Positions 1 through 64,000 of a stretch of 64,000 nt of DNA are shown here, in pieces. The notes beneath the pieces are model-generated. The model had not been told where the DNA came from and did no database searches. It saw only the letters and a program-made list of their open reading frames with translations. The position numbers and the translations under genes were made by a program. Position 1 is the first letter of the stretch, and every line of letters begins with the position of its first letter. Origin of the DNA: Acidovorax soli (GTDB taxonomy: Bacteria; Pseudomonadota; Gammaproteobacteria; Burkholderiales; Burkholderiaceae_C); contig NZ_FNQJ01000002.1 of assembly GCF_900107605.1 (NCBI RefSeq), positions 62,001 through 126,000 on the forward strand. Reading direction: 5' to 3'.

Positions 1-60
1 CATGATGAACAGGGCAATCACCCACGCAAAGATGGGACGGTCAATAAAGAACTTGGCCAT
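1..60 (-). CDS. acrB: RND efflux permease, AcrB/MexB type (N-terminal fragment)
   Basis: Only the first 20 codons lie in the window. They read MAKFFIDRPIFAWVIALFIM, the standard N-terminus of the inner-membrane proton-driven pump subunit of AcrB/MexB/TtgB tripartite efflux systems: a short cytoplasmic lead followed by the start of transmembrane helix 1. The start codon is 12 bases downstream of the stop of the adaptor gene, so the two form one operon read to the left. The substrate range cannot be judged from this fragment. Confidence 0.85.
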   Translation of the reverse strand, partial: MAKFFIDRPIFAWVIALFIM

Positions 61-72
61 GGGGATGGCTCC

Positions 73-1380
73 TTATTTCTGGCCGGCGCTGGCGGCCGCA
101 GCGGGAGCGCTGGCAGTCACAGCGGGGGCGCTAGCCGCTGACGCAGCCGCCGGAGCAGCGGCGCTGCCAGGGGCCTGCCACGGCACCGCCTTCACCGGCG
201 TGCCAGGCGGCATCATCTGCAGCTTCTGGAAGCCATCGACCATGACCTGCTCGCCTTCTTTCAGGCCTTCGAGCACGATCCACTGGTTGTTGCGCGCGGC
301 ACCCACCTTCACCGTGCGCTGGCTGGGCTTGCCGTCGGCGCCCACCACCGTGATGCGGTCGCCCTGCTGGGTGCGCGTCACGGCCTGTTGCGGCAGCGTG
401 ATGGCGTTGGCCACCTCGGCCTGCTCCAGCCGCACGCGCACATACAGGCCCGGCAGCAAATCGCCCTGGGGGTTGGGCACCTCGGCGCGCAGCGTGATCT
501 GGCCCGTGCTGGCGTCCACCGTCAGGTCCGAAAACAGCAGCTTGCCGGGGCGCGAGTACTCGCTGCCATCTTCCAGCACCACGCGCACGCTGGCCGCATC
601 GCTGCCCCCGGCGCGCTGAAGCTGGCCGTCGGCCATGGCGCGGCGCAGCTTCATCACCTCGCCTGCCGACTGGGTGAAATTGACATACACCGGATCGATC
701 TGCTGGATCACGGCCAGTTGCGTGGCCTCGCCTTGCCCCACCAGCGCGCCTTCGGTGACCAGGGCGCGGCCGATGCGGCCCGAAATCGGCGCCGTGACGC
801 TGGCGTAATTCAGGTTGATGCGCCCCGTCTGCACCGCGGCCTTGCCGGCGGCGACATCGGCCTCGGCCTGCTTGTGCGCGGCCACGGCGTTGGCGTATTC
901 CTGCTGGCTGACCGCGTTGGCGGCCAGCAGCGGCTTGTAGCGCTCTGCCAGCGCGGCGGCCTGGGTCAGGTTGGCCTGGGCCCGTGCCAGCGTGGCCTCG
1001 GCACTTTGCAGGGCTGCCGCGTAGGGGGCGGGGTCAATTGCAAAAAGTGGCTGACCGGCCTTCACGTCACTGCCTTCACGGAACAGCCGCTTTTGCAGAA
1101 TGCCGGCCGCCCGGGCCCGCACCTGGGCCACGCGCGAGGCTTCCAGGCGCCCGGGCAGTTCGGTGACCAGGCCCACATTGCCCGGCGTTGCCACGACCAC
1201 ACCCACTTCGGGTGCTGGCATGCCGCCACCGGCCGCTGCCGCTGGCGCCTCGGACTTGCCACAGGCTGCCAACAGCAATACAACGGACAGGCCACCCGCC
1301 GCAACGCCCAGGCGCACCAGCGCAGGGGACGAAGCAGAGGCAACAACGGGGGCAGTCTTGACATGGCGCAAGGCAGACAT
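73..1380 (-). CDS. acrA: RND efflux periplasmic adaptor lipoprotein (AcrA/MexA family)
   Basis: The 435-residue protein is the membrane-fusion adaptor that links the AcrB-type pump to an outer-membrane channel. A signal sequence ends in a lipobox with the lipidated cysteine at residue 40 (LLLAAC). Next come the split biotinyl-lipoyl half-motifs, a long Ala/Gln-rich helical hairpin (about residues 110-170), and the beta-barrel and membrane-proximal domains (FVNFTQS-like and PGLYVRV segments). The last 40 residues are an Ala/Pro-rich tail that is longer than in E. coli AcrA. It is the first gene of the operon, with acrB directly behind it and the acrR repressor gene divergent across a shared operator. 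The drug specificity is not predictable from sequence. Confidence 0.93.
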   Translation of the reverse strand: MSALRHVKTAPVVASASSPALVRLGVAAGGLSVVLLLAACGKSEAPAAAAGGGMPAPEVGVVVATPGNVGLVTELPGRLEASRVAQVRARAAGILQKRLFREGSDVKAGQPLFAIDPAPYAAALQSAEATLARAQANLTQAAALAERYKPLLAANAVSQQEYANAVAAHKQAEADVAAGKAAVQTGRINLNYASVTAPISGRIGRALVTEGALVGQGEATQLAVIQQIDPVYVNFTQSAGEVMKLRRAMADGQLQRAGGSDAASVRVVLEDGSEYSRPGKLLFSDLTVDASTGQITLRAEVPNPQGDLLPGLYVRVRLEQAEVANAITLPQQAVTRTQQGDRITVVGADGKPSQRTVKVGAARNNQWIVLEGLKEGEQVMVDGFQKLQMMPPGTPVKAVPWQAPGSAAAPAAASAASAPAVTASAPAAAASAGQK

Positions 1381-1491
1381 GGTGTTCCTTGGAGAAAAAG
1401 GCGCGGTGAATCCGCAGATGGAGTCAGTCTAGTGTGGCTCGGCGTTCAGCGCACAGGACCGCAGCACGGTAACGAAGTGCTGCATTAAAAC

Positions 1492-1517
1492 ATACATACA
1501 TTCAAGAATGTATGTAT
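1492..1517. promoter_or_regulatory. AcrR operator in the acrR/acrAB divergent promoter
   Basis: A perfect inverted repeat with 12-base arms (ATACATACATTC and GAATGTATGTAT) separated by AA lies between acrA and acrR. From memory, the E. coli AcrR operator is a 24-bp palindrome with arms TACATACATT and AATGTATGTA; the central 24 bp here match it except in the middle four bases. The site lies just upstream of the acrR start and about 110 bases from the acrA start, so bound repressor would cover both promoters. Family assignment of the regulator and operator support each other. Confidence 0.85.
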
Positions 1518-1553
1518 AGTGGCAAAAGCACCCCTACCAGTGAAAGGTATTCC

Positions 1554-2186
1554 ATGGCCCGCCGCACCAAGGCAGACGCACAGACCACGCGCAACAACCT
1601 GCTCGATGCTGCGGAACAATTGTTTCAATCGCGTGGCGTTTCACACACCTCCCTCAATGACATTGCGGTGGCGGCAGGTACCACGCGGGGAGCGATCTAT
1701 TGGCATTTCAAGGACAAGGCCGACCTGTTCAACGCCATGATGGAGCGCGTGACCCTGCCGCTGGAGCAGACCCTGGTGGCGGCCTATGTGGAGCAATCGC
1801 CCCACCCCGTGGCCGAGATCCGCAGCGCCATGCTGGATGCGCTGCACCTGATCGCCACCGACGCGCAGACACAGCGCGTGCTGCAAATCGCCACCCACCA
1901 GGTTGAATACACCGCCGACATGGGTGCCGTGCTGGAGCGCCATCTGAGCGTGCACGACGGCTGCGTGGCGCGCAACCATGTCGCGCTGCAAAGGGCCTTC
2001 GCCGCCCGCAGCCAGCCCCCGCCGGTGCCGCTGGACTGCGCGGCCCGGGGCCTGCAGGTGCTGATCGAGGGGCTGGTGCACCAGTGGCTGCTCAACCCCG
2101 CCGCGTTTGACCTGCAGGCCAACGGCCGGGCTGCGCTGGACGTCTACCTGACGGGTCTGGGCCTGCAGACCAGCACCCCCACCTGA
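1554..2186 (+). CDS. acrR: TetR-family repressor of the efflux pump (AcrR/TtgR type)
   Basis: The 210-residue protein begins MARRTKADAQTTRNNLLDAA, the typical AcrR/TtgR opening. The helix-turn-helix spans about residues 30-52 and includes the family motif TTRGAIYWHFKDK; the remaining helices form the ligand pocket. The start at 1554 is preferred over an in-frame ATG at 1512 because that one lies inside the operator palindrome, whereas AAAGG sits six bases before 1554. In this family, drugs or solvents bind the C-terminal domain and release DNA, derepressing acrAB. The matching operator upstream implies control of its own gene as well as the pump. Confidence 0.92.
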   Translation: MARRTKADAQTTRNNLLDAAEQLFQSRGVSHTSLNDIAVAAGTTRGAIYWHFKDKADLFNAMMERVTLPLEQTLVAAYVEQSPHPVAEIRSAMLDALHLIATDAQTQRVLQIATHQVEYTADMGAVLERHLSVHDGCVARNHVALQRAFAARSQPPPVPLDCAARGLQVLIEGLVHQWLLNPAAFDLQANGRAALDVYLTGLGLQTSTPT

Positions 2187-3413
2187 TCACTGCGCGGGGG
2201 CACCCGCCGCGTACCAGCGCCCGATCAGTGCGCGTTCAGCGTCGGTCATCTGCGTGGCATTGTTCATGGGCATGAGCTTTTGCACCACCACCTGCTGGTA
2301 AATGGCCTGGGCGTGCTGCTTCGCGCTGCCCGGCGAATCCAGGCGCAGGTTCTTCATCTGCACCTGGGCGCCATGGCACTGGGTGCAGCGCTGCTCCAGC
2401 ACCGTTTGCACGGATATATAGCCATTTTGGCCTCCAGAGATTATTCCTCCCGCGCCAGAAGCTTCTGCCGCAGGAGCAACACCGGCTGCCGGGCGCATCC
2501 ACACGATGGCGCCCACGATCACGGCCACGCCCACCAGCGCATACGGCAGCGGATTGCCGCTCTTGCCCAGCTTGTAGCCATGGCGCATCACGAAGAACTG
2601 GCGGATGGCCGCGCCTGCCAACATCATGAGGATGAGCACCAGCCAGTTCTGCGGATGGCTCCAGGCAAAGCTGTAGTGGTTGCTCAGCATGGCGAACAGC
2701 ACCGGCAGCGTGAAGTAGGTGTTGTGCACGCTGCGCTGCTTGCCACGCTTGCCGTGGATGGGGTCCACCGGCTGGCCGGCCTTGATCTGGGCCACCACCG
2801 TGCGCTGGCCGGGGATGATCCAGAAGAACACGTTGGCACTCATGGCGGTGGCGAGCATGGCGCCCACCAGCAAAAAGGCGGCACGCCCGGCAAACCAGTC
2901 GCAGGCCAGCCAGGAGGCCACGCACACCAACACGAACACCAAGGCGCCCACGATGGCGTCGCCGTTCTTCTTCTGGCCAAAGATGCGGCAGATGGCGTCG
3001 TACAGCAGCCAGAACACCACAAAGAACGCCAGCGCCACCACGATGGCCGTGGCGGGCGCCCAGTCCATGCGCGACTTGTCGATGAGGTAGGTGCTGGCGC
3101 TGTAGAGGTAGGACATGGTGAACAGCGCAAACCCGCTCATCCAGGTGCTGTAGCTCTCCCAGAAGAACCAGTGCAGGTGGCTGGGCAACCGGGGCGGCGA
3201 CACCGCGAACTTGACCGGGTGGTAGAAGCCGCCACCGTGCACGGCCCACAGCTCGCCGCTGACTCCCTGCTTTTTCAGCCCATCGTCCTCGGGCGGCGTG
3301 AGGCTGCTGTCCAGAAAGACGAAGTAGAACGACGAACCGATCCAGGCAATGGCGGTAATGACATGGACCCAGCGCAGCAACAGGTTGGCCCAGTCGAGAA
3401 GATAGCTTTCCAT
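2187..3413 (-). CDS. puuD: membrane urate hydroxylase PuuD with C-terminal cytochrome c
   Basis: PuuD oxidises urate to 5-hydroxyisourate in the inner membrane and passes electrons to a cytochrome c, unlike soluble uricase. The 408-residue protein has a multi-helix membrane domain that opens MESYLLDWANLLLRWVHVIT, and a C-terminal cytochrome c domain with the haem motif CTQCH at residues 343-347 and candidate Met ligands at 381 and 383. Between the two lies a Gly/Ala linker. Residues 323-334 of that linker appear to be encoded by an inserted short palindromic repeat. The gene is tail to tail with acrR (stops adjoin) and lies downstream of xdhC, consistent with purine catabolism. Confidence 0.93.
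   Translation of the reverse strand: MESYLLDWANLLLRWVHVITAIAWIGSSFYFVFLDSSLTPPEDDGLKKQGVSGELWAVHGGGFYHPVKFAVSPPRLPSHLHWFFWESYSTWMSGFALFTMSYLYSASTYLIDKSRMDWAPATAIVVALAFFVVFWLLYDAICRIFGQKKNGDAIVGALVFVLVCVASWLACDWFAGRAAFLLVGAMLATAMSANVFFWIIPGQRTVVAQIKAGQPVDPIHGKRGKQRSVHNTYFTLPVLFAMLSNHYSFAWSHPQNWLVLILMMLAGAAIRQFFVMRHGYKLGKSGNPLPYALVGVAVIVGAIVWMRPAAGVAPAAEASGAGGIISGGQNGYISVQTVLEQRCTQCHGAQVQMKNLRLDSPGSAKQHAQAIYQQVVVQKLMPMNNATQMTDAERALIGRWYAAGAPAQ
2412..2447. repeat. short palindromic repeat inserted in frame in puuD
   Basis: This stretch contains ATAGCCATTTTGGCCTCCAG, half of a short repeat type that I recall as common between genes in Comamonadaceae (TAGC...GGCC...). It is translated in frame as the linker between the membrane and cytochrome domains of PuuD. 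Related copies are proposed at 22004, 34396, 58361 and 60062. Membership rests on visual similarity only. Confidence 0.4.
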
Positions 3414-3598
3414 GTCTCAACCCTGGCAGCGCCGGCGCGCTGCGTTGCAAACCTGCTCACCACTGCGGGCGCTCTGAGCAGACAAAAGGGGCCGCGCACC
3501 GTGGCAGACATCTGCCGGGGCACCGCTGCGACCCAGACACCTTGCGGTTCGGCACAAAGTGTAAGCAGGAATTTTTCCCGGCTGCGCCCAAACCCGCT

Positions 3599-4438
3599 TC
3601 ATCGACCGCTGCAATGGCGCCTGAAAGCTGTTCGCGCCCCCTGCAAGGTCTGCAGCAGCTGCGCGGCCACGGCCACCGCAATCACCTCGGGCTCCTTGCC
3701 CACGATGCCCGGCACCCCGATGGGGCAAGCCACCTGCGCCAGCTCTTGCGGCGTGAAGCCCCGCCCGTGCAGCCGGCTCGCAAACGTGGCCCATTTGGTC
3801 TGGCTGCCGATCAGCCCGATGAAGGGCAGATCACCCTGGGTGCGCTGGCGCTGCAGGCACGCCGCCACCACGTCCAGGTCTTCGGCATGGCTGAAGCTCA
3901 TGACCAGCACGCGGCTGCCCGCTGCCAGACGCGGCACCGCCAGATGCACCGGCTCGGAATGCTCGCACACCACATCGCCCGGCGGATGGGCAGGAAAGAC
4001 ACCATCGCGGCTGTCGATCCAGGTCAGCGCAAACGGCAGCGGCGCCAGCACACGCGCCAGCGCATGGCCCACATGCCCGCCGCCAAACAGGGCCACCGGG
4101 TGGCGCACGCCGGCCAGGCGCTGCTGCAGGCCTGCCCCATCCTGCGCCCCCACCAACGCAAATCGCAGGTGCATCACGCCGCCACAGCACTGACCGAGGG
4201 CAGGCCCCAGTGCGTAACGCAGCTGCGGCGCCCCCAGCCCCCCGCGCAGCCTGCGCCGGGCTTCGGCAATGGCCTGGTGCTCGATATGCCCGCCACCGAC
4301 CGAGCCCACCAGCTTGTCTTCAAAAACCGACATCCACGCCCCCACTTCCCGCGGGGTAGAGCCTTGTGTAGACTCCACGGTCACCAAACAGGCCGGTGCA
4401 GCCTTCAGGCCCTCCAGCAGCAACAGCAGATCAGCCAC
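3599..4438 (-). CDS. xdhC: xanthine dehydrogenase accessory protein XdhC
   Basis: XdhC binds molybdenum cofactor, promotes its sulfuration and delivers it to xanthine dehydrogenase. The 279-residue protein shows the N-terminal XdhC/CoxI motif (GSTPREVGAWM, then VGGGHIEHQAI) and a C-terminal Rossmann-like domain (ALFGGGHVGHALARVL, then GLIGSQTKWA). XdhA and XdhB are not in the window, so the large enzyme subunits must be encoded elsewhere. The gene lies 185 bases upstream of puuD on the same strand, and XDH makes the urate used by PuuD. Nothing recognisable was seen in the gap between the two genes. Confidence 0.92.
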   Translation of the reverse strand: MADLLLLLEGLKAAPACLVTVESTQGSTPREVGAWMSVFEDKLVGSVGGGHIEHQAIAEARRRLRGGLGAPQLRYALGPALGQCCGGVMHLRFALVGAQDGAGLQQRLAGVRHPVALFGGGHVGHALARVLAPLPFALTWIDSRDGVFPAHPPGDVVCEHSEPVHLAVPRLAAGSRVLVMSFSHAEDLDVVAACLQRQRTQGDLPFIGLIGSQTKWATFASRLHGRGFTPQELAQVACPIGVPGIVGKEPEVIAVAVAAQLLQTLQGARTAFRRHCSGR

Positions 4439-4515
4439 GGCAAACTTCCCACAGGTTCATTGCACTCCCATGCACAGCGCGCATGCATCGTGCCCACCAG
4501 CATAGCGACAACACC

Positions 4516-5049
4516 ATGCCCCCCACCTCGCTCCAACGCTCTTCCCGAACGGGTCGTCACTGGCTCCTGGCCAGCCTCATGGCGGCCGTTGGCGCCATCC
4601 TTGCCGCCTGCAAGTCCACCCCTGTCAACGTGCCCCCGCCTCCCGAAAGCCGCTTGCCCAGCGACGATGCTGCGGCGCATTCACTGGGCAAATCGGTAAC
4701 ACCCGGCCCCTCAGCGGCCAGCACCGCGCGGGCCTATCGCCGCGATGCGGCAACCCACCTCTACAACCAGAACAACCAGCGGGTTTTCAAGGGCAAGCTC
4801 CCGCCCCTGCTGTACGCCATTGGGGTGCTGGAAGTGGACATCGACCGCAGCGGCCGCATCACCAAATTGCACTGGATGCGCGCCCCGCGCCATGCCCCCG
4901 AAGTGGTGGCCGAGATCGAGCGCACCGTGCGTGCCGCCGCACCGTTCCCGGTACCCGCCCGCATGGGCCGCGTCACCTATACCGACACCTGGCTGTGGGA
5001 CAAGAGCGGGCATTTCCAGCTGGATACCCTGACCGAAGGTCAGCTTTAA
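4516..5049 (+). CDS. TonB-C-like putative lipoprotein
   Basis: This 177-residue protein has a basic N-terminus, a hydrophobic segment and a lipobox (AILAAC) with the cysteine at residue 32, so it is probably a lipoprotein. A Pro/Ser-rich linker leads to a C-terminal domain (about residues 95-165) resembling the TonB C-terminal fold: LEVDIDRSGRITKLHWMRAP, then a helix and a final strand. A lipid anchor in place of the usual N-terminal membrane helix is odd for an energy transducer, and no ExbB/ExbD or receptor gene is nearby. The start at 4516 puts the signal sequence at the N-terminus; an in-frame ATG at 4396 would add 40 unrelated residues. The function is unknown. Confidence 0.75.
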   Translation: MPPTSLQRSSRTGRHWLLASLMAAVGAILAACKSTPVNVPPPPESRLPSDDAAAHSLGKSVTPGPSAASTARAYRRDAATHLYNQNNQRVFKGKLPPLLYAIGVLEVDIDRSGRITKLHWMRAPRHAPEVVAEIERTVRAAAPFPVPARMGRVTYTDTWLWDKSGHFQLDTLTEGQL

Positions 5050-5138
5050 GGACATCCCCCCGGAGGCGCTGCGCGCCTTTCCTGGGGCGTGCCAGCTTCG
5101 GCGGGTAGTTCTCATATCACTGCACAGTCATACGCTCA

Positions 5139-5489
5139 TCACGACCCCCGGTAGGTCGAATAGCTCCAGGGGCTCACCAGCAGCGGCACGTGGTAATGCT
5201 GGTCGGCATGGGCGATACCGAAGTCCAGGTTCACCTGGTTCAAGAAATTGGGTTCGGGCAGTACCACGCCCCGGGCCTTGAAGTACCCCGCCACGCCAAA
5301 ACGCAGCCGGTAGGTGCCAGCGCACAGGCTGGCGTTGTCCAACAGCGGCGCATCGGTGCGGCCATCGTGGTTGAGCACCAGCCGCCGGATCAGCGTGGCC
5401 TCGTCACCCCGGGTGAAAAACAGCGACACCTCCATGCCAGCCGCGGGGCAGCCATGCATGGTGTCCAGAACGTGGGTGCTCAAGCCCAT
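5139..5489 (-). CDS. uraH: 5-hydroxyisourate hydrolase (transthyretin-like)
   Basis: HIU hydrolase opens the 5-hydroxyisourate made by PuuD to give OHCU. The 116-residue protein has the family N-terminal motif LSTHVLDTMHG with the catalytic His near residue 6, and ends in the signature YRGS. The start at 5489 gives the usual length of about 115 residues. The gene is read away from puuE, with a 277-base gap between their starts. Confidence 0.95.
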   Translation of the reverse strand: MGLSTHVLDTMHGCPAAGMEVSLFFTRGDEATLIRRLVLNHDGRTDAPLLDNASLCAGTYRLRFGVAGYFKARGVVLPEPNFLNQVNLDFGIAHADQHYHVPLLVSPWSYSTYRGS

Positions 5490-5766
5490 GGGGAAATCTC
5501 CTGAAGGTGGGAAGCCGGCACGGGATACCACAGCCGGCGCCCAAAGTGTAGGCACTGCGGGTCGCGCCACCCCGCATCGGGCCCATGGAATTTTCGCCGA
5601 CCAGCCCCAGCGCCAAGGCATGGATGCCTGCCGGCGCAGCCCACTGCTTCAACCCGACGCCCGGCTGGCCGGTGATTTGCATGCCTCGGGACACGGGTAT
5701 CCCGCCCGCCATTCGGCGGCGATACTGCCAGGCAACGCATGATTTCCCACCCCTTTGCCCCCGTCC

Positions 5767-6717
5767 ATGATCTACGACTCCACCCTGCCTTACCCGCGCG
5801 ACCTGATCGGCTACGGCAAGAACCCGCCCCACCCGCGTTGGCCCGGCGGCGCCCGCATTGCAGTGCAGTTTGTGCTGAACTACGAAGAAGGGGGCGAGAA
5901 CGCCGTGCTGCACGGCGATGCGGGCAGCGAGCAGTTTTTGTCGGAAATGTTCAACCCCGCCAGCTACCCCGAGCGGCACATGAGCATGGAAGGCATCTAC
6001 GAATACGGTTCGCGTGCCGGGGTGTGGCGCATCCTGCGCGCGTTTGAAAAGCGCAAGCTGCCGCTCACGGTGTTCGGCGTATCGACGGCGCTGCAGCGCC
6101 ACCCCGGGCTCACGGCCGCTTTCGTGGAGCTGGGCCACGAGATCGCCTGCCATGGCCTCAAGTGGATCCACTACCAGCACATGCCCGAGGAAATCGAGCG
6201 CGCCCACATGCAGCAGGCCATGGAAATCATCGAACGCCTGACTGGAGAGCGGGCCCTGGGCTGGTACACCGGCCGCGACAGCCCCAACACCCGCCGCCTG
6301 GTGGCCGACCATGGCGGCTTTGCCTACGACAGCGACTACTACGGCGACGACCTGCCCTTCTGGATGAAGGTGCGGCGCACCGACGGCACGGCGGTGCCCC
6401 AGCTCATCGTGCCCTACACGCTGGATTGCAACGACATGCGCTTTGCCCTGCCCCAGGGCTACTCGCACGCCGACCCGTTTTTCCAGTACCTCAGGGACAC
6501 ATTCGATGCCCTGTATGCCGAGGGCGACCCGGCCGGCGACGACGCCCCCAAGATGATGAGCGTCGGCATGCACTGCCGCCTGCTGGGCCGCCCCGGGCGC
6601 ATCACGGCGCTGCAGCGTTTTCTGGACCACATCGCGCAGCACGACAAGGTGTGGGTGGCCCGGCGCATCGACATTGCGCGCCACTGGGCGCAGCACCACC
6701 CAGCGCCTGCGCCATGA
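5767..6717 (+). CDS. puuE: allantoinase, polysaccharide-deacetylase type (PuuE)
   Basis: PuuE hydrolyses allantoin to allantoate and is unrelated to the amidohydrolase-type allantoinase AllB. The 316-residue protein shows the NodB-like fold: NYEEGGENAVLHGD near the N-terminus, MEGIYEYGSRAGVWR, then GHEIACHGLKWIHYQ and GWYTGRDSPNTRRL. The start at MIYDSTLPYPRD matches family N-termini and drops four residues of the longer frame. It is the first gene of a rightward run with the uraD-allC fusion and the M20 hydrolase. The 277-base gap shared with uraH probably holds divergent promoters, but no clear operator was found there. Confidence 0.93.
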   Translation: MIYDSTLPYPRDLIGYGKNPPHPRWPGGARIAVQFVLNYEEGGENAVLHGDAGSEQFLSEMFNPASYPERHMSMEGIYEYGSRAGVWRILRAFEKRKLPLTVFGVSTALQRHPGLTAAFVELGHEIACHGLKWIHYQHMPEEIERAHMQQAMEIIERLTGERALGWYTGRDSPNTRRLVADHGGFAYDSDYYGDDLPFWMKVRRTDGTAVPQLIVPYTLDCNDMRFALPQGYSHADPFFQYLRDTFDALYAEGDPAGDDAPKMMSVGMHCRLLGRPGRITALQRFLDHIAQHDKVWVARRIDIARHWAQHHPAPAP

Positions 6718-6781
6718 GCCCAATTGACATCCAGCGCTTACCTCATAAGCGAAAGCAGATCACTTTGTAAAAGCCAACACC

Positions 6782-8560
6782 ATGCCCCTGACTCTGGAAC
6801 AACTCAACACCGCCAGCGCGGCTGATGCCCTGCAATGGCTGGACGGACTGTACGAACACTCGCCCTGGATTGCCGAGCAGGCGCTGGCGCGGCGGCCTTT
6901 TCGCTCGCTGGCCCACCTGAAGCACGCCATGGCGCAAGCCGTGCGCACCGCCCATGCTGACGTGCAGCTGGAACTGATCCGTGCCCACCCCGAACTCGCA
7001 GGCAAGGCCATGGTGGCCCAAAGCCTCACGGCAGAATCCACCCACGAGCAGAGCAAGGCGGGCCTGACGCAGTGCACGCCCGAGGAGTTGGAGCACATCC
7101 AGCAGCTCAATGCCGCATACAACGAGCGCTTCGGCTTCCCCTTCATCCTGGCCGTCCGCGGGCCGCGCGGCACGGGCCTGGCCCAGCGCGAGATCATCGA
7201 CACCTTTGCCCGGCGGCTCGATAACCACCCCGAGTTCGAGCGGGCCGAGGCCCTGCGCAACATCCACCGCATTGCCGAGATCCGCCTGAACGACAAGTTC
7301 GGCGCCGAGCCCCTGCTGGGCGGCGACGTGTGGGACTGGCAAGAGCAACTGGCCGAACACTCCGACCCCGGCTTTGCCGAAAAGGGCCAGCTCACCGTCA
7401 CCTACCTCACCGACGCGCACCGCGCCTGTGCGCAGCGCATCGGCCAATGGATGCGCGCGTGCGGTTTTGACAGCGTGGAGACCGATGCCGTGGGCAATGT
7501 GGTGGGCCGCTACCACGGCGCGCAGCCCGCAGCCAAATACCTCATGAGCGGATCGCACTACGACACGGTGCGCAACGGCGGCAAGTACGACGGGCGCCTG
7601 GGTATCTTTGTGCCCATGGCCTGCGTGCGCGAACTGCACCGCGCGGGCCAGCGCCTGCCGTTTGGCATCGAGGTGGTGGCGTTTGCGGAGGAAGAAGGCC
7701 AGCGCTACAAAGCCACCTTCCTCGGCTCGGGTGCGCTCATCGGGCACTTCAACCCCGCCTGGCTGGACCAGAAGGATGCCGACGGCATCACCATGCGCGC
7801 GGCCATGCAGCATGCGGGCCTGTGCATCGACGACATAGCACAGCTCCAGCGCGACCCGGCGCAGTACCTGGGCTTCATCGAAGTGCACATCGAGCAGGGC
7901 CCGGTACTCAACGGGCTGGACCTGCCCCTGGGCGTGGTCACCTCCATCAACGGCGGTGTGCGCTTTGTGGCCGAGATGATCGGCACCGCCAGCCACGCTG
8001 GCACCACCCCCATGGACAGCCGCCGCGACGCCGCCGTGGCCGTGGCCGAACTGGCGCTGTATGTGGAGCAGCGCGCCGCGCAGGATGGCGACGCGGTGGG
8101 CACCATCGGCCTGCTGAATGTGCCCGGAGGCTCCATCAACGTGGTGCCGGGGCGCTGCAGCTTTTCACTGGACTTGCGCGCCCCTACCGACGCCCAGCGT
8201 GACGCCCTGGTGCGCGACGTGCTCGATGCGCTGGCGCGCATTGCCCAGCGGCGCGGCCTGCGCTACACGCTGGAAGAATCCATGCGCGCCGCCGCAGCGC
8301 CCAGCGCCCCTGCCCTGCAGCACCACTGGGAACGCGCCGTGGATGCCTTGGGACTGCCCGTCTTTCGCATGCCCAGCGGTGCCGGGCATGACGCCATGAA
8401 GCTGCATGAAATCATGCCGCAGGCCATGCTGTTCGTGCGCGGGCAAAACTCCGGCATCAGCCACAACCCGCTCGAATCCACCACCCACAACGACATGCAG
8501 CTGGCCGTGGACGCCTTCACCCAGGTGCTGCACCAGCTGGCCGAGGAATATCAACCATGA
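6782..8560 (+). CDS. fused OHCU decarboxylase / allantoate amidohydrolase
   Basis: Two enzymes of urate breakdown are joined in 592 residues. Residues 1-175 are an OHCU decarboxylase (UraD) with the motif HPELAGK at 69-75, which turns OHCU into S-allantoin. Residues 185-592 are an M20-family allantoate amidohydrolase (AllC): metal-site motifs GSHYDTV at 257-263, GGKYDGRLG around 270, EEEG at 303-306 and IEQGPVL. The two steps flank the reaction of PuuE, whose gene is immediately upstream. No frameshift or stop lies at the junction, so this is a true fusion. The stop overlaps the next start by four bases (ATGA), implying translational coupling. Confidence 0.9.
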   Translation: MPLTLEQLNTASAADALQWLDGLYEHSPWIAEQALARRPFRSLAHLKHAMAQAVRTAHADVQLELIRAHPELAGKAMVAQSLTAESTHEQSKAGLTQCTPEELEHIQQLNAAYNERFGFPFILAVRGPRGTGLAQREIIDTFARRLDNHPEFERAEALRNIHRIAEIRLNDKFGAEPLLGGDVWDWQEQLAEHSDPGFAEKGQLTVTYLTDAHRACAQRIGQWMRACGFDSVETDAVGNVVGRYHGAQPAAKYLMSGSHYDTVRNGGKYDGRLGIFVPMACVRELHRAGQRLPFGIEVVAFAEEEGQRYKATFLGSGALIGHFNPAWLDQKDADGITMRAAMQHAGLCIDDIAQLQRDPAQYLGFIEVHIEQGPVLNGLDLPLGVVTSINGGVRFVAEMIGTASHAGTTPMDSRRDAAVAVAELALYVEQRAAQDGDAVGTIGLLNVPGGSINVVPGRCSFSLDLRAPTDAQRDALVRDVLDALARIAQRRGLRYTLEESMRAAAAPSAPALQHHWERAVDALGLPVFRMPSGAGHDAMKLHEIMPQAMLFVRGQNSGISHNPLESTTHNDMQLAVDAFTQVLHQLAEEYQP

Positions 8561-9792
8561 CCATCGACTACACCGCGCTCGACGCCTGGATCGACCAGCA
8601 CTTTGACGAAGAAGTGCGCTTTTTGCAGGCCCTGGTGCGCGTGCCCACCGACACCCCGCCGGGCAACAACGCGCCGCATGCCGAGCGCACGGCCGAGCTG
8701 CTCAAAGACTTTGGCTACGAGGCTGAAAAGCACGCCGTACCCGCTGCCGATGTGCTGGCTTACGGCATGGAATCCATCACCAACCTGATCGTGCGCCGGC
8801 CCTACGGCGCACCCGGTTCGGGCAGAACCATCGCCTTGAATGCCCATGGCGACGTGGTGCCCCCCGGCGAAGGCTGGACGCACGACCCCTATGGCGCCGA
8901 GATCGTGGACGGCAAAATGTACGGCCGCGCCACCGCCGTGAGCAAAAGCGATTTCGCCAGCTTCACCTTTGCCGTGCGCGCGCTCGAAGCCATGGCCAGG
9001 CCCACGAAAGGCGCAGTAGAGCTGCACTTCACCTACGACGAAGAGTTTGGCGGCGAACTCGGCCCCGGCTGGCTGCTCAAGCATGGCCTCACCAAGCCCG
9101 ACCTGCTGATCGCCGCAGGCTTCAGCTACGAGGTAGTGACCGCCCACAACGGCTGCCTGCAGATGGAAGTGACCGTGCACGGCAAGATGGCCCACGCCGC
9201 CGTGCCCCACACCGGCGTGGACGCCCTGCAGGGCGCGGTGCACATCCTGAACGCGCTGTATGCGCAAAACGATGCGTACAAGAAGGTCACCTCCAACGTC
9301 GCGGGCATCCAGCACCCTTACCTCAACGTGGGCCGCATCGAAGGCGGCACCAACACCAACGTGGTGCCCGGCAAGGTCACGTTCAGGCTCGACCGCCGCA
9401 TGATCCCCGAAGAAAACCCGGTGGAGGTGGAAGCCACGATCCGCCGCGTGATCGAGCAAGCTGCGGCCGAGCGCGCAGGCATCAGCGTGGACATCAAGCG
9501 CCTGCTGCTGGCCAACGCCATGACGCCGCTGGCGGGCAATGCCCCATTGGTACAGGCCATCCAAAAGCACGCCCAGGCCGTGCTAGGCGAACCAGTACCC
9601 GCCGTGGGCACGCCGCTGTACACCGATGTGCGCCTGTATGGGGAGCGCGGCATTCCGGGCGTGATCTATGGCGCCGGCCCGCGCACCGTGCTCGAATCGC
9701 ATGCCAAGCGGGCCGACGAGCGGCTGGATCTGGACGACCTGCGCCGCGCCACCCAGGTGATTGCCCGGGCGCTGAGCGACCTGCTCGCCTGA
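8557..9792 (+). CDS. M20-family metallohydrolase (ArgE/DapE-like)
   Basis: This 411-residue zinc-dependent amidohydrolase has the M20 motifs NAHGDVVPPGEGW (first metal ligand), a lid/dimerisation domain starting near residue 190 (GCLQMEVTVHGKMAHAAVPH), and DEEFGGELGPG for the catalytic and metal-binding acids. It overlaps the uraD-allC fusion by four bases, so it probably acts in the same pathway, perhaps on a ureido compound after allantoate. The true substrate is unknown, and ArgE-type deacetylase or peptidase activity cannot be excluded. Confidence 0.8.
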   Translation: MTIDYTALDAWIDQHFDEEVRFLQALVRVPTDTPPGNNAPHAERTAELLKDFGYEAEKHAVPAADVLAYGMESITNLIVRRPYGAPGSGRTIALNAHGDVVPPGEGWTHDPYGAEIVDGKMYGRATAVSKSDFASFTFAVRALEAMARPTKGAVELHFTYDEEFGGELGPGWLLKHGLTKPDLLIAAGFSYEVVTAHNGCLQMEVTVHGKMAHAAVPHTGVDALQGAVHILNALYAQNDAYKKVTSNVAGIQHPYLNVGRIEGGTNTNVVPGKVTFRLDRRMIPEENPVEVEATIRRVIEQAAAERAGISVDIKRLLLANAMTPLAGNAPLVQAIQKHAQAVLGEPVPAVGTPLYTDVRLYGERGIPGVIYGAGPRTVLESHAKRADERLDLDDLRRATQVIARALSDLLA

Positions 9793-10130
9793 GCGCTGCG
9801 GCAGCGTTCACGCACGCCCAAAGCAATCCTCGGCTGTCAGGATTCATTCAGCCAGAACCGTAACCCGGTTATCCTGTCAGCCAGCTCCATCCCGGGGACA
9901 TTCCAGTGCCCTGCACCGACCCGGTCGCGACACCTGCGCGACTGTGTGCTCGCCCACCTGGCCGCCGCGCACCCGCGTTCGGCAGGGTGGCGACAGATGC
10001 AGGAAAGGAAGGTCCGGCCCATCTGCGCACGGCGGCGCATCCTTTCGCCTGCGCACGAACCGACACATGGGTCCCGTGCCCCCCGAGTGCGCTGGTTTTG
10101 CATTCCGCCGACGATTTCCAGGATTTCCGC
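9793..10130 (+). other. intergenic region before maeB, no gene recognised
   Basis: This 338-base leader separates the purine operon from maeB. The maeB frame stays open back to 9906, but the added residues (about 75) have no malic-enzyme character and are Arg/Pro/Ala rich, so they are not taken as coding. No riboswitch, small-RNA signature or strong terminator was recognised. Confidence 0.5.
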
Positions 10131-12437
10131 ATGACACAGAACATTTCCGCCGCCGAACAGGCTTTGCGCGACGCTGCGCGCGAATACCACCGCAACCCCA
10201 CGCGGGGCAAGATTTCGGTCACCCCCACCAAGCCTTTGTCCAACCAGCGCGACCTGTCGCTGGCCTACTCGCCCGGCGTGGCCTACCCCTGCCTCGATAT
10301 CCAGGCCGACCCCAGCAAGGCCTTCGACTACACCTCGCGCGGCAACCTGGTGGGCGTGATCACCAACGGCACGGCCGTGCTGGGCCTCGGCGACATCGGC
10401 CCGCTGGCCGGCAAGCCGGTGATGGAGGGCAAGGGCTGCCTGTTCAAGAAGTTTGCGGGCGTGGACGTGTTCGACATCGAACTGGCCGAGCGCGACCCCG
10501 ACAAGCTCATCGACATCATTGCCGCGCTGGAGCCCACGCTGGGCGGCATCAACCTCGAAGACATCAAGGCGCCCGAGTGCTTCTACATCGAGCAGAAGCT
10601 GAGCAAGCGCATGAACATCCCGGTGTTCCATGACGACCAGCACGGCACGGCCATTATCAGCAGCGCGGCGCTGCTCAATGGCCTGGAACTGGTGGGCAAG
10701 GACATTGGCGCCGTGAGGATCGCGGTGTCGGGCGCCGGCGCCGCCGCCATTGCCTGCGTGGGTGTGATGGTGGGCCTGGGCGTGAAGGTGGAAAACATCT
10801 TCATGTGCGACTCCAAGGGCGTGATCTATGAAGGCCGCCCCGGTGGCTACGACGAATCCAAGGCCCGTTACGCGCAAAAAACCGAAGCGCGCACGCTGGC
10901 CGATGCGGTCCACGGCGCCGACGTGTTCCTGGGCTGCTCGGCCCCGGGCGTGCTCACGGCCGAGATGGTCAAGACCATGGCGGCCCAGCCCATCATCCTG
11001 GCGCTGGCCAACCCCGAGCCCGAGATCCGCCCCGAGCTGGCCAAGGCCATCCGCCCCGACTGCATCATCGCCACGGGCCGCTCGGACTACCCGAACCAGG
11101 TCAACAACGTCCTCTGTTTCCCCTACATCTTCCGCGGCGCGCTGGACTGCGGCGCCACCAAGATCACCGAGGCCATGAAGCTGGCCTGCGTGCGCCAGAT
11201 CGCCGACCTGGCCAAGGCCGACATCAGCGAGGAAGTGGCCAGCGCCTATGCGGGCAAGGAGCTGACCTTCGGCCCCGACTACCTCATCCCCACGCCGTTC
11301 GACTCGCGCCTGATCCTCAAGATCGCACCCGCCGTGGCCAAGGCCGCGGCCGAATCCGGTGTGGCCACGCGCCCCATCACCGACATGGAGGCCTACAAGG
11401 AAACGCTGTCGCGCTTTGTGTACCAGACCGGCATGCTGATGCGCCCCGTGATCAACGCGGCCAAGGCCCTGCCCGATGGGCAAAAACGCGTGGCCTATGC
11501 CGACGGCGAGGACGAGCGCGCCCTGCGCGCGGCGCAACTGGCCATCGACGACCACATCGCCCAGCCCATCCTGATCGGCCGCCCCGCCGTGATCGCGGCG
11601 CGCATCGCCAAGGCCGGCCTGCGCATGGTGCCGGGCAAGGACGTGGAAATCTGCGACCCCTCGGACGACCCGCGCTTCCGCCAGTACTGGGAGCACTACC
11701 ACCAGCTCATGAAGCGCAACGGCGCCACGCCCGAAGTGGCCAAGGCCGCCGTGCGCCGCTCCAACACCATCATTGCTTCGCTGATGGTGTCGCTGGGCGA
11801 CGCCGACGCCATGATCTGCGGCCTGGTCGGCACCTACGAGACACACCTGGAGCGCATCCACAGCATCCTGGGCCGGCAGGCCGGTGTGAACGACTACGCC
11901 GCGCTCAACGCCCTGATGACCAACCGCGGCACGCTCTTCATCGCCGACACCTATGTGAACGAAGACCCCACGGCGCAGCAGCTCGCCGACATCGCCTGGA
12001 TGTCGGTGCAGGAGGTGCAGCGCTTTGGTCTGCCGCCCAAGGTGGCCTTCCTGTCGCATTCGAGCTACGGCTCGTCCAAACGCGCCTCGGCCCGCAAGAT
12101 GCGCGAGGCGCGCGACCTGTTTGTGGCGGCCCACCCCGAGATCGAGTGCGACGGCGAGCTGCACGGCGACGCCGCGCTGGAGCCGAACATCCGCAACGCC
12201 TACATGGCGGACTCCACGCTCACTGATGCGGCCAACCTGCTGATCTGCCCCAACCTGGATGCCGCCAACATCCTCTACAACGTGCTGAAAACCACCACCA
12301 GCGGTGGTGTGACCGTGGGCCCCATCCTGATGGGCGTTGCGGCCACGGCCTGCATCCTGACGCCTGCATCCACCGTGCGCCGGGTGTTCAACATGACGGC
12401 ACTGGCCGTGGCCAGCGCGGCGGCAAGGCCCAGGTAA
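10131..12437 (+). CDS. maeB: NADP-dependent malic enzyme with phosphotransacetylase-like domain
   Basis: MaeB oxidatively decarboxylates malate to pyruvate and makes NADPH. The 768-residue protein has the usual three parts: an N-terminal malic domain ([13 protein letters not shown], then [20 protein letters not shown]), an NAD(P)-binding domain ([20 protein letters not shown], then [11 protein letters not shown]), and a C-terminal phosphotransacetylase-like domain from about residue 430 that lacks catalysis in known MaeB and serves acetyl-CoA regulation. The start at 10131 gives the canonical length and the family N-terminus [20 protein letters not shown]. It stands alone as a transcription unit. 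Confidence 0.95.
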
Positions 12438-12444
12438 GGGCAAG

Positions 12445-12474
12445 GCCCTCTGCTGCCCGAGGCCCGCAGAGGGC
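12445..12474 (+). terminator. hairpin after maeB
   Basis: A perfect 9-bp stem (GCCCTCTGC paired with GCAGAGGGC) around a 12-base loop starts seven bases after the maeB stop. No T-run follows, so it is a weak intrinsic terminator or an RNA-stabilising 3' end. Confidence 0.5.
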
Positions 12475-12642
12475 GTAACGGTGCGCGGGCGTGCAGTCCG
12501 GTGAAATTCAGCCAAAAAGCCTTCCAGTGCACTCAGGTCAAGCGCCAAAAGCTCCTTTTCCAGGAGCGAATACACCACCCACGGTGCCAGGGGAATGCCA
12601 CCGCTATACTGCCCGCCCCGTTGGACTGCAGGATTGCCTGGC

Positions 12643-13695
12643 ATGCGCTTGACCGCTTTTTTCCACCCACTGGCCACCCGCGGTGCAGTGACCGTTCTGG
12701 CAACCCTGGCACTGGCGGCCTGTGGTGGCACCAGCCCCACCCGGCCCGAAACGTCGGCGCAGCCCCCTCTTGCGTCCTCCACCAGTCCCATCCGTGTGGG
12801 CATTGCCCTGGGCGGCGGCGCGGCCAAGGGCTTTGCGCACATTGGCGTGATCAAGATGCTGGAGGCCAATGGCCTGGCGCCCGCTGTCATCTCCGGCACC
12901 AGCGCGGGCAGCGTGGTCGGAGCGCTGTATGCCAGCGGCATGAATGCCTTCGAGATGCAGGAGAAAGCCGTGGCACTCGACGAAACCCGGATCCGCGACC
13001 TGCAGCTGTCTTCGGGCGGTCTGGTGCTGGGCCAGAAGCTCGAAGACTATGTGAACGAGCAGGTGCGCCGCAAGCCCATGGAGCAGATGGCCAAGCCCTT
13101 CGTGGCCGTGGCCACAAGGCTCGAAGACGGCGAGCGCACCGTGTTCGCGCGCGGCAACACGGGCCAGGCCGTGCGCGCCTCCAGCAGCGTGCCGGGCGTG
13201 TTCCAGCCCGTGACCATCGGCAAATACCATTTCGTGGATGGCGGCGTCGTGAGCCCCGTGCCGGTGGATGCGGCGCGCCAGCTGGGCGCGGACATCGTGA
13301 TCGCCGTGGACATCTCCAGCAAGGCCCGGGGCAAATCGCCCGGCGACATGCTGGGCACGCTGGGCCAGTCGATTGCCATCATGGGCCAGAAACTGGGCCA
13401 GGCCGAACTGGCGCGTGCCGATGTGATCATCCGCCCCCAGGTGCTGGACATCGGTTCGACGGACTTCAGCCAGCGCGCCAATGCCATCTTGGAAGGCGAA
13501 AAGTCGGCCCTGGCCGCCATGCCGCAGATCCGCGAACGCATGGCCCAGCTGCAGGCCGAACGCGCCAACGCTGCGCGGCTGGCCCAGCAGAAGACCGCCG
13601 AGGCGCAGTACCAGACCTGCTTGGACAGCCGTTCCCGCCTGAAAAAAATCGCGGACCTGGCGCGGCTGGACGATTCCTGCGCGGTGCCAAAGTAG
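12643..13695 (+). CDS. patatin-like phospholipase lipoprotein (RssA-like)
   Basis: The 350-residue predicted lipoprotein (lipobox LALAAC, cysteine 27) carries a patatin domain. The oxyanion motif is GGGAAKGFAHIG around residue 58, the nucleophile elbow is GTSAGS with Ser87, and the second member of the catalytic dyad lies in FVDGG. Such enzymes hydrolyse acyl esters of phospholipids or lysophospholipids; an envelope location follows from the lipid anchor. A C-terminal Ala/Gln/Arg helix (QIRERMAQLQAERANAARL) looks like a coiled coil. The start at 12643 gives a proper signal peptide, unlike the ATG at 12595. Confidence 0.88.
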   Translation: MRLTAFFHPLATRGAVTVLATLALAACGGTSPTRPETSAQPPLASSTSPIRVGIALGGGAAKGFAHIGVIKMLEANGLAPAVISGTSAGSVVGALYASGMNAFEMQEKAVALDETRIRDLQLSSGGLVLGQKLEDYVNEQVRRKPMEQMAKPFVAVATRLEDGERTVFARGNTGQAVRASSSVPGVFQPVTIGKYHFVDGGVVSPVPVDAARQLGADIVIAVDISSKARGKSPGDMLGTLGQSIAIMGQKLGQAELARADVIIRPQVLDIGSTDFSQRANAILEGEKSALAAMPQIRERMAQLQAERANAARLAQQKTAEAQYQTCLDSRSRLKKIADLARLDDSCAVPK

Positions 13696-13845
13696 CCGGG
13701 CGGCGGGTTGCACGCCGGGCCATGCACCCTTGTTCCCCCACGATGGCCCCTTCGCTGCGCCGGTGTACGCGCGGACGCTTGGGGTACATTCAGCCGGGCT
13801 TGCCTCCCCCGCGCTGCCGCCGTCATCCCTGAGCCCGCTTTACCC

Positions 13846-14625
13846 ATGTCGTCACTCTTTTCCGCCATCAAACCCGGCATCAAGCTGTCCGATCAGGTCG
13901 CCAGCGCGCTGGAGGCGGAAATCCGCGCAGGCCGGATCCAGGCGGCGCAGAAGCTGCCCACCGAGGCTGCGCTGGCCCAGCAATTCCAGGTCAGCCGCAC
14001 GGTGGTGCGCGAAGCCGTTTCGCGCCTGAAATCGCTGGGACTGGTGGATTCGCGCCAGGGCAGTGGCGTGTATGTGCAGGCCCCGGGCATCGAACCGCTC
14101 CATTTTGACCTGCCGCACTCGGCATCGCGCGAGGCCGTGATGCAGATCGTGGAAGTGCGCAAGGCCCTCGAATCCGAAGTGGCCGAACTGGCCGCGCTGC
14201 GCCGCAATCCCGCCGACGTGGCCGCCATTCGCCACGCCATGCGGCAGATTGCCCAGGCCGTGCAGACCGGGCGCGATGGCGTGGAAGAAGATGTGCTGTT
14301 TCACCGCGCCATTGCCCGGGCCGCGGGCAATCCCTTCATGATCAGCACGCTGGACTACCTGGCCCAGTTCCTCAAGGGCGCCACGCGCGTGACCCGCGCC
14401 AACGAAGCGCGGCGCGCCGACTTTGCCCAGGCCGTGACGCAGGAGCATGAGCGCATCGTGCAGGCCATAGAAGCGGGTGATGCCCCCGCGGCCCGGCATG
14501 CCGCTGCCGAGCACATGCGCAACGCACTGTCACGCATCGAGCAGGCCGATCCCGCCTTCTGGGCACAGGACGGCGAGCGGCTGGCCCAGCCGCTGGTACA
14601 GGCCTCGCCGCCGCTGCTGTTTTAA
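13846..14625 (+). CDS. GntR-family regulator (FadR/FCD type) of the tetronate operon
   Basis: The 259-residue protein has an N-terminal winged helix-turn-helix (LPTEAALAQQFQVSRTVVRE, about residues 38-57, followed by QGSGVYV) and a C-terminal all-helical FCD ligand-binding domain. It lies directly upstream of the GntP permease and the LtnD/OtnKCI genes on the same strand, so a sugar acid or its phosphorylated product is the probable effector. A candidate operator sits in the 127-base gap after it. The start at 13846 matches family length; the frame is open further upstream without regulator-like residues. Confidence 0.88.
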   Translation: MSSLFSAIKPGIKLSDQVASALEAEIRAGRIQAAQKLPTEAALAQQFQVSRTVVREAVSRLKSLGLVDSRQGSGVYVQAPGIEPLHFDLPHSASREAVMQIVEVRKALESEVAELAALRRNPADVAAIRHAMRQIAQAVQTGRDGVEEDVLFHRAIARAAGNPFMISTLDYLAQFLKGATRVTRANEARRADFAQAVTQEHERIVQAIEAGDAPAARHAAAEHMRNALSRIEQADPAFWAQDGERLAQPLVQASPPLLF

Positions 14626-14675
14626 GAACGCCACCCCGCATCAGGGTTAACCCGCAACAAGGGCGCCTCCATAAA

Positions 14676-14696
14676 TTTGTATGATAACCATATAAA
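14676..14696. promoter_or_regulatory. candidate GntR operator / promoter of the tetronate operon
   Basis: An AT-rich island in otherwise GC-rich DNA holds an imperfect inverted repeat, TTGTATG and CATATAA, separated by ATAAC and lying about 60 bases before the permease start. FCD-type GntR proteins usually bind short palindromes of this size. Nearby, GGGTTAACCC at 14644-14653 is a second short palindrome. The assignment is by position and symmetry only. Confidence 0.4.
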
Positions 14697-14752
14697 CACA
14701 CTAACAGAGGTGCAGCGCGTCGCGCTCGCCCTTCCATTCAGAGAACCCTCGC

Positions 14753-16120
14753 ATGTCCACCCTCGCACTCCTCGGCATTGGCGCCGGCAGCATTGCCCTG
14801 CTTCTTTTGCTCATCATCCGCTGGCAGGTCCACGCCTTCGTGGCCATGATGCTGGTGAGCTTTCTGGTGGCATTTGCCACCGGCATGCCCATTGGCGACA
14901 TCATCAGCACGCTGATTGCGGGCATGGGCGGCACGCTGGGTTCGGTGGCCATCCTGGTGGCGCTGGGCTCCATGCTGGGCCGCATGATCGAGGTCTCGGG
15001 CGGCGCGGCCAGCCTGGCCAACCGCTTCACGCAGCTGCTGGGCCCCACGCGCGTGCCCATGGCGCTCACGGCGGCGGCGCTGGTGCTGGCCATTCCCGTG
15101 TTTTTTGACGTGGGCTTCATCATCCTGGTGCCCATCGTCTATGGCTTTTGCAAGGCCGCAGGCGTCAACCCGGTGAAGTTCGGCTTGCCCGTGGCGGGCA
15201 TCATGCTGGCCGCACACGTGGTGGTGCCGCCGCACCCCGGCATCGTGGGCGGTGCGGCCATCGTCAAGGGCGACATCGGCTGGATCACCATCATTGGCCT
15301 GTCCATCTGCATTCCGCTGGCGGCGCTGTCGCAGTACGTGGCAGGCTGGCTCAACCGCAAGGGCTACCCCCTGCTGCCCACCACGGCCGAGCAGTTCGCC
15401 GCCTTTGGCAGCAGCGATGAAACCGCTGCATCCAAAGCCCGCAGCGCCCCGGGCGTGGGCACCATCCTGGCGCTGATCCTGATTCCGCTGGCCCTCATCA
15501 TGGCCGGCACCACCGGCGCCACGCTGCTGCCCAAGGGCGACAGCCTGCGCAATGTGCTGGGCTTCATCGGCTCGCCCATCTTTGCGCTGACGGTGGCCGT
15601 GGGCCTGGCCATGTTCCTGCTGGGCCGCAGCCAGGGCTGGAACCGCGAACGCACCAACGCCATTATGGAATCCGCCCTGCCCCCGGCCGCCACCGTGATC
15701 CTGGTGACGGGCGCCGGCGGCGTGTTTGCCAAGGTGCTCACCGCCAGCGGCATTGGCGCGGCGCTGTCGCAAAGCCTCACGGCCACGCACCTGCCACTGA
15801 TCCTGCTGGCCTTCCTCATCGCACTGGCGCTGCGCGCCGCCCAGGGCTCGGCCACCGTGGCCATCATCACCACCTGCGGCCTGCTGGCCGACGCGATCGC
15901 GGGCGGCGGCTATTCCCCCCTGCAAGTGGCGTTGCTCACGGTGGCCATTGGCTTTGGCAGCCTGGGCTTGTCGCATGTCAACGATTCGGGCTTCTGGATC
16001 GTGACGCGCTACCTGGGCCTGAGCGTGGGCGATGGCCTGCGCACCTGGACGGTGCTGACCACCGTGCTGGGCCTGGCGGGCTTTGCACTCACGGCGTTGC
16101 TGTGGGCCCTGGTGGCCTGA
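14753..16120 (+). CDS. GntP-family sugar-acid permease
   Basis: This 455-residue polytopic membrane protein belongs to the gluconate:H+ symporter family (GntP): long hydrophobic helices throughout, the conserved segment VVPPHPGIVGGAAIV near residue 160, and a C-terminal half with QGSATVAIITT and GLSHVNDSGFW. It is the first structural gene of the tetronate operon, so its cargo is likely threonate or erythronate rather than gluconate. The gap to ltnD is 36 bases. Confidence 0.9.
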   Translation: MSTLALLGIGAGSIALLLLLIIRWQVHAFVAMMLVSFLVAFATGMPIGDIISTLIAGMGGTLGSVAILVALGSMLGRMIEVSGGAASLANRFTQLLGPTRVPMALTAAALVLAIPVFFDVGFIILVPIVYGFCKAAGVNPVKFGLPVAGIMLAAHVVVPPHPGIVGGAAIVKGDIGWITIIGLSICIPLAALSQYVAGWLNRKGYPLLPTTAEQFAAFGSSDETAASKARSAPGVGTILALILIPLALIMAGTTGATLLPKGDSLRNVLGFIGSPIFALTVAVGLAMFLLGRSQGWNRERTNAIMESALPPAATVILVTGAGGVFAKVLTASGIGAALSQSLTATHLPLILLAFLIALALRAAQGSATVAIITTCGLLADAIAGGGYSPLQVALLTVAIGFGSLGLSHVNDSGFWIVTRYLGLSVGDGLRTWTVLTTVLGLAGFALTALLWALVA

Positions 16121-16156
16121 GCCCCCTCTTCTCCAATTCACTGAAGGACTGACAAC

Positions 16157-17068
16157 ATGACCCGACCCATCGTAGGCATCATCGGCCTGGGCGCCATGGG
16201 CGCCGGCATTGCCAAGACCCTGCGCAACAACGGTTTCACCATCCACGTGTGCGACGTGCGCCCCGGCGTGGCCGAGGCCTTTGTGGCAGACGGCGGCACG
16301 GCCCACGCCACCACGGCTGCATTGGCGGCGGTGAGCGACGTGGTGGTGTCGGTGGTGGTCAACGCCGCCCAGACAGAGAGCGTGCTGTTTGGCGACGATG
16401 GCCAAGGCGGCGCAGCCAGCACCATGCGCCCCGGCAGCACCTTTGTGATGTGCTCCACCGTCGACCCCAACTGGTCGGTGGCACTCGAAGCGCGCCTGAA
16501 CGCCCTGGGCCTGCACTATGTGGACGCGCCCATCTCCGGCGGCGCCGCCAAGGCCGCTTCAGGCCAGATGACCATGATGACCTCGGCCAAGCCTGAAGCC
16601 TATGCCGCTGCGGGCGCCGTGCTCGACGGCATGGCCGGCAAGGTGTACCGCCTGGGTGACAAGGCGGGCGCGGGCAGCAAGGTCAAGATCATCAACCAGC
16701 TGCTGGCCGGCGTGCACATTGCCGTGGCCGCCGAAGCCATGGCCCTGGGCCTGCGCGAGGGCGTGGAAGCCAGCGCCTTGTATGAAGTGATCACGAACAG
16801 CGCGGGCAACAGCTGGATGTTTGAAAACCGCATGGCCCATGTGCTGGCGGGCGACTACTCGCCGCTGTCGGCCGTCGATATCTTTGTGAAGGACCTGGGC
16901 CTGGTGCTCGACACCGCACGCGCCAGCAAGTTCCCCCTGCCGCTGGCCGCCACCGCGCACCAGATGTTCATGCAGGCATCGACCGCAGGCTTCGCCAAGG
17001 AAGACGACAGCGCCGTGATCAAGATCTTCCCCGGCATCACGCTGCCCGAGGGTAAGGAGAAGGCATGA
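16157..17068 (+). CDS. ltnD: L-threonate dehydrogenase-type oxidoreductase
   Basis: LtnD oxidises L-threonate (or D-erythronate in relatives) at C2 using NAD. The 303-residue protein is a beta-hydroxyacid dehydrogenase: Rossmann motif GIIGLGAMGAGIAKTL at residues 7-22, substrate motif DAPISGGAAKAASGQMT at about 123-139, and the catalytic lysine in GSKVKIINQ (Lys177). The operon with otnK, otnC and otnI identifies the tetronate pathway among many similar dehydrogenases. The stop overlaps otnK by four bases. Confidence 0.9.
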   Translation: MTRPIVGIIGLGAMGAGIAKTLRNNGFTIHVCDVRPGVAEAFVADGGTAHATTAALAAVSDVVVSVVVNAAQTESVLFGDDGQGGAASTMRPGSTFVMCSTVDPNWSVALEARLNALGLHYVDAPISGGAAKAASGQMTMMTSAKPEAYAAAGAVLDGMAGKVYRLGDKAGAGSKVKIINQLLAGVHIAVAAEAMALGLREGVEASALYEVITNSAGNSWMFENRMAHVLAGDYSPLSAVDIFVKDLGLVLDTARASKFPLPLAATAHQMFMQASTAGFAKEDDSAVIKIFPGITLPEGKEKA

Positions 17069-18336
17069 CACGCGCATTGCTGGGCTGCATTGCCGACGAC
17101 TTCACCGGCGCGACCGACCTGGCCAACAACCTGGTGCGCGCAGGCATGCGCGTGGTGCAGGCCATGGGCGTGCCCACGGCTCCGTTGGATGCGGAGGCCG
17201 ATGCCATCGTGGTGGCGCTCAAGTCGCGCACCATCCCGAAGGACGAAGCCATCGCCCAGTCGCTGGCCGCCCTGCAGTGGCTGCAGGCGCAGGGGGCCGA
17301 GCAGATTTATTTCAAATATTGCTCCACGTTTGACAGCACGGCAGAGGGCAACATCGGCCCCGTGACCGATGCGCTGATGCAGGCCCTGGGCACCGACTTC
17401 ACCATCGCCACGCCCGCCTTCCCCGACAACAAGCGCACGGTGTTCAAGGGCTACCTGTTTGTGGGCGATGTGCTGCTGAACGAGAGCGGCATGCAGAACC
17501 ACCCGCTCACGCCCATGACCGACCCCAACCTGGTGCGCGTGTTGCAGGCGCAGACCGAGAGCCGCGTGGGCCTGATCGACCACAGCGTGATCGCACAGGG
17601 CGAGGCCGCCATCCGCGCGCGCATCGATCAACTGAAGGCCGAGGGTGTGCGCATGGCCGTGGTCGATGCGGTGTCGAATGCCGACCTGCTGCGCCTGGGC
17701 CCGGCGCTCAAGGGCATGCCGCTGGTCACGGCGGGCTCGGGCGTGGCCATTGGCCTGCCGGGCAACTTTGGCGTGGCACCCAGCAACGAGGCAGCCCGCC
17801 TGCCCGCAGCGCAAGGGCTGCAGGCCATCGTGTCGGGCAGCTGCTCGGTGGCCACCAACCAGCAGGTCATGGATTTCATCAAGGCGGGCCAACCCGCCCT
17901 CGCCATCGACCCGCTGCGCATTGCCGCAGGCGTGGACGTGGCCGCCGAAGCGCTGGCCTGGGCCGAAGGCCACATCGGCCAGGGGCCGGTGCTGGTGTAT
18001 TCCACCGCCGAGCCCTCGGCCGTGCGCGCCATCCAGGGCAAGCTGGGTTCCGAAAAAGCGGGCGCCATGGTGGAGGAAACCATCGCCGCCATTGCACGCG
18101 GCCTGGTGCAGCGCGGTGTGCGCCAGCTCATCGTGGCGGGCGGCGAAACCTCGGGCGCCTGCGTGCAGGCCCTGGGCATCACGCAGATGCGCATTGGCGC
18201 GCAGATCGACCCCGGCGTGCCGTGGTGCCATGCCGTGGCCCCTGATGCCAAGGACGGGCTGCACATCACGCTGAAGTCGGGCAATTTTGGTAGCACCGAT
18301 TTCTTCACCAAGGCTTTTGCACAATTGCCGGCATGA
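17065..18336 (+). CDS. otnK: 3-oxo-tetronate kinase (DUF1537 family)
   Basis: OtnK phosphorylates 3-oxo-tetronate at O4 with ATP. The 423-residue protein has the DUF1537 N-terminal substrate motif ADDFTGATDLANN (residues 8-20), a middle segment FKYCSTFDSTAEGNIGP, and the C-terminal nucleotide-binding motif AGGETSGACVQALG. The family was assigned as sugar-acid kinases by work linking DUF1537 to tetronate catabolism. It overlaps ltnD and otnC by four bases at each end, a tightly coupled operon. Confidence 0.92.
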   Translation: MTRALLGCIADDFTGATDLANNLVRAGMRVVQAMGVPTAPLDAEADAIVVALKSRTIPKDEAIAQSLAALQWLQAQGAEQIYFKYCSTFDSTAEGNIGPVTDALMQALGTDFTIATPAFPDNKRTVFKGYLFVGDVLLNESGMQNHPLTPMTDPNLVRVLQAQTESRVGLIDHSVIAQGEAAIRARIDQLKAEGVRMAVVDAVSNADLLRLGPALKGMPLVTAGSGVAIGLPGNFGVAPSNEAARLPAAQGLQAIVSGSCSVATNQQVMDFIKAGQPALAIDPLRIAAGVDVAAEALAWAEGHIGQGPVLVYSTAEPSAVRAIQGKLGSEKAGAMVEETIAAIARGLVQRGVRQLIVAGGETSGACVQALGITQMRIGAQIDPGVPWCHAVAPDAKDGLHITLKSGNFGSTDFFTKAFAQLPA

Positions 18337-19043
18337 GCACCACCACCGCCTTCATGGATGAGAGCACCGCCCGCGACGACATCTGCCGCGTGGGCCGCAG
18401 CCTGTTCGAGCGCGGCTATGTGCATGCCACCGCAGGCAACATCAGCGTGCGCCTGGCCGATGGCTACCTGATCACCCCCACCGACGCCTGCCTGGGCACG
18501 CTGCAGCCCGAGCGGCTGGCTCGCCTGGACGCGCAGGGCCAGCAGGTGGCGGGTGACCGGGCCAGCAAGACCATTGCGCTGCACCGGCAGATCTACGAGG
18601 CCTCGGCATCGACGGCGGCACCTGCCCGCTGCGTCATCCACACCCACAGCACGCACCTGGTGGCCTGCTCGCTGCAGGCCGACACGGGGGCAGGTGGCCA
18701 GCTGGCTCCTGATGCGCAATTGCTGCCGCCCATCACGCCCTATTTCGTCATGAAGGTAGGCCGCGTGCCGCACATCCCGTACCACCGCCCCGGTGATGCC
18801 GCAGCGGCAGCGCTGGTGGCGCAGACCATCGCCCGCCATGCCGCGCAGGGCCACCCCGTGCGCGCCGTGATGCTGGCGCGGCTGGGGCCCAATGTGTGGC
18901 ACGACACTCCCGCCGCCGCCATGGCCGTGCTCGAAGAGCTGGAAGAAACCGCCCGCCTGTGGCTGCTGTGCCAGCCCCGCCCCACGCCGCTGACCGAGCC
19001 CCAGATGGAAGAACTGCGCCAGGCCTTTGGCGCGCAGTGGTAA
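18333..19043 (+). CDS. otnC: 3-oxo-tetronate 4-phosphate decarboxylase
   Basis: OtnC is a class II aldolase-fold protein that decarboxylates 3-oxo-tetronate 4-phosphate to dihydroxyacetone phosphate. The 236-residue sequence has the zinc motif IHTHSTH (His103, His105), a third histidine candidate near residue 150, and N-terminal HATAGNISVRL. Where true aldolases of this fold carry a catalytic Glu in an S-S-E-like motif, this protein reads ASKTIALH, in keeping with a decarboxylase. It follows otnK with a four-base overlap. Confidence 0.9.
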   Translation: MSTTTAFMDESTARDDICRVGRSLFERGYVHATAGNISVRLADGYLITPTDACLGTLQPERLARLDAQGQQVAGDRASKTIALHRQIYEASASTAAPARCVIHTHSTHLVACSLQADTGAGGQLAPDAQLLPPITPYFVMKVGRVPHIPYHRPGDAAAAALVAQTIARHAAQGHPVRAVMLARLGPNVWHDTPAAAMAVLEELEETARLWLLCQPRPTPLTEPQMEELRQAFGAQW

Positions 19044-19079
19044 GGCCCAGCCCTCACCCCCCCAGACAGAAAGACACCC

Positions 19080-19877
19080 ATGCCCCGTTTTGCCGCCAAC
19101 CTGTCCATGCTCTACAGCGACGTGGACTTCCTCGACCGCTTTGCCGCCGCCGCCCACGACGGCTTCCAAGCGGTGGAATACCTCTTCCCCTACGCCTACC
19201 CCGCCCAGGAACTGGCCAAGCGCCTGCAGGCCAAAGGCCTGCAGCAGGTGCTGTTCAACGCCCCGCCCGGCGACTGGGATGCGGGCGAGCGCGGCCTGGC
19301 CTGCCTGCCCGGGCGCGAGGCCGAGTTCCGCGAAGGCATGGCCAAGGCCATCGAGTACGCCAAGGCGCTGCAATGCCCGCGCATCCACGTCATGGCCGGG
19401 CTGGTGCCCCAGGGCGCCGACGCAGCCAGCGTGCGTGCCACCTACATCGCCAACGTGCGCCACGCCGCCGAGCAGGCCGCGCCCCACGGCATCCAGATCC
19501 TGCTGGAACCCATCAACGGCCGCGACATGCCCGGCTTCTTCCTGAGCCGCCAGGACCAGGCCCACGCGCTGATTGCCGAGATCGGTGCGACCAACGTCAA
19601 GGTGCAGATGGACCTGTACCACGCGCAAATCGTGGAAGGCGACCTGGCCATGAAGATCCGCCAGTACCTGCCCACCGGCAATGTAGGCCACCTGCAGATC
19701 GCGGGCGTGCCCGAGCGCCACGAGCCCGATGTGGGCGAGGTGAACTACACCTACCTGTTCCAGCTGCTCGACAGCCTGGGCTACGGCGGCTGGATCGGCT
19801 GCGAGTACCGCCCTGCGCGCGGCGCAGCGCCCCATGCCACGTCGGACGGCCTGGGCTGGCTCAAGCCCTGGCTGTAA
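19080..19877 (+). CDS. otnI: 2-oxo-tetronate isomerase (hydroxypyruvate isomerase family)
   Basis: OtnI interconverts 2-oxo- and 3-oxo-tetronate so that the product of LtnD can be phosphorylated by OtnK. The 265-residue TIM-barrel protein opens [20 protein letters not shown] and has the family metal-site segments [29 protein letters not shown] and the C-terminal GWIGCEYRP. In isolation it would be called hydroxypyruvate isomerase; the operon favours the tetronate assignment. It is the last gene of the unit. Confidence 0.9.
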
Positions 19878-20387
<510 letters not shown>

Positions 20388-20424
20388 TCAGCTATTTATT
20401 TAGTAGCGACATTGTCCATCCGAT

Positions 20425-21255
20425 ATGCCCTGGTACGCCCGCCTGCAGCTGAACTACACCCTGGAGAACGCGCGCACCGTGGCGCGCTTCGAGCACGATG
20501 GGCCGCTGCGCATCCTGCAAAGCCTGTACCCGGAAGGTGACGGCATTTGCCACAACGTGCTGGTCCACCCGCCGGGCGGCCTGGTGGGGGGGGACACTCT
20601 GGACATCACGGCATCTGTGGGACCCGGCGCCCACGGGCTGGTCACAACGCCGGGCGCCACGCGCTTTTACCGGTCCACCGGAGAGCGTGCCCTGCAGCGC
20701 ACACACCTCTCACTCGAAGAAAACTCCCGCCTGGAATGGCTGCCGCTGGAGTCGCTTTGCTACAACGCCTGCCAGGCAGAAAACCACCTCACGATCAATA
20801 TCGCCCCTGGTGCCGAATGCATGGGCTGGGATGTCACCGCGCTGGGCCTGCCGCATGCCGGGCAAGCCTTTGACACCGGCCGCTTCGTGCAGCACATCGA
20901 GGTGCCCGGCCTGTGGCTGGAGCGCGGCGTGATAGACGCTGCCGACCGGCGCCTGCTGCAAAGCCCACTGGGTCTGGCAGGACACCACTGCGTGGCCAGC
21001 CTGTTCCTCACAACGGGCGCCCCGATGGGCAAGGCCCGGCGCGATGCCGCTCTGGACGCTGCCCGCGCCCTGATGGACACCCATGCACTCAAGGCCACCG
21101 CAGGCGCCACCAGCCCCAACGGGCAGGTGGTGGTGCTCCGCGTGCTGGCGCCACAGGTAGAGCCGGCGATGCAACTGCTCAAGCAGGTGCGGTCCGCATG
21201 GCGTGCTGCCCTGTGGCAACTCGACGCCGCACCGCCCCGCATCTGGTCCATGTAG
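20425..21255 (+). CDS. ureD: urease accessory protein UreD
   Basis: UreD (UreH) binds apo-urease and, with UreF and UreG, forms the nickel-insertion complex. The 276-residue protein begins MPWYARLQLNYTLENARTVA and has the family motifs PEGDGICHNVLVHPPGGLVG, TTPGATRFYRS and LEWLPLE. Normally ureD adjoins ureA; here nearly 12 kb separates it from ureA, with the urea transporter and sensor genes lying between on the opposite strand. It is tail to tail with urtE, 39 bases apart. Confidence 0.95.
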   Translation: MPWYARLQLNYTLENARTVARFEHDGPLRILQSLYPEGDGICHNVLVHPPGGLVGGDTLDITASVGPGAHGLVTTPGATRFYRSTGERALQRTHLSLEENSRLEWLPLESLCYNACQAENHLTINIAPGAECMGWDVTALGLPHAGQAFDTGRFVQHIEVPGLWLERGVIDAADRRLLQSPLGLAGHHCVASLFLTTGAPMGKARRDAALDAARALMDTHALKATAGATSPNGQVVVLRVLAPQVEPAMQLLKQVRSAWRAALWQLDAAPPRIWSM

Positions 21256-21294
21256 GCAACAGGCGCTGGTGCAGACCTGCCATGGAGCCCACGA

Positions 21295-21987
21295 TCAAAT
21301 CGCCACGAGTTTGCGAATACCCTTCGCCTCCATCTCGCTGCCGGGGCCACGCGCAATGACCTCGCCGCGCTCCATCACCAAGTAGTCATCGGCCAGCTCC
21401 TGCGCAAAGTCGTAGTACTGCTCGCAGAGCAGGATGGCCATCTCGCCGGTGTCGGCCAGCATGCGGATCACGCGGCCGATGTCCTTGATGATGCTGGGCT
21501 GGATGCCCTCGGTGGGCTCGTCCAGGATCAAGAGGCGCGGCCCGGGCGCAAGGGCCCGCGCAATGGCCAGCTGCTGCTGCTGCCCACCCGACAGGTCGCC
21601 GCCCCGGCGCCCCAGCATCTGCTGGAGCACAGGGAACAGCTCGTACAGGTGCGCAGGCACGGGCGTGGAGCCGCTTTTGTAGGCCAGGCCCATGCGGAGG
21701 TTCTCTTCCACCGTGAGGCGGCCGAAGATCTCACGGCCTTGGGGCACAAAGCCAATGCCCGCGCGCGCACGGTCATAGGGCGTGGCTTTGTCGATGGATT
21801 TGCCGTCAAACTGGATGGAGCCGCTCTTAATGGGCACCAGGCCCATGAGGCTTTTGAGCAGCGTGGTCTTGCCCACGCCGTTGCGGCCCAGCAGCACGGT
21901 GACCTTGCCGGGGGTGGCGGTGAGGCTCACGTCGCGCAGGATGTGGGAGCCGCCGTAGTACTGGTTGATGTTTTGGACGGTGAGCAT
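21295..21987 (-). CDS. urtE: urea ABC transporter ATP-binding subunit UrtE
   Basis: UrtE is one of two ATPases of the high-affinity urea importer UrtABCDE, a branched-chain amino-acid-type ABC system. The 230-residue protein begins MLTVQNINQYYGGSHILRDV and has Walker A GRNGVGKTT, signature LSGGQQQQLAIARAL and Walker B LLILDEPTEGIQP. The combination QYYGGSHILRDV with EGIQPSIIKDIG is typical of UrtE rather than LivF. It is last in the leftward urt gene order but is cut off from urtD by about 950 bases of repeats, so its expression may depend on readthrough or its own promoter. Confidence 0.93.
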   Translation of the reverse strand: MLTVQNINQYYGGSHILRDVSLTATPGKVTVLLGRNGVGKTTLLKSLMGLVPIKSGSIQFDGKSIDKATPYDRARAGIGFVPQGREIFGRLTVEENLRMGLAYKSGSTPVPAHLYELFPVLQQMLGRRGGDLSGGQQQQLAIARALAPGPRLLILDEPTEGIQPSIIKDIGRVIRMLADTGEMAILLCEQYYDFAQELADDYLVMERGEVIARGPGSEMEAKGIRKLVAI

Positions 21988-22003
21988 GGTGGTCTTTTGA
22001 GTG

Positions 22004-22052
22004 TTTTTGGCTCTAGCGATTTATTAGCAAGCGCTGACAGCCATTAAATTAG
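22004..22052. repeat. short palindromic repeat upstream of urtE
   Basis: The motif GGCTCTAGCG...AAGCGCTGACAGCC followed by ATTAAATT resembles a short repeat type seen between Comamonadaceae genes. It lies just before the urtE start on the urtE side of the large repeat element. AGCG and CGCT form an internal palindrome. Confidence 0.45.
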
Positions 22053-22119
22053 GAGCGATTGCGCTGGTCATGCGGGGGGTGGGGGCCGCTCGCCACTCTG
22101 TGCGAGGTGCTTGTGCGAC

Positions 22120-22788
22120 GGGCGGAGGCCGGGAATTCGCCCCGGCGGGCGAGTAACTTTCTTTCGCGTCGCCGAAAGAAAGTCACCAAAGAAAGGGCGA
22201 CCCTGCTGTGCGTGTCCCTTCGCTTCGCTGCGGGCAACCTGCGATGCTCGGTCAGGAGGCGCCACCGCAGAACTCACTGCGCGCTGCGCGCTCCGTTCGA
22301 ACAACTGCGGTGAGTCAGAGCACGAAGTGCGTGTGTCCTGCGGCACACGCACACGCCCCCAGCCCTGCGCTTCTCGGCACGCACAGAAGGGACCCCGGGG
22401 AGCGGACATCCACACGGGCCATCGCTGCGCTCGGCCCCGTCTCGCGGGCGCAAGCGCCTTCCGCTGCGAAAGCCAGGCCGAGAGCAGCGATGGCCCGTGT
22501 GGCTGTTTGGCTGACCATCCCCTCTGGCTGCGCCTGCGGCAGGGCGGTTGCGGGGTGGCATGGACGTCGAAGCGCCCATGCTTCGTGCTCTGACTCGCCG
22601 TGGCTGTCCGAGCGGCGCGCACAGCGCAAAGCGAGTTCCACGGCGCACCCCGCAACCGCACCGACGCAGGTTTGCCCCCACGCCCCGCGTGGGGGTCGCA
22701 GACTGGGGGTCGCCTTTTCTTTGGTGACTTTCTTTTGGCGAAGCAAAAGAAAGTTACTCGCACGCCGGGCGACTCCCGGCCTCCGCCC
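22120..22788. repeat. large nested inverted-repeat element between urtE and urtD
   Basis: This 670-base stretch carries no convincing gene. Its ends are inverted copies of about 80 bases: GGCGGAGGCCGGGA at 22121 matches TCCCGGCCTCCGCC at 22774, and GAGTAACTTTCTTT at 22151 matches AAAGAAAGTTACTC at 22746. Further in, GAGTCAGAGCACGAAG at 22312 is mirrored by CTTCGTGCTCTGACTC near 22579, and the centre pairs GGCCATCGCTGCGCTCGGCC with GGCCGAGAGCAGCGATGGCC. The whole could fold as one long hairpin or cruciform. Open frames inside it on both strands are Arg/Ala/Pro rich and match no family. No transposase is present. Confidence 0.8.
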
Positions 22789-22826
22789 TCAACACCAGCA
22801 TGCCCTCCAAGCCAGCAAGCAACAGC

Positions 22827-22903
22827 TCCGACAAGCTCAGCCCGAACGAATCGAGAACGGCCCCCAGGCTTCGACAAGCTCAGCCCGAACGGATCGAGGA
22901 CAG
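22827..22903. repeat. two tandem REP-like copies (GACAAGCTCAGCCCGAACG)
   Basis: Two copies of a 34-base unit, at 22827-22860 and 22870-22903, share CGACAAGCTCAGCCCGAACG and then A/GATCGAGAACGG or GATCGAGGACAG. This core is a widespread proteobacterial extragenic repeat. The copies end 37 bases after the urtD stop, in the 3' region of that gene. Confidence 0.75.
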
Positions 22904-22939
22904 CCAGGCCAGCGGAGACGAAGAAGTGGCAAAACACGA

Positions 22940-23815
22940 TCACCGCCCCAGATAAACCTCAATCACCCGCTCATCCGCCTGCACCTGATCGAGCGTTCCC
23001 TCCGCCAACACTGATCCATCGCACAACACCGTCACCTTCTCCGAAATCGTGCGGATAAAGCCCATGTCGTGCTCCACCACCATCAACGAATGCTTTCCCT
23101 TCAAAGTCAGAAAAAGCTCTGCCGTGCGGGCTGTTTCTTCATCCGTCATGCCCGCCACCGGCTCGTCCAGCAGCAGCAACTTCGGGTCCTGCATCAGCAG
23201 CATGCCAATCTCGAGCCACTGCTTTTGCCCGTGGCTCAGGTTGCCGGACTGGCGCGTCACACTGCCCGCCAGGTGGATGGTGTGCAGGATCTCGGCCAGG
23301 CGGTCCGACTGCGCGGAGTCGAGCCGGAAGAACATGCTGGACTTCACGCCCTTGTGGGTCTTGAGCGCCAGTTCCAGGTTCTCGAACACGCTGAGCTGCT
23401 CGAACACCGTGGGCTTCTGGAACTTGCGGCCTATCCCTAAGCTGGCGATCTCGGGCTCGTTGTGGCGCAGCAGGTCGATGGTGGAGCCGAAGAACACCGT
23501 GCCTTTGTCGGGCCGCGTCTTGCCGGTGATGATGTCCATCATCGTCGTCTTGCCCGCGCCGTTGGGGCCGATGATGCAGCGCAGCTCGCCCGGGGCGATG
23601 TCCAGGCTCAGGCCATTGATGGCCTTGAAGCCGTCAAAGCTCACGTGCACATCTTCCAGGTACAGGATGCGGCCGTGGGTCACATCCACCTCGCCCGGCA
23701 CCGCCACGCGCGAGAAGCCTGCCGCGCGGCCACCCGACTCGGTCTGGCCCAGCGCAGCGGGCGCCAGCGTCTTCTGCAGCCTCCGCGCGCCTTCTTCCAT
23801 CAGATCGGGCGTCAT
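22940..23815 (-). CDS. urtD: urea ABC transporter ATP-binding subunit UrtD
   Basis: The 291-residue ATPase has Walker A GPNGAGKTTMMD, signature LSHGQKQWLEIGMLL and Walker B LLLLDEPVAGMTDEE, the last two being characteristic of UrtD. About 45 residues precede the ABC domain (EGARRLQKTLAPAALGQTES), more than in many homologues. The start at 23815 overlaps the urtC stop by four bases. It works with UrtE to drive urea uptake through the UrtBC pore. Confidence 0.93.
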   Translation of the reverse strand: MTPDLMEEGARRLQKTLAPAALGQTESGGRAAGFSRVAVPGEVDVTHGRILYLEDVHVSFDGFKAINGLSLDIAPGELRCIIGPNGAGKTTMMDIITGKTRPDKGTVFFGSTIDLLRHNEPEIASLGIGRKFQKPTVFEQLSVFENLELALKTHKGVKSSMFFRLDSAQSDRLAEILHTIHLAGSVTRQSGNLSHGQKQWLEIGMLLMQDPKLLLLDEPVAGMTDEETARTAELFLTLKGKHSLMVVEHDMGFIRTISEKVTVLCDGSVLAEGTLDQVQADERVIEVYLGR

Positions 23816-24951
23816 TGCGCAGCTCCCTTCGTGGTTGTCAGTTTTGCTTTGAGCTTCTTGACCAGCCCCACCACGCCATCGGGCAGGAACAGCGTCACGG
23901 CAATGAACAGCGCACCCAGAAAGTACAGCCAGAACTCGGGCGCCGTCACCGTGAGCCAGCTCTTGGCACCGTTGACGATGAAGGCCCCCACGATGGGCCC
24001 GATCAGCGTGGAGCGGCCGCCCACGGCTGCCCACACCGCTATCTCGATGGAGTTGGCGGCGCTCATCTCACCGGGGTTGATGATGCCGACCTGGGGCACA
24101 TACAGCGCGCCTGCCACGCCGCACATCATGGCGCTGATGGTCCAGATGGTGAGCTTGTAGGGCAGCGGCGAATAGCCCGAGAACATGACGCGGCTCTCGG
24201 CGTCGCGCACCGCCTGCAGCACGCGGCCGAACTTGCTGCGCACCAGCCAGCGCGCCAGCAAAAAGAAACCCAGCAGCGTGACACCTGTCAGCACGAAGAG
24301 CAGCATGCGCATGGTCGGCGTGGCGATGGGCATGCCCAGGATGCGCTTGAAGTCGGTAAAGCCGTTGTTGCCGCCAAAGCCGGTTTCGTTGCGAAAGAAC
24401 AGCAGCATGGCCGCGTACGTCATGGCCTGCGTGATGATGGAGAAGTACACACCCTTGATGCGCGAGCGGAAGGCAAAGTAGCCGAACACAAATGCAATCA
24501 CGCCCGGCACGGCCACGATGAGGACCAGCGTGGCCACAAAGCTGTCGGACAGCGCCCAGTGCCAGGGCAACTCCTTCCAGTCGAGGAAGACCATGAAGTC
24601 GGGCAGGTCGCTCTGGTAGTTGCCGTCGCGGCCGATCTGGCGCATGAGGTACATGCCCATCACGTAGCCACCCAGCGCAAAGAACAGGCCGTGGCCCAGG
24701 CTCAGGATGCCGGTGTAGCCCCAGATCAGGTCCATGGCCAGCGCGCAGATGGCGTAGCACATGATCTTGCCGAGCAGCGCCACGGCGTAGTCCGACAGGT
24801 GGAACAGGCTGCCTGCGGGCACCCACAGGTTGAGCACGGGTGCGACGGCGCACACCACGATGAGCGCCACGATGAAGGCTGACCAGCCACCGCGCGTGAG
24901 CAGCGGCGGGGGTGCGGGCAGTTGGAGGTTGGGAGAGGTTGGCGTAGTCAT
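23812..24951 (-). CDS. urtC: urea ABC transporter permease UrtC
   Basis: UrtC is an inner-membrane pore subunit of the urea importer. The 379-residue protein has a short cytoplasmic Pro-rich N-terminus and about ten hydrophobic helices, with conserved segments IWGYTGILSLGHGLFFALGG and YFAFRSRIKGVYFSIITQA and the UrtC-type NETGFGGNNGFTDFK loop. The start follows the urtB stop by 20 bases. It is translationally coupled to urtD through an ATGA overlap. Confidence 0.95.
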   Translation of the reverse strand: MTTPTSPNLQLPAPPPLLTRGGWSAFIVALIVVCAVAPVLNLWVPAGSLFHLSDYAVALLGKIMCYAICALAMDLIWGYTGILSLGHGLFFALGGYVMGMYLMRQIGRDGNYQSDLPDFMVFLDWKELPWHWALSDSFVATLVLIVAVPGVIAFVFGYFAFRSRIKGVYFSIITQAMTYAAMLLFFRNETGFGGNNGFTDFKRILGMPIATPTMRMLLFVLTGVTLLGFFLLARWLVRSKFGRVLQAVRDAESRVMFSGYSPLPYKLTIWTISAMMCGVAGALYVPQVGIINPGEMSAANSIEIAVWAAVGGRSTLIGPIVGAFIVNGAKSWLTVTAPEFWLYFLGALFIAVTLFLPDGVVGLVKKLKAKLTTTKGAAQ

Positions 24952-24971
24952 GATCTGTCTTCTCTGGTGCT

Positions 24972-26552
24972 TCAGTCGGCCGTACGCCCTTTGACCGCGA
25001 AGATGCCCTGGGGCCGCTTCTGGATGAAGATGATGATGAACACCAGCACCGCAATCTTGGCCAGCACCGCGCCCGCCCAGCCTTCGAGGAACTTGTTCAG
25101 GATGCCCAGACCCAGCGCGGCATACACGGTGCCCGCGAGCTGCCCAACACCGCCCAGCACCACCACCATGAAGGCATCGACGATGTAGCTCTGGCCCAGG
25201 TCCGGCCCCACATTGCCCACCTGGCTCAGCGCACAACCGGCCAGGCCCGCAATGCCCGAGCCCAGCGCAAAGGCCATGGTGTCGATGCGCGCGGTGTTCA
25301 CGCCCATGCACGAGGCAATGGGGCGGTTTTGCGTGACGCCGCGCACGAACAGGCCCAGGCGTGTGCGGCCGATCAGGTAGCCCATGCCCAGCAGCACTGC
25401 GATGGCAAAGCCGATGATGACCAGCCGGTTGTAGGGCAGCGTGAGGTTGGAGAGCACCTGCACGCCGCCGCTCATCCACGCGGGGTTTTCCACGCCCACG
25501 TTCTGCGCGCCAAAAATCGTGCGCACCAGCTGCATCAGCACCAGGCTGATACCCCAGGTAGCCAGCAGCGTCTCCAGCGGGCGGCCGTACAGGAAGCGGA
25601 GCACACCCCGCTCCAGCACCGCGCCCACGGCGGCGGATGCGCCAAACGCCAGCGGCAGCGCGGCGACCAGGTACCAGTCGAACGCGCCCGGAAAATGCTT
25701 CTGGAAGATGCCCTGCACCACGTAGGTGGCGTAAGCGCCGATCATCATCAGCTCGCCATGGGCCATGTTGATCACGCCCATGAGGCCGTAAGTGATGGCC
25801 AGGCCCAAGGCGACGAGCAGCAGGATGGAGCCCAGGCTGATGCCCGAGAACGCTGCGCCCAGGCGTTCGCCCCAAGCCAGTTTTTCGTCCAGGGTGCGCA
25901 GCGCGGCCTGCAGGGCTGACTTGACCTTGGCGTCTTCTTCGACCGCCACGCGCTCGTTCAGCAGCAGGCGCGTGTCGGGCGTGGCGCTGGCCGACAGGGC
26001 CTGCGCGGCAGCCATGCGCTGCGCGGCATCGTCGCTGCCCAGCAAGGTGGCGGCGCGGGCGAGCTCCAGCTGGACCTTGATCTTGTCGTTGCTTTCCTGC
26101 GCCAGGGCTTTGTCCAGCAAAGGCAGACGGCCTGCGTCAGGCTCCTTGGTCAGCGCCTTGGCTGCGGCCATGCGCTGGGCTTCGTCCTTGCCAAACAGCG
26201 CCAGGCCCGCCAGGGCCGTGTCGATCTCACCGCGCATGCGGTTGTTGTTGATGATGTCCTCGGCGTCCGCGGGCACGGGCACCTCGGCACCGGTGACGGG
26301 GTCGATGCCCTTGTCGCCCTGCACGATCAGGGCCTTCCCCCCGGCGACCTTCACTGCATCATCGGCCAGCGCCCGCAGGAAGGCGGCGGTGCGCTCGCTG
26401 GGCTCCGCCACGGCCTGCTGCACAGCGGCCACGCGGTCGTCGGTTTCGCCTGCGGCCATGGCCAGGGCCTGCTCGGCAGTGAGTGCGTGGGCCTGCACAG
26501 TGGCACACAACAGAACGCAGACGATCAGACGGGAAAAAAATGAGAAAAACAT
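24972..26552 (-). CDS. urtB: urea ABC transporter permease UrtB
   Basis: The 526-residue permease has a cleavable signal peptide (ending near QAHA), then an extended periplasmic region of about 200 residues rich in Ala/Asp/Glu helices (AEQALAMAAGETDDRVAAVQ), which is characteristic of UrtB and absent from LivH. The LivH-like membrane domain follows, with GLAITYGLMGVINMAHGELM. The start at 26552 gives the signal peptide; an upstream in-frame ATG at 26624 would bury it. It pairs with UrtC to form the urea channel. Confidence 0.93.
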   Translation of the reverse strand: MFFSFFSRLIVCVLLCATVQAHALTAEQALAMAAGETDDRVAAVQQAVAEPSERTAAFLRALADDAVKVAGGKALIVQGDKGIDPVTGAEVPVPADAEDIINNNRMRGEIDTALAGLALFGKDEAQRMAAAKALTKEPDAGRLPLLDKALAQESNDKIKVQLELARAATLLGSDDAAQRMAAAQALSASATPDTRLLLNERVAVEEDAKVKSALQAALRTLDEKLAWGERLGAAFSGISLGSILLLVALGLAITYGLMGVINMAHGELMMIGAYATYVVQGIFQKHFPGAFDWYLVAALPLAFGASAAVGAVLERGVLRFLYGRPLETLLATWGISLVLMQLVRTIFGAQNVGVENPAWMSGGVQVLSNLTLPYNRLVIIGFAIAVLLGMGYLIGRTRLGLFVRGVTQNRPIASCMGVNTARIDTMAFALGSGIAGLAGCALSQVGNVGPDLGQSYIVDAFMVVVLGGVGQLAGTVYAALGLGILNKFLEGWAGAVLAKIAVLVFIIIFIQKRPQGIFAVKGRTAD

Positions 26553-26649
26553 GGAAGGGCCAGTGGGTGAAATAAACGACCAGCCTCTGCGGTGAGCACA
26601 GCCCATGCCAGCGCCCCCGCGCAAGGGCCGCCCCGCCGCGCTGGGGGCG

Positions 26650-26697
26650 TCCCCCTCCCACGCGCAGCGTGAGAGAGGGGGAAGCGGCGTAGCCGCT
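26650..26697 (-). promoter_or_regulatory. tandem hairpins between urtA and urtB
   Basis: Two stem-loops lie in the 155-base gap after the urtA stop. One pairs TCCCCCTC with GAGGGGGA (26650-26682) around a second short stem (ACGC/GCGT). The other pairs AGCGGC with GCCGCT around GTA (26683-26697). No T-run follows. Such stems after the binding-protein gene commonly protect its message or reduce readthrough, giving more UrtA than membrane subunits. This is inferred from position and folding only. Confidence 0.55.
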
Positions 26698-26707
26698 CAG
26701 GGGGAGA

Positions 26708-27970
26708 TCACTTCTTCTCCGGCTCGTCCTTCTTCTTGTCGTTGCCTTCGATGTACGGGCTCCACGGCTTGGCCTTCACAGGGCCAGGGGTCTTCCACAC
26801 CACGTTGAACTGGCCGTCGGCCTTGATCTCGCCGATGAACACGCTCTTGTGCAGGTGGTGGTTCTTCTCGTCCATCTTGCTCACGATGCCCGACGGTGCC
26901 TTGAAGGTCTGGCCGGCCATGGCGGCGATCACCTTGTCCACGTCGGTGCTCTTGGCCTTTTCCACGGCCTGCTTCCACATGTTCACGCCGATGTAGGTGG
27001 CTTCCATCGGGTCGTTGGTGAGTGGCTTGTCCTTGTGGCCGGCAATGCCCTTGGCCTTGGCGTAGTCGCTCCACTTCTTGATGAAGGCGGTGTTCTCAGG
27101 GCTCTTGATGGACTGGAAGTAGTTCCAGGCGGCCAGGTGGCCCACCAGCGGCTTGGTGTCCACGCCGCGCAGTTCCTCTTCACCCACCGAGAAGGCCACC
27201 ACAGGCACGTCCTTGGCCTTCAGGCCGGCGTTGCCCAGTTCCTTGTAGAAAGGCACGTTGGAGTCACCATTGATGGTGGAGACCACGGCCGTCTTGCCCC
27301 CCTGGCTGAACTTCTTGATGTCGGCCACGATGGTCTGGTAGTCGCTGTGACCAAACGGCGTGTACTTCTCGTCGATGTCGGCATCCTTCACGCCCTTGGA
27401 CTTGAGGTAGGCGCGCAGGATCTTGTTGGTGGTGCGGGGGTACACATAGTCGGTGCCCAGCAGCACCCAGCGGCGGGCAGCGCCGCCGTCCTTGCTCATC
27501 AGGTAGTCCACCGCAGGGATGGCTTGCTGGTTGGGCGCGGCGCCGGTGTAGAACACGTTCTTGGACAGTTCTTCACCTTCGTACTGCACGGGGTAGAACA
27601 GCAGGCCGTTCATTTCTTCCACCACGGGCAGCACCGACTTGCGCGACACCGAGGTCCAGCAGCCGAAGATGACCGAGACCTTGTCCTGGCCCAGCAGCTG
27701 CTTGGTCTTTTCGGCGAACAGGGGCCAGTTGGAGGCCGGGTCCACCACCACGGGTTCCAGCTTCTTGCCCAGCACGCCACCCTTGGCGTTGATCTCGTCG
27801 ATGGCCATGAGCACGGTGTCTTTCAGCACCGTTTCGGAGATGGCCATGGTGCCCGACAGGCTGTGCAGGATGCCGACCTTGATCGTGTCCTGGGCGTGGG
27901 CTGGCAGTGCAGACAGGCCAGCGAGCGCAGCGGCGGCCGCGAGGGCCTTGAGGGAATGACGACGTTGCAT
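26708..27970 (-). CDS. urtA: urea ABC transporter substrate-binding protein UrtA
   Basis: UrtA captures urea in the periplasm. The 420-residue protein has a signal peptide ending ALPAHAQ, then the family opening DTIKVGILHSLSGTMAISET and the type I periplasmic-binding fold, with UrtA-specific FGCWTSVSRKSVLPVVEE and NGLLFYPVQYEGEE. The C-terminus is Lys/Asp/Glu rich. A ribosome site GGAGAAG lies before the ATG. It is the first urt gene and lies 159 bases downstream of the response-regulator gene, so it may have its own promoter as well as readthrough from the sensor operon. Confidence 0.96.
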   Translation of the reverse strand: MQRRHSLKALAAAAALAGLSALPAHAQDTIKVGILHSLSGTMAISETVLKDTVLMAIDEINAKGGVLGKKLEPVVVDPASNWPLFAEKTKQLLGQDKVSVIFGCWTSVSRKSVLPVVEEMNGLLFYPVQYEGEELSKNVFYTGAAPNQQAIPAVDYLMSKDGGAARRWVLLGTDYVYPRTTNKILRAYLKSKGVKDADIDEKYTPFGHSDYQTIVADIKKFSQGGKTAVVSTINGDSNVPFYKELGNAGLKAKDVPVVAFSVGEEELRGVDTKPLVGHLAAWNYFQSIKSPENTAFIKKWSDYAKAKGIAGHKDKPLTNDPMEATYIGVNMWKQAVEKAKSTDVDKVIAAMAGQTFKAPSGIVSKMDEKNHHLHKSVFIGEIKADGQFNVVWKTPGPVKAKPWSPYIEGNDKKKDEPEKK

Positions 27971-28129
27971 GTGTGCTTCTCCAGTGGGTGGTTGCAATCC
28001 ATCGAACCGCTTCACACGGTGGCCCCGGTGGGGTGCCATGTGTGATCGGGCGATGGAATGGATTCTGGAGAGCGCGGCCGGCTTGGGAAATACGCCGGGT
28101 GGCGTACACCGCACGGGTTCCGTCCGCGC

Positions 28130-29203
28130 TCAGCCCTCGAACTGCGGGTGCAACTGGCGGATGCGGTTCATGGCCATGGCGGCTGCGGCCGTGCGTGTTT
28201 CCACGCCGAGCTTGGCGAACACGCGCTCCAGGTGCTTCTTCACCGTGGCCGGGCTGGCCCCCAGGATGTCGCCGATGTCGCGGTTGATCTTGCCCTTGAG
28301 CACCCAGTACAGCACCTCGGCCTCGCGTGCGGTGAGCTTGAAGGACAGGCTCATGGATTCGATGATCTTGGCGTCGGACACCTCGCGCATCACGATGAGC
28401 CAGTCGCCGCCGCCCGCGCTGTCGCCCGCCTGCTGGTGCAGCCGGAAGGTGAGCCTGCGTGCGCCCTGCTCCACCGCCAGGCGCGGCGGCTCGGCCAGCG
28501 AAGCCTCCAGCCGCTCGGCCGCGTTGTCGGCCAGCACATGGCGGCGCAGCCAGGCCTGCACGGGCTCGGGCGCCCATTGGCCAAACGGGGTGGGTGCGCC
28601 ATCGGGGCCTACCTCGCCAAAGTAGCTTTGCAGCAGCTCGCGCGCCAGCGGGGTCTGCCACACGATGCGCCCGTCCGCGGCGCGCACGGTGATGCTGGCG
28701 TAGCCAAAGGCATCGAGCGCGTTGCGCGCCTCGCGCGCCTGGCGGGCGTCCTGCCGGGCCTTGCGGGCCGCGCCCAGGTGCACGCCCATGCGGGCCATCA
28801 CCTCGCGCGGCTTGAGGGGCTTGGTGACGTAGTCCACGCCGCCCGCCTCCAGCGCGGCCACCAGGTGCTCGGTCTCGGTCAGGCCGGTCATGAAGATGAT
28901 GGGGATATGCGCGGTGGCGGGCGAGGCCTTCAGGCGCCGCGCCACTTCAAAGCCGTCCATGCCGGGCATCATGGCGTCGAGCAGCACGATGTCCGGCAGG
29001 GCCTGCGCAGCGCGCTGCAATGCGGCTTCACCGTGCGTGGCCACCAGCACGGTGTAGCCGGATTCATCGAGCGCGTCGTGCAGCACGACCAGATTGTCGG
29101 GCACGTCGTCCACGATCAGGACCACGTCGCTGTCGCTGCGGTCCAGCGCGGCCGGCGCGGAGGTGGAAGGTGGCGACGTCTCAGTCATGGGGGTGGTAGG
29201 CAT
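28130..29203 (-). CDS. response regulator: receiver plus LuxR-type DNA-binding domain
   Basis: The 357-residue protein has a receiver domain at about residues 27-145 (VLIVDDVPDN, phospho-acceptor Asp76 in DIVLLDAMMP, conserved Lys in YVTKPLKP). A central domain of about 130 residues follows, with PAS-like character (AFGYASITVRAADGRIVWQT), and then a C-terminal LuxR helix-turn-helix (LTAREAEVLYWVLKGKINRD, ATVKKHLERVFAKLG). The start lies two bases after the stop of the sensor kinase, so the two form a pair. Given the position immediately before urtA, control of urea uptake, and perhaps of the divergent urease operon, is likely. Confidence 0.9.
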   Translation of the reverse strand: MPTTPMTETSPPSTSAPAALDRSDSDVVLIVDDVPDNLVVLHDALDESGYTVLVATHGEAALQRAAQALPDIVLLDAMMPGMDGFEVARRLKASPATAHIPIIFMTGLTETEHLVAALEAGGVDYVTKPLKPREVMARMGVHLGAARKARQDARQAREARNALDAFGYASITVRAADGRIVWQTPLARELLQSYFGEVGPDGAPTPFGQWAPEPVQAWLRRHVLADNAAERLEASLAEPPRLAVEQGARRLTFRLHQQAGDSAGGGDWLIVMREVSDAKIIESMSLSFKLTAREAEVLYWVLKGKINRDIGDILGASPATVKKHLERVFAKLGVETRTAAAAMAMNRIRQLHPQFEG

Positions 29204-29205
29204 GG

Positions 29206-32200
29206 TCACGAGGGGGCCCGCTCCAGGATCTGGCCCATGGCGTCGAACTGGAATTCGCGCGCCATCTGGCGCATGGTGTGGACAAACGCCTGGTGCGCGG
29301 GCTGGCTGCGCTCGATCTCGTCCAGGGTGTTCAGAATGCCCCGGTAGTAGCCCAGCGCCACGGCCTGGGCCAACGCGGCGAGGGCGGTAGCGTCGGGGTA
29401 GCTCAGTGGCGCTGCCGTGGCGGGTGCCGGGTACGGTGGCGGCGGTGCCGTGGTCTGTGCCAGCGCATCGCCCTCGTACAACCACTGCAGCCCCAGGCGG
29501 CGCTCCAGCCAGTCCAGCAGCTCGGTGTGGCGCACGGGCTTGACGATGAAGTCCTCCGGGCGTATGTCCACATCGTTGTCCAGCGCTTTGTCAAAGGCAT
29601 TGGCTGAGACGATGGCGCATTGCACATTGGCCAGGTGCATCTGCCGCACCCGCCGCAAGGTCTCCCACCCGTCAATGCCCGGCATGGCCAGGTCCATGAA
29701 GATCGCGTGCGGGCGGTAGCCGGTGGCCAGCAGGTCCAATGCATCGTGGCCGCTGGCGGCCTGGCGCAGTTCGAAGCCCAGGGGTTCGAGCAGCTGCACC
29801 AGCAACTCGCGGTCGGGCTCCTCGTTGTCCACGACCAGGATGCGGCGGCGCTCGCCCGCATAACCCCAGCGGGCACGATGGGCTTGCACAGCCGAAGGCG
29901 CTGCCGCCTTGCCCAGGGCATCCCCATGCACCTCGGGCAGGAACAGCTTGGCGTGGAACACCGAACCCACACCCGGGGTGCTGCTCACTGTCAGCTCGCC
30001 GCCCATGAGCGCGGTGAGCATCTTGGCAATGGTCAGGCCCAGCCCCGCACCCGGCGCGGCGGCGGTGCTGCCGCCGCCCGATCCGCCGCGCGCAAAGGGC
30101 TCGAAGATGCGCTCGATCTCTTCGGCCGTGAGGCCCGGCCCGGTGTCCTGCACCTCGATGCGCGCCATCTCGCGCGCATAGCGCACGCGCAGCGTGACGG
30201 TGCCCTGCGCGGTGAACTTGACCGCGTTGCCCAGCAGGTTGATGAGGATCTGGCGCAGGCGCTTGTCGTCGGCGCGTACCACCTCCGGAATCACCCCTTG
30301 CACATCGAACGTGAACGCCAGGCCCTTGGCGGCGGCCTGCAGCTCGAACAGCGCAGCCATTTCGTGCAGGCCGTCGGCAAAGCGCATGGGCGCCACATCC
30401 AGCGTGAGCTTGCCGGATTCAATGCGCGCAATGTCCAGCGTGCCTTCGATGAGCGACAGCAAATGCTCGCCGCCCCGGCGGATCACATGCACGGCCTGCT
30501 TGCGGTGCGGCGGCACGCCCGCGTCCTCACCCATGAGCTGGGCGTAGCCCAGGATGGAGTTGAGCGGCGTGCGGATCTCGTGGCTGATGGCACTGATATA
30601 GCGGCTCTTGGCATGGTTGGCCTGCTCCGCGGCCTGCTGCGCCTGCTCGGCCACGCTGCGCGCGGTCTGCAGCGCCTCGTCGGTCTGGCGGTGCAGCTCG
30701 ATTTCGCGCACCAGCAGGCCCGTCTGGCGATTCGACTCCTCCTGCGCCACCTGGCGGCTTTTGTGCGCCAGCACCAGCCACCAGGCCACGATGCCCGAGA
30801 TGACCAGCAGCGCGAGGTAAGCCTTGAGCAGGCCGGAGCGCAAGGCGACCTCGGGCGCAGCCAGCACTTCGGTATGGGTCGCCGCCTGTGCGAGGGTGTT
30901 GAGCTCCTGGTGGTACAGCATGCCCATCACCGACGCCAGCAGCGGTGCGATCACCAGCATCAGCAGCAGGAAGTGGCCCAGGCCCGTGTCCAGGTAGCGC
31001 CACATGGCGCGCGGCAACACCCAGCGCAGGGCGGCGGACCACTGCACCGCCATGCTCGCATGCGGCTTGCACAGGTCGCCACAGCGCACATCGAGCGTGC
31101 AGCACAGGGAGCAGATGGCGCCTCGGTAGGCGGGGCACTGGGCCATGTCGGGGGCTTCATACTCGCGCTCGCAGATCACGCAGCGCTGCACGGTCAGGCG
31201 CTGGAAAGTCCCCAGGTCGGCGGCCCGAGTACCCGGCACGGGGCCCACCATGGGCATGGCCACGGGTGCGCTCTGCCGCGCGATGTAGTAACGGCCGCGT
31301 GTGGTCCAGGCAATGAGCGGCGCGGCCACAAACGCCACGGCCATGGCGATCACGGCCGAGAAAGCCTGTGGCAGCGGGCCGAACAGGCCCAGGTGCGCAC
31401 TGATGGACAGGAGGGACGCCAGCGCCATCGCGCCCACGCCCACCGGGTTGATGTCGTACAGGTGCGCGCGCTTGAACTCGATGCCCTTGGGCGACAGGCC
31501 CAGCGGCTTGTTGATGACGAGGTCGGCCACCACGGCCATGATCCAGGCGATGGCGATGTTGGAGTACAGCCCCAGCACCTCGCCCATGGCGCGGAACACA
31601 TTCATCTCCATCAGCATGAAGGCGATCAGCGTGTTGAACACTACCCACACCACGCGCCCCGGGTGGCTGTGCGTGAGGCGCGAGAAGAAGTTGGACCAAG
31701 CCAGCGAGCCCGCGTAGGCGTTGGTCACGTTGATCTTGAGCTGAGAGATCACCACAAACAAGGCCGTGGCCGCCACCGCCCAGCCGTAGTGGGGGAACAC
31801 ATATTCATACGCGGCCAGGTACATCTGGTTGGGGTCCACCGCGCGGTCGGCAGGCACCATGTGGGTGAGTGCCAGGTAGGCGAGCAGCGCCCCGCCCAGC
31901 ATCTTGAGCACGCCCAGCACCACCCAGCCCGGCCCGCCCACCAGCACGCCCAGCCACCAGCGCCCGCGCGTGCTGGCGGTGCGGGCGGGCATGAAGCGCA
32001 GGTAGTCGGCCTGTTCCCCCATCTGGGTGATGAGCGCAATACCGACGGTGAGTGCCGCACCAAACACGGGCAGCTGAAAACTTGCATTGCGCCCTGACTC
32101 CCCACCGTAGTGCACGACCCCCACAAATGCACCAGGATCGCGCACCAGCACATACACAAACGGCACCACCAGCATCACCAGCCACAGCGGCTGCGTCCAC

Positions 32201-32799
32201 ACCTGCAGGCGGCTGATGACGGATACCCCGTGCGTGACCAGCGGAATCACCACCACGGCGCAGATCAGGTAGCCCCAGGTGGGCGGGATGTCGAGCGCCA
32301 GTTCCAGCGCGTAGGCCATGACGGCGGCCTCCAGCGCAAAGAAGATGAAGGTGAAGCTGGCGTAGATGAGCGAGGTGAGCGTGGAGCCGATGTAGCCAAA
32401 ACCCGCGCCGCGCGTGAGCAGATCCATGTCCACGCCATAGCGCGCGGCGTAAATGCTGATGGGCAGGCCCGCCAGGAAGATGATGAGCCCCGTGGCCACG
32501 ATGGCCCAGAAGGCATTGATGAAACCGTACTGCACCAGCAGCGTGGCGCCCACGGCCTCCAGGATCAAAAACGACGCGGCGCCGAACGCCGTGTTGGCCA
32601 CGCGCCATTCGGACCACCTGCGAAAGCGCTGGGGCGTGTAGCGCAGCGCGTAGTCCTCCATGGTCTCGGTGGCCACCCAGCTGTTGTAGTCGCGCCGGAC
32701 CTTGACCACCTGCTGGGGCGCCTGCGCGTCGGCGTCCGGCCCCAGTGCAGGGGCCGAAGTGGCGTCGGGCGGGGCAAGGGAGGCGGTGGAGGAGGGCAT
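29206..32799 (-). CDS. hybrid sensor kinase with NCS1 permease domain and Cys-rich module
   Basis: The 1197-residue protein has five parts. Residues 60-500 form a 12-helix-like domain resembling NCS1 nucleobase/allantoin permeases (GAGFGYIGSTLTSLIYASFT, then SQLKINVTNAYAGSLAWSNF). Residues 540-580 are a cysteine-rich module with Cys at 540, 543, 555, 563, 566, 567, 573 and 577 and His580, likely a metal site. Two further helices (607-628 and 658-678) and a coiled coil follow. The kinase has phospho-His740 (ISHEIRTPLN), Asn858 and the G-box GAGLGLTIAK. A receiver carries Asp1036. The tail (1140-1197) is helical. The upstream in-frame ATG at 33003 adds non-conserved residues, so 32799 is preferred. 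The sensed compound is unknown. Confidence 0.88.
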   Translation of the reverse strand: MPSSTASLAPPDATSAPALGPDADAQAPQQVVKVRRDYNSWVATETMEDYALRYTPQRFRRWSEWRVANTAFGAASFLILEAVGATLLVQYGFINAFWAIVATGLIIFLAGLPISIYAARYGVDMDLLTRGAGFGYIGSTLTSLIYASFTFIFFALEAAVMAYALELALDIPPTWGYLICAVVVIPLVTHGVSVISRLQVWTQPLWLVMLVVPFVYVLVRDPGAFVGVVHYGGESGRNASFQLPVFGAALTVGIALITQMGEQADYLRFMPARTASTRGRWWLGVLVGGPGWVVLGVLKMLGGALLAYLALTHMVPADRAVDPNQMYLAAYEYVFPHYGWAVAATALFVVISQLKINVTNAYAGSLAWSNFFSRLTHSHPGRVVWVVFNTLIAFMLMEMNVFRAMGEVLGLYSNIAIAWIMAVVADLVINKPLGLSPKGIEFKRAHLYDINPVGVGAMALASLLSISAHLGLFGPLPQAFSAVIAMAVAFVAAPLIAWTTRGRYYIARQSAPVAMPMVGPVPGTRAADLGTFQRLTVQRCVICEREYEAPDMAQCPAYRGAICSLCCTLDVRCGDLCKPHASMAVQWSAALRWVLPRAMWRYLDTGLGHFLLLMLVIAPLLASVMGMLYHQELNTLAQAATHTEVLAAPEVALRSGLLKAYLALLVISGIVAWWLVLAHKSRQVAQEESNRQTGLLVREIELHRQTDEALQTARSVAEQAQQAAEQANHAKSRYISAISHEIRTPLNSILGYAQLMGEDAGVPPHRKQAVHVIRRGGEHLLSLIEGTLDIARIESGKLTLDVAPMRFADGLHEMAALFELQAAAKGLAFTFDVQGVIPEVVRADDKRLRQILINLLGNAVKFTAQGTVTLRVRYAREMARIEVQDTGPGLTAEEIERIFEPFARGGSGGGSTAAAPGAGLGLTIAKMLTALMGGELTVSSTPGVGSVFHAKLFLPEVHGDALGKAAAPSAVQAHRARWGYAGERRRILVVDNEEPDRELLVQLLEPLGFELRQAASGHDALDLLATGYRPHAIFMDLAMPGIDGWETLRRVRQMHLANVQCAIVSANAFDKALDNDVDIRPEDFIVKPVRHTELLDWLERRLGLQWLYEGDALAQTTAPPPPYPAPATAAPLSYPDATALAALAQAVALGYYRGILNTLDEIERSQPAHQAFVHTMRQMAREFQFDAMGQILERAPS

Positions 32800-33113
32800 G
32801 GGCGAAGGGCAGCGGCAGCCCTTGCAAGTGCAGTTTCCATGCCACGGGCCGGCTGCACGACCAGCCCAGGGATGACCTGCATAACCCTCGCGAGGCGGTG
32901 GTAGTGCGGATCGGGATGGGGCACAAGGCGTCTTTTTGCAGCCAATAGCGGGCCTATTGGCCAAAAAAGCAACACAGTGGACCGCCCGAGACCGCGCTAT
33001 CACCGACCGCAGGGAGTTATGCAGGTCATCCCCACCTTCGCCCTCTGGCGTATGGCGGGCACGGGGCTTGCTACCTATGATGGGCTCGCTTCCACCAGAT
33101 CACCCGGTACACC
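32800..33113. promoter_or_regulatory. divergent control region between the sensor kinase and ureA
   Basis: This 314-base gap separates the leftward sensor-regulator-urt genes from the rightward urease operon. It contains one clear symmetric site, an 8-bp inverted repeat at 32941-32961 (GCCAATAG, five bases, CTATTGGC), located 142 bases from the kinase start and 153 from ureA. The rest holds no convincing gene. A binding site for the adjacent response regulator or a general nitrogen regulator is plausible but not shown. Confidence 0.5.
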
Positions 33114-33416
33114 ATGGAACTCACTCCCAGAGAAAAAGACAAGCTCTTGATCTTCACCGCCGCCCTGCTGGCCGAGCGCCGCAAGGCCCGGGGGCTGAAG
33201 CTCAACTACCCCGAGGCCGTGGCCCTGATCAGCGCCGCCGTGATGGAAGGCGCGCGCGACGGCAAGACCGTGGCGCAGCTCATGAGCGCAGGCCGCACCG
33301 TGCTGACCCGCGCGGACGTGATGGAAGGCATCCCCGAGATGATTCCGGACATCCAGGTGGAGGCCACCTTCCCCGATGGCACCAAGCTCGTGACGGTGCA
33401 CCAGCCGATCGTCTGA
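33114..33416 (+). CDS. ureA: urease gamma subunit UreA
   Basis: UreA is the 100-residue gamma subunit of the nickel urease that hydrolyses urea to ammonia and carbamate. It begins [20 protein letters not shown] and contains [20 protein letters not shown] and the C-terminal [17 protein letters not shown], all family signatures. It leads the rightward operon ureA-ureJ-ureB-ureC-ureE-ureF-ureG and is divergent from the sensor kinase gene. Confidence 0.97.
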
Positions 33417-33452
33417 TCCCTTCTATTCCCCTCTTCTCTCCGTGGAGCACCC

Positions 33453-34067
33453 ATGCGCATCGCCCTCTCACACCGCCACACAGCCGCTCTTCTTTTCATA
33501 GCTGCCAGCGCAATCGGTAACAGCGCCAACGCCCATACCAGTGCTGAATCCCACATCCACAACAGCTTTCTGAGCGGCTTGGCCCACCCCCTGTTCGGGC
33601 TGGACCACCTGGCCGCCATGGTCGCAGTGGGCCTGTGGAGCGCCCTGGCCGCGCGCAGCGCCGGGCGCGATCTGCTGTGGGGCCCCGTGGGCTTTGCCGC
33701 CATGTTGCTGGTGGGCGCCGTGCTGGGCCTGCAGGGCGTGGCGCTGCCAGCGGTGGAGCCGATGATTGCGGCGTCGCTGCTGGTCACGGGCCTGCTGGTC
33801 GTGTCGCGCCTGCGTGTGCCCGGGCTGGTGGCGGCGCTGGGTGTGGGCGTGTTCGCCGTCTCCCACGGAGTGGCCCACGGCTACGAGCTGGCAGGCAGCG
33901 ACAGCGCCTGGTTGACCCTGGCAGGCATGCTGACGGCCACCGTGCTGCTGCACAGCGCGGGCCTGGCGGCTGGCTGGGCTCTGCGCCACTGCCATGTGTG
34001 GCTGGCCCGCGCCGCAGGTGCCAGCGTGGCCATGCTGGGTGGCGCGCTGCTGGCGCAAATGGCCTGA
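33453..34067 (+). CDS. ureJ: HupE/UreJ-type membrane protein, probable nickel permease
   Basis: The 204-residue protein has an N-terminal signal-like helix followed by [20 protein letters not shown] and [16 protein letters not shown]. Conserved histidines in [12 protein letters not shown] and in [11 protein letters not shown] are expected nickel ligands of HupE/UreJ transporters. Six or seven hydrophobic helices follow. Its place between ureA and ureB supports nickel supply for urease maturation. Gene symbol by context. Confidence 0.88.
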
Positions 34068-34089
34068 GCATTCCCTCGAAGGAGCCTTC

Positions 34090-34395
34090 ATGATCCCCGG
34101 CGAACTTTTCACCGAACCCGGCGAACACCTGCTCAACACCGGCCGCCGCACCCTGACGCTGGTGGTGCGCAACACCGGCGACCGGCCCATCCAGGTCGGC
34201 TCGCACTACCACTTTGCCGAAACGAACAACGCCCTGGGCTTTGACCGTGCCGCCGCGCGCGGCATGCGGCTGAACATTGCGTCGGGCACCGCCGTGCGCT
34301 TTGAGCCCGGCCAGGAGCGCACCGTGGAGCTGGTGGACTACGCGGGCGAGCGCCGGGTGTTCGGCTTCCAGGGCCTGACGCAGGGCGCGCTGTAG
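34090..34395 (+). CDS. ureB: urease beta subunit UreB
   Basis: The 101-residue beta subunit begins [19 protein letters not shown] and contains the family block [18 protein letters not shown] and [17 protein letters not shown]. The start at 34090 follows the ribosome site GAAGGAG. It assembles with UreA and UreC in the cytoplasm as the (abc)3 enzyme. Confidence 0.97.
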
Positions 34396-34460
34396 CAATT
34401 TCAAGCCAAATTGGCAGATAGCGCAGGTATTCATTGCCCAAGAAGCTATCAAAAACATAG
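34396..34460. repeat. short palindromic repeat between ureB and ureC
   Basis: The gap contains CAAGCCAAATTGGCAGATAGCGCAG and GAAGCTATCAAAAA in parts that resemble the short TAGC/GGCC-type repeat seen at 22004 and 58361. It is transcribed between two urease subunit genes and could form a small hairpin (GCCAAATTGGC). Family membership is by eye. Confidence 0.4.
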
Positions 34461-34487
34461 TAACCGTTCTCACGGAGCACCCCACCC

Positions 34488-36206
<1,719 letters not shown>

Positions 36207-36216
36207 CGCTCCGTCC

Positions 36217-36831
36217 ATGATCCAGGTCTCCAAACTCATCCCCCAGGGCCAAGGCCTTGCTCCCGTTTTGCTCAAGCGCGCCACCACGGTCGATCTGGAC
36301 TGGGACATTCGCCAGAAAAGCCGCTTTGCGGCCACCGATTCGGCAGGCCGAGAACTGGGCATCTTTTTGCCACGCGGCACCGTGGTGCGCGGCGGCGATG
36401 TGCTGGTGGCCGAAGACGGCTCGCTGGTGCGCGTGCTGGCTGCGCCGCAGCCGGTGCTGGTCATCACGCACTGCGCCAACCATGGCGCCCCTTTCGATCT
36501 GACCCGCGCCGCCTACCACCTGGGCAACCGCCACGTGCCCATCGAACTGCAGCCCGACCACCTCAAGATCGAGCCCGACCATGTGCTGGCCGAGATGCTG
36601 CGCGCCATGCATCTGATCGTGAACGAACAGCAGCTGCCGTTTGAGCCCGAAGGCGGTGCGTATGCGGCGGGGCATGGCGGCGGGCACCACGCCCACAGTG
36701 AACACGGGCATGACCATGGGCACGGCCATTCGCACGGGCAGGGGCCGGCAGCTGCACCCACTCGCGTCCGCGCTGTGGCCATTCCGGTGGTCGCACCAGG
36801 CCATGTGCATGGCCCGCACTGCAACCACTGA
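36217..36831 (+). CDS. ureE: urease nickel metallochaperone UreE
   Basis: UreE carries nickel to the UreDFG-urease complex. The 204-residue protein has the two usual domains (N-terminal peptide-binding part and C-terminal metal-binding part with [11 protein letters not shown] and NRHVPIE) and a strongly His-rich tail ([19 protein letters not shown], then HVHGPHCNH at the end). Such tails bind extra nickel. The start at 36217 is chosen because the long upstream frame overlaps ureC. Confidence 0.95.
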
Positions 36832-36848
36832 GCCAGCGGAGCGCCTGC

Positions 36849-37559
36849 ATGCGTACAGACCGCACCGCCCCCCTGCCCGCGGCCAGCCTGCTGCAGCTCA
36901 TGTGGCTCGCCTCCCCCGCGCTGCCCGTGGGCGGGTTCTCGTATTCCGAAGGGCTGGAAAGCGCCATTGAAAACGCAAACCTTTCCACCGAAGCCGCAGT
37001 GGCCAACTGGCTGCTCGACCAGTTGCACATCACCCAGTCGCGCGGCGACATGGCCCTGATCGCCAAGGCCGTAGGCGCCTGGCGCCGTGGGGACATGACC
37101 CAAGTGCAAGCGCTCAACGACTGGGTACAACACACCCGCGAGACCAGCGAGCTGCGCTTGCAGACAGAGCAAATGGGCCGGTCGATGGCCGACTGGCTGC
37201 GCAACCAGCACCAGGACGACGAAGCCCTGATGCCGGCCGTGCGCCACCTGGCGGCACTTCCACCCACTTACCCCGTGGCTTTTGCGCTGGCCGCATCCAC
37301 CACCCAGGCGCCCGTGCGCGCAGTGCTGCTGGCCTACGCCTTTGGCTGGGCCGAGAACATGGTGCAGGCCGCACTCAAATCCATGCAGCTGGGCCAAAGC
37401 GCGGGCCAGCGCATCCTGGCCCGGCTGGCTGACGCCATCCCCGATGCCGCAGACCATGCGATCGGCCTGATGGACAGCGAACGGCAGGCCTTCTCGCCCA
37501 TGCTGGCCATCCTGTCGGCCCAGCACGAAACCCAATACTCCCGCCTCTTCCGATCATGA
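36849..37559 (+). CDS. ureF: urease accessory protein UreF
   Basis: UreF acts with UreD and UreG in nickel insertion and gates the GTPase activity of UreG. The 236-residue all-helical protein has the family opening [24 protein letters not shown] and a conserved C-terminal helix, [20 protein letters not shown]. It overlaps ureG by four bases. Confidence 0.95.
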
Positions 37560-38230
37560 GCACCCTGCACCACATCCCGAACCGCACCAAGAACCTGCCC
37601 CCCCTGCGCGTGGGCATTGGCGGCCCCGTTGGCTCAGGCAAAACCACACTGCTGGAAATGCTGTGCAAGACCATGCGCGATGACTACGACCTCATCGCCA
37701 TCACCAACGACATCTACACCAAGGAAGACCAGCGCCTGCTCACGGTGAGCGGCGCCCTGCCCGCCGAGCGCATCCTGGGCGTGGAGACCGGCGGCTGCCC
37801 CCATACTGCCATCCGCGAAGACTGCTCCATCAACCTCGAAGCCATCGACCGCATGCTGGGCGAGTTCCCCAACGCCGATATCGTGTTCGTCGAAAGCGGC
37901 GGCGACAACCTGGCAGCCACCTTCAGCCCCGAGCTGAGCGATCTGACCATCTACGTCATCGACGTGGCCGCTGGCGAGAAAATCCCCCGCAAGGGCGGCC
38001 CCGGCATCACCAAGAGCGACCTGTTCGTCATCAACAAGACCGACCTGGCCCCGCATGTGGGTGCCGACCTGGAGGTGATGCGCGCCGATACCGTGCGCAT
38101 GCGCACCAACGCCCAAGGTCTCAAGCCCTTTGTGATGACCAACCTCAAAACCCTGGCGGGCGTGGCCGACGTGGTGAAGTTCATCGAAACACGGGGCATG
38201 CTGCAGAAACCGGCACCCGCAGCGCAATAA
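37556..38230 (+). CDS. ureG: urease accessory GTPase UreG
   Basis: UreG is the GTPase that powers nickel delivery to urease. The 224-residue protein has the P-loop [17 protein letters not shown] at about residues 20-36, the metal-binding CPH motif in [13 protein letters not shown], and the guanine-recognition segment [13 protein letters not shown]. It is the last gene of the urease operon. Confidence 0.97.
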
Positions 38231-38325
38231 CAGACTCCATAAAAAGGCGGAAATGGCCGCGATGCCGCGCCATGCCCAGCGATTGACAGACGGGCGAACG
38301 GATCGACCAGCGAGGCCTGCGTGAC

Positions 38326-38346
38326 GGCACCGGGCGCCACGGTGCC
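38326..38346 (+). terminator. hairpin downstream of ureG
   Basis: A perfect 7-bp stem (GGCACCG with CGGTGCC) around a 7-base loop lies 95 bases after ureG. No T-run follows. The surrounding 266 bases to the lysR gene otherwise contain no convincing gene. Confidence 0.35.
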
Positions 38347-38496
38347 CGCGCGGCGGGGGGCGCGGGCGGCTCGTTGACCGGTTGGAGCTCAAGAACCGGC
38401 TTCTTCAAAACCGTTCGTACGATGGGTTGACGCTACTGATCAACATTGCCTTAGCGCTTTGCGCAGTTCGCCCACGGGCTTGGCATAGATGCCTCC

Positions 38497-39402
38497 TCAT
38501 ATCCCGTCGAACATCCTTGAGAAGTTCCCGCACTCCTGGGCCAACAGGCAAATGGAGGAAACCAGGATGCTCTTGCGCTGTGGCTTATAGACAGCGGCGT
38601 AAGGCACCTCAGGGTTGGGCACGTCGATATCGACCGTTTGCAGAGCTCCCGCATCGACCAGTGGCTGCAAGCACTCCAGTGGCATGTAGCTCACGCCCAT
38701 GCCCGCGACGGTCAGGCCGATCAGAGGCAGCAGGCTGTTGGTGATGATGGGGGGCTCGATACGTGCGACCAGGTTTTCGTTCAGCCAGTGGTCCATGATG
38801 ACGCCGAGCCCCGAAGTGTCGCCCTGCATCAACAAAGTGTGCGACGCCAGTTCCTGAACGCTCAGCGGCCCTTGCTTGCGCACCAACCCTGGCTTGCACA
38901 TCCAGGTGAATCTGGCGCTTTGCAAGCGCTTGGAAGCCAGGCGATCATGGCTGAACGCATCGGGGACGATCACCAGATCGAGCGCGTCGGCCTGCAGCTT
39001 GTCGCGCAGCCGGGTGGCTGAATCCACGTCCGGCTCGATCGTCACCTGCGGATACATGGCGCGCACGCGGCCCAACAAGCGGGGTAGCCAGGTCATGGCG
39101 ACCAGCTCGGTAATGCCGATGCGGACACGCCGCACCATCGCTTCGGGGTTGACCAGGCTCTCTAGCGCTGCATCGCGCTGCGCAAGCAGCCGCTGCGCCG
39201 TCAACAGCACCTGCTGGCCTTTCTCCGTCAGCCGTGCATGGCGCAGGCTGCGGTCAAACAACTCGTCGCCGAGCAGCGATTCCAGTTCCTTGACCCGCTT
39301 GGAGACCGCAGCCTGGCTGGTGTGCAAGCGTAGAGCGGCGGCGCCGAAACTGCCTTCGCGATCGATCCAATAAATCGCTTCGAGCTGCTTGAACGAGAAC
39401 AT
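38497..39402 (-). CDS. LysR-family transcriptional regulator
   Basis: The 301-residue protein has an N-terminal winged helix-turn-helix (MFSFKQLEAIYWIDREGSFG, AALRLHTSQAAVSKRVKELE) and a periplasmic-binding-like effector domain from about residue 90. The start at 39402 gives the normal LysR N-terminus; the frame runs 16 residues further upstream. It diverges from the rraA-like gene across 115 bases with a strong inverted repeat, so it probably controls that gene and the following Bug protein gene. The inducer is unknown. Confidence 0.9.
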   Translation of the reverse strand: MFSFKQLEAIYWIDREGSFGAAALRLHTSQAAVSKRVKELESLLGDELFDRSLRHARLTEKGQQVLLTAQRLLAQRDAALESLVNPEAMVRRVRIGITELVAMTWLPRLLGRVRAMYPQVTIEPDVDSATRLRDKLQADALDLVIVPDAFSHDRLASKRLQSARFTWMCKPGLVRKQGPLSVQELASHTLLMQGDTSGLGVIMDHWLNENLVARIEPPIITNSLLPLIGLTVAGMGVSYMPLECLQPLVDAGALQTVDIDVPNPEVPYAAVYKPQRKSILVSSICLLAQECGNFSRMFDGI

Positions 39403-39432
39403 GGTGTGGGAAAACCCTCTCTTTTGATAACT

Positions 39433-39468
39433 AAAAGCGATTTTAATCATAAATTAAATATCGCTTTT
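39433..39468. promoter_or_regulatory. LysR-type operator between lysR and rraA-like genes
   Basis: An AT-rich inverted repeat has 15/16-base arms (AAAAGCGATTTTAAT and ATTAAATATCGCTTTT, one base inserted) separated by CATAA. It lies 31 bases from the lysR start and about 50 from the divergent gene. Size, position and AT content fit a LysR recognition and activation site. Confidence 0.65.
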
Positions 39469-39517
39469 TTTCATTCATATCTACAGAAAGAATCGGCCTC
39501 ACAGTGTTTGCTCCGCT

Positions 39518-40180
39518 TTGAACATGAACGCAATACAGAACCCTTTTCCCACTCCCGCTCCGAGCGATGTCGTCTCCGCGCTGCACGGCATCGTGGTCTC
39601 GCACCTCAGCGATAACTTGGCACGCTTGAGTGGAGTCACCGGACTGCGGCGCATCCACCGCCAGCGCAAACTCGTCGGCACGGCGGTGACCGTGAAGGTC
39701 CGCCCCGGCGACAACCTGCTGATCTACAAGGCACTCACGCTCGGACAGCCCGGGCATGTGCTGGTGGTCGATGGCGGGGGGGACCTCACCAACGCCCTGG
39801 TCGGCGAGCTGATCCTGCTGTATGCACGGCAGCGCGGCTTCAGTGGATTTGTGATCGATGGCGCCGTGCGCGACAGCGCGGCCTTCGCTGAAGCCGACTT
39901 TCCCTGCTACGCCCGCGGCGTCAGCCACCGTGGTCCCTACAAGCAGGGCCCCGGCGCGCTCAATGTGCCGGTAACCGTAGGGGGGCAGGTCATTCATCCG
40001 GGAGACCTGGTCGTGGGGGATGAAGACGGCGTCGTCTCCTTCAGCCAATCACAAGCCGCAGCGCTGATTGAGGCCGCACGCAAGACCGCTGCACACGAGG
40101 AAGCCGTCAAACGCGAGATCGCGACGGGCAAGGTCGAGCAGTCATGGCTAGACAAGGTGCTCATCCCCGCAGGCCTTTGA
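39518..40180 (+). CDS. RraA-like aldolase/decarboxylase family protein
   Basis: The 220-residue protein belongs to the RraA / 4-hydroxy-4-methyl-2-oxoglutarate aldolase superfamily: a swivelling fold with VVDGGGDLTNALVGELI and the active-site segment GFVIDGAVRDSAAF (Arg and Asp are substrate and metal ligands in HMG aldolases), then YKQGPGALNVPVTVGG and PGDLVVGDEDGVV. True RraA proteins that bind RNase E are shorter and lack this catalytic set, so an aldolase or oxaloacetate decarboxylase-like role is more likely. It is co-directional with the Bug protein gene 31 bases later. An internal ATG at 39524 is an alternative start. Confidence 0.82.
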   Translation: MNMNAIQNPFPTPAPSDVVSALHGIVVSHLSDNLARLSGVTGLRRIHRQRKLVGTAVTVKVRPGDNLLIYKALTLGQPGHVLVVDGGGDLTNALVGELILLYARQRGFSGFVIDGAVRDSAAFAEADFPCYARGVSHRGPYKQGPGALNVPVTVGGQVIHPGDLVVGDEDGVVSFSQSQAAALIEAARKTAAHEEAVKREIATGKVEQSWLDKVLIPAGL

Positions 40181-40211
40181 GTTCAAACAATACACATCAA
40201 GGAGACGTACC

Positions 40212-41192
40212 ATGAAAACCCTTCGCATGACACGCCGCTGCATTGCCGCGGCCCTCACTTTGTTCGCTGGCACGGGCTTTTCGCTTGGTGCTGCGGCAGC
40301 GTACCCCGATAGGCCGATCCGCATCGTCGTGCCCTGGTCGCCTGGCGGCGCAACGGATGTGATTGCACGCACGATTGGCCAGCACCTGAGTCAGTCACTG
40401 GGCCAGCCGGTCGTAGTGGACAACAAACCCGGTGCTGGCGGCAACATTGGTACCGCCGCGGTGACACGCGAGCACGCCGATGGCTACACCCTGCTGATGG
40501 GCACCAGCAGCACCAACGCTGTCAACCCCAGTCTGTACAAGCGACTGCCGTTCGATCCAGTCAAAGACTTCTCTGCGGTCGCGTTCATTGCGACGGTGCC
40601 GAATGTGCTCGTCGTGCCGGCGCAATCGCAGTTCAAAAATGTGCAGGACATCATCGCCACGGCCAAGGCATCGCCGGGCAAGATCACTTATGGTTCCGCG
40701 GGCAATGGTTCATCGCAGCATCTGGCCGGCTCAATGTTCGTCAAGGCAACCGGCCTGCAACTGATCCACGTGCCTTATAAGGGTTCGGGTCCGGCTGCCT
40801 CGGACCTTATCGCCAAACACCTCGATTTGATGATCGACACGGGCTCCATGCCACATATCAAGGGAGGCAACCTGCGTGCCCTGGCTGTTGCAGCATCGGA
40901 GCGCCTGCCGGCGCTGCAGAACGTCCCGACCTTTGACGAGGCGGGTGTCAGAGGCTTTTACGCATCTGCCTGGTATGGCGTCATGGCTCCCGCGGGGACG
41001 CCGGAAGAAATCGTGCAGCGGCTCAACACCGAAATCAACGCGATCCTCAGGCGCCCCGATGTGCTGCAGCGCCTCTCTGACTTCGGCGCAGTGGTGCGCC
41101 CTGAATCGCCGCAGGCGTTTGGAAAGTTCATGCACAGTGAAATCCAACGCTACAAGAAAATTGTGGAGGACTCCGGCGCAGCGATCGAATAG
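40212..41192 (+). CDS. Bug-family periplasmic solute-binding protein (TTT type)
   Basis: The 326-residue protein has a signal peptide (ending SLGAAAA) and the tripartite tricarboxylate transporter receptor fold, with the standard opening YPDRPIRIVVPWSPGGATDV and later GSAGNGSSQHLAGSMF. Betaproteobacteria carry many such proteins, often without TctA/TctB genes nearby, as here. It is probably co-transcribed with the RraA-like gene, so its ligand may be a carboxylate precursor of that enzyme's substrate. Confidence 0.9.
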   Translation: MKTLRMTRRCIAAALTLFAGTGFSLGAAAAYPDRPIRIVVPWSPGGATDVIARTIGQHLSQSLGQPVVVDNKPGAGGNIGTAAVTREHADGYTLLMGTSSTNAVNPSLYKRLPFDPVKDFSAVAFIATVPNVLVVPAQSQFKNVQDIIATAKASPGKITYGSAGNGSSQHLAGSMFVKATGLQLIHVPYKGSGPAASDLIAKHLDLMIDTGSMPHIKGGNLRALAVAASERLPALQNVPTFDEAGVRGFYASAWYGVMAPAGTPEEIVQRLNTEINAILRRPDVLQRLSDFGAVVRPESPQAFGKFMHSEIQRYKKIVEDSGAAIE

Positions 41193-41302
41193 ACATCATG
41201 GTCATGTTGCGCGCTGCGCAGTACCAATCAGATGCAGTTGAATGGGCACATGGCGGGACTCCGCCGGCACGGCGGCACACCCGCAGAGCGAAGCCAGCGG
41301 AC

Positions 41303-41719
41303 TCAGGCGCCCCGGTTGCGCATCCAGTCGGCCGTGCCCATGAAACTCTCGCGCAGCCGGGCGCGCAGGGCTTCGGGCACGCCGGTTTCTCCCATGGCCT
41401 GGTCCATGCAAGCGACCCACTGGTCACGCTCCTTGATGCCGATGGAAAACGGCATGTGGCGCATGCGCAGGCGCGGATGGCCAAACCGGCTTTGGTAGTG
41501 GTCCGGGCCACCCAGCCAGCCGCAGAGAAACCAGAATAGCTTCTCTCTTGCGCTGGCCAGATGACTGCCGTGGGCCGCGCGCAGTTCGGCATATGCAGGC
41601 TCCAGGTCCATGAGGTCATAGAAACGCTCGACCAGGGCGTGGACGCGCTCTTCCCCGCCAATCCAGGCATAGGGGGTGTCGGCGGGCGTGCTGACGGGTG
41701 GTTTGTCGTTGGTAGGCAT
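41303..41719 (-). CDS. group II truncated haemoglobin
   Basis: The 138-residue globin has the truncated group II core: helix B segment RVHALVERFYDLMD, then KLFWFLCGWLGGPDHY with the conserved Trp/Gly-Gly-Pro turn, and HPRLRMRHMPF, in which His88 corresponds to the haem-binding proximal histidine of trHbO. A 15-residue N-terminal extension precedes the globin. These proteins bind oxygen or react with NO and peroxide. No neighbour points to a specific task. Confidence 0.92.
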   Translation of the reverse strand: MPTNDKPPVSTPADTPYAWIGGEERVHALVERFYDLMDLEPAYAELRAAHGSHLASAREKLFWFLCGWLGGPDHYQSRFGHPRLRMRHMPFSIGIKERDQWVACMDQAMGETGVPEALRARLRESFMGTADWMRNRGA

Positions 41720-41886
41720 CGGGATGGCAAAGGACTTACGAAAAATTACCTCAGCGGTTTTCCGCTGTCGCTGAGAAAGGGGCCAGACTTTACACAGCGC
41801 CCCCTGCGACAAGGCCCTCGGCACAGAACTGTGGAGCCAAAGCTGCGCTCTAACCACCATTCTGAACACCACCGAAAGGCCCCACC

Positions 41887-42183
41887 ATGCGGCAAAACCT
41901 GAAAAGAACGGCGACTCGCCTGGCGTTTTCACTGCTGGCAGTGTCTGCGGTGGGTGGCTGCGCAGTCTACGCTCCTGCCCCCGACCCTTATTCCTACTAT
42001 GGCACGGACGCCTATGGCCAAGCCTTCTATGCGCCCCCACCCACCTACCCAGTCCCGCATTACTACGGCCCCGCGTACATGGGGCCGCCGGTTTTCTGGA
42101 ACTTTGGCCTGGGCTATTGGAGTGGCGGTGGCCGGGGTGGGCCTCCCGGGGGCCGTGGCCATCATGGCGGCGGACGCCGCTGA
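41887..42183 (+). CDS. small Gly/Tyr/Pro-rich lipoprotein, unknown function
   Basis: This 98-residue protein has a signal peptide with a lipobox-like site (AVGGC, Cys25). The mature part is rich in Tyr and Pro (PPPTYPVPHYYGPAYMG) and ends in a Gly/His/Arg stretch (GGRGHHGGGRR). It resembles small envelope lipoproteins of Burkholderiales without known function. It is divergent from the haemoglobin gene. Confidence 0.7.
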   Translation: MRQNLKRTATRLAFSLLAVSAVGGCAVYAPAPDPYSYYGTDAYGQAFYAPPPTYPVPHYYGPAYMGPPVFWNFGLGYWSGGGRGGPPGGRGHHGGGRR

Positions 42184-42196
42184 CCCGGTGTTCCGA

Positions 42197-42337
42197 GTTG
42201 GAAATTCGTTTCATAAAGATGCCGAAATCGCCGCCATGCTGCGTTGCAAATCCTCGCGATAACTACAGCTATCGCTGCGGTTTGCGCCTTGCCTGACAGC
42301 GATTTCGACATCTTTATTTCATCAACGAACTTCCAAC
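42197..42337. repeat. hairpin repeat element after the small lipoprotein gene
   Basis: The element is a long imperfect inverted repeat. Its outer arms begin GTTGGAAATTCG and end CGAACTTCCAAC, continued by AAAGATGCCGAAATCGC against GCGATTTCGACATCTTT. The core reads GCGTTGCAAATCCTCGCGAT, a short loop, then AGCTATCGCTGCGGTTTGCG. The same core, on the other strand, occurs at 55723-55882. It may end transcription of the lipoprotein gene and of the converging FtsX-like gene. Confidence 0.75.
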
Positions 42338-42383
42338 CCGGGACACTCGCGGCACACCGCTCACACGCTGCGCGCACGGCCTG

Positions 42384-44903
42384 TCATTCAGCAGCTCGGC
42401 GCAAGGTATCCACGACGGGCCGCAGCAGCACATCGCGCAGCCCCCACCAGCCAGCCGCCAGCGCCAGCACGGCACCGACCAAGGCCCCCGCCAGTGGCAC
42501 CCAGGGTGCGGCGGTCCAGGCGAAATCGAACACATAGCGCGCCAGGGCCCAGCCCACGGCCACGGCCACGCAACTGGCCAGAAGACCTGCCAGCAGGCCC
42601 ACGCCCATCAGCTCGGCGCGCTGCACCTGGCGCAGCAGGCCGGCGCGGGCCCCGACGGCGCGCATGATGGCGAATTCGCGCGCACGCTCCTCGCGCGTGG
42701 CCGTGACGGCGGCAAACAGCACCACCAGACCGGCCGCCAGCGTGAAGGCGAACAGGAACTCCACCGCCTGGATCACCTGTTCCAGCACGCGCTGCACCTG
42801 GGCAATGGTGGCGCCCATGTCCACGTTGGTGATGTTGGGAAACTGCCGCACCAGAGCGTTGTCGAAGCCCGCCTTGTCGGGCGCGCGGTAGGCGGCAAGA
42901 TAGGTCACCGGCACATCCTGGAGGCTGGCCACGGGATACATCACGAAGAAATTGGCGCGCATGGAACCCCAGTCCACCTTGCGCAGGCTGGTGATGCGGG
43001 CTTCGTTCTGCACACCGCCCATGTCGAACCGCAGGCGGTCGCCCAGCTTCAGGCCCAGGGTTTGTGCAATGCCCTCTTCCACGCTGATGGCACCCTCTTC
43101 GCCGGGCGTCCATTGGCCGGCCACCACCTGGTTGTGGCCGGGCTGGTCAACCGCGGTGGAAAGGTTGAACTCGCGGTCCACCAGGCGCTTGGCGCGCTCT
43201 TCGGTGTAGCTGTCGGGGCCCACGGACTGGCCGTTCACGGCCAGCAGGCGGCCGCGAATCATCGGGTACCAGTCGTAGCGGGCCACACCCGCGTCTTTCA
43301 GCACCTGCTGGAAGGCCTCAGCCTGATCGGGCATGACGTTGATGACGAAGCGGTTGGGCGCATCGGGCGGTGTGGCCTTGCGCCAGCTGGCAATCAGGTC
43401 GGTGCGCAGCAGCACCAGCAGCACCAGCGCCAGCAGCCCCACGGCCAGGCTGCTGACCTGCACCACTGCATAGCCTGGGCGGGCCGAGATCTGCCGCGTC
43501 GCCAGCACCAGCCAGCGCGGCGCGGTGGATTCATTGACGCTTTGGCGCAGCAGCTTCACCGCCACCCAGCTCAGCAGCGCAAACAGCGCCACGGCGCCGG
43601 CAAAGCCGCCCACGGCAATCAGGCCCAGCACCAGATCGCTGCTGACGGCCAGCAGCAATGCCGCAAAACCTGCCACGCCCACCGCCAGCACCGCCAGCGA
43701 TACAGGCTTGAGCCCGCCCATGTCGCGCCGGATCACGCGCAGCGGCGGCACCTGGGCCAGTTGCAGCACCGGCGGCAGACCGAAGGCCAGCAGCAGCGTC
43801 AGGCCCATGCCCAGGCCAAACGCCACGGGCCACAGGCTGGGCGCGGGCAAAGCCGACTCCACCAGCCCTGCCAGCAGCAGCACGAAAACGTTGTGCACCA
43901 GGTAACCGAGCGCCACGCCCAGGGCACTGGCAAACAGCCCGACCAGCGCGAACTCGGTGGTGTAGGCGCCTGCGATGGCGCGCTGGCTCTGGCCGAGCAC
44001 GCGCAGCATGGCCGAGGCATCGAGATGGTCGGCCGCAAAGCCCCTGGCCGCCAGCGCCACGGCCACGGCCGACAGCAGGGCCGCCAGCAGGGCCACCAGG
44101 TTGAGGAACTTCTGGGCGCGGTCCAGCGTCTGGCGCATCTCGGGGCGGCCGCTTTCGAGCGACTCCACGCGCACGCCGTGCACCTCGGGTTTCTTTGCCT
44201 CGGCGGCAGCCCATTCGCTGAAGGCCTTGACGGCAGCGGGCGAACCGGCCACGGCAAAACGGTAGGTCAGGCGGCTGGCCGGCTGCACCAGTCCGGTGGC
44301 CGGCACGTCGGCCTGGTTGATCATGGCGCGCGGCGCAAAGCTCATGAAGCCGGCACCCCGGTCGGGCTCCACCACGATGATGCGCGCAATGCGCAGCTGT
44401 GCATCGCCCAGCAGCAGCATGTCGCCCATGGCGAGGTTCAGCGCTTCCAGCAAGGGCGCATCGACCCAGACCTCGCCCGGCGCAGGAACATCGCGGGTGA
44501 CCTCTGCCAGGGCATCGGGCGAGTCGGCCACCTGCAGATTGCCGCGCAAGGGATAGCCCGGCGCCACGCTCTTGAGGGCCACCAGCTTGGTGGCACCACC
44601 CTGCAGATCACTGGCCCGGCCCATGGTGGGAAAGCCCATGGTCGTCACGGCCTGCAGGCCCAGCGCCCGGGCGCGCTCGGCAAAGGCGGGGGGCGTGGGG
44701 TTGTCGCTGGCCACCACGGCATCGCCACCCAGCAACTGCAGGGCGTCGCGCTCCAGCCCCCCCTGCAGCCGGTCTGCAAAAAAGCCCACCGACGTCAGCG
44801 CGGCCACCGCCAGCGTGACGGCCACCATGAGCAGGCGCAACTCTCCGGCCCGCAGATCACGTGCCAGGGTGCGCAGCCCCAGGCGAAAGAAGGACAGATT
44901 CAT
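42384..44903 (-). CDS. FtsX-like ABC transporter permease (YbbP type)
   Basis: The 839-residue membrane protein begins MNLSFFRLGLRTLARDLRAG and has two FtsX domains, one in the middle (RAQKFLNLVALLAALLSAVA) and one at the C-terminus (FAFTLAAGLVVLFAAVTATR, EFAIMRAVGA), separated by a further set of helices and two periplasmic MacB-like regions. Such permeases work with a LolD/YbbA-type ATPase, usually encoded next door; none is present in this window. The function (lipid or lipoprotein handling) is not established. It lies downstream of fdhD, 39 bases away. Confidence 0.85.
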   Translation of the reverse strand: MNLSFFRLGLRTLARDLRAGELRLLMVAVTLAVAALTSVGFFADRLQGGLERDALQLLGGDAVVASDNPTPPAFAERARALGLQAVTTMGFPTMGRASDLQGGATKLVALKSVAPGYPLRGNLQVADSPDALAEVTRDVPAPGEVWVDAPLLEALNLAMGDMLLLGDAQLRIARIIVVEPDRGAGFMSFAPRAMINQADVPATGLVQPASRLTYRFAVAGSPAAVKAFSEWAAAEAKKPEVHGVRVESLESGRPEMRQTLDRAQKFLNLVALLAALLSAVAVALAARGFAADHLDASAMLRVLGQSQRAIAGAYTTEFALVGLFASALGVALGYLVHNVFVLLLAGLVESALPAPSLWPVAFGLGMGLTLLLAFGLPPVLQLAQVPPLRVIRRDMGGLKPVSLAVLAVGVAGFAALLLAVSSDLVLGLIAVGGFAGAVALFALLSWVAVKLLRQSVNESTAPRWLVLATRQISARPGYAVVQVSSLAVGLLALVLLVLLRTDLIASWRKATPPDAPNRFVINVMPDQAEAFQQVLKDAGVARYDWYPMIRGRLLAVNGQSVGPDSYTEERAKRLVDREFNLSTAVDQPGHNQVVAGQWTPGEEGAISVEEGIAQTLGLKLGDRLRFDMGGVQNEARITSLRKVDWGSMRANFFVMYPVASLQDVPVTYLAAYRAPDKAGFDNALVRQFPNITNVDMGATIAQVQRVLEQVIQAVEFLFAFTLAAGLVVLFAAVTATREERAREFAIMRAVGARAGLLRQVQRAELMGVGLLAGLLASCVAVAVGWALARYVFDFAWTAAPWVPLAGALVGAVLALAAGWWGLRDVLLRPVVDTLRRAAE

Positions 44904-44942
44904 GGGAGCGGACCTTAGCGCAATTGCGCTGCCGAAGCGGCT

Positions 44943-45803
44943 TTAGGGATTTGCCGCAGCCAGTTCGGTTTGCAGCAGCAGGCGGTCGGCACCGCTGTAG
45001 CAGACGAAGCGCCGGTTGGTTGCGCGGCCAATGGTGCACAGGCCGAGCTGCTGCGCCACGGCATGGCCCATCTGCGTCATGCCGCTGCGCGAGACCACGA
45101 TGGGCACGCCCATCTGCGCCGACTTGATGACCATCTCGCTGGTCAGCCGGCCCGTGGTGTAGAAGACCTTGTCGCCGCCCGCCATGTCGCCTGCCTGCAT
45201 CCACATCCAGCCGGCGATGGTGTCGATGGCGTTGTGCCGGCCCACGTCTTCCACGAACGTGAGCAGTTCCTCGCCGCGAAACAGCGCGCAGCCATGCACC
45301 GAGCCGGCGGACTTGTAGGTGCTTTCCTTGAGGCGAATCGCGTTGACGATGCCGTAAAGCTGCGCCTGCGTGAGCTGCGCTGCCGGCAGCGCGATACGGT
45401 CCACCTCGTCCATCAGCCCACCGAACACGCTGCCCTGCCCACAGCCGGTGGTGATCACCCTGGCCGCCGTGCGTTCTTCGATGCGCTCGATGCCGCTGCG
45501 GGTCTTGACGGCTGCAGCGTTGACCTCCCAGTCGACGGTGATGGATTCGATGTCGTGCACCGATTGCACCAGCCGCTGGTTGCGCAGGTAGCCCAGCACC
45601 AGCAGCTCGGGCAGCGCACCCAGTGTCATCAGCGTGACGAGCTCGCGCTTGTCCACATACACGGTCAACGGGCGTTCGGCGGGAATATGCACCTGCTCGC
45701 GTTCACCGCGCTCGTTCACCACCTCCACGGCGTGGGTCAGGGGGGCTTGTGCCTGGGTCAGGCGCGGCAAGGCGGGGGCCGCAAGATCGGGTACGTCAGT
45801 CAT
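44943..45803 (-). CDS. fdhD: formate dehydrogenase sulfurtransferase FdhD
   Basis: FdhD passes sulfur to the molybdenum cofactor of formate dehydrogenases. The 286-residue protein has PLTVYVDKRELVTLMTLG near residue 45, the active loop TTGCGQGSVFGG, and C-terminal FVEDVGRHNAIDTIAGW and TTGRLTSEMVIKSAQMG. E. coli FdhD uses a CxxC pair in the loop; here the second position is Gly (C-G-Q-G). The start at 45803 was taken; an ATG five codons upstream is possible. It closes the leftward cluster of respiratory formate dehydrogenase genes. Confidence 0.92.
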   Translation of the reverse strand: MTDVPDLAAPALPRLTQAQAPLTHAVEVVNERGEREQVHIPAERPLTVYVDKRELVTLMTLGALPELLVLGYLRNQRLVQSVHDIESITVDWEVNAAAVKTRSGIERIEERTAARVITTGCGQGSVFGGLMDEVDRIALPAAQLTQAQLYGIVNAIRLKESTYKSAGSVHGCALFRGEELLTFVEDVGRHNAIDTIAGWMWMQAGDMAGGDKVFYTTGRLTSEMVIKSAQMGVPIVVSRSGMTQMGHAVAQQLGLCTIGRATNRRFVCYSGADRLLLQTELAAANP

Positions 45804-45866
45804 GCGATCAGCGTGCACGCATTCCTCGCCAGTCCGTCGCAGGACTGGGGGAATATCGACACGAAC

Positions 45867-46244
45867 TCAGGGCTTGGGCGCCGACGCTGCAGGCATGAGC
45901 GTGCTGGGCGGGCTGCTGGCGGTACCGGGTGGCGAATGGGCACCCGAAGCTTCGAGCGGTTTGGCGGCCGGCGGGGTGTAGGCAAAAGGACCCGGATCGG
46001 TGCACCCGCTGGTGGCCACGGCGGGCTTGGCATCCTTGGCCGTGCGCCGGTAGTGCGCAGCCACCTTGTCCTGCGACTGGCAGAGCTTGTAGCTGTCCAC
46101 CTTGCCGCTCCAGGCGGCCTTGGCAGCAGTCTCGGCGGCCTTGGCCTGTGCTTCAGGCGTGGGCGCTGGCAGCTTGGCAAGTGCCATGGAAGATGCGCCG
46201 GCCACCAGGAAGGCCAGCAGGGAATGGTGCATGCTCATTTTCAT
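45867..46244 (-). CDS. small exported protein in the formate dehydrogenase cluster
   Basis: This 125-residue protein has a signal peptide (cleavage likely after SSMALA) and a short mature domain: an Ala/Glu-rich helix, then SGKVDSYKLCQSQDKVAAHY RRT and SGCTDPGPFAYTP with two cysteines that may form a disulfide, and a Pro/Ser-rich tail. I do not recognise the family. Its start overlaps the stop of the cytochrome b subunit gene by four bases, so it is translated with the dehydrogenase genes. Confidence 0.75.
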   Translation of the reverse strand: MKMSMHHSLLAFLVAGASSMALAKLPAPTPEAQAKAAETAAKAAWSGKVDSYKLCQSQDKVAAHYRRTAKDAKPAVATSGCTDPGPFAYTPPAAKPLEASGAHSPPGTASSPPSTLMPAASAPKP

Positions 46245-47458
46245 GTAGGCCTCGCTGCCTGCGCCGCACGGGCGGCACTTTCGGTGGGTACGGCAACGCC
46301 GCTGCGCTGCGCTGGAATCTTGCCGGCACGGACATCATCGGCCCAGAGCTCGTGGTGCTCGCGGGCCCAGCCCTCGCTGACATAGCCGGTTTTCATGGCC
46401 TTGTAGGCGCCCCGCATGCCGACGGTTCCCATGTAGATGTGACCGCAGATCAAGGCCATCATCCAGATCGCCAGCACGGCATGGACCATGTGGGCGATCT
46501 GCATGTCACTGCGCACGTCGCCAAAGCCGGGGATCAGCTTGTCCAGCACCAGCCCCGTGGCCACCACGAAGATGCCGGGGATGGTGATACCCCACCAGAA
46601 CAAGCCCTTTTCACCCGCGTTGAAGCGGTGTGAAGGCACCTGGTGGTCACCGCCACCGAGCAGGCCGCCGCCCTTGCTGAGCCAGATGAAATCAGCGCGG
46701 TTGGCGATGTTGTCCTTCACGAAGGTGAGGATGATGACCAGCAGCGAAACCGCAAACAGCGGACCCATGAAGTTGTGCACGTTCTTGAGCGCATAGGCCA
46801 GCCAGCCAAACAGCGTGCTGCCGATGACCGGCAGCAGAAAGAACTTGCCAAACGCCATGACGATGCCCGAAATCGCCAGCGCGATGAAGGCACCGGCATT
46901 GGCCCAGTGCGCTGCCCGCTCAAAAGGCGTGAAACGCTCGATCCGGCGGTCTGATTCGGGGTGCTCGTGCCCCATGGGGCCCTTGGTGAAATAGAAAATC
47001 GCCAAGGCCAGCAACACCAGACCCAGCAAGGCAGCACCGTAGGGAATGATCCACTGGTTGCGCACCTGGCGCCAGCCCTCACCCGCGTTGGTCACCCGGG
47101 CCCCGGGGTATGCCACCATCGGCTGGATCAGGTTGCCGGCCTCGGGCGCCTGGGTCCGGGGCAGGCTGCTGTAGCCCGTCACACCCTGCCCCACCTGGCG
47201 CCACATGGGGGCGTTGTTGCCAGGCTGTACCTTGGCGCGCTCGCCGTTCGTCTGATCGGCGTATTGGGGGTCGGCGCTGGCGTCTGGCTTGATTTCAAAA
47301 ATGTTCTGGCTCTGAATGCCACCGGGCGCTGCAGCAGGCGCGGGCGCCACCGCAGCTGGAGCCGCGGACGCATCCGTGGCGGCAGCCGGTGCCTGCGCAT
47401 GGGCAGGCACCCATGCCAGGCCCGCCGCCAAGGCCAGGGACCACATGATGTGTTTCAT
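46241..47458 (-). CDS. formate dehydrogenase cytochrome b (gamma) subunit
   Basis: The 405-residue protein is the membrane subunit that takes electrons from the iron-sulfur subunit to quinone. It has a signal peptide (VPAHAQ), an Ala/Pro-rich periplasmic stretch of about 100 residues not found in E. coli FdnI, one helix near residue 150, and then the four-helix di-haem cytochrome b core (RFTPFERAAHWANAGAF, LKNVHNFMGPLFA and IAHMVHAVLAIWMMALICGH with the haem histidines). The start at 47458 gives the signal peptide; the frame runs further upstream over neighbouring genes. Confidence 0.9.
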   Translation of the reverse strand: MKHIMWSLALAAGLAWVPAHAQAPAAATDASAAPAAVAPAPAAAPGGIQSQNIFEIKPDASADPQYADQTNGERAKVQPGNNAPMWRQVGQGVTGYSSLPRTQAPEAGNLIQPMVAYPGARVTNAGEGWRQVRNQWIIPYGAALLGLVLLALAIFYFTKGPMGHEHPESDRRIERFTPFERAAHWANAGAFIALAISGIVMAFGKFFLLPVIGSTLFGWLAYALKNVHNFMGPLFAVSLLVIILTFVKDNIANRADFIWLSKGGGLLGGGDHQVPSHRFNAGEKGLFWWGITIPGIFVVATGLVLDKLIPGFGDVRSDMQIAHMVHAVLAIWMMALICGHIYMGTVGMRGAYKAMKTGYVSEGWAREHHELWADDVRAGKIPAQRSGVAVPTESAARAAQAARPT

Positions 47459-47466
47459 GGTGGGCC

Positions 47467-47703
47467 TCACTTGGATGGGGTGCGGGTGTATTCGTTCTGG
47501 CCGTACTGCTGGCGCGCCTTCAGCTGCTGCTCCCAGCTGGTCTTGTCGCCCACCTTCCAGCCCGGCTGGGTGAAGTTGCTGCCTGTGCCGGCGTACGGTA
47601 CAGCGTCGCTCTTGATGCCGCCACCGGTCTGCGGTTTTTCGGTGCAGGCGGCCAGGCCGGCAAGGGCCAGCACCGCCGTCATAGTGATGGAAATGCGCTT
47701 CAT
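47467..47703 (-). CDS. small lipoprotein in the formate dehydrogenase cluster
   Basis: This 78-residue lipoprotein (lipobox LAGLAAC, Cys20) has a mature part with KSDAVPYAGTGSNFTQPGW KVGDKTSWEQQL. It lies between the iron-sulfur and cytochrome b genes, overlapping the former by four bases. The VPYAGTGSNFTQPGWKVGD segment looks like a conserved interaction motif, perhaps for docking to the periplasmic face of the complex. No named family is recognised. Confidence 0.75.
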   Translation of the reverse strand: MKRISITMTAVLALAGLAACTEKPQTGGGIKSDAVPYAGTGSNFTQPGWKVGDKTSWEQQLKARQQYGQNEYTRTPSK

Positions 47704-48320
47704 GACTTGGCTCCTGCGGGTGGCTGTGCACCCTTTTGCGTGCCGTAGGCTGTGCCCCAGCCCCACACTTCGGCCCCCTTGCCGCGCTGCACCACGCGGT
47801 TGCGGAAGATGTCCGCCACCACATCGCCATCGCCGGCCAGCAGCGCCTTGGTCGAGCACATTTCGGCACAGGCGGGCAGCTTGCCTTCTGCCAGGCGGTT
47901 GCGCCCATATTTCTCGAACTCTGCCTGGCTGCCATTGGCCTCGGGGCCGCCGGCGCAGAAAGTGCATTTGTCCATCTTGCCGCGCACGCCGAACGTGCCT
48001 TGCGACGGAAACTGGGGGGCGCCAAACGGGCAGGCATAGCTGCAGTAACCGCAACCGATGCAGACATCCTTGTCGTGCAGCACCACACCTTCGTCGGTGC
48101 GGTAGAAGCAGTTCACGGGGCAGACAGCCATGCAGGGTGCATCGCTGCAGTGCATGCAGGCCACCGAGATGGATTTTTCGCCGGGGACGCCGTCGTTGAG
48201 CGTGACCACGCGACGGCGGTTCACGCCCCACGGTACCTCATGCTCGTTCTTGCAGGCGGTGACGCAGCCATTGCATTCGATGCAGCGCTCTGCATCGCAG
48301 ATGAATTTCATTCGTGCCAT
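47700..48320 (-). CDS. formate dehydrogenase iron-sulfur (beta) subunit
   Basis: The 206-residue electron-transfer subunit has four ferredoxin-like cysteine clusters: CIECNGCVTACKNEHEVPWG, CMHCSDAPCMAVCPVNCFY, CIGCGYCSYACPFG and KCTFC...CAEMC. It passes electrons from the molybdenum subunit to the cytochrome b. Unlike FdnH it has no C-terminal membrane anchor. It follows the alpha subunit gene by 29 bases. Confidence 0.94.
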   Translation of the reverse strand: MARMKFICDAERCIECNGCVTACKNEHEVPWGVNRRRVVTLNDGVPGEKSISVACMHCSDAPCMAVCPVNCFYRTDEGVVLHDKDVCIGCGYCSYACPFGAPQFPSQGTFGVRGKMDKCTFCAGGPEANGSQAEFEKYGRNRLAEGKLPACAEMCSTKALLAGDGDVVADIFRNRVVQRGKGAEVWGWGTAYGTQKGAQPPAGAKS

Positions 48321-48349
48321 TGTTCTGTCTCCTGATCAGTGCCGCGCGC

Positions 48350-51319
48350 TCACGCCCGTTCCACGTTGCAGATCGTGGTCTTGGTTTCCTGCATCATGGT
48401 CACGCTGTCATAGCCATAGGTGGTGGCCGTGTTCACTGCCTCGCCCCGCACGACGGGTGCGGCCCCCTTCGGGTAGTGCGCCAGCATGTCGACACCTTGC
48501 CACCGGCCAGAGAAGTGAAAGGGCATCCAGACCGTGTCGGGCGCAACGCGCTCGGTGACCAGCGCCTGCACATTCAGGCGCGCACCCGTAGGGGAACTCA
48601 GCCACACGCGCTCACCATTGCGGATACCCCGGTCGGCAGCCGTCTTGGGGTTGATTTCCACAAACGCCTCTTGCTGCAACTCGGCCAACCAGGGGTTGGA
48701 GCGGGTTTCCTCGCCGCCGCCTTCGTATTCGACCAGGCGGCCGGAAGTCAGGATGAGCGGGAATTTCTCGTAGACCTTGTCGGCCACGTTCTTGTCCTGC
48801 AGGGACTTGTAGAGCGTGGGCAGACGCCAGAAAGCCTTCTTGTCGTCGTGCGTGGGGTACTTGGCCACCAGGTCGGGACGCGTGCCGTAAATGGGCTCGC
48901 GGTGCTGCGGAATCGCATCGGGGAAATTCCACACCACGGCCCGGGCCTTGGCGTTGCCAAACGGATGGCAACCATGCTTCATGGCCACGCGGATGATGGC
49001 GCCCGTAGGGTCGGTCTTCCAGTTCTTGCCTTCGGCCTTGGCCTTCTCGGCGTCAGACAGGTCGTCCCACCAACCCAGCTTCTTGAGCAGCACATGGTCG
49101 AACTCGGGGTAGCCCGTGGTGATTTCCGCACCCAGCGAATGCGATCCGTCTTCGGCCAACAGGTTCTGGCCGTCCTTTTCGACACCGAAATTGGCGCGGA
49201 AGTTGCCGCCACCATCCATCACATGCTTGGAGGTGTCGTACAGATTGGACGAGCCTGGGTGCTTGAGTTCGGGCGTGCCATAGCAGGGCCAGGGCAAGCC
49301 AAAGTAGTCACCGGTGAAGTCGTAGCCGGTCTCCTTGTCCTTGCCGCCCTTGGCCTTGAGGGTTTTCACATCGAACACATGCATGTTCTTCATGTGGGCC
49401 TTCAGGCGCTCGGGGCTCTGGCCGGTGTAGCCAATGGTCCAGACACTGCGGTTGATCTCCCGCAGGATGTCCTCGGGCATGGGCTCGTCCATGCCCTTGA
49501 CCTTCTGCATCTTGTAATTCTTGGACAGCTCGTTGGCAAAACCGAGCTTTTCAGCGAACTGGTGCATGATCATGTGGTCGCTGCGACTCTCCCACAGCGG
49601 CTCGATCACTTTCTCGCGCCACTGCAACGAGCGGTTGGATGCCGTGCAGGAGCCACTCGTCTCGAACTGCGTAGCCGCCGGCAGAAGGTACACCGCGCGG
49701 TTGGGGTTGAGGTCTTCGGTTTTGCCGGGCATGGCCGCCATGGCAGCGGTGGCCGATGGGTAAGGGTCCACCACCACCAGCAGATCCAGCTTGTCCATGG
49801 CCCGCTTCATCTCCAGACCACGGGTCTGCGAATTGGGAGCATGGCCCCAATAGAACACGCCGCGCAGGTTGGAGTCCTGGTCGATCAGTTCATTTTTCTC
49901 CAGCACGCCGTCGATCCAGCGCGACACGGTGATGCCGTTCTTGGACATCATCGCGGGCGAGGCGTACTGCTTCTTGATCCATTCGAAATCCACACCCCAC
50001 ACGGCCGCGAAGTGCTTCCACGAGCCTTCGGCCAGGCCGTAGTAGCCGGGCAGTGAGTCGGGGTTGGGGCCCACGTCGGTGGCGCCCTGTACGTTGTCGT
50101 GGCCGCGGAAGATGTTGGTGCCACCACCGCTCTTGCCCACGTTGCCCAGTGCCAGCTGCAGGATGCACGAGGCGCGCACCATGGCATTGCCGATGCTGTG
50201 CTGTGTCTGGCCCATGCACCAGACGATGGTGCCAGGGTTGTTGTCGTGCAGCATCTTGGCGACCTTGAACATCTGGTCTTCCTTGACGCCGCAGGCCTCT
50301 TCCACCTTGTCGGGCGACCACTTGGCCAGCACATCCTCGCGCACCTTGTCCATGCCGTAGACACGGTCGTTGATGTACTTCTTGTCTTCCCAGCCGTTCT
50401 TGAAGATGTGGTACAGCAGGCCGAACAGGAAGGGGATGTCGGTGCCCGAGCGGATGCGCACATACTCGTCGGCCTTGGCCGCGGTGCGGGTGAAGCGCGG
50501 GTCCACCACGATCATCTTGCAGCCGGTTTCCTTGGCGTGCAGCATGTGCAGCATGCTCACCGGGTGGGCTTCGGCGGCGTTGGAGCCGATGTACAGAGCG
50601 ACCTTGCTGTTCTGCATGTCGTTGTACGAGTTGGTCATGGCGCCATAGCCCCATGTGTTGGCCACGCCCGCCACGGTGGTGGAGTGGCAAATGCGGGCCT
50701 GGTGGTCGCAATTGTTGGTGCCCCAGAAGCTCACGAACTTGCGCAGCAGATAGGCCTGCTCGTTGTTGTGCTTGGACGAGCCGATGAAGTACACGCTGTC
50801 AGGGCCGCTGGCCTTGCGCAGTTCCTGCATCTTGGCGGTGATTTCGTTCAGGGCCGTGTCCCAGCTGATGCGCTCGTACTTGCCGTTGACCAGCTTCATG
50901 GGGTAACGCAGGCGGTACTCGCCGTGGCCGTGTTCGCGCAGGGCCGCACCCTTGGCACAGTGCGCACCCAGGTTGATGGGCGAGTCGAACACCGGCTCCT
51001 GGCGTACCCACACGCCGTTTTCCACCACGGCGTCGACCGCACAGCCCACCGAACAGTGGGAGCAGACAGTGCGGCGCACTTCGATCTTGCTGTCGCCGAT
51101 GCCGACCTTGGCACCTTCGGCGGCGTTGGATTTCTTGACCAGCGTGAGCTGCGACGCGGCAATGCCGACGCCCACCCCCAGACCGGAGCGGCGCAGGAAC
51201 GAGCGGCGGTCCATGGTGGGCAGCGCCTGCGACAGGCCACGGCGCAGGCTGTGCACAAAAGGAGACGCCGAGGACGATGCGACCTGCGCGGCGTGGGAAG
51301 ACTTCTTGGTAAGCAACAT
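48350..51319 (-). CDS. respiratory formate dehydrogenase alpha subunit (Cys-type, Tat-exported)
   Basis: The 989-residue molybdopterin subunit oxidises formate to CO2. A twin-arginine signal (MDRRSFLRRSGLG) begins at residue 36 after a basic N-terminal extension, so the enzyme faces the periplasm. The 4Fe-4S motif uses Cys86, 89, 93 and 121. The catalytic residue is Cys211 in ARICHSTT, encoded by TGC at 50687-50689; it replaces the selenocysteine of E. coli FdnG, and His212 follows. The C-terminal half holds the MGD-binding domain (TRSNPWLAE, RLVEYEGGGEE). It is transcribed with the small Tat protein gene upstream and the beta, gamma and accessory genes downstream. Confidence 0.95.
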   Translation of the reverse strand: MLLTKKSSHAAQVASSSASPFVHSLRRGLSQALPTMDRRSFLRRSGLGVGVGIAASQLTLVKKSNAAEGAKVGIGDSKIEVRRTVCSHCSVGCAVDAVVENGVWVRQEPVFDSPINLGAHCAKGAALREHGHGEYRLRYPMKLVNGKYERISWDTALNEITAKMQELRKASGPDSVYFIGSSKHNNEQAYLLRKFVSFWGTNNCDHQARICHSTTVAGVANTWGYGAMTNSYNDMQNSKVALYIGSNAAEAHPVSMLHMLHAKETGCKMIVVDPRFTRTAAKADEYVRIRSGTDIPFLFGLLYHIFKNGWEDKKYINDRVYGMDKVREDVLAKWSPDKVEEACGVKEDQMFKVAKMLHDNNPGTIVWCMGQTQHSIGNAMVRASCILQLALGNVGKSGGGTNIFRGHDNVQGATDVGPNPDSLPGYYGLAEGSWKHFAAVWGVDFEWIKKQYASPAMMSKNGITVSRWIDGVLEKNELIDQDSNLRGVFYWGHAPNSQTRGLEMKRAMDKLDLLVVVDPYPSATAAMAAMPGKTEDLNPNRAVYLLPAATQFETSGSCTASNRSLQWREKVIEPLWESRSDHMIMHQFAEKLGFANELSKNYKMQKVKGMDEPMPEDILREINRSVWTIGYTGQSPERLKAHMKNMHVFDVKTLKAKGGKDKETGYDFTGDYFGLPWPCYGTPELKHPGSSNLYDTSKHVMDGGGNFRANFGVEKDGQNLLAEDGSHSLGAEITTGYPEFDHVLLKKLGWWDDLSDAEKAKAEGKNWKTDPTGAIIRVAMKHGCHPFGNAKARAVVWNFPDAIPQHREPIYGTRPDLVAKYPTHDDKKAFWRLPTLYKSLQDKNVADKVYEKFPLILTSGRLVEYEGGGEETRSNPWLAELQQEAFVEINPKTAADRGIRNGERVWLSSPTGARLNVQALVTERVAPDTVWMPFHFSGRWQGVDMLAHYPKGAAPVVRGEAVNTATTYGYDSVTMMQETKTTICNVERA

Positions 51320-51333
51320 GGTGCGCCCCGCTG

Positions 51334-51543
51334 TCAGAGTTGGGTGGTTTTGTAGTACTGCTTGACGTGGGCAGACAGGTGGTAGCCACCGCCCTTTTCA
51401 GGGGCCACGCGGGCAGGCTCGGACACCGTGGCGTCAGAGGGAATCACCTGGGGAAGCGCCACGACGGCTGCTGCTGCAGCCCCTACGGTGGCGGCACCGG
51501 AAAAGAAACTCCGGCGTGAGGAATGGGGCTGGCGGTTCTGCAT
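51334..51543 (-). CDS. small twin-arginine protein of formate dehydrogenase regions
   Basis: The 69-residue protein has a twin-arginine signal (SSRRSFFSGAATVGAAAAAV) and a short conserved C-terminus ending HLSAHVKQYYKTTQL. This matches the model I know as TIGR02811, small Tat-targeted proteins found only beside formate dehydrogenase genes. It lies 14 bases upstream of the alpha subunit gene. Its role is not established; it may chaperone export or be a small subunit. Confidence 0.88.
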   Translation of the reverse strand: MQNRQPHSSRRSFFSGAATVGAAAAAVVALPQVIPSDATVSEPARVAPEKGGGYHLSAHVKQYYKTTQL

Positions 51544-51691
51544 GCTTGTCTCCAGAATGGCTGGCAGCTATGAAACGGAATTCATACGAGTCTATGTCAG
51601 TGTGTAAAACCCTGCAATCGCGCTTTCCACCCCCCACTAATGCGCTCATCTTTTATAGCGTCCGCATCAGGGTTTCTGCGGACTCCAAGAC

Positions 51692-52321
51692 TCACTCCAG
51701 CATATCGAAGCCCTGGGCCTCCACCGCCACGAAAGCCCGCGTGAACTGGGCCAGTGCGGCATAAAACCGGGCCGCAGGCTGCCCCTGCAGGGCATCGCAC
51801 AACTGCAGGATCCAGGGTTGCAGATGTGTCGCAAAAAAATCACGTTGCGCCGTCAGGTTGCAGACAGCCATGTCGTCGCCCGCGATCAGGTAGCGCATCA
51901 CCTCGCACAGGTAGGCCACATGGTCTTCGGTTTCCGGCATCGCTTCTGTGCGCGCCAGGCCCAGCGCCGCCAGGTCGCTGCGCAAGCGCACCAGCGGCTT
52001 TTCGTTCAAGAATCCGCTCAGGTAGAGCGAACCATACAAGAACACCTCGGGCTTGCCCACACCGCCGAACAGGCGATCGAACTCTGCGGCAATGTCCGCA
52101 TCGCTGTGGGCCCGCGCGGCACCCACCAGCTGCTGCCAGGGCTCCTGCAGAAAGCCGCCCTCCATGGGGGCTTCGGTGACGGCCACGCGCAGCGCGGCCA
52201 GGGTTTCCGGCGTGGGCCTGGCGTAGTAGAGCTGCGCCAGCAGCCCATACACCTCGGCGCGCGCGGTTTCTTCGTCCAGCGCCGAGCTGCCGGCCGCGTT
52301 CAGGGAAAGGGAATCGCTCAC
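51692..52321 (-). CDS. TorD-family chaperone for the exported formate dehydrogenase
   Basis: The 209-residue all-helical protein resembles TorD/DmsD redox-enzyme maturation proteins: ARAEVYGLLAQLYYARPTPE, then FDRLFGGVGKPEVFLYGSLY and PETEDHVAYLCEVMRYLI with the family E-D-H segment. It should bind the Tat signal of the alpha subunit until cofactors are loaded. No ATG fits; a GTG at 52321 overlaps the upstream stop (GTGA) and gives MSDSLSLNAAGSSALDEE, so translation is coupled to the ferredoxin gene. Confidence 0.85.
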   Translation of the reverse strand: MSDSLSLNAAGSSALDEETARAEVYGLLAQLYYARPTPETLAALRVAVTEAPMEGGFLQEPWQQLVGAARAHSDADIAAEFDRLFGGVGKPEVFLYGSLYLSGFLNEKPLVRLRSDLAALGLARTEAMPETEDHVAYLCEVMRYLIAGDDMAVCNLTAQRDFFATHLQPWILQLCDALQGQPAARFYAALAQFTRAFVAVEAQGFDMLE

Positions 52322-54423
52322 AGATCGGTCACTTTCGTTTCGCTTTGGGAGGAATACAGATCGATCACGCGGCAGTCGCTGCACATCTTCAGCCGCTCCA
52401 GCGCCTCGCCCTGGAACATGGGGTGGCCCGACAGCTTGCCCAGCATGGCCTCGATGGCCTTGACGGTGCCAAAGGGCTTGCCGCAGCGCACGCAGGCCCA
52501 GGGCTTGGCTTCGTTGAGCACGCGCAGCTGCGCGCGCTCGGGCGTGAGCAGCAGGCGCGGCTGCAGGGTGATGGCGTTTTCGGGGCAGGTGGTGGCGCAC
52601 AGGCCACACTGCACGCAGTTCTTTTCAATGAAGCGCAGCTGCGGCAGCTGCGGGTTGTCCTGCAGCGCACTCGCCGGGCAGGCGCTCACGCAGCTCAGGC
52701 ACAAGGTGCAGCGGCCCTTGTTGACTTCGATGGTGCCCAGCAGCGATCCCACGGCCGGCAAGGCGATGGCCTCTGGGCGCTCTGCCACGGGCATCGGAGC
52801 CTGCTCGATGAGGTGGTCGAGCGCCATCTCCAGCGTGCTGCGCTTTTCCTGCGCCACCGCAAAACGTGCAGCCACGGCCGGGATCTTCTGGCGCGTCTGG
52901 CCCAGGGCCTGCAATGCGGCGTCCAGCTCGGTGGGGTGCGTGGCGCGCAGCAGCTGCACGTGCGTGCCGGTGTAGCCCAGCCCACGCAGAATGGCTTGCG
53001 CCACATCCATCTGTGCCTGAAGGCCATCGAGGTACTGCGGCGCCTCCTCCTGCGTCGTCAGCACCACCACCTGCGAGGCACCGTAGGCAATGGCGCTGAG
53101 CCACAGGTCCACGCCGGTGCTGGCCGTGTGCCACAGCGCCACCGGGATCACGTGGGCGGGCACGCCCTGCGCCAGTTTCAGTTGCGCCGCACGGCCCAGT
53201 TCTTCCACCAGCGCCTGGCCGCGCTCCTGGCTGTGCAGCAGCAGCACGGCGTCCTTGCCGCCTGCGGCGGTGTAGGTGGACAGCAGCGTCTTGAGCTTGG
53301 TGCCCTGCTCCGTGGCACTGGGGTAGGCATAGGTCAGCGCACCCGTGGGGCAGACGGTGGTGCAGGCGCCGCAGCCCACGCACAGGTTGGGGTTCACCTT
53401 GATTTGCTGGCGGCCCTTGTCACTGCTGATGGCCTCGGCCGAGCAGATGTCCACACAGGCGTTGCAGCCCACGGTTTCGTTGCGGCTGTGGGCGCAGAGC
53501 TTTTGTTTGTAGGCAAAGAATCGGGGCTTCTCGAATTCCCCCACCAGTTCGCGCAGTTGGAGCAGGGCCGACAGGTCGCGCCCATCCCAACGGAAATAGC
53601 CCTGCGGCAGCGCGTGCTGCAGGAAGGTGGGCGTGGCAGTGGCCGAGCGCAGGTCCAGCACCAGGTCAAAACGCTCGGTCTGCACGGCAGCGTCGCGCGT
53701 GAAGTCGATGGCACCGGCCACCTGGCACACCTTCACGCAGGCGCGGTGCGACTGGCAGGCGGCCATGTCGATCTGATAGTCGAGGCCAATGGCGTTCTCG
53801 GGACAGGCCGCCACGCAGGCATTGCAGCGCGTGCACAGGTCGAGGTCGATGGGGTTGTCGGCCTTCCATTGCAGCTCGAACGCGCCCAGCCAACCCGTGA
53901 GGCCCGTGATGCGCCCGCCCAGCACCGGAAAGCGCCGTGCCTGTGCGCCCCCGGCGTTGCCAGGGCCCTGCGTGAACAGGGTCACATCCAGCACGTCCGA
54001 CACCAGGGCTGCAGCCTGCTCGGCCTGGTCGAGCGGTCCGATGATGAGCAGGCGGCCCGTGCTCTTGTAGGTGACCGTGGGCACGGGCGGTGGATCAGGC
54101 AACCGGGCCGCCGCCAGCAGCGCTGCGATCTTGGGACTGGCCTTGGCGGCATCGCGGCTCCAGCCACCGGTTTCGCGGATGTTCACAAACCGGATGGGGG
54201 ACACCGCCCCCTCGGTCTGCTGGCCCAGGTCGCCAAACAGGCGCTGCTCTTGCGTGCAGGCCACCACCACATCGTCACCCGACTGGATGGCCTTCTGGAA
54301 GGCACCCGCATCGCGCCGGCACAGGGTGGAGTGGAGGGTCAGGTCTTCATGCAGCGCCGCGCCCAACGCCTTTGCGTTGAGGGGCATCGTCTGGTTGCAG
54401 TCGCAGAGGAGCGTCGTGGTCAT
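52318..54423 (-). CDS. multi-cluster 4Fe-4S protein of the formate dehydrogenase cluster
   Basis: This 701-residue cytoplasmic protein contains six cysteine clusters in three groups: CTRCNACVAACPENAIG and CQSHRACVKVCQVAGAI, then CNACVDICSAEAIS and CVGCGACTTVCPTGAL, then CTLCLSCVSACPASAL and CVQCGLCATTCPENAI, with a C-terminal CVRCG...CSDC pair. The N-terminus has LLCDCNQTMPL. Similar proteins sit beside formate dehydrogenases in Burkholderiales and Rhodobacterales, but their role, perhaps cofactor assembly or electron supply, is unknown. The start at 54423 lies inside the DUF3306 gene (77-base overlap). Confidence 0.85.
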   Translation of the reverse strand: MTTTLLCDCNQTMPLNAKALGAALHEDLTLHSTLCRRDAGAFQKAIQSGDDVVVACTQEQRLFGDLGQQTEGAVSPIRFVNIRETGGWSRDAAKASPKIAALLAAARLPDPPPVPTVTYKSTGRLLIIGPLDQAEQAAALVSDVLDVTLFTQGPGNAGGAQARRFPVLGGRITGLTGWLGAFELQWKADNPIDLDLCTRCNACVAACPENAIGLDYQIDMAACQSHRACVKVCQVAGAIDFTRDAAVQTERFDLVLDLRSATATPTFLQHALPQGYFRWDGRDLSALLQLRELVGEFEKPRFFAYKQKLCAHSRNETVGCNACVDICSAEAISSDKGRQQIKVNPNLCVGCGACTTVCPTGALTYAYPSATEQGTKLKTLLSTYTAAGGKDAVLLLHSQERGQALVEELGRAAQLKLAQGVPAHVIPVALWHTASTGVDLWLSAIAYGASQVVVLTTQEEAPQYLDGLQAQMDVAQAILRGLGYTGTHVQLLRATHPTELDAALQALGQTRQKIPAVAARFAVAQEKRSTLEMALDHLIEQAPMPVAERPEAIALPAVGSLLGTIEVNKGRCTLCLSCVSACPASALQDNPQLPQLRFIEKNCVQCGLCATTCPENAITLQPRLLLTPERAQLRVLNEAKPWACVRCGKPFGTVKAIEAMLGKLSGHPMFQGEALERLKMCSDCRVIDLYSSQSETKVTDL

Positions 54424-55105
54424 GTTCTGTGTGGCTGGCTGGCATGGCCACCGCATCCTGCGCGGAGTCGGTGGCCAGCGCAAGCTCGCTGGAGGGGCCG
54501 CTAGGAATAGCGTTGCAGACCCCGGACTGTGCCACGTCTGGAGAGGTTTGCCCCTCCGCATCATCCCGAGGCTGAGCAATGGCAGGGGCTATTGCATCTG
54601 CTTGCGTGTCTGCGATTGCCTCTGCGGTGGCGCCGTCCACCAACGCATCGGGCGATGCCTCGGCGTTGGCCTTCTTCTCATGGTCAAAGAAGCCCATCGC
54701 ATGGGCACTGGTCAACTTGCGCAGCATCCCGGCAGGCAGCGGATCGGGCTGTGTGTAATCGCCAACGTAAATATCGAGGCCATCCATCACATTGAAGTGC
54801 GGATCGGCAAACAACTTCTTCATGGCCAGGTTGCGCACTTCGGGCGAGACGGCACGGTCCACAAAGGGCTTGAAGTCAGAGGCGGGGGTGAGGGCCTCGG
54901 CATCCGACAAGGTGGGCGGTGGTGGCGCATCCGGGGTGGGGGCTGCGGGTACGGCGGTGGCTGCTCCAGCAGCAGCCGGAGCGGGCACGGGTGCGGGATT
55001 GGCCACCTGCGAGGCTGGCGCGGGCGGCGGCGGGTCCTGCACGGGCTTGCCCGCCAGCACATCCTGCTTGCGGCGCGACCAGCGTCCGAGAAATCCGTCA
55101 GCCAT
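54347..55105 (-). CDS. DUF3306-family protein of the formate dehydrogenase cluster
   Basis: The 252-residue protein begins MADGFLGRWSRRKQDVLAGK, the DUF3306 signature. A Pro/Ala-rich linker (about residues 25-75) leads to the conserved block DFKPFVDRAVSPEVRNLAMK and MDGLDIYVGDYTQPDPLPAG. The C-terminal 100 residues are Ala/Asp/His rich and probably disordered. The function is unknown; it is found with DUF3305 and formate dehydrogenase. The start at 55105 overlaps DUF3305 by eight bases, and an ATG eight codons upstream is an alternative. Confidence 0.85.
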   Translation of the reverse strand: MADGFLGRWSRRKQDVLAGKPVQDPPPPAPASQVANPAPVPAPAAAGAATAVPAAPTPDAPPPPTLSDAEALTPASDFKPFVDRAVSPEVRNLAMKKLFADPHFNVMDGLDIYVGDYTQPDPLPAGMLRKLTSAHAMGFFDHEKKANAEASPDALVDGATAEAIADTQADAIAPAIAQPRDDAEGQTSPDVAQSGVCNAIPSGPSSELALATDSAQDAVAMPASHTEHDHDAPLRLQPDDAPQRKGVGRGAA

Positions 55106-55655
55106 GGCCTCCTCCTCCACCGCCGCCACGCTGCTTTTCGGTGGTCACGGAGGCCGGATTACCAAACCGGTCCTGCAAGGAACGGAAGCTGTCGGGGCGC
55201 TTGCGGCGCTTGGGCTCGGGCTGGTAATGCTCGGCCACGAAGGCGCGCAGTGCCTCCACCACCTCGGGTGCCGCAGGCACCTGTTCCACCGTTTCCTGTG
55301 CGTCCAGCCAGCGGCCCGCGTCGTGGTAGCTCAGGCTCACTGCAACCGGGCGGGCCAGCGGAATCTCGCCGCTGCCGGGGTCTTCATCGCGGCGCCACAT
55401 CACAAACCAGCAGGGGGCTGGCGACGTGAGATTCAGGTGGTAGCCCTCGGCGTCGTCGCGGAACAGCTCCACGCGAAAGCCCGGGAACAGCCAGCGCTGC
55501 TCGCGCTCGTCCTGAAGGATCTGGCGCGGCTCGGTGCCAAAGGCGGGCTCATTGATCACCACCTCGGCCAGCGACCACCGCCAGGGCTGCCAGCGGTTGG
55601 CTATGTGCTCGCACCGCATGATCACGGCAACGTCGGTGTAGGGGCGCTCAGTCAT
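55098..55655 (-). CDS. DUF3305-family protein of the formate dehydrogenase cluster
   Basis: The 185-residue protein has the DUF3305 pattern: an N-terminal VAVIMRCEHIANRWQPWRW, then FRVELFRDDAEGYHLNL and CWFVMWRRDED, and a VSLSYHDAGRWLDAQETVEQ segment. The C-terminus is Lys/Arg then Gly rich (KQRGGGGGGGHG). It is probably cytoplasmic. It appears to be the first gene of the leftward accessory set (DUF3305, DUF3306, ferredoxin, TorD). Confidence 0.85.
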   Translation of the reverse strand: MTERPYTDVAVIMRCEHIANRWQPWRWSLAEVVINEPAFGTEPRQILQDEREQRWLFPGFRVELFRDDAEGYHLNLTSPAPCWFVMWRRDEDPGSGEIPLARPVAVSLSYHDAGRWLDAQETVEQVPAAPEVVEALRAFVAEHYQPEPKRRKRPDSFRSLQDRFGNPASVTTEKQRGGGGGGGHG

Positions 55656-55722
55656 GGGCGCAGACTTTACCCCGGCGCGCGGCCTGGGTCAGCACGGCCT
55701 GCAAAGCCCCTTGAGTGGCCTC

Positions 55723-55882
55723 AGAGGGTGTGAATGAATCCGGCGTGCCCGAGCAGGCCGCCAAAACGCGCCCGATCTAGACGCAAAGCGCAGCCATAGC
55801 TCGGGCTATGGCGAGCATTTGTAACGACGAGCGGGTGTGTTTTGGCGGGATGAGCGGGTATGGCGGGTTCGTTCACACCTTC
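55723..55882. repeat. hairpin repeat element after fdsA
   Basis: The outer arms are AGAGGGTGTGAA and TTCACACCTTCT, continued by GCCGCCAAAACGCGCCCG against CGGGTGTGTTTTGGCGG. The core is CGCAAAGCGCAGCCATAGC, a short loop, then GCTATGGCGAGCATTTGTAA, which on the opposite strand aligns with the core at 42197-42337. It fills most of the gap between the fdsA stop and the DUF3305 start and may end the fdsBA transcript. Confidence 0.78.
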
Positions 55883-58780
55883 TCAGCTTGCAGCCCCTTC
55901 CAGCCGTTCCACGGCCACTGCGCAGTACTTGAACTCCGGGATCTTGCCGAACGGGTCCAGCGCCGCGTTGGTCAGCAGATTGGCCGCCGCCTCCACATAC
56001 GCGAACGGCATGAACACCGTGCCGCGCGGGGTGCCGTCGTCGCGCCGCACGCGCACCTGCACCATGCCGCGCCGCGATCGGATGCCCACCAGCGCACCCG
56101 GCGCCACGCCCAGCCGCGCCAGTTCGTCGCCATGCAGCGACGCGGTGGCCATGGGCTCGATGGCATCGAGCACGGTGCTGCGCCGCGTCATGCTGCCCGT
56201 GTGCCAATGCTCCAGCTGGCGGCCGGTGATAAGCACCAGGGGATAGTCGGCGTTGGGCGTTTCGGCCGCCGGGATCAAGCTGGCTGGCACGAGCTGGAGG
56301 CGCCCCGTGGGCGTGGGGAACTGGTCTTTGAAAACAATGGGCTGGCCCGGGTCATCCGGCGTGAGGCAGGGGTAGGTCACGCTGGAGTCGCGCTCCAGCC
56401 GACCCCAGGTGATGCCCTCGATGCTCGCGTGCATGGCCTGGCGCATTTCGTCGTACACGGCGGCCACGCCGGATTCGTCGCCTTCGTAATTCCAGCCGAG
56501 GCCCACCCTTTTGGCGATCTGCTGAATGATCCACAGGTCAGGCCGCGCATCGCCCGGCGGATTGAGCGCGCGGCGGCCCATCTGCACCATGCGATCGGTG
56601 TTGCTGGCCGTGCCGGTCTTCTCTGGCCAGGCGCTGGCGGGCAGCACCACGTCGGCCAGCCAGGCGGTTTCGGTCAGGAAGATGTCCTGCACCACCAGGT
56701 GCTGCAGGCTGGCCAGCGCGTGGCGCGCGTGGTTCAGGTCGGGATCGCTCATGGCGGGGTTCTCGCCCATGATGTACATGCCGCGCACCTTGTGCGGGTC
56801 GGTGTCAGGCGCCAGGGCCTTGTGCATGATCTCGACAACGGTGTATCCCGGCGCCTCGTCCAGCGGGGTGCCCCAGAAATTCTCGAACCACGCGTGCGCT
56901 TCGGCGTTGTCCACGCGCTGGTAGTTGGGAAACATCATGGGGATCAGCCCCGCGTCGCTCGCACCCTGCACGTTGTTCTGGCCGCGCAGCGGATGCAGGC
57001 CCGAGCCTGGCTTGCCGATCTGGCCGGTGACGGCGCACAGCGCAATCAGGCAACGCGCGTTGTCGGTGCCGTGCACATGCTGGCTCACGCCCATGCCCCA
57101 CAGAATCATCGCGGCCTTGGCCCGCGCGAAGGCACGCGCCACCTCGCGCAGCGTCTCGGCCGGGATGCCGCACACGGGTGCCATGGCCTCGGGGCTGCAG
57201 CCCATCACGTTGGCCTTGAGCGCCTCGAAATCGGTGGTGCGGTCGTGGACAAAGGCCTCATCCACCAGACCTTCGTCGATCACGGTGTGGATCAATGCGT
57301 TGAGCATGGCCACGTCGGTGTCGGCCTTGAACTGCAGCGTGCGCCACGCGTGGCGGCCGATGTCGGTCACGCGCGGGTCGGCCAATACAATCTTGGCGCC
57401 ACGCTTGGCCGCATTCTTCATCCAGGTCGCCGCCACCGGGTGGTTGGCCGTGGGGTTGGAGCCGATCACGAAGATCAGCCCGGCATGCTCCACGTCGTTC
57501 ACCGGGTTGCTCACCGCCCCCGAGCCCACGCCTTCGAGCAGCGCGGCCACGCTGGAGGCGTGGCACAGCCGCGTGCAGTGGTCCACGTTATTGCTGCCAA
57601 AGCCGGTGCGCACCAGCTTCTGGAACAGGTAGGCCTCTTCGTTGCTGCCCTTGGCCGAGCCAAAGCCCGCCAGGGCCTTGGTGCCGTGCGTGTCGCGCAG
57701 GCTCTTGAGCTGGCCTGCTGCGAGGTCCAGCGCCTCGTCCCAGGTCGCTTCGCGGAAGGTATCGCGCCAGTCAGCACCGTAGGGCCGCACCTCCTTGGGC
57801 ACGCCGGGCTTGCGGATCAACGGCACCGTCAGGCGGTCGGGGTGGTGGGCGTAGTCAAAGCCGAAGCGTCCCTTCACACACAGGCGGCCGTGGTTGGCGG
57901 GGCCGTCGCGGCCTTCGACGCTGATGATCTTTTCATTGCGCACGTTGTAGGTGATGAGGCAGCCCACGCCGCAGAACGGGCAGACCGAATCGACCTTGCG
58001 GTCCACTTTTTGCGAGCCGATGTGCGTCTTGGGGCTGAGCGCACCCGTGGGGCAGGCCTGCACACATTCGCCGCAGGCCACGCAGGTGCTCTCGGCCATG
58101 GGGTCGTCAAGGTCGAAGATGATCTTGCTGTGGGCTCCGCGCAGGGCGTAGCCGATCACGTCGTTGACCTGTTCCTCGCGGCAGGCGCGCACGCAGCGGT
58201 TGCACTGGATGCAGGCGTCGAGGTGGACGGCCATGGCCGGGTGGCTCAAGTCGGGCGCAGGCTGCTCGCGGTGCAGCGCCTTGAGCGCGGGGCGCACGGC
58301 CACACCCAGGCGGTCGGCCCAGGCGCTCAGTTCGCCGTGCTGGCCTGCTGCTGGGGCAGTTTTTGAATCCAATTCGCCTGTAGCGCCAGATGCGCATGCG
58401 CTACCAGCTATCAATTCAGGAGTATCTGGTTGGTCATCATTCCATTGGTAGCCCACGTCCGGCATGTCGGACAGCAGCATCTCCACCACCATCTGCTGGC
58501 TCTTGCGCGCGCGCGGGCTGGCGGCCTGCACTTTCATCCCTTCGGTCGGCGCTCGGCAACAGCTGGGGGCCAGCGTGCGCTCGCCCGCGATCTCCACCAC
58601 GCAAGCGCGGCAGTTGCCGTCGGGGCGGAGGCCGTCGGTGTAGCAGAGGTGCGGGATCTCCACGCCGTGGCGCTGCGCGGCTTTGAGGATGGTGTCACCG
58701 GGCTGGGCGGTGACGGGCCGGCCGTCCAGCTCGAACGCCACGCCGGGCAGCGCAGCGGCAGAGGTGAACACGGCGCTCAT
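55883..58780 (-). CDS. fdsA: NAD-linked formate dehydrogenase alpha subunit (FdsA type)
   Basis: The 965-residue soluble enzyme oxidises formate in the cytoplasm. It has an N-terminal 2Fe-2S domain (CYTDGLRPDGNCRAC, Cys46-60, then SCC at 73-75), two ferredoxin clusters (CIQCNRCVRAC at 190-200 and CVACGECVQAC at 233-243), a 4Fe-4S binding motif (CPFCGVGC at 267-274), and the molybdopterin core with catalytic Cys406 in CTRLCHASS, encoded by TGC at 57563-57565. Residues 120-140 are an insertion apparently encoded by a palindromic repeat. The start overlaps the fused fdsGB stop by four bases. Confidence 0.94.
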   Translation of the reverse strand: MSAVFTSAAALPGVAFELDGRPVTAQPGDTILKAAQRHGVEIPHLCYTDGLRPDGNCRACVVEIAGERTLAPSCCRAPTEGMKVQAASPRARKSQQMVVEMLLSDMPDVGYQWNDDQPDTPELIAGSACASGATGELDSKTAPAAGQHGELSAWADRLGVAVRPALKALHREQPAPDLSHPAMAVHLDACIQCNRCVRACREEQVNDVIGYALRGAHSKIIFDLDDPMAESTCVACGECVQACPTGALSPKTHIGSQKVDRKVDSVCPFCGVGCLITYNVRNEKIISVEGRDGPANHGRLCVKGRFGFDYAHHPDRLTVPLIRKPGVPKEVRPYGADWRDTFREATWDEALDLAAGQLKSLRDTHGTKALAGFGSAKGSNEEAYLFQKLVRTGFGSNNVDHCTRLCHASSVAALLEGVGSGAVSNPVNDVEHAGLIFVIGSNPTANHPVAATWMKNAAKRGAKIVLADPRVTDIGRHAWRTLQFKADTDVAMLNALIHTVIDEGLVDEAFVHDRTTDFEALKANVMGCSPEAMAPVCGIPAETLREVARAFARAKAAMILWGMGVSQHVHGTDNARCLIALCAVTGQIGKPGSGLHPLRGQNNVQGASDAGLIPMMFPNYQRVDNAEAHAWFENFWGTPLDEAPGYTVVEIMHKALAPDTDPHKVRGMYIMGENPAMSDPDLNHARHALASLQHLVVQDIFLTETAWLADVVLPASAWPEKTGTASNTDRMVQMGRRALNPPGDARPDLWIIQQIAKRVGLGWNYEGDESGVAAVYDEMRQAMHASIEGITWGRLERDSSVTYPCLTPDDPGQPIVFKDQFPTPTGRLQLVPASLIPAAETPNADYPLVLITGRQLEHWHTGSMTRRSTVLDAIEPMATASLHGDELARLGVAPGALVGIRSRRGMVQVRVRRDDGTPRGTVFMPFAYVEAAANLLTNAALDPFGKIPEFKYCAVAVERLEGAAS
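58361..58423. repeat. short palindromic repeat inserted in frame in fdsA
   Basis: On the coding strand this reads TGATAGCTGGTAGCGC, then GCGCTACAGGCGAATTGG, so GTAGCGC and GCGCTAC pair. The translation, around IAGSACASGATGELDSK, has no counterpart in the family and sits between WNDDQPDTPE and GELSAWADRLG. The repeat resembles the intergenic copy at 22004. Confidence 0.55.
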
Positions 58781-60687
58781 GGCTTCACCCCTGCGGGCAG
58801 TTGCTCGGCCAGCGGGCTGTTGCGCGGCTTGGGCAGGTCACCCGGCCACGGCCCCTCGCCCACTTCGTGCGCAAAGTATTTGTGGATGCAGCGGATGGGA
58901 TTGGGCGCCGCCTGGCCCAGGCCGCAGATGGACGCATCGGCCATGACCTGCGCCAGGTCGTCCAGCAATTCTTCATCCCACTGCGGCGCTTCCATCAGCG
59001 TGGCCGCCTTGGCCGTGCCTACGCGGCAGGGCGTGCACTGGCCGCAGCTCTCGTGTTCAAAAAAGCGCATCACGTTCAGCGCCGCCTCGCGCGCGCTGTC
59101 GTGCTGGCTGAGCACGATGACGGCGGCCGAGCCGATGAAGCAGCCATAGGGCTGCAGCGTGTCGAAGTCCAGCGGTATCTGGTTCAGGCGGGCGGGCAGG
59201 ATGCCGCCCGAGGCGCCGCCCGGCAAATAGGCGTAGAGCTGGTGGCCATCCAACATGCCGCCGCAGTATTCGTCGATGAGTTCCTGCACGGTGATGCCCG
59301 CCGGCGCGAGCTTGACGCCGGGGTGCTTCACGCGGCCGCTCACGCTGAAACTGCGCAGGCCCTTGCGGCCGTGGCGGCCAAAGCTGGCAAACCACTGCGG
59401 GCCGCGCTCCACGATGTCACGCACCCAGTACAGGGTTTCAAAGTTGTGCTCCAGCGTGGGCCGGCCGAACAGGCCCACCTGCGCGATGTAGGGCGGGCGC
59501 ATGCGGGGTTCGCCGCGTTTGCCTTCGATGCTCTCGATCATCGCGGACTCTTCGCCGCAGATGTAGGCACCCGCGCCCCGGCGCAGCTCGATGTGCGGCA
59601 GCGGGCATGGGGGCTGCGCGCGCAGGTCGTCCAGCGCGGCCTGCAGCAGCGCGCGGCAGCCGTGGTATTCGTCGCGCAGGTAGATGTAGACGGACTCGGT
59701 GCCCACCACCTGAGCGGCGATGAGCACGCCTTCCAGAAAGCGGTGCGGGTCGCGCTCCAGGTAGGTGCGGTCCTTGAAGGTGCCGGGCTCACCTTCGTCG
59801 ATGTTCACCGCCATCAGGCGAGGAGCAGCTTGCTCGCGCACGATGCGCCACTTGCGGCCCGCCGGAAAACCCGCGCCGCCCAGGCCACGCAGGCCCGAGT
59901 CTTCCATGGCTGAAAGCACGGCCTCGGCGTCCATTTCGCCATTCACCAGTGCAGCGGCCGTCTGGTAACCGCCGTGCGCGCGGTAGGTGGCGAGGTCGGT
60001 ATGGGCGGGGCTGACGCCTTCTGGCGGCGCAGGCACGCTGCGCCCGGCCAGCGCTGCAACATCAAAATTGACAGCCCCCTGTGCATAGGGATGTAGCGCT
60101 ACCGACCGATAGGGCTTCAAATCGATGGTTTCCAACACCCCATCGACCGTGGCGTGTGGCACCGGGCACTGGTGCACCACGGCCACGGGCGCCTGTTCGC
60201 AGCGGCCCACGCAGGGCACGGCCTGCACCTGCACATCGCCCTGCCCGGCCGTACGCAGGCGCTCGGGCAGCGCGGCCAGCAGCGCGCGCGCGCCGGCCAT
60301 GCCGCAGCTCAGACTGTCGCACACGCGCAGCACCAGGCGCGGTGCCTGGGCCTGGTCGCCGCGCACGATCTCGAAGTGGTGGTAGAAGCTGGCCACCTCG
60401 TACACCTCGGCCATGGGCAGATGCATCTGCTTGGCCAGCGCTACCAGGTGCCGGTCGTGCAGAACGCCAAAGTGGTCGTTGAGGCGGTGCAGATGTTCGA
60501 TCAGCAGGTCGCGCCGAAAGCCCTCGGCCGGTGGATCACCCAGCAACGCGGTCAACTCGGCCATCGCGGCGCCTTCAGGCTGGCGGCCCTTGAGCTGGCT
60601 GGCGCGACGAAGGCTGGCGCGCAGGTCATCGGGGGTGGCGAGCGTTGCGACCGAGGCTACGGCAGGCGGAACAGGTGATGGCGGCAT
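58777..60687 (-). CDS. fused FdsG-FdsB NADH-forming subunit of formate dehydrogenase
   Basis: The 636-residue protein joins a NuoE/FdsG-like thioredoxin-fold 2Fe-2S domain (about residues 25-195; FYHHFEIV, CDSLSCGMAGA, CVGRCEQAPV) to a NuoF/FdsB-like domain (about 230-630; GLRGLGGAGFPAGRKWRIV, the FMN/NAD site GAGAYICGEESAMIESIEG, and the 4Fe-4S motif CGQCTPCRVGT). The two are separate genes in Cupriavidus fdsGBA. It transfers electrons from FdsA to NAD. Residues 192-209 in the linker derive from a short repeat. It is the first gene of the leftward pair with fdsA. Confidence 0.92.
   Translation of the reverse strand: MPPSPVPPAVASVATLATPDDLRASLRRASQLKGRQPEGAAMAELTALLGDPPAEGFRRDLLIEHLHRLNDHFGVLHDRHLVALAKQMHLPMAEVYEVASFYHHFEIVRGDQAQAPRLVLRVCDSLSCGMAGARALLAALPERLRTAGQGDVQVQAVPCVGRCEQAPVAVVHQCPVPHATVDGVLETIDLKPYRSVALHPYAQGAVNFDVAALAGRSVPAPPEGVSPAHTDLATYRAHGGYQTAAALVNGEMDAEAVLSAMEDSGLRGLGGAGFPAGRKWRIVREQAAPRLMAVNIDEGEPGTFKDRTYLERDPHRFLEGVLIAAQVVGTESVYIYLRDEYHGCRALLQAALDDLRAQPPCPLPHIELRRGAGAYICGEESAMIESIEGKRGEPRMRPPYIAQVGLFGRPTLEHNFETLYWVRDIVERGPQWFASFGRHGRKGLRSFSVSGRVKHPGVKLAPAGITVQELIDEYCGGMLDGHQLYAYLPGGASGGILPARLNQIPLDFDTLQPYGCFIGSAAVIVLSQHDSAREAALNVMRFFEHESCGQCTPCRVGTAKAATLMEAPQWDEELLDDLAQVMADASICGLGQAAPNPIRCIHKYFAHEVGEGPWPGDLPKPRNSPLAEQLPAGVKP
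60062..60113. repeat. short palindromic repeat inserted in frame in fused fdsGB
   Basis: On the coding strand TATCGGTCGGTAGCGCTACA and the later GGGGCTGTCAATTTTG resemble the repeat at 58361; GTAGCGCTAC is a perfect 10-bp palindrome. It encodes part of the linker between the NuoE-like and NuoF-like domains (SVALHPYAQGAVNFDV). Assignment is by similarity of the core only. Confidence 0.45.
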
Positions 60688-60882
60688 GGGTGTTGTCTCG
60701 GTTGAACAGGCCTCGGCAAAGGGGCCCCATCTTTCAGAATTTCAAAATGGATGGCAGGGTACCGGGACAGGCCACAGATCATAGCCACATGAAACATATG
60801 GTCACAACAATGACATCAATTAACAATAAACATGCCCCGGCACCGTAGAGTGGGTTTCTCACACTTTTGACAGGAAGATGCC

Positions 60883-62100
60883 ATGGCTCGATTCCCGTTG
60901 CAGAAGGCCGCTTCGCGGCGCAGTGCGTCCTGGTGCAAGCTCGCCCTCACCCTGCTGACCCTGGTGTTCGGCGCAAGCTTCGGCGCCGCGCAGGCCAAGC
61001 CAGTCAAAACGGCTTATGAGTACTACGCCGAGGGCAACCCCGATGTGGTGCCCACGGTCAGCCAGTCACAACCCCACCCGTCGTATGTACTGATGGGCGG
61101 TGGGCCCGATGTGGACGATGCCTTTCGGTGGATGATCCAGCGCGCCGGGGTGGCGCCGGGCACTGGTGGCCGCCTTGTGGTGATCCGTGCCTCGGGCGAT
61201 GACGGCTACAACCCTTACATCTACTACAGCGGCCGCAAGTCGGCCATGGACTCCGTGGTCCGGGACGGCTGGGTTGGCGGGGCTTCGCTGGGCCTGAGTT
61301 CGGTCGAAACGCTGGTGATTCCCAGCACCGCGGCGGCCAACGACCCTTTTGTCAACACCGTGCTGGCCCGGGCCAATGCAGTGTGGATTGCCGGCGGTGA
61401 CCAGGCCAACTACATCCGCTACTGGAAAGGCCAGGCGCTGGAGGCGACCTTGAACGGCCTGATGCAAAAGAACGTGCCCATTGGTGGCACCAGTGCGGGA
61501 CTGGCCGTGCTGGGCGGGTTTGACTTTGCCGCGCTCAATGGCACCGTCACCTCCACGCAAGCGCTGAGCAACCCTTACAACAGCTACGTGACGCTGGACC
61601 CCAACCCCTTGAGCACGGTGGGCGGCTTCATCGCACCGCCGGCGCTGGCCAATACCATCACCGATTCGCACCTGGATTCACGCGATCGCATGGGCCGCCT
61701 GGTCACCTTTGTCTCCCGGCTGATCGGCACGTACCCCGGTGCGGGCCTGCAAGAATTTGGCTGCCCTGGCGGCGTGCTGGGCAACAACACAGCCCGGGGC
61801 ATCGGCATTGGCGTGGAAGCCGCCCTGCTGGTGCAGCGCAACCCTGACCTCACCTACAGCGGCAGTCGGGTGACCAATATCTCCACCACCACGGAAAGCG
61901 CGGTGTACTTCATCAACGTAACGCTGGGGCCGACCGTGTGCGCTGCGGGCAAGCCCCTGGAAGTGCCCACGTCATCGGTGGTGATTCGCAAACTCGCCAA
62001 TTCCGCTGCGTCAATCAACCTGACCGACTGGTCGGGCTTCCCCATCTACCAGTCGGTGGGCGTGATGAACGGCACATTGCTGCCGGCCAACCCCTACTGA
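60883..62100 (+). CDS. exported S51-family peptidase (cyanophycinase-like)
   Basis: The 405-residue protein has a signal peptide (about residues 1-38, ending AAQA) and a peptidase S51 domain: YVLMGGGPDVDDAFRWMI, AVWIAGGDQANYIRYW (GGDQ at 171-174) and the nucleophile motif PIGGTSAGLAVLG with Ser204. Cyanophycinases degrade the storage polymer of Asp and Arg, and dipeptidase E shares the fold. Secretion suggests scavenging of external polymer or peptides. No cyanophycin synthetase gene is in the window, so the substrate is uncertain. Confidence 0.82.
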   Translation: MARFPLQKAASRRSASWCKLALTLLTLVFGASFGAAQAKPVKTAYEYYAEGNPDVVPTVSQSQPHPSYVLMGGGPDVDDAFRWMIQRAGVAPGTGGRLVVIRASGDDGYNPYIYYSGRKSAMDSVVRDGWVGGASLGLSSVETLVIPSTAAANDPFVNTVLARANAVWIAGGDQANYIRYWKGQALEATLNGLMQKNVPIGGTSAGLAVLGGFDFAALNGTVTSTQALSNPYNSYVTLDPNPLSTVGGFIAPPALANTITDSHLDSRDRMGRLVTFVSRLIGTYPGAGLQEFGCPGGVLGNNTARGIGIGVEAALLVQRNPDLTYSGSRVTNISTTTESAVYFINVTLGPTVCAAGKPLEVPTSSVVIRKLANSAASINLTDWSGFPIYQSVGVMNGTLLPANPY

Positions 62101-62113
62101 TGCACCATGGCGA

Positions 62114-63205
62114 TCAGGTGTTCTTGCTGATCGAGATCGTTGGGAACTTGCTGGAGAAGTCTTTCGCCTGCCGGGCGATCTTCACCGCCACATCGCGCGC
62201 CACCTTCTTGTAGATCCTGGCCACGTCGCCATCGGGATCGGCCACCACCGTGGGCTTGCCACTGTCGGCCTGCAGGCGGATGCTCATGTCGAGCGGCAGC
62301 GCGCCCAGGTAATCCATGCCGTACTCGGCCGCCATCTTCTTGCCGCCGTCGGCGCCAAAGATGTGCTCGACCTGGCCGCAGTTGCTGCACACATGCACGG
62401 CCATGTTCTCGACGATGCCCAGGATGGGCACACCCACCTTCTCGAACATCTTGATGCCCTTCTTGGCATCGAGCAGCGCGATGTCCTGCGGCGTGGTCAC
62501 GATCACGGCGCCTGTCATGGGCACGCGCTGGGAGAGCGTGAGCTGGATGTCGCCGGTGCCGGGGGGCATGTCGATGATGAGGTAGTCGAGGTCTTTCCAG
62601 TTGGTCTGCCGCAGCAGCTGCTCCAGCGCCTGCGTGGCCATGGGGCCGCGCCAGATCATGGCCTCATCCTGGTCCACCAGGAAGCCGATGGACATGACCT
62701 GCACGCCGTAGTTCTCCAGCGGTTCCATGGTCTTGCCATCGTCGCTTTCGGGGCGGCGGTTGATGCCCAGCATCATGGGCTGGCTGGGGCCGTAGATGTC
62801 GGCGTCGAGCACGCCCACGCTGGCGCCCTCGGCGGCCAGGGCCAGGGCCAGGTTGGCGGCCGTGGTGCTCTTGCCCACGCCGCCCTTGCCCGAAGCCACG
62901 GCAATGATGTTCTTGACCTGCGGCAGCAGCTGCACACCGCGCTGCACCGCATGGGCCACCACTTTGGTGGTGATGTTGACCGACACGTTTTCGACCCCGG
63001 CCACGCCCTTGGCGGCGGCCACCAGGCTGCGGCGCAACTCGGGCACCAGGCTCTTGGCGGGGTAACCCAGCTCCACATCAAAGGCCACATCGCCGCCAGT
63101 GATCTGCACATTGCGCAGGGCGCGGGTGCTGACGAAATCCTGGGCTGTGTGGGGGTCCAGCACGCTGGAAAGTGCGGCCAAGAGGCCCTGTTCGGTGACT
63201 GCCAT
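62114..63205 (-). CDS. apbC: iron-sulfur cluster carrier ATPase ApbC/Mrp
   Basis: ApbC (Mrp) carries iron-sulfur clusters to target proteins. The 363-residue protein has an N-terminal DUF59-like domain (about residues 1-90), the deviant P-loop IAVASGKGGVGKST at residues 101-114, DADIYGPSQPMMLGI, PPGTGDIQLTLSQ, and the cluster-binding CSNC motif near residue 272. The gene is tail to tail with the S51 peptidase gene. Confidence 0.95.
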   Translation of the reverse strand: MAVTEQGLLAALSSVLDPHTAQDFVSTRALRNVQITGGDVAFDVELGYPAKSLVPELRRSLVAAAKGVAGVENVSVNITTKVVAHAVQRGVQLLPQVKNIIAVASGKGGVGKSTTAANLALALAAEGASVGVLDADIYGPSQPMMLGINRRPESDDGKTMEPLENYGVQVMSIGFLVDQDEAMIWRGPMATQALEQLLRQTNWKDLDYLIIDMPPGTGDIQLTLSQRVPMTGAVIVTTPQDIALLDAKKGIKMFEKVGVPILGIVENMAVHVCSNCGQVEHIFGADGGKKMAAEYGMDYLGALPLDMSIRLQADSGKPTVVADPDGDVARIYKKVARDVAVKIARQAKDFSSKFPTISISKNT

Positions 63206-63324
63206 TCAATAAACTCCAGAAGAGGCCGGTAGTCTATCCAAGCGCTGTTCCCCCGTTGTCTGAAGGACAATGCGCACGCCCCACCGCAGGCGACATCCCG
63301 TGAAACCGAATGAAAAGGACCTCC

Positions 63325-63903
63325 GTGAAATTCAAGATGGCCGAGAAATCCCTGTTTGCCATGCTGCTGCGCTCGCCGTGGTGGGTCAGCTTCGTGGTGG
63401 TGGGCGTCATCGTCCTGGCGGCAGGTGCGCTGCTGCCCAGGGAGTATTTCGTGGTGGGTGCGCTGGCCGGATTTCCCATCTTCGTGGTGGGCTGCATTGC
63501 CGCCTGGAAGCAGCTGCGCGCACCCAGCCCCGCCCACCTGTCCGGAATGCTCGACACAGCGGCCCGCATGCCCTGGCGTGACTTTGCCAGTGCGCTCGTG
63601 GCCGCCTGGACGCGCGCGGGCTACACCGTGGAGCGCCTGCCGGGCAACGGTGCTGCCGATTTCTGCCTGGCGAAGAACGGCAGCACCACGCTGGCCAGCG
63701 CCCGCCGCTGGAAAGCCGTCACCCATGGCGTGGAGCCGCTGCGCGAACTGCGCGCCGCCATGGACCAGCGCGGCGCTCCCACGGGCCTGTATGTGCTGGC
63801 ACAGGGCGGCCTGAGCGACAACGCCCGGCTGTATGCGCGCGACAACGGCATCACCATCGTGCAGGACGCCGCCCTGGCCGCGCTGCTGCTCGCCAAGGCC
63901 TGA
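63325..63903 (+). CDS. membrane-anchored Mrr-like (restriction endonuclease fold) protein
   Basis: The roughly 193-residue protein has two N-terminal membrane helices (SPWWVSFVVVGVIVLAAGAL and VGALAGFPIFVVGCIAAW) followed by a domain like the Mrr/PD-(D/E)XK fold: WRDFASALVAAWTRAGYTVE, DFCLAKNGSTTLASARRWKA and GLYVLAQGGLSDNARLYARD. The usual catalytic D...ExK is not obvious (ADFCLAKNG, ASARRWK), so nuclease activity is doubtful. A GTG at 63325 with AAAGGA five bases before it is chosen; ATGs at 63310 and 63337 are alternatives. The function is unknown. Confidence 0.75.
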   Translation: MKFKMAEKSLFAMLLRSPWWVSFVVVGVIVLAAGALLPREYFVVGALAGFPIFVVGCIAAWKQLRAPSPAHLSGMLDTAARMPWRDFASALVAAWTRAGYTVERLPGNGAADFCLAKNGSTTLASARRWKAVTHGVEPLRELRAAMDQRGAPTGLYVLAQGGLSDNARLYARDNGITIVQDAALAALLLAKA

Positions 63904-63935
63904 TCCAGCGCCCCGCACAAGCCGGCCCGCCGCAC

Positions 63936-64000
63936 CATGCCGACCGCCACCCCATCGCCCCGCACAGGCCTGCTCCTCACCGGGGGCGGCGCCCGGGCCG
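63936..64000 (+). CDS. patatin-like phospholipase (N-terminal fragment)
   Basis: The frame opens MPTATPSPRTGLLLTGGGAR and runs off the window. TGLLLTGGGARA is the oxyanion-hole start of patatin-family lipid hydrolases. No signal peptide is seen, unlike the patatin lipoprotein at 12643. Confidence 0.7.

Follow-up and report, generated by a model that had tools for sequence, protein, structure and literature searches.

By the window we mean the whole stretch of DNA analysed, 64,000 nucleotides in length. It contains two open reading frames that we take to be urtE and urtD; these names, like those of lnt, polA and the methyltransferase gene beside the G218 copy discussed below, come from reading translations and not from database calls. 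The gap between the two frames measures 952 nt and holds a large palindromic element, whose parts and immediate neighbours are as follows (no strand is assigned where none is given).

21295–21987, minus strand: urtE, open reading frame, with a close urtE found in relatives
21999–22056, minus strand: AT-rich hairpin repeat, upstream of urtE
22120–22788: whole nested palindromic element, an empty copy without cargo, defined by inverted repeats and fold; one of 66 aligned copies
22120–22241, minus strand: left terminal unit, an outward-reading arm (covariance model R1; G000:C41:84120-84241 minus, window offset 62000)
22153–22186: left polypyrimidine/polypurine hairpin, HP2 (inverted pair I8)
22265–22327: inner inverted segment, left (inverted pair I2)
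22406–22436: central stem, left side (inverted pair I3)
22437–22475: central 39-nt loop, at the position matching the cargo place in the loaded relative L209
22476–22506: central stem, right side (inverted pair I3)
22581–22643: inner inverted segment, right (inverted pair I2)
22667–22788, plus strand: right terminal unit, an outward-reading arm (covariance model R1; G000:C41:84667-84788 plus)
22713–22722, plus strand: third pyrimidine tract CCTTTTCTTT, which mirrors that of HP2 and may form an intrastrand triplex
22724–22757: right polypyrimidine/polypurine hairpin, HP2 (inverted pair I9 and covariation of helix 3)
22826–22889, plus strand: two copies of an outward-polarised repeat, CTTCGACAAGCTCAGCCCGAA, beside the element
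22940–23815, minus strand: urtD, open reading frame, used in the comparison of urtD–urtE gaps

A preliminary description of this DNA had reported a nested palindrome here, and inverted-repeat analysis confirms it, resolving three inverted layers together with small hairpins inside each terminus. The terminal inverted arms (22141–22203 and 22707–22769) span 63 nt and are 92% complementary, the inner arms span 63 nt at 79%, and the central stem pairs 31 nt at 94% with 39 nt between its sides; the symmetry slightly exceeds the element's ends (22108–22134 with 22774–22800, 81%). The predicted RNA fold reaches -506.7 kcal/mol on the minus strand and -479.4 kcal/mol on the plus strand, with z-scores of -23.05 and -25.24, respectively, each against 20 dinucleotide shuffles. 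The termini had been described as inverted copies of about 80 bases; inverted they are, and the length was too short, the model-scored unit being 122 nt per end. Open reading frames cross the element, but full copies differ in length (for example 669, 677, 637 and 619) by steps that are not multiples of three, which speaks against conservation of a long reading frame. Rfam returned two microRNA families far below their cut-offs, which we took as chance matches on a long hairpin. Phage records searched with the element gave no match; four plasmid records did, and in the two inspected the match lies between annotated genes of an incomplete gene table.

The terminal arms have a structure of their own. 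From 67 distinct full copies, 66 were aligned and 51 right arms entered the model (16 loci lacked the search motif and repeated loci were skipped), a selection by motif that favours typical arms. In these 51 arms, 90.1% of 1682 cells are paired in a three-hairpin structure. Changes on both sides of a pair number 135, where shuffles give 45.7 (sd 4.3) and slid controls no more than 33; further pair types are not clearly more numerous than in shuffles (40 of 500). Support is strongest for the second hairpin and weakest for the last: in the right HP2 (helix 3) 97.1% of cells are paired and 8 of 13 pairs have changes on both sides, and helix 4 is only 67.8% paired on the same alignment, in which arm types differ in register. 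An argument for RNA from G.T versus A.C cells in stems (85 versus 18) was set aside, the counts being dominated by two pairs and by related sequences.

Beside the second hairpin, the third pyrimidine tract matches the HP2 tract in mirror orientation. Across the 45 of 51 arms that could be parsed, the mean mirror match is 7.71, against 6.95 (sd 0.09) with tracts shuffled among arms (0 of 1000) and 6.96 for a plain direct match; for the 10 distinct tract combinations the values are 7.30 against 6.51 (sd 0.20) shuffled. The tract mirrors the HP2 tract and changes with it, a modest effect. In the intrastrand triplex motif TM-ECO (PMC4666352), a polypyrimidine–polypurine hairpin is likewise joined by a mirror third tract; unlike that motif, the arm is A/T-rich and part of a large palindrome, and its triplex is a putative one. 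Related sequences also occur next to the element at another site, 3' of lnt: at L369, L373 and L377 a TM-ECO-like repeat, CCCTCTCCC...GGGAGAGGG...GGG.GAGGG, adjoins the element, and at L377 the flanking sequence fits the published TM-ECO pattern (PMC4666352). A similar hairpin lies between lnt and a GIY-YIG-like gene at the empty lnt site of G658 (L403).

Turning to the urt site, the element does sit between two subunit genes of one transporter, inside the urt operon, as had been claimed, and had been thought to have probably invaded it. Of the 47 genomes in the genus, 43 have a close urtE and 39 are resolvable at the urtD–urtE gap. With the window's own genome included, matches on either strand counted and a full site defined by at least 500 of 669 positions covered, the element is full in 21, partial in 3 and absent in 15. 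The spacing comparison that the preliminary description proposed is clear: 34–301 nt in the 15 genomes without the element against 952 nt in the window. The short gap where the element is missing agrees with the earlier reading, but a private invasion of this operon is not supported, given 21 filled sites of 39 and, in two other genera of the family, a full element in G133 and a partial one in G166. Nor is the same sequence present at this place in all relatives with conserved coding capacity. The 15 absences fall in several separate branches of the urtD + urtE tree, and the urt-site copies form no single clade in the copy tree. Three genomes, G018, G019 and G038, carry the urt copy in the opposite orientation, and in G013 its orientation is mixed. 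Where the gap lacks the element, a motif matching the AT-rich hairpin repeat next to urtE is preserved in 13 of 15 cases. The flank repeat CTTCGACAAGCTCAGCCCGAACGG has outward polarity on 100 flank sides of 109 copies, with a wrong-polarity copy on 2, and this polarity holds even with up to five repeats in one flank.

The element belongs to a dispersed family. Within the genus, apparently Acidovorax, 45 of 47 genomes including the window's own contain a match, as do 86 of 150 genomes sampled from the family. The window genome (G000) contains at least 18 arms, arranged as six pairs plus six single ones. In G000 and G012, the two genomes listed in full, the counts are 18 and 15 arms and 6–7 paired copies each, all lower bounds, with only part of the candidates scored per genome (for example 11). 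Four of the six unpaired arms in G000 lie at contig ends (C37, C44, C60 and C89), where assembly breaks may hide more copies. In the complete 4.1-Mb genome of G003, the long copies listed all fall at about 0.35–1.25 Mb of contig C1, less than a quarter of the chromosome. Because the window element served as the query, divergent copies and any with long centres are under-represented; 89 of the 109 fetched occupy 17 sites common to several species, with both flanks matching. The arm covariance model extends this range to 68 of 200 genomes of the order (threshold 1e-3), 38 of 229 of the class (1e-4) and 29 of 398 in a phylum sample (1e-5), all 29 belonging to the window's class in a sample whose share of other classes is not stated. 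Among the matches listed in a pattern scan are Acidovorax, Polaromonas, Variovorax, Thiobacillus, Sideroxydans, Gallionella, Silvimonas, Vogesella, Methylobacter and others. Word searches of the literature and a search for six sequence motifs found no description of the element, subscription papers lying outside their scope. The preliminary description had seen a transposase-less element either moved in trans or a relic: a dispersed repeat without a transposase gene it is, but a relic is too weak an account of the family, whose members outside this genus bracket genes that differ between sister species.

Copies in one genome resemble each other. In the 103 of 109 copies that passed a length filter, mean identity is 0.841 for same-genome copies (221 pairs), 0.824 for orthologs (261 pairs) and 0.805 for others (4771 pairs). 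Of these copies, 41 have their closest relative in their own genome, where 4.3 would be expected, and 24 have it in an ortholog (5.1 expected); in 114 of 173 pairs, orthologs are more alike than non-orthologs drawn from the same two genomes. To judge from these identities, copies are homogenised within genomes and evolve in concert, and some vertical signal remains.

The arms also bracket genes. Of 102 cases of neighbouring arms less than 3 kb apart, 91 face outward; the loci were selected for carrying arms, and some overlap, leaving 88 distinct outward pairs. The centre measures 200–560 nt in 67 of the 88 and is longer in 21, five of which stay below 800 nt. The 16 pairs with centres above 800 nt mostly hold one or two predicted genes, and their cargo has a lower GC content than the flanks in 15 of 16; a further loaded locus, L356, was missed by the arm-pair profile and stands outside the 21. 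A few arm pairs face inward, with 104–123 nt between them (L207/L215, L205/L225 and L227), and in G325 two arms, considered as the ends of a candidate autonomous element, lie 13.5 kb apart with genes predicted between them from open reading frames only. When 16 cargo proteins were compared with Pfam, seven had a match (SduA_C, Ion_trans_2, GIY-YIG, RelA_SpoT, methyltransferase, LysR and PD40) and nine had none; the GIY-YIG and SduA matches are nuclease-type domains, and PADLOC assigned SduA (2.5e-88). The cargo appears, from composition and gene prediction, to be foreign genes, usually one or two. Cargo without a Pfam match in the low-GC inserts of L354 (1073–1855), L303 (1060–1692), L224 (1994–2518) and L281 (3929–4810) includes candidates for new defence or accessory functions.

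The window copy can be aligned with a loaded relative. In L209, which belongs to the window's family, the cargo sits where the window has its 39-nt loop, and homology with the left half of L209 reaches window position 22470. No loaded copy was found in the two Acidovorax genomes G000 and G012, where 13 of 13 arm pairs have centres of 300–523 nt.

At lnt, cargo differs between close relatives. The element lies 3' of lnt in 5 of 30 loci and carries four different cargos; near relatives such as G649 and G699 are without it. These loci come from 30 of 96 matching genomes, 27 of genus g165 and three of two other genera, and absence may be overcounted, the sequence 3' of lnt being short in L379, L381 and L396. 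In the sisters G687 and G684 the half-elements are 92.4% and 95.3% identical, the inner segments 97% and 99%, and lnt 89.4%, with unrelated cargo between the halves. Conversely, one RelA/SpoT-like gene stands beside such arms at three chromosomal places. At lnt, in G687 and G690, full arm pairs enclose it. In G218 it adjoins a methyltransferase gene in a damaged copy: the left inner half is deleted, so that the outer arm abuts the RelA/SpoT-like gene, and the right outer arm is truncated. In G346 the gene follows polA, next to an intact left half, and the contig stops before the right half; the lnt site of that genome has a different cargo and a left inner segment 96% identical to that of the polA site. 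On this comparison between sites, cargo and frame assort separately. The RelA/SpoT cargo at lnt may be old and inherited, since it is 87% identical between G687 and G690 where lnt itself is 84%. Homologs in G219 (69% identical) and G353 (51%) have no arm match.

On balance, we lean towards reading the window feature as an empty copy of a family of palindromic cassette frames that lack a transposase and exchange cargo through their conserved halves. Comparison across genomes shows the architecture, the shared sites, the homogenisation and the in-place reversal in one clade. It also shows similar frames that differ in cargo at a single site, and one cargo beside arms at several sites. Such a frame would consist of two mirror-image half-elements, their terminal units pointing outward, around a centre that is either short or cargo-bearing. 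Exchange and homogenisation, we infer, would proceed by homologous recombination or replication template switching via the conserved halves, without a dedicated enzyme, and the arm hairpins and possible triplex might provoke exchange by causing stalls or breaks in DNA. Both the homogenisation and the reversal at the urt site are what recombination among inverted, scattered copies would produce. New sites would arise rarely, beside or within smaller intergenic palindromes, by some agent. For its host the window copy is probably inert, and it is probably tolerated because such frames lie downstream of genes. Against exchange we count the damaged G218 copy, the G346 contig that stops before the right half, the possibly old lnt cargo, the vertical signal left among copies, the arm-less homologs in G219 and G353, and the lack of a loaded copy in the Acidovorax genomes G000 and G012.

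A serious possibility, though one we rate below exchange, is that the element is a large REPIN- or MITE-like non-autonomous transposon, whose terminal units are recognised in trans by a RAYT-like or other transposase, with cargo riding along as in mobile insertion cassettes. The occurrence of one cargo beside arms at three sites is expected here too, if a trans-acting enzyme moved arms and cargo as a unit, and in this respect tells against exchange. Occupancy of the urt and lnt sites is patchy, the inverted pairs with covarying hairpins resemble REPINs as described in PMC3116915, and G000 encodes one Y1_Tnp protein. However, the surroundings of this Y1_Tnp gene share only 13–16-nt matches with the urt gap, at chance level; none of the 16 cargo proteins is a known transposase, despite the nuclease-type domains; and no clear target duplication is visible by eye at the urt site. 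Smaller repeats blur the edges of sites with and without the element. Transposition of a unit does not by itself predict similar frames with different cargo in sister species.

It is improbable that the element is instead a functional nucleic-acid element at gene 3' ends—a bidirectional terminator, mRNA stabiliser or chromosome-structuring site—maintained by selection with cargo as a by-product. Gene context fits such a role, with 20 of 37 sites convergent, 14 tandem, one divergent and two unclassified by an open-reading-frame heuristic, as do the compensatory hairpin changes and the strong conservation of the element's inside across aligned copies. Part of that conservation is accounted for by homogenisation, however, and the low-GC cargo is left unexplained; absence from 15 of 39 urt sites and reversal in one clade imply no essential local role there, where a terminator within the operon should, moreover, be polar. 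Least probable is the earlier reading, that an insertion sequence once entered the operon and left an inert relic: the copy lacks a transposase or convincing gene, but arms occur across the class, arm pairs outside the genus bracket genes that differ between sister species, copies are homogenised, and decay alone is insufficient.

Returning to frames that exchange cargo, we offer a wider proposal only tentatively and think it may well not hold: that they form a recombinase-free gene-cassette system across a bacterial class, in which mirror-image halves that form hairpins and possibly triplexes would serve as portable exchange sites, single foreign genes (including the Shedu-type anti-phage gene SduA) would be swapped by ordinary homologous recombination, and the Acidovorax frames would be empty. 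If so, apparent intergenic debris would be a vehicle by which single genes turn over in Beta- and Gammaproteobacteria, independently of integrons, phages and transposons. The arm covariance model could then be used for finding new cargo genes, some perhaps defence genes, and the element would offer a natural case in which to study the persistence and homogenisation of long palindromes in bacterial chromosomes.

Several known systems share features with the element. Like REPINs and BIMEs with their RAYT (Y1 tyrosine) transposases, it is an intergenic, inverted pair of hairpin units with compensatory changes and no enzyme of its own; two close inverted hairpin units are what the outward pairs and the hairpin covariation display. 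Unlike a REPIN, it is about 670 nt long against roughly 100 (the GI example in PMC3116915 has 71 bp between invariant 16-mers), has several nested layers and can hold genes in its centre. REPIN/RAYT copy numbers usually exceed 100 per genome (PMC2817692), against the 15–18 arms found per genome here (two genomes, lower bounds), at sites shared between species. A RAYT origin, considered in G000 only, found no support there, and the RAYT-like gene is not flanked by the element's arms. That Y1_Tnp gene (L099 1162–1920, G000:C50) has a short repeat of its own, similar to GGGGTCAGACTCCAATT, and a motif similar to GGGGTCAGACTCCAATT occurs in the inner part of copies L003, L121 and L130.

With MITEs and mobile insertion cassettes the element shares inverted ends, the lack of a transposase, cargo in some copies and patchy occurrence. 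The window copy has the terminal inverted repeats and no transposase gene of a MITE; a passenger gene between such ends is present in relatives and not in the window. Apparent differences are that no parent insertion sequence was recognised (no known transposase among the 16 cargo proteins, which cover part of the family, as an autonomous parent with the same ends), that no clear target duplication was seen at edges blurred by smaller repeats, and that similar frames at one site differ in cargo. A review of MITEs (PMC10969869) mentions one in Polaromonas sp. JS666. The same strain carries the element (L233, L244 and L249), and the two may overlap. Integron gene cassettes, finally, are single, often unknown, low-GC genes exchanged at structured DNA, with one attC per gene. 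Compared by these general features, the cargo frames resemble them in the proposed exchange of single low-GC genes at structured DNA, and differ in having two long mirror-image halves in place of one attC per gene; the pairs examined do not lie in arrays.
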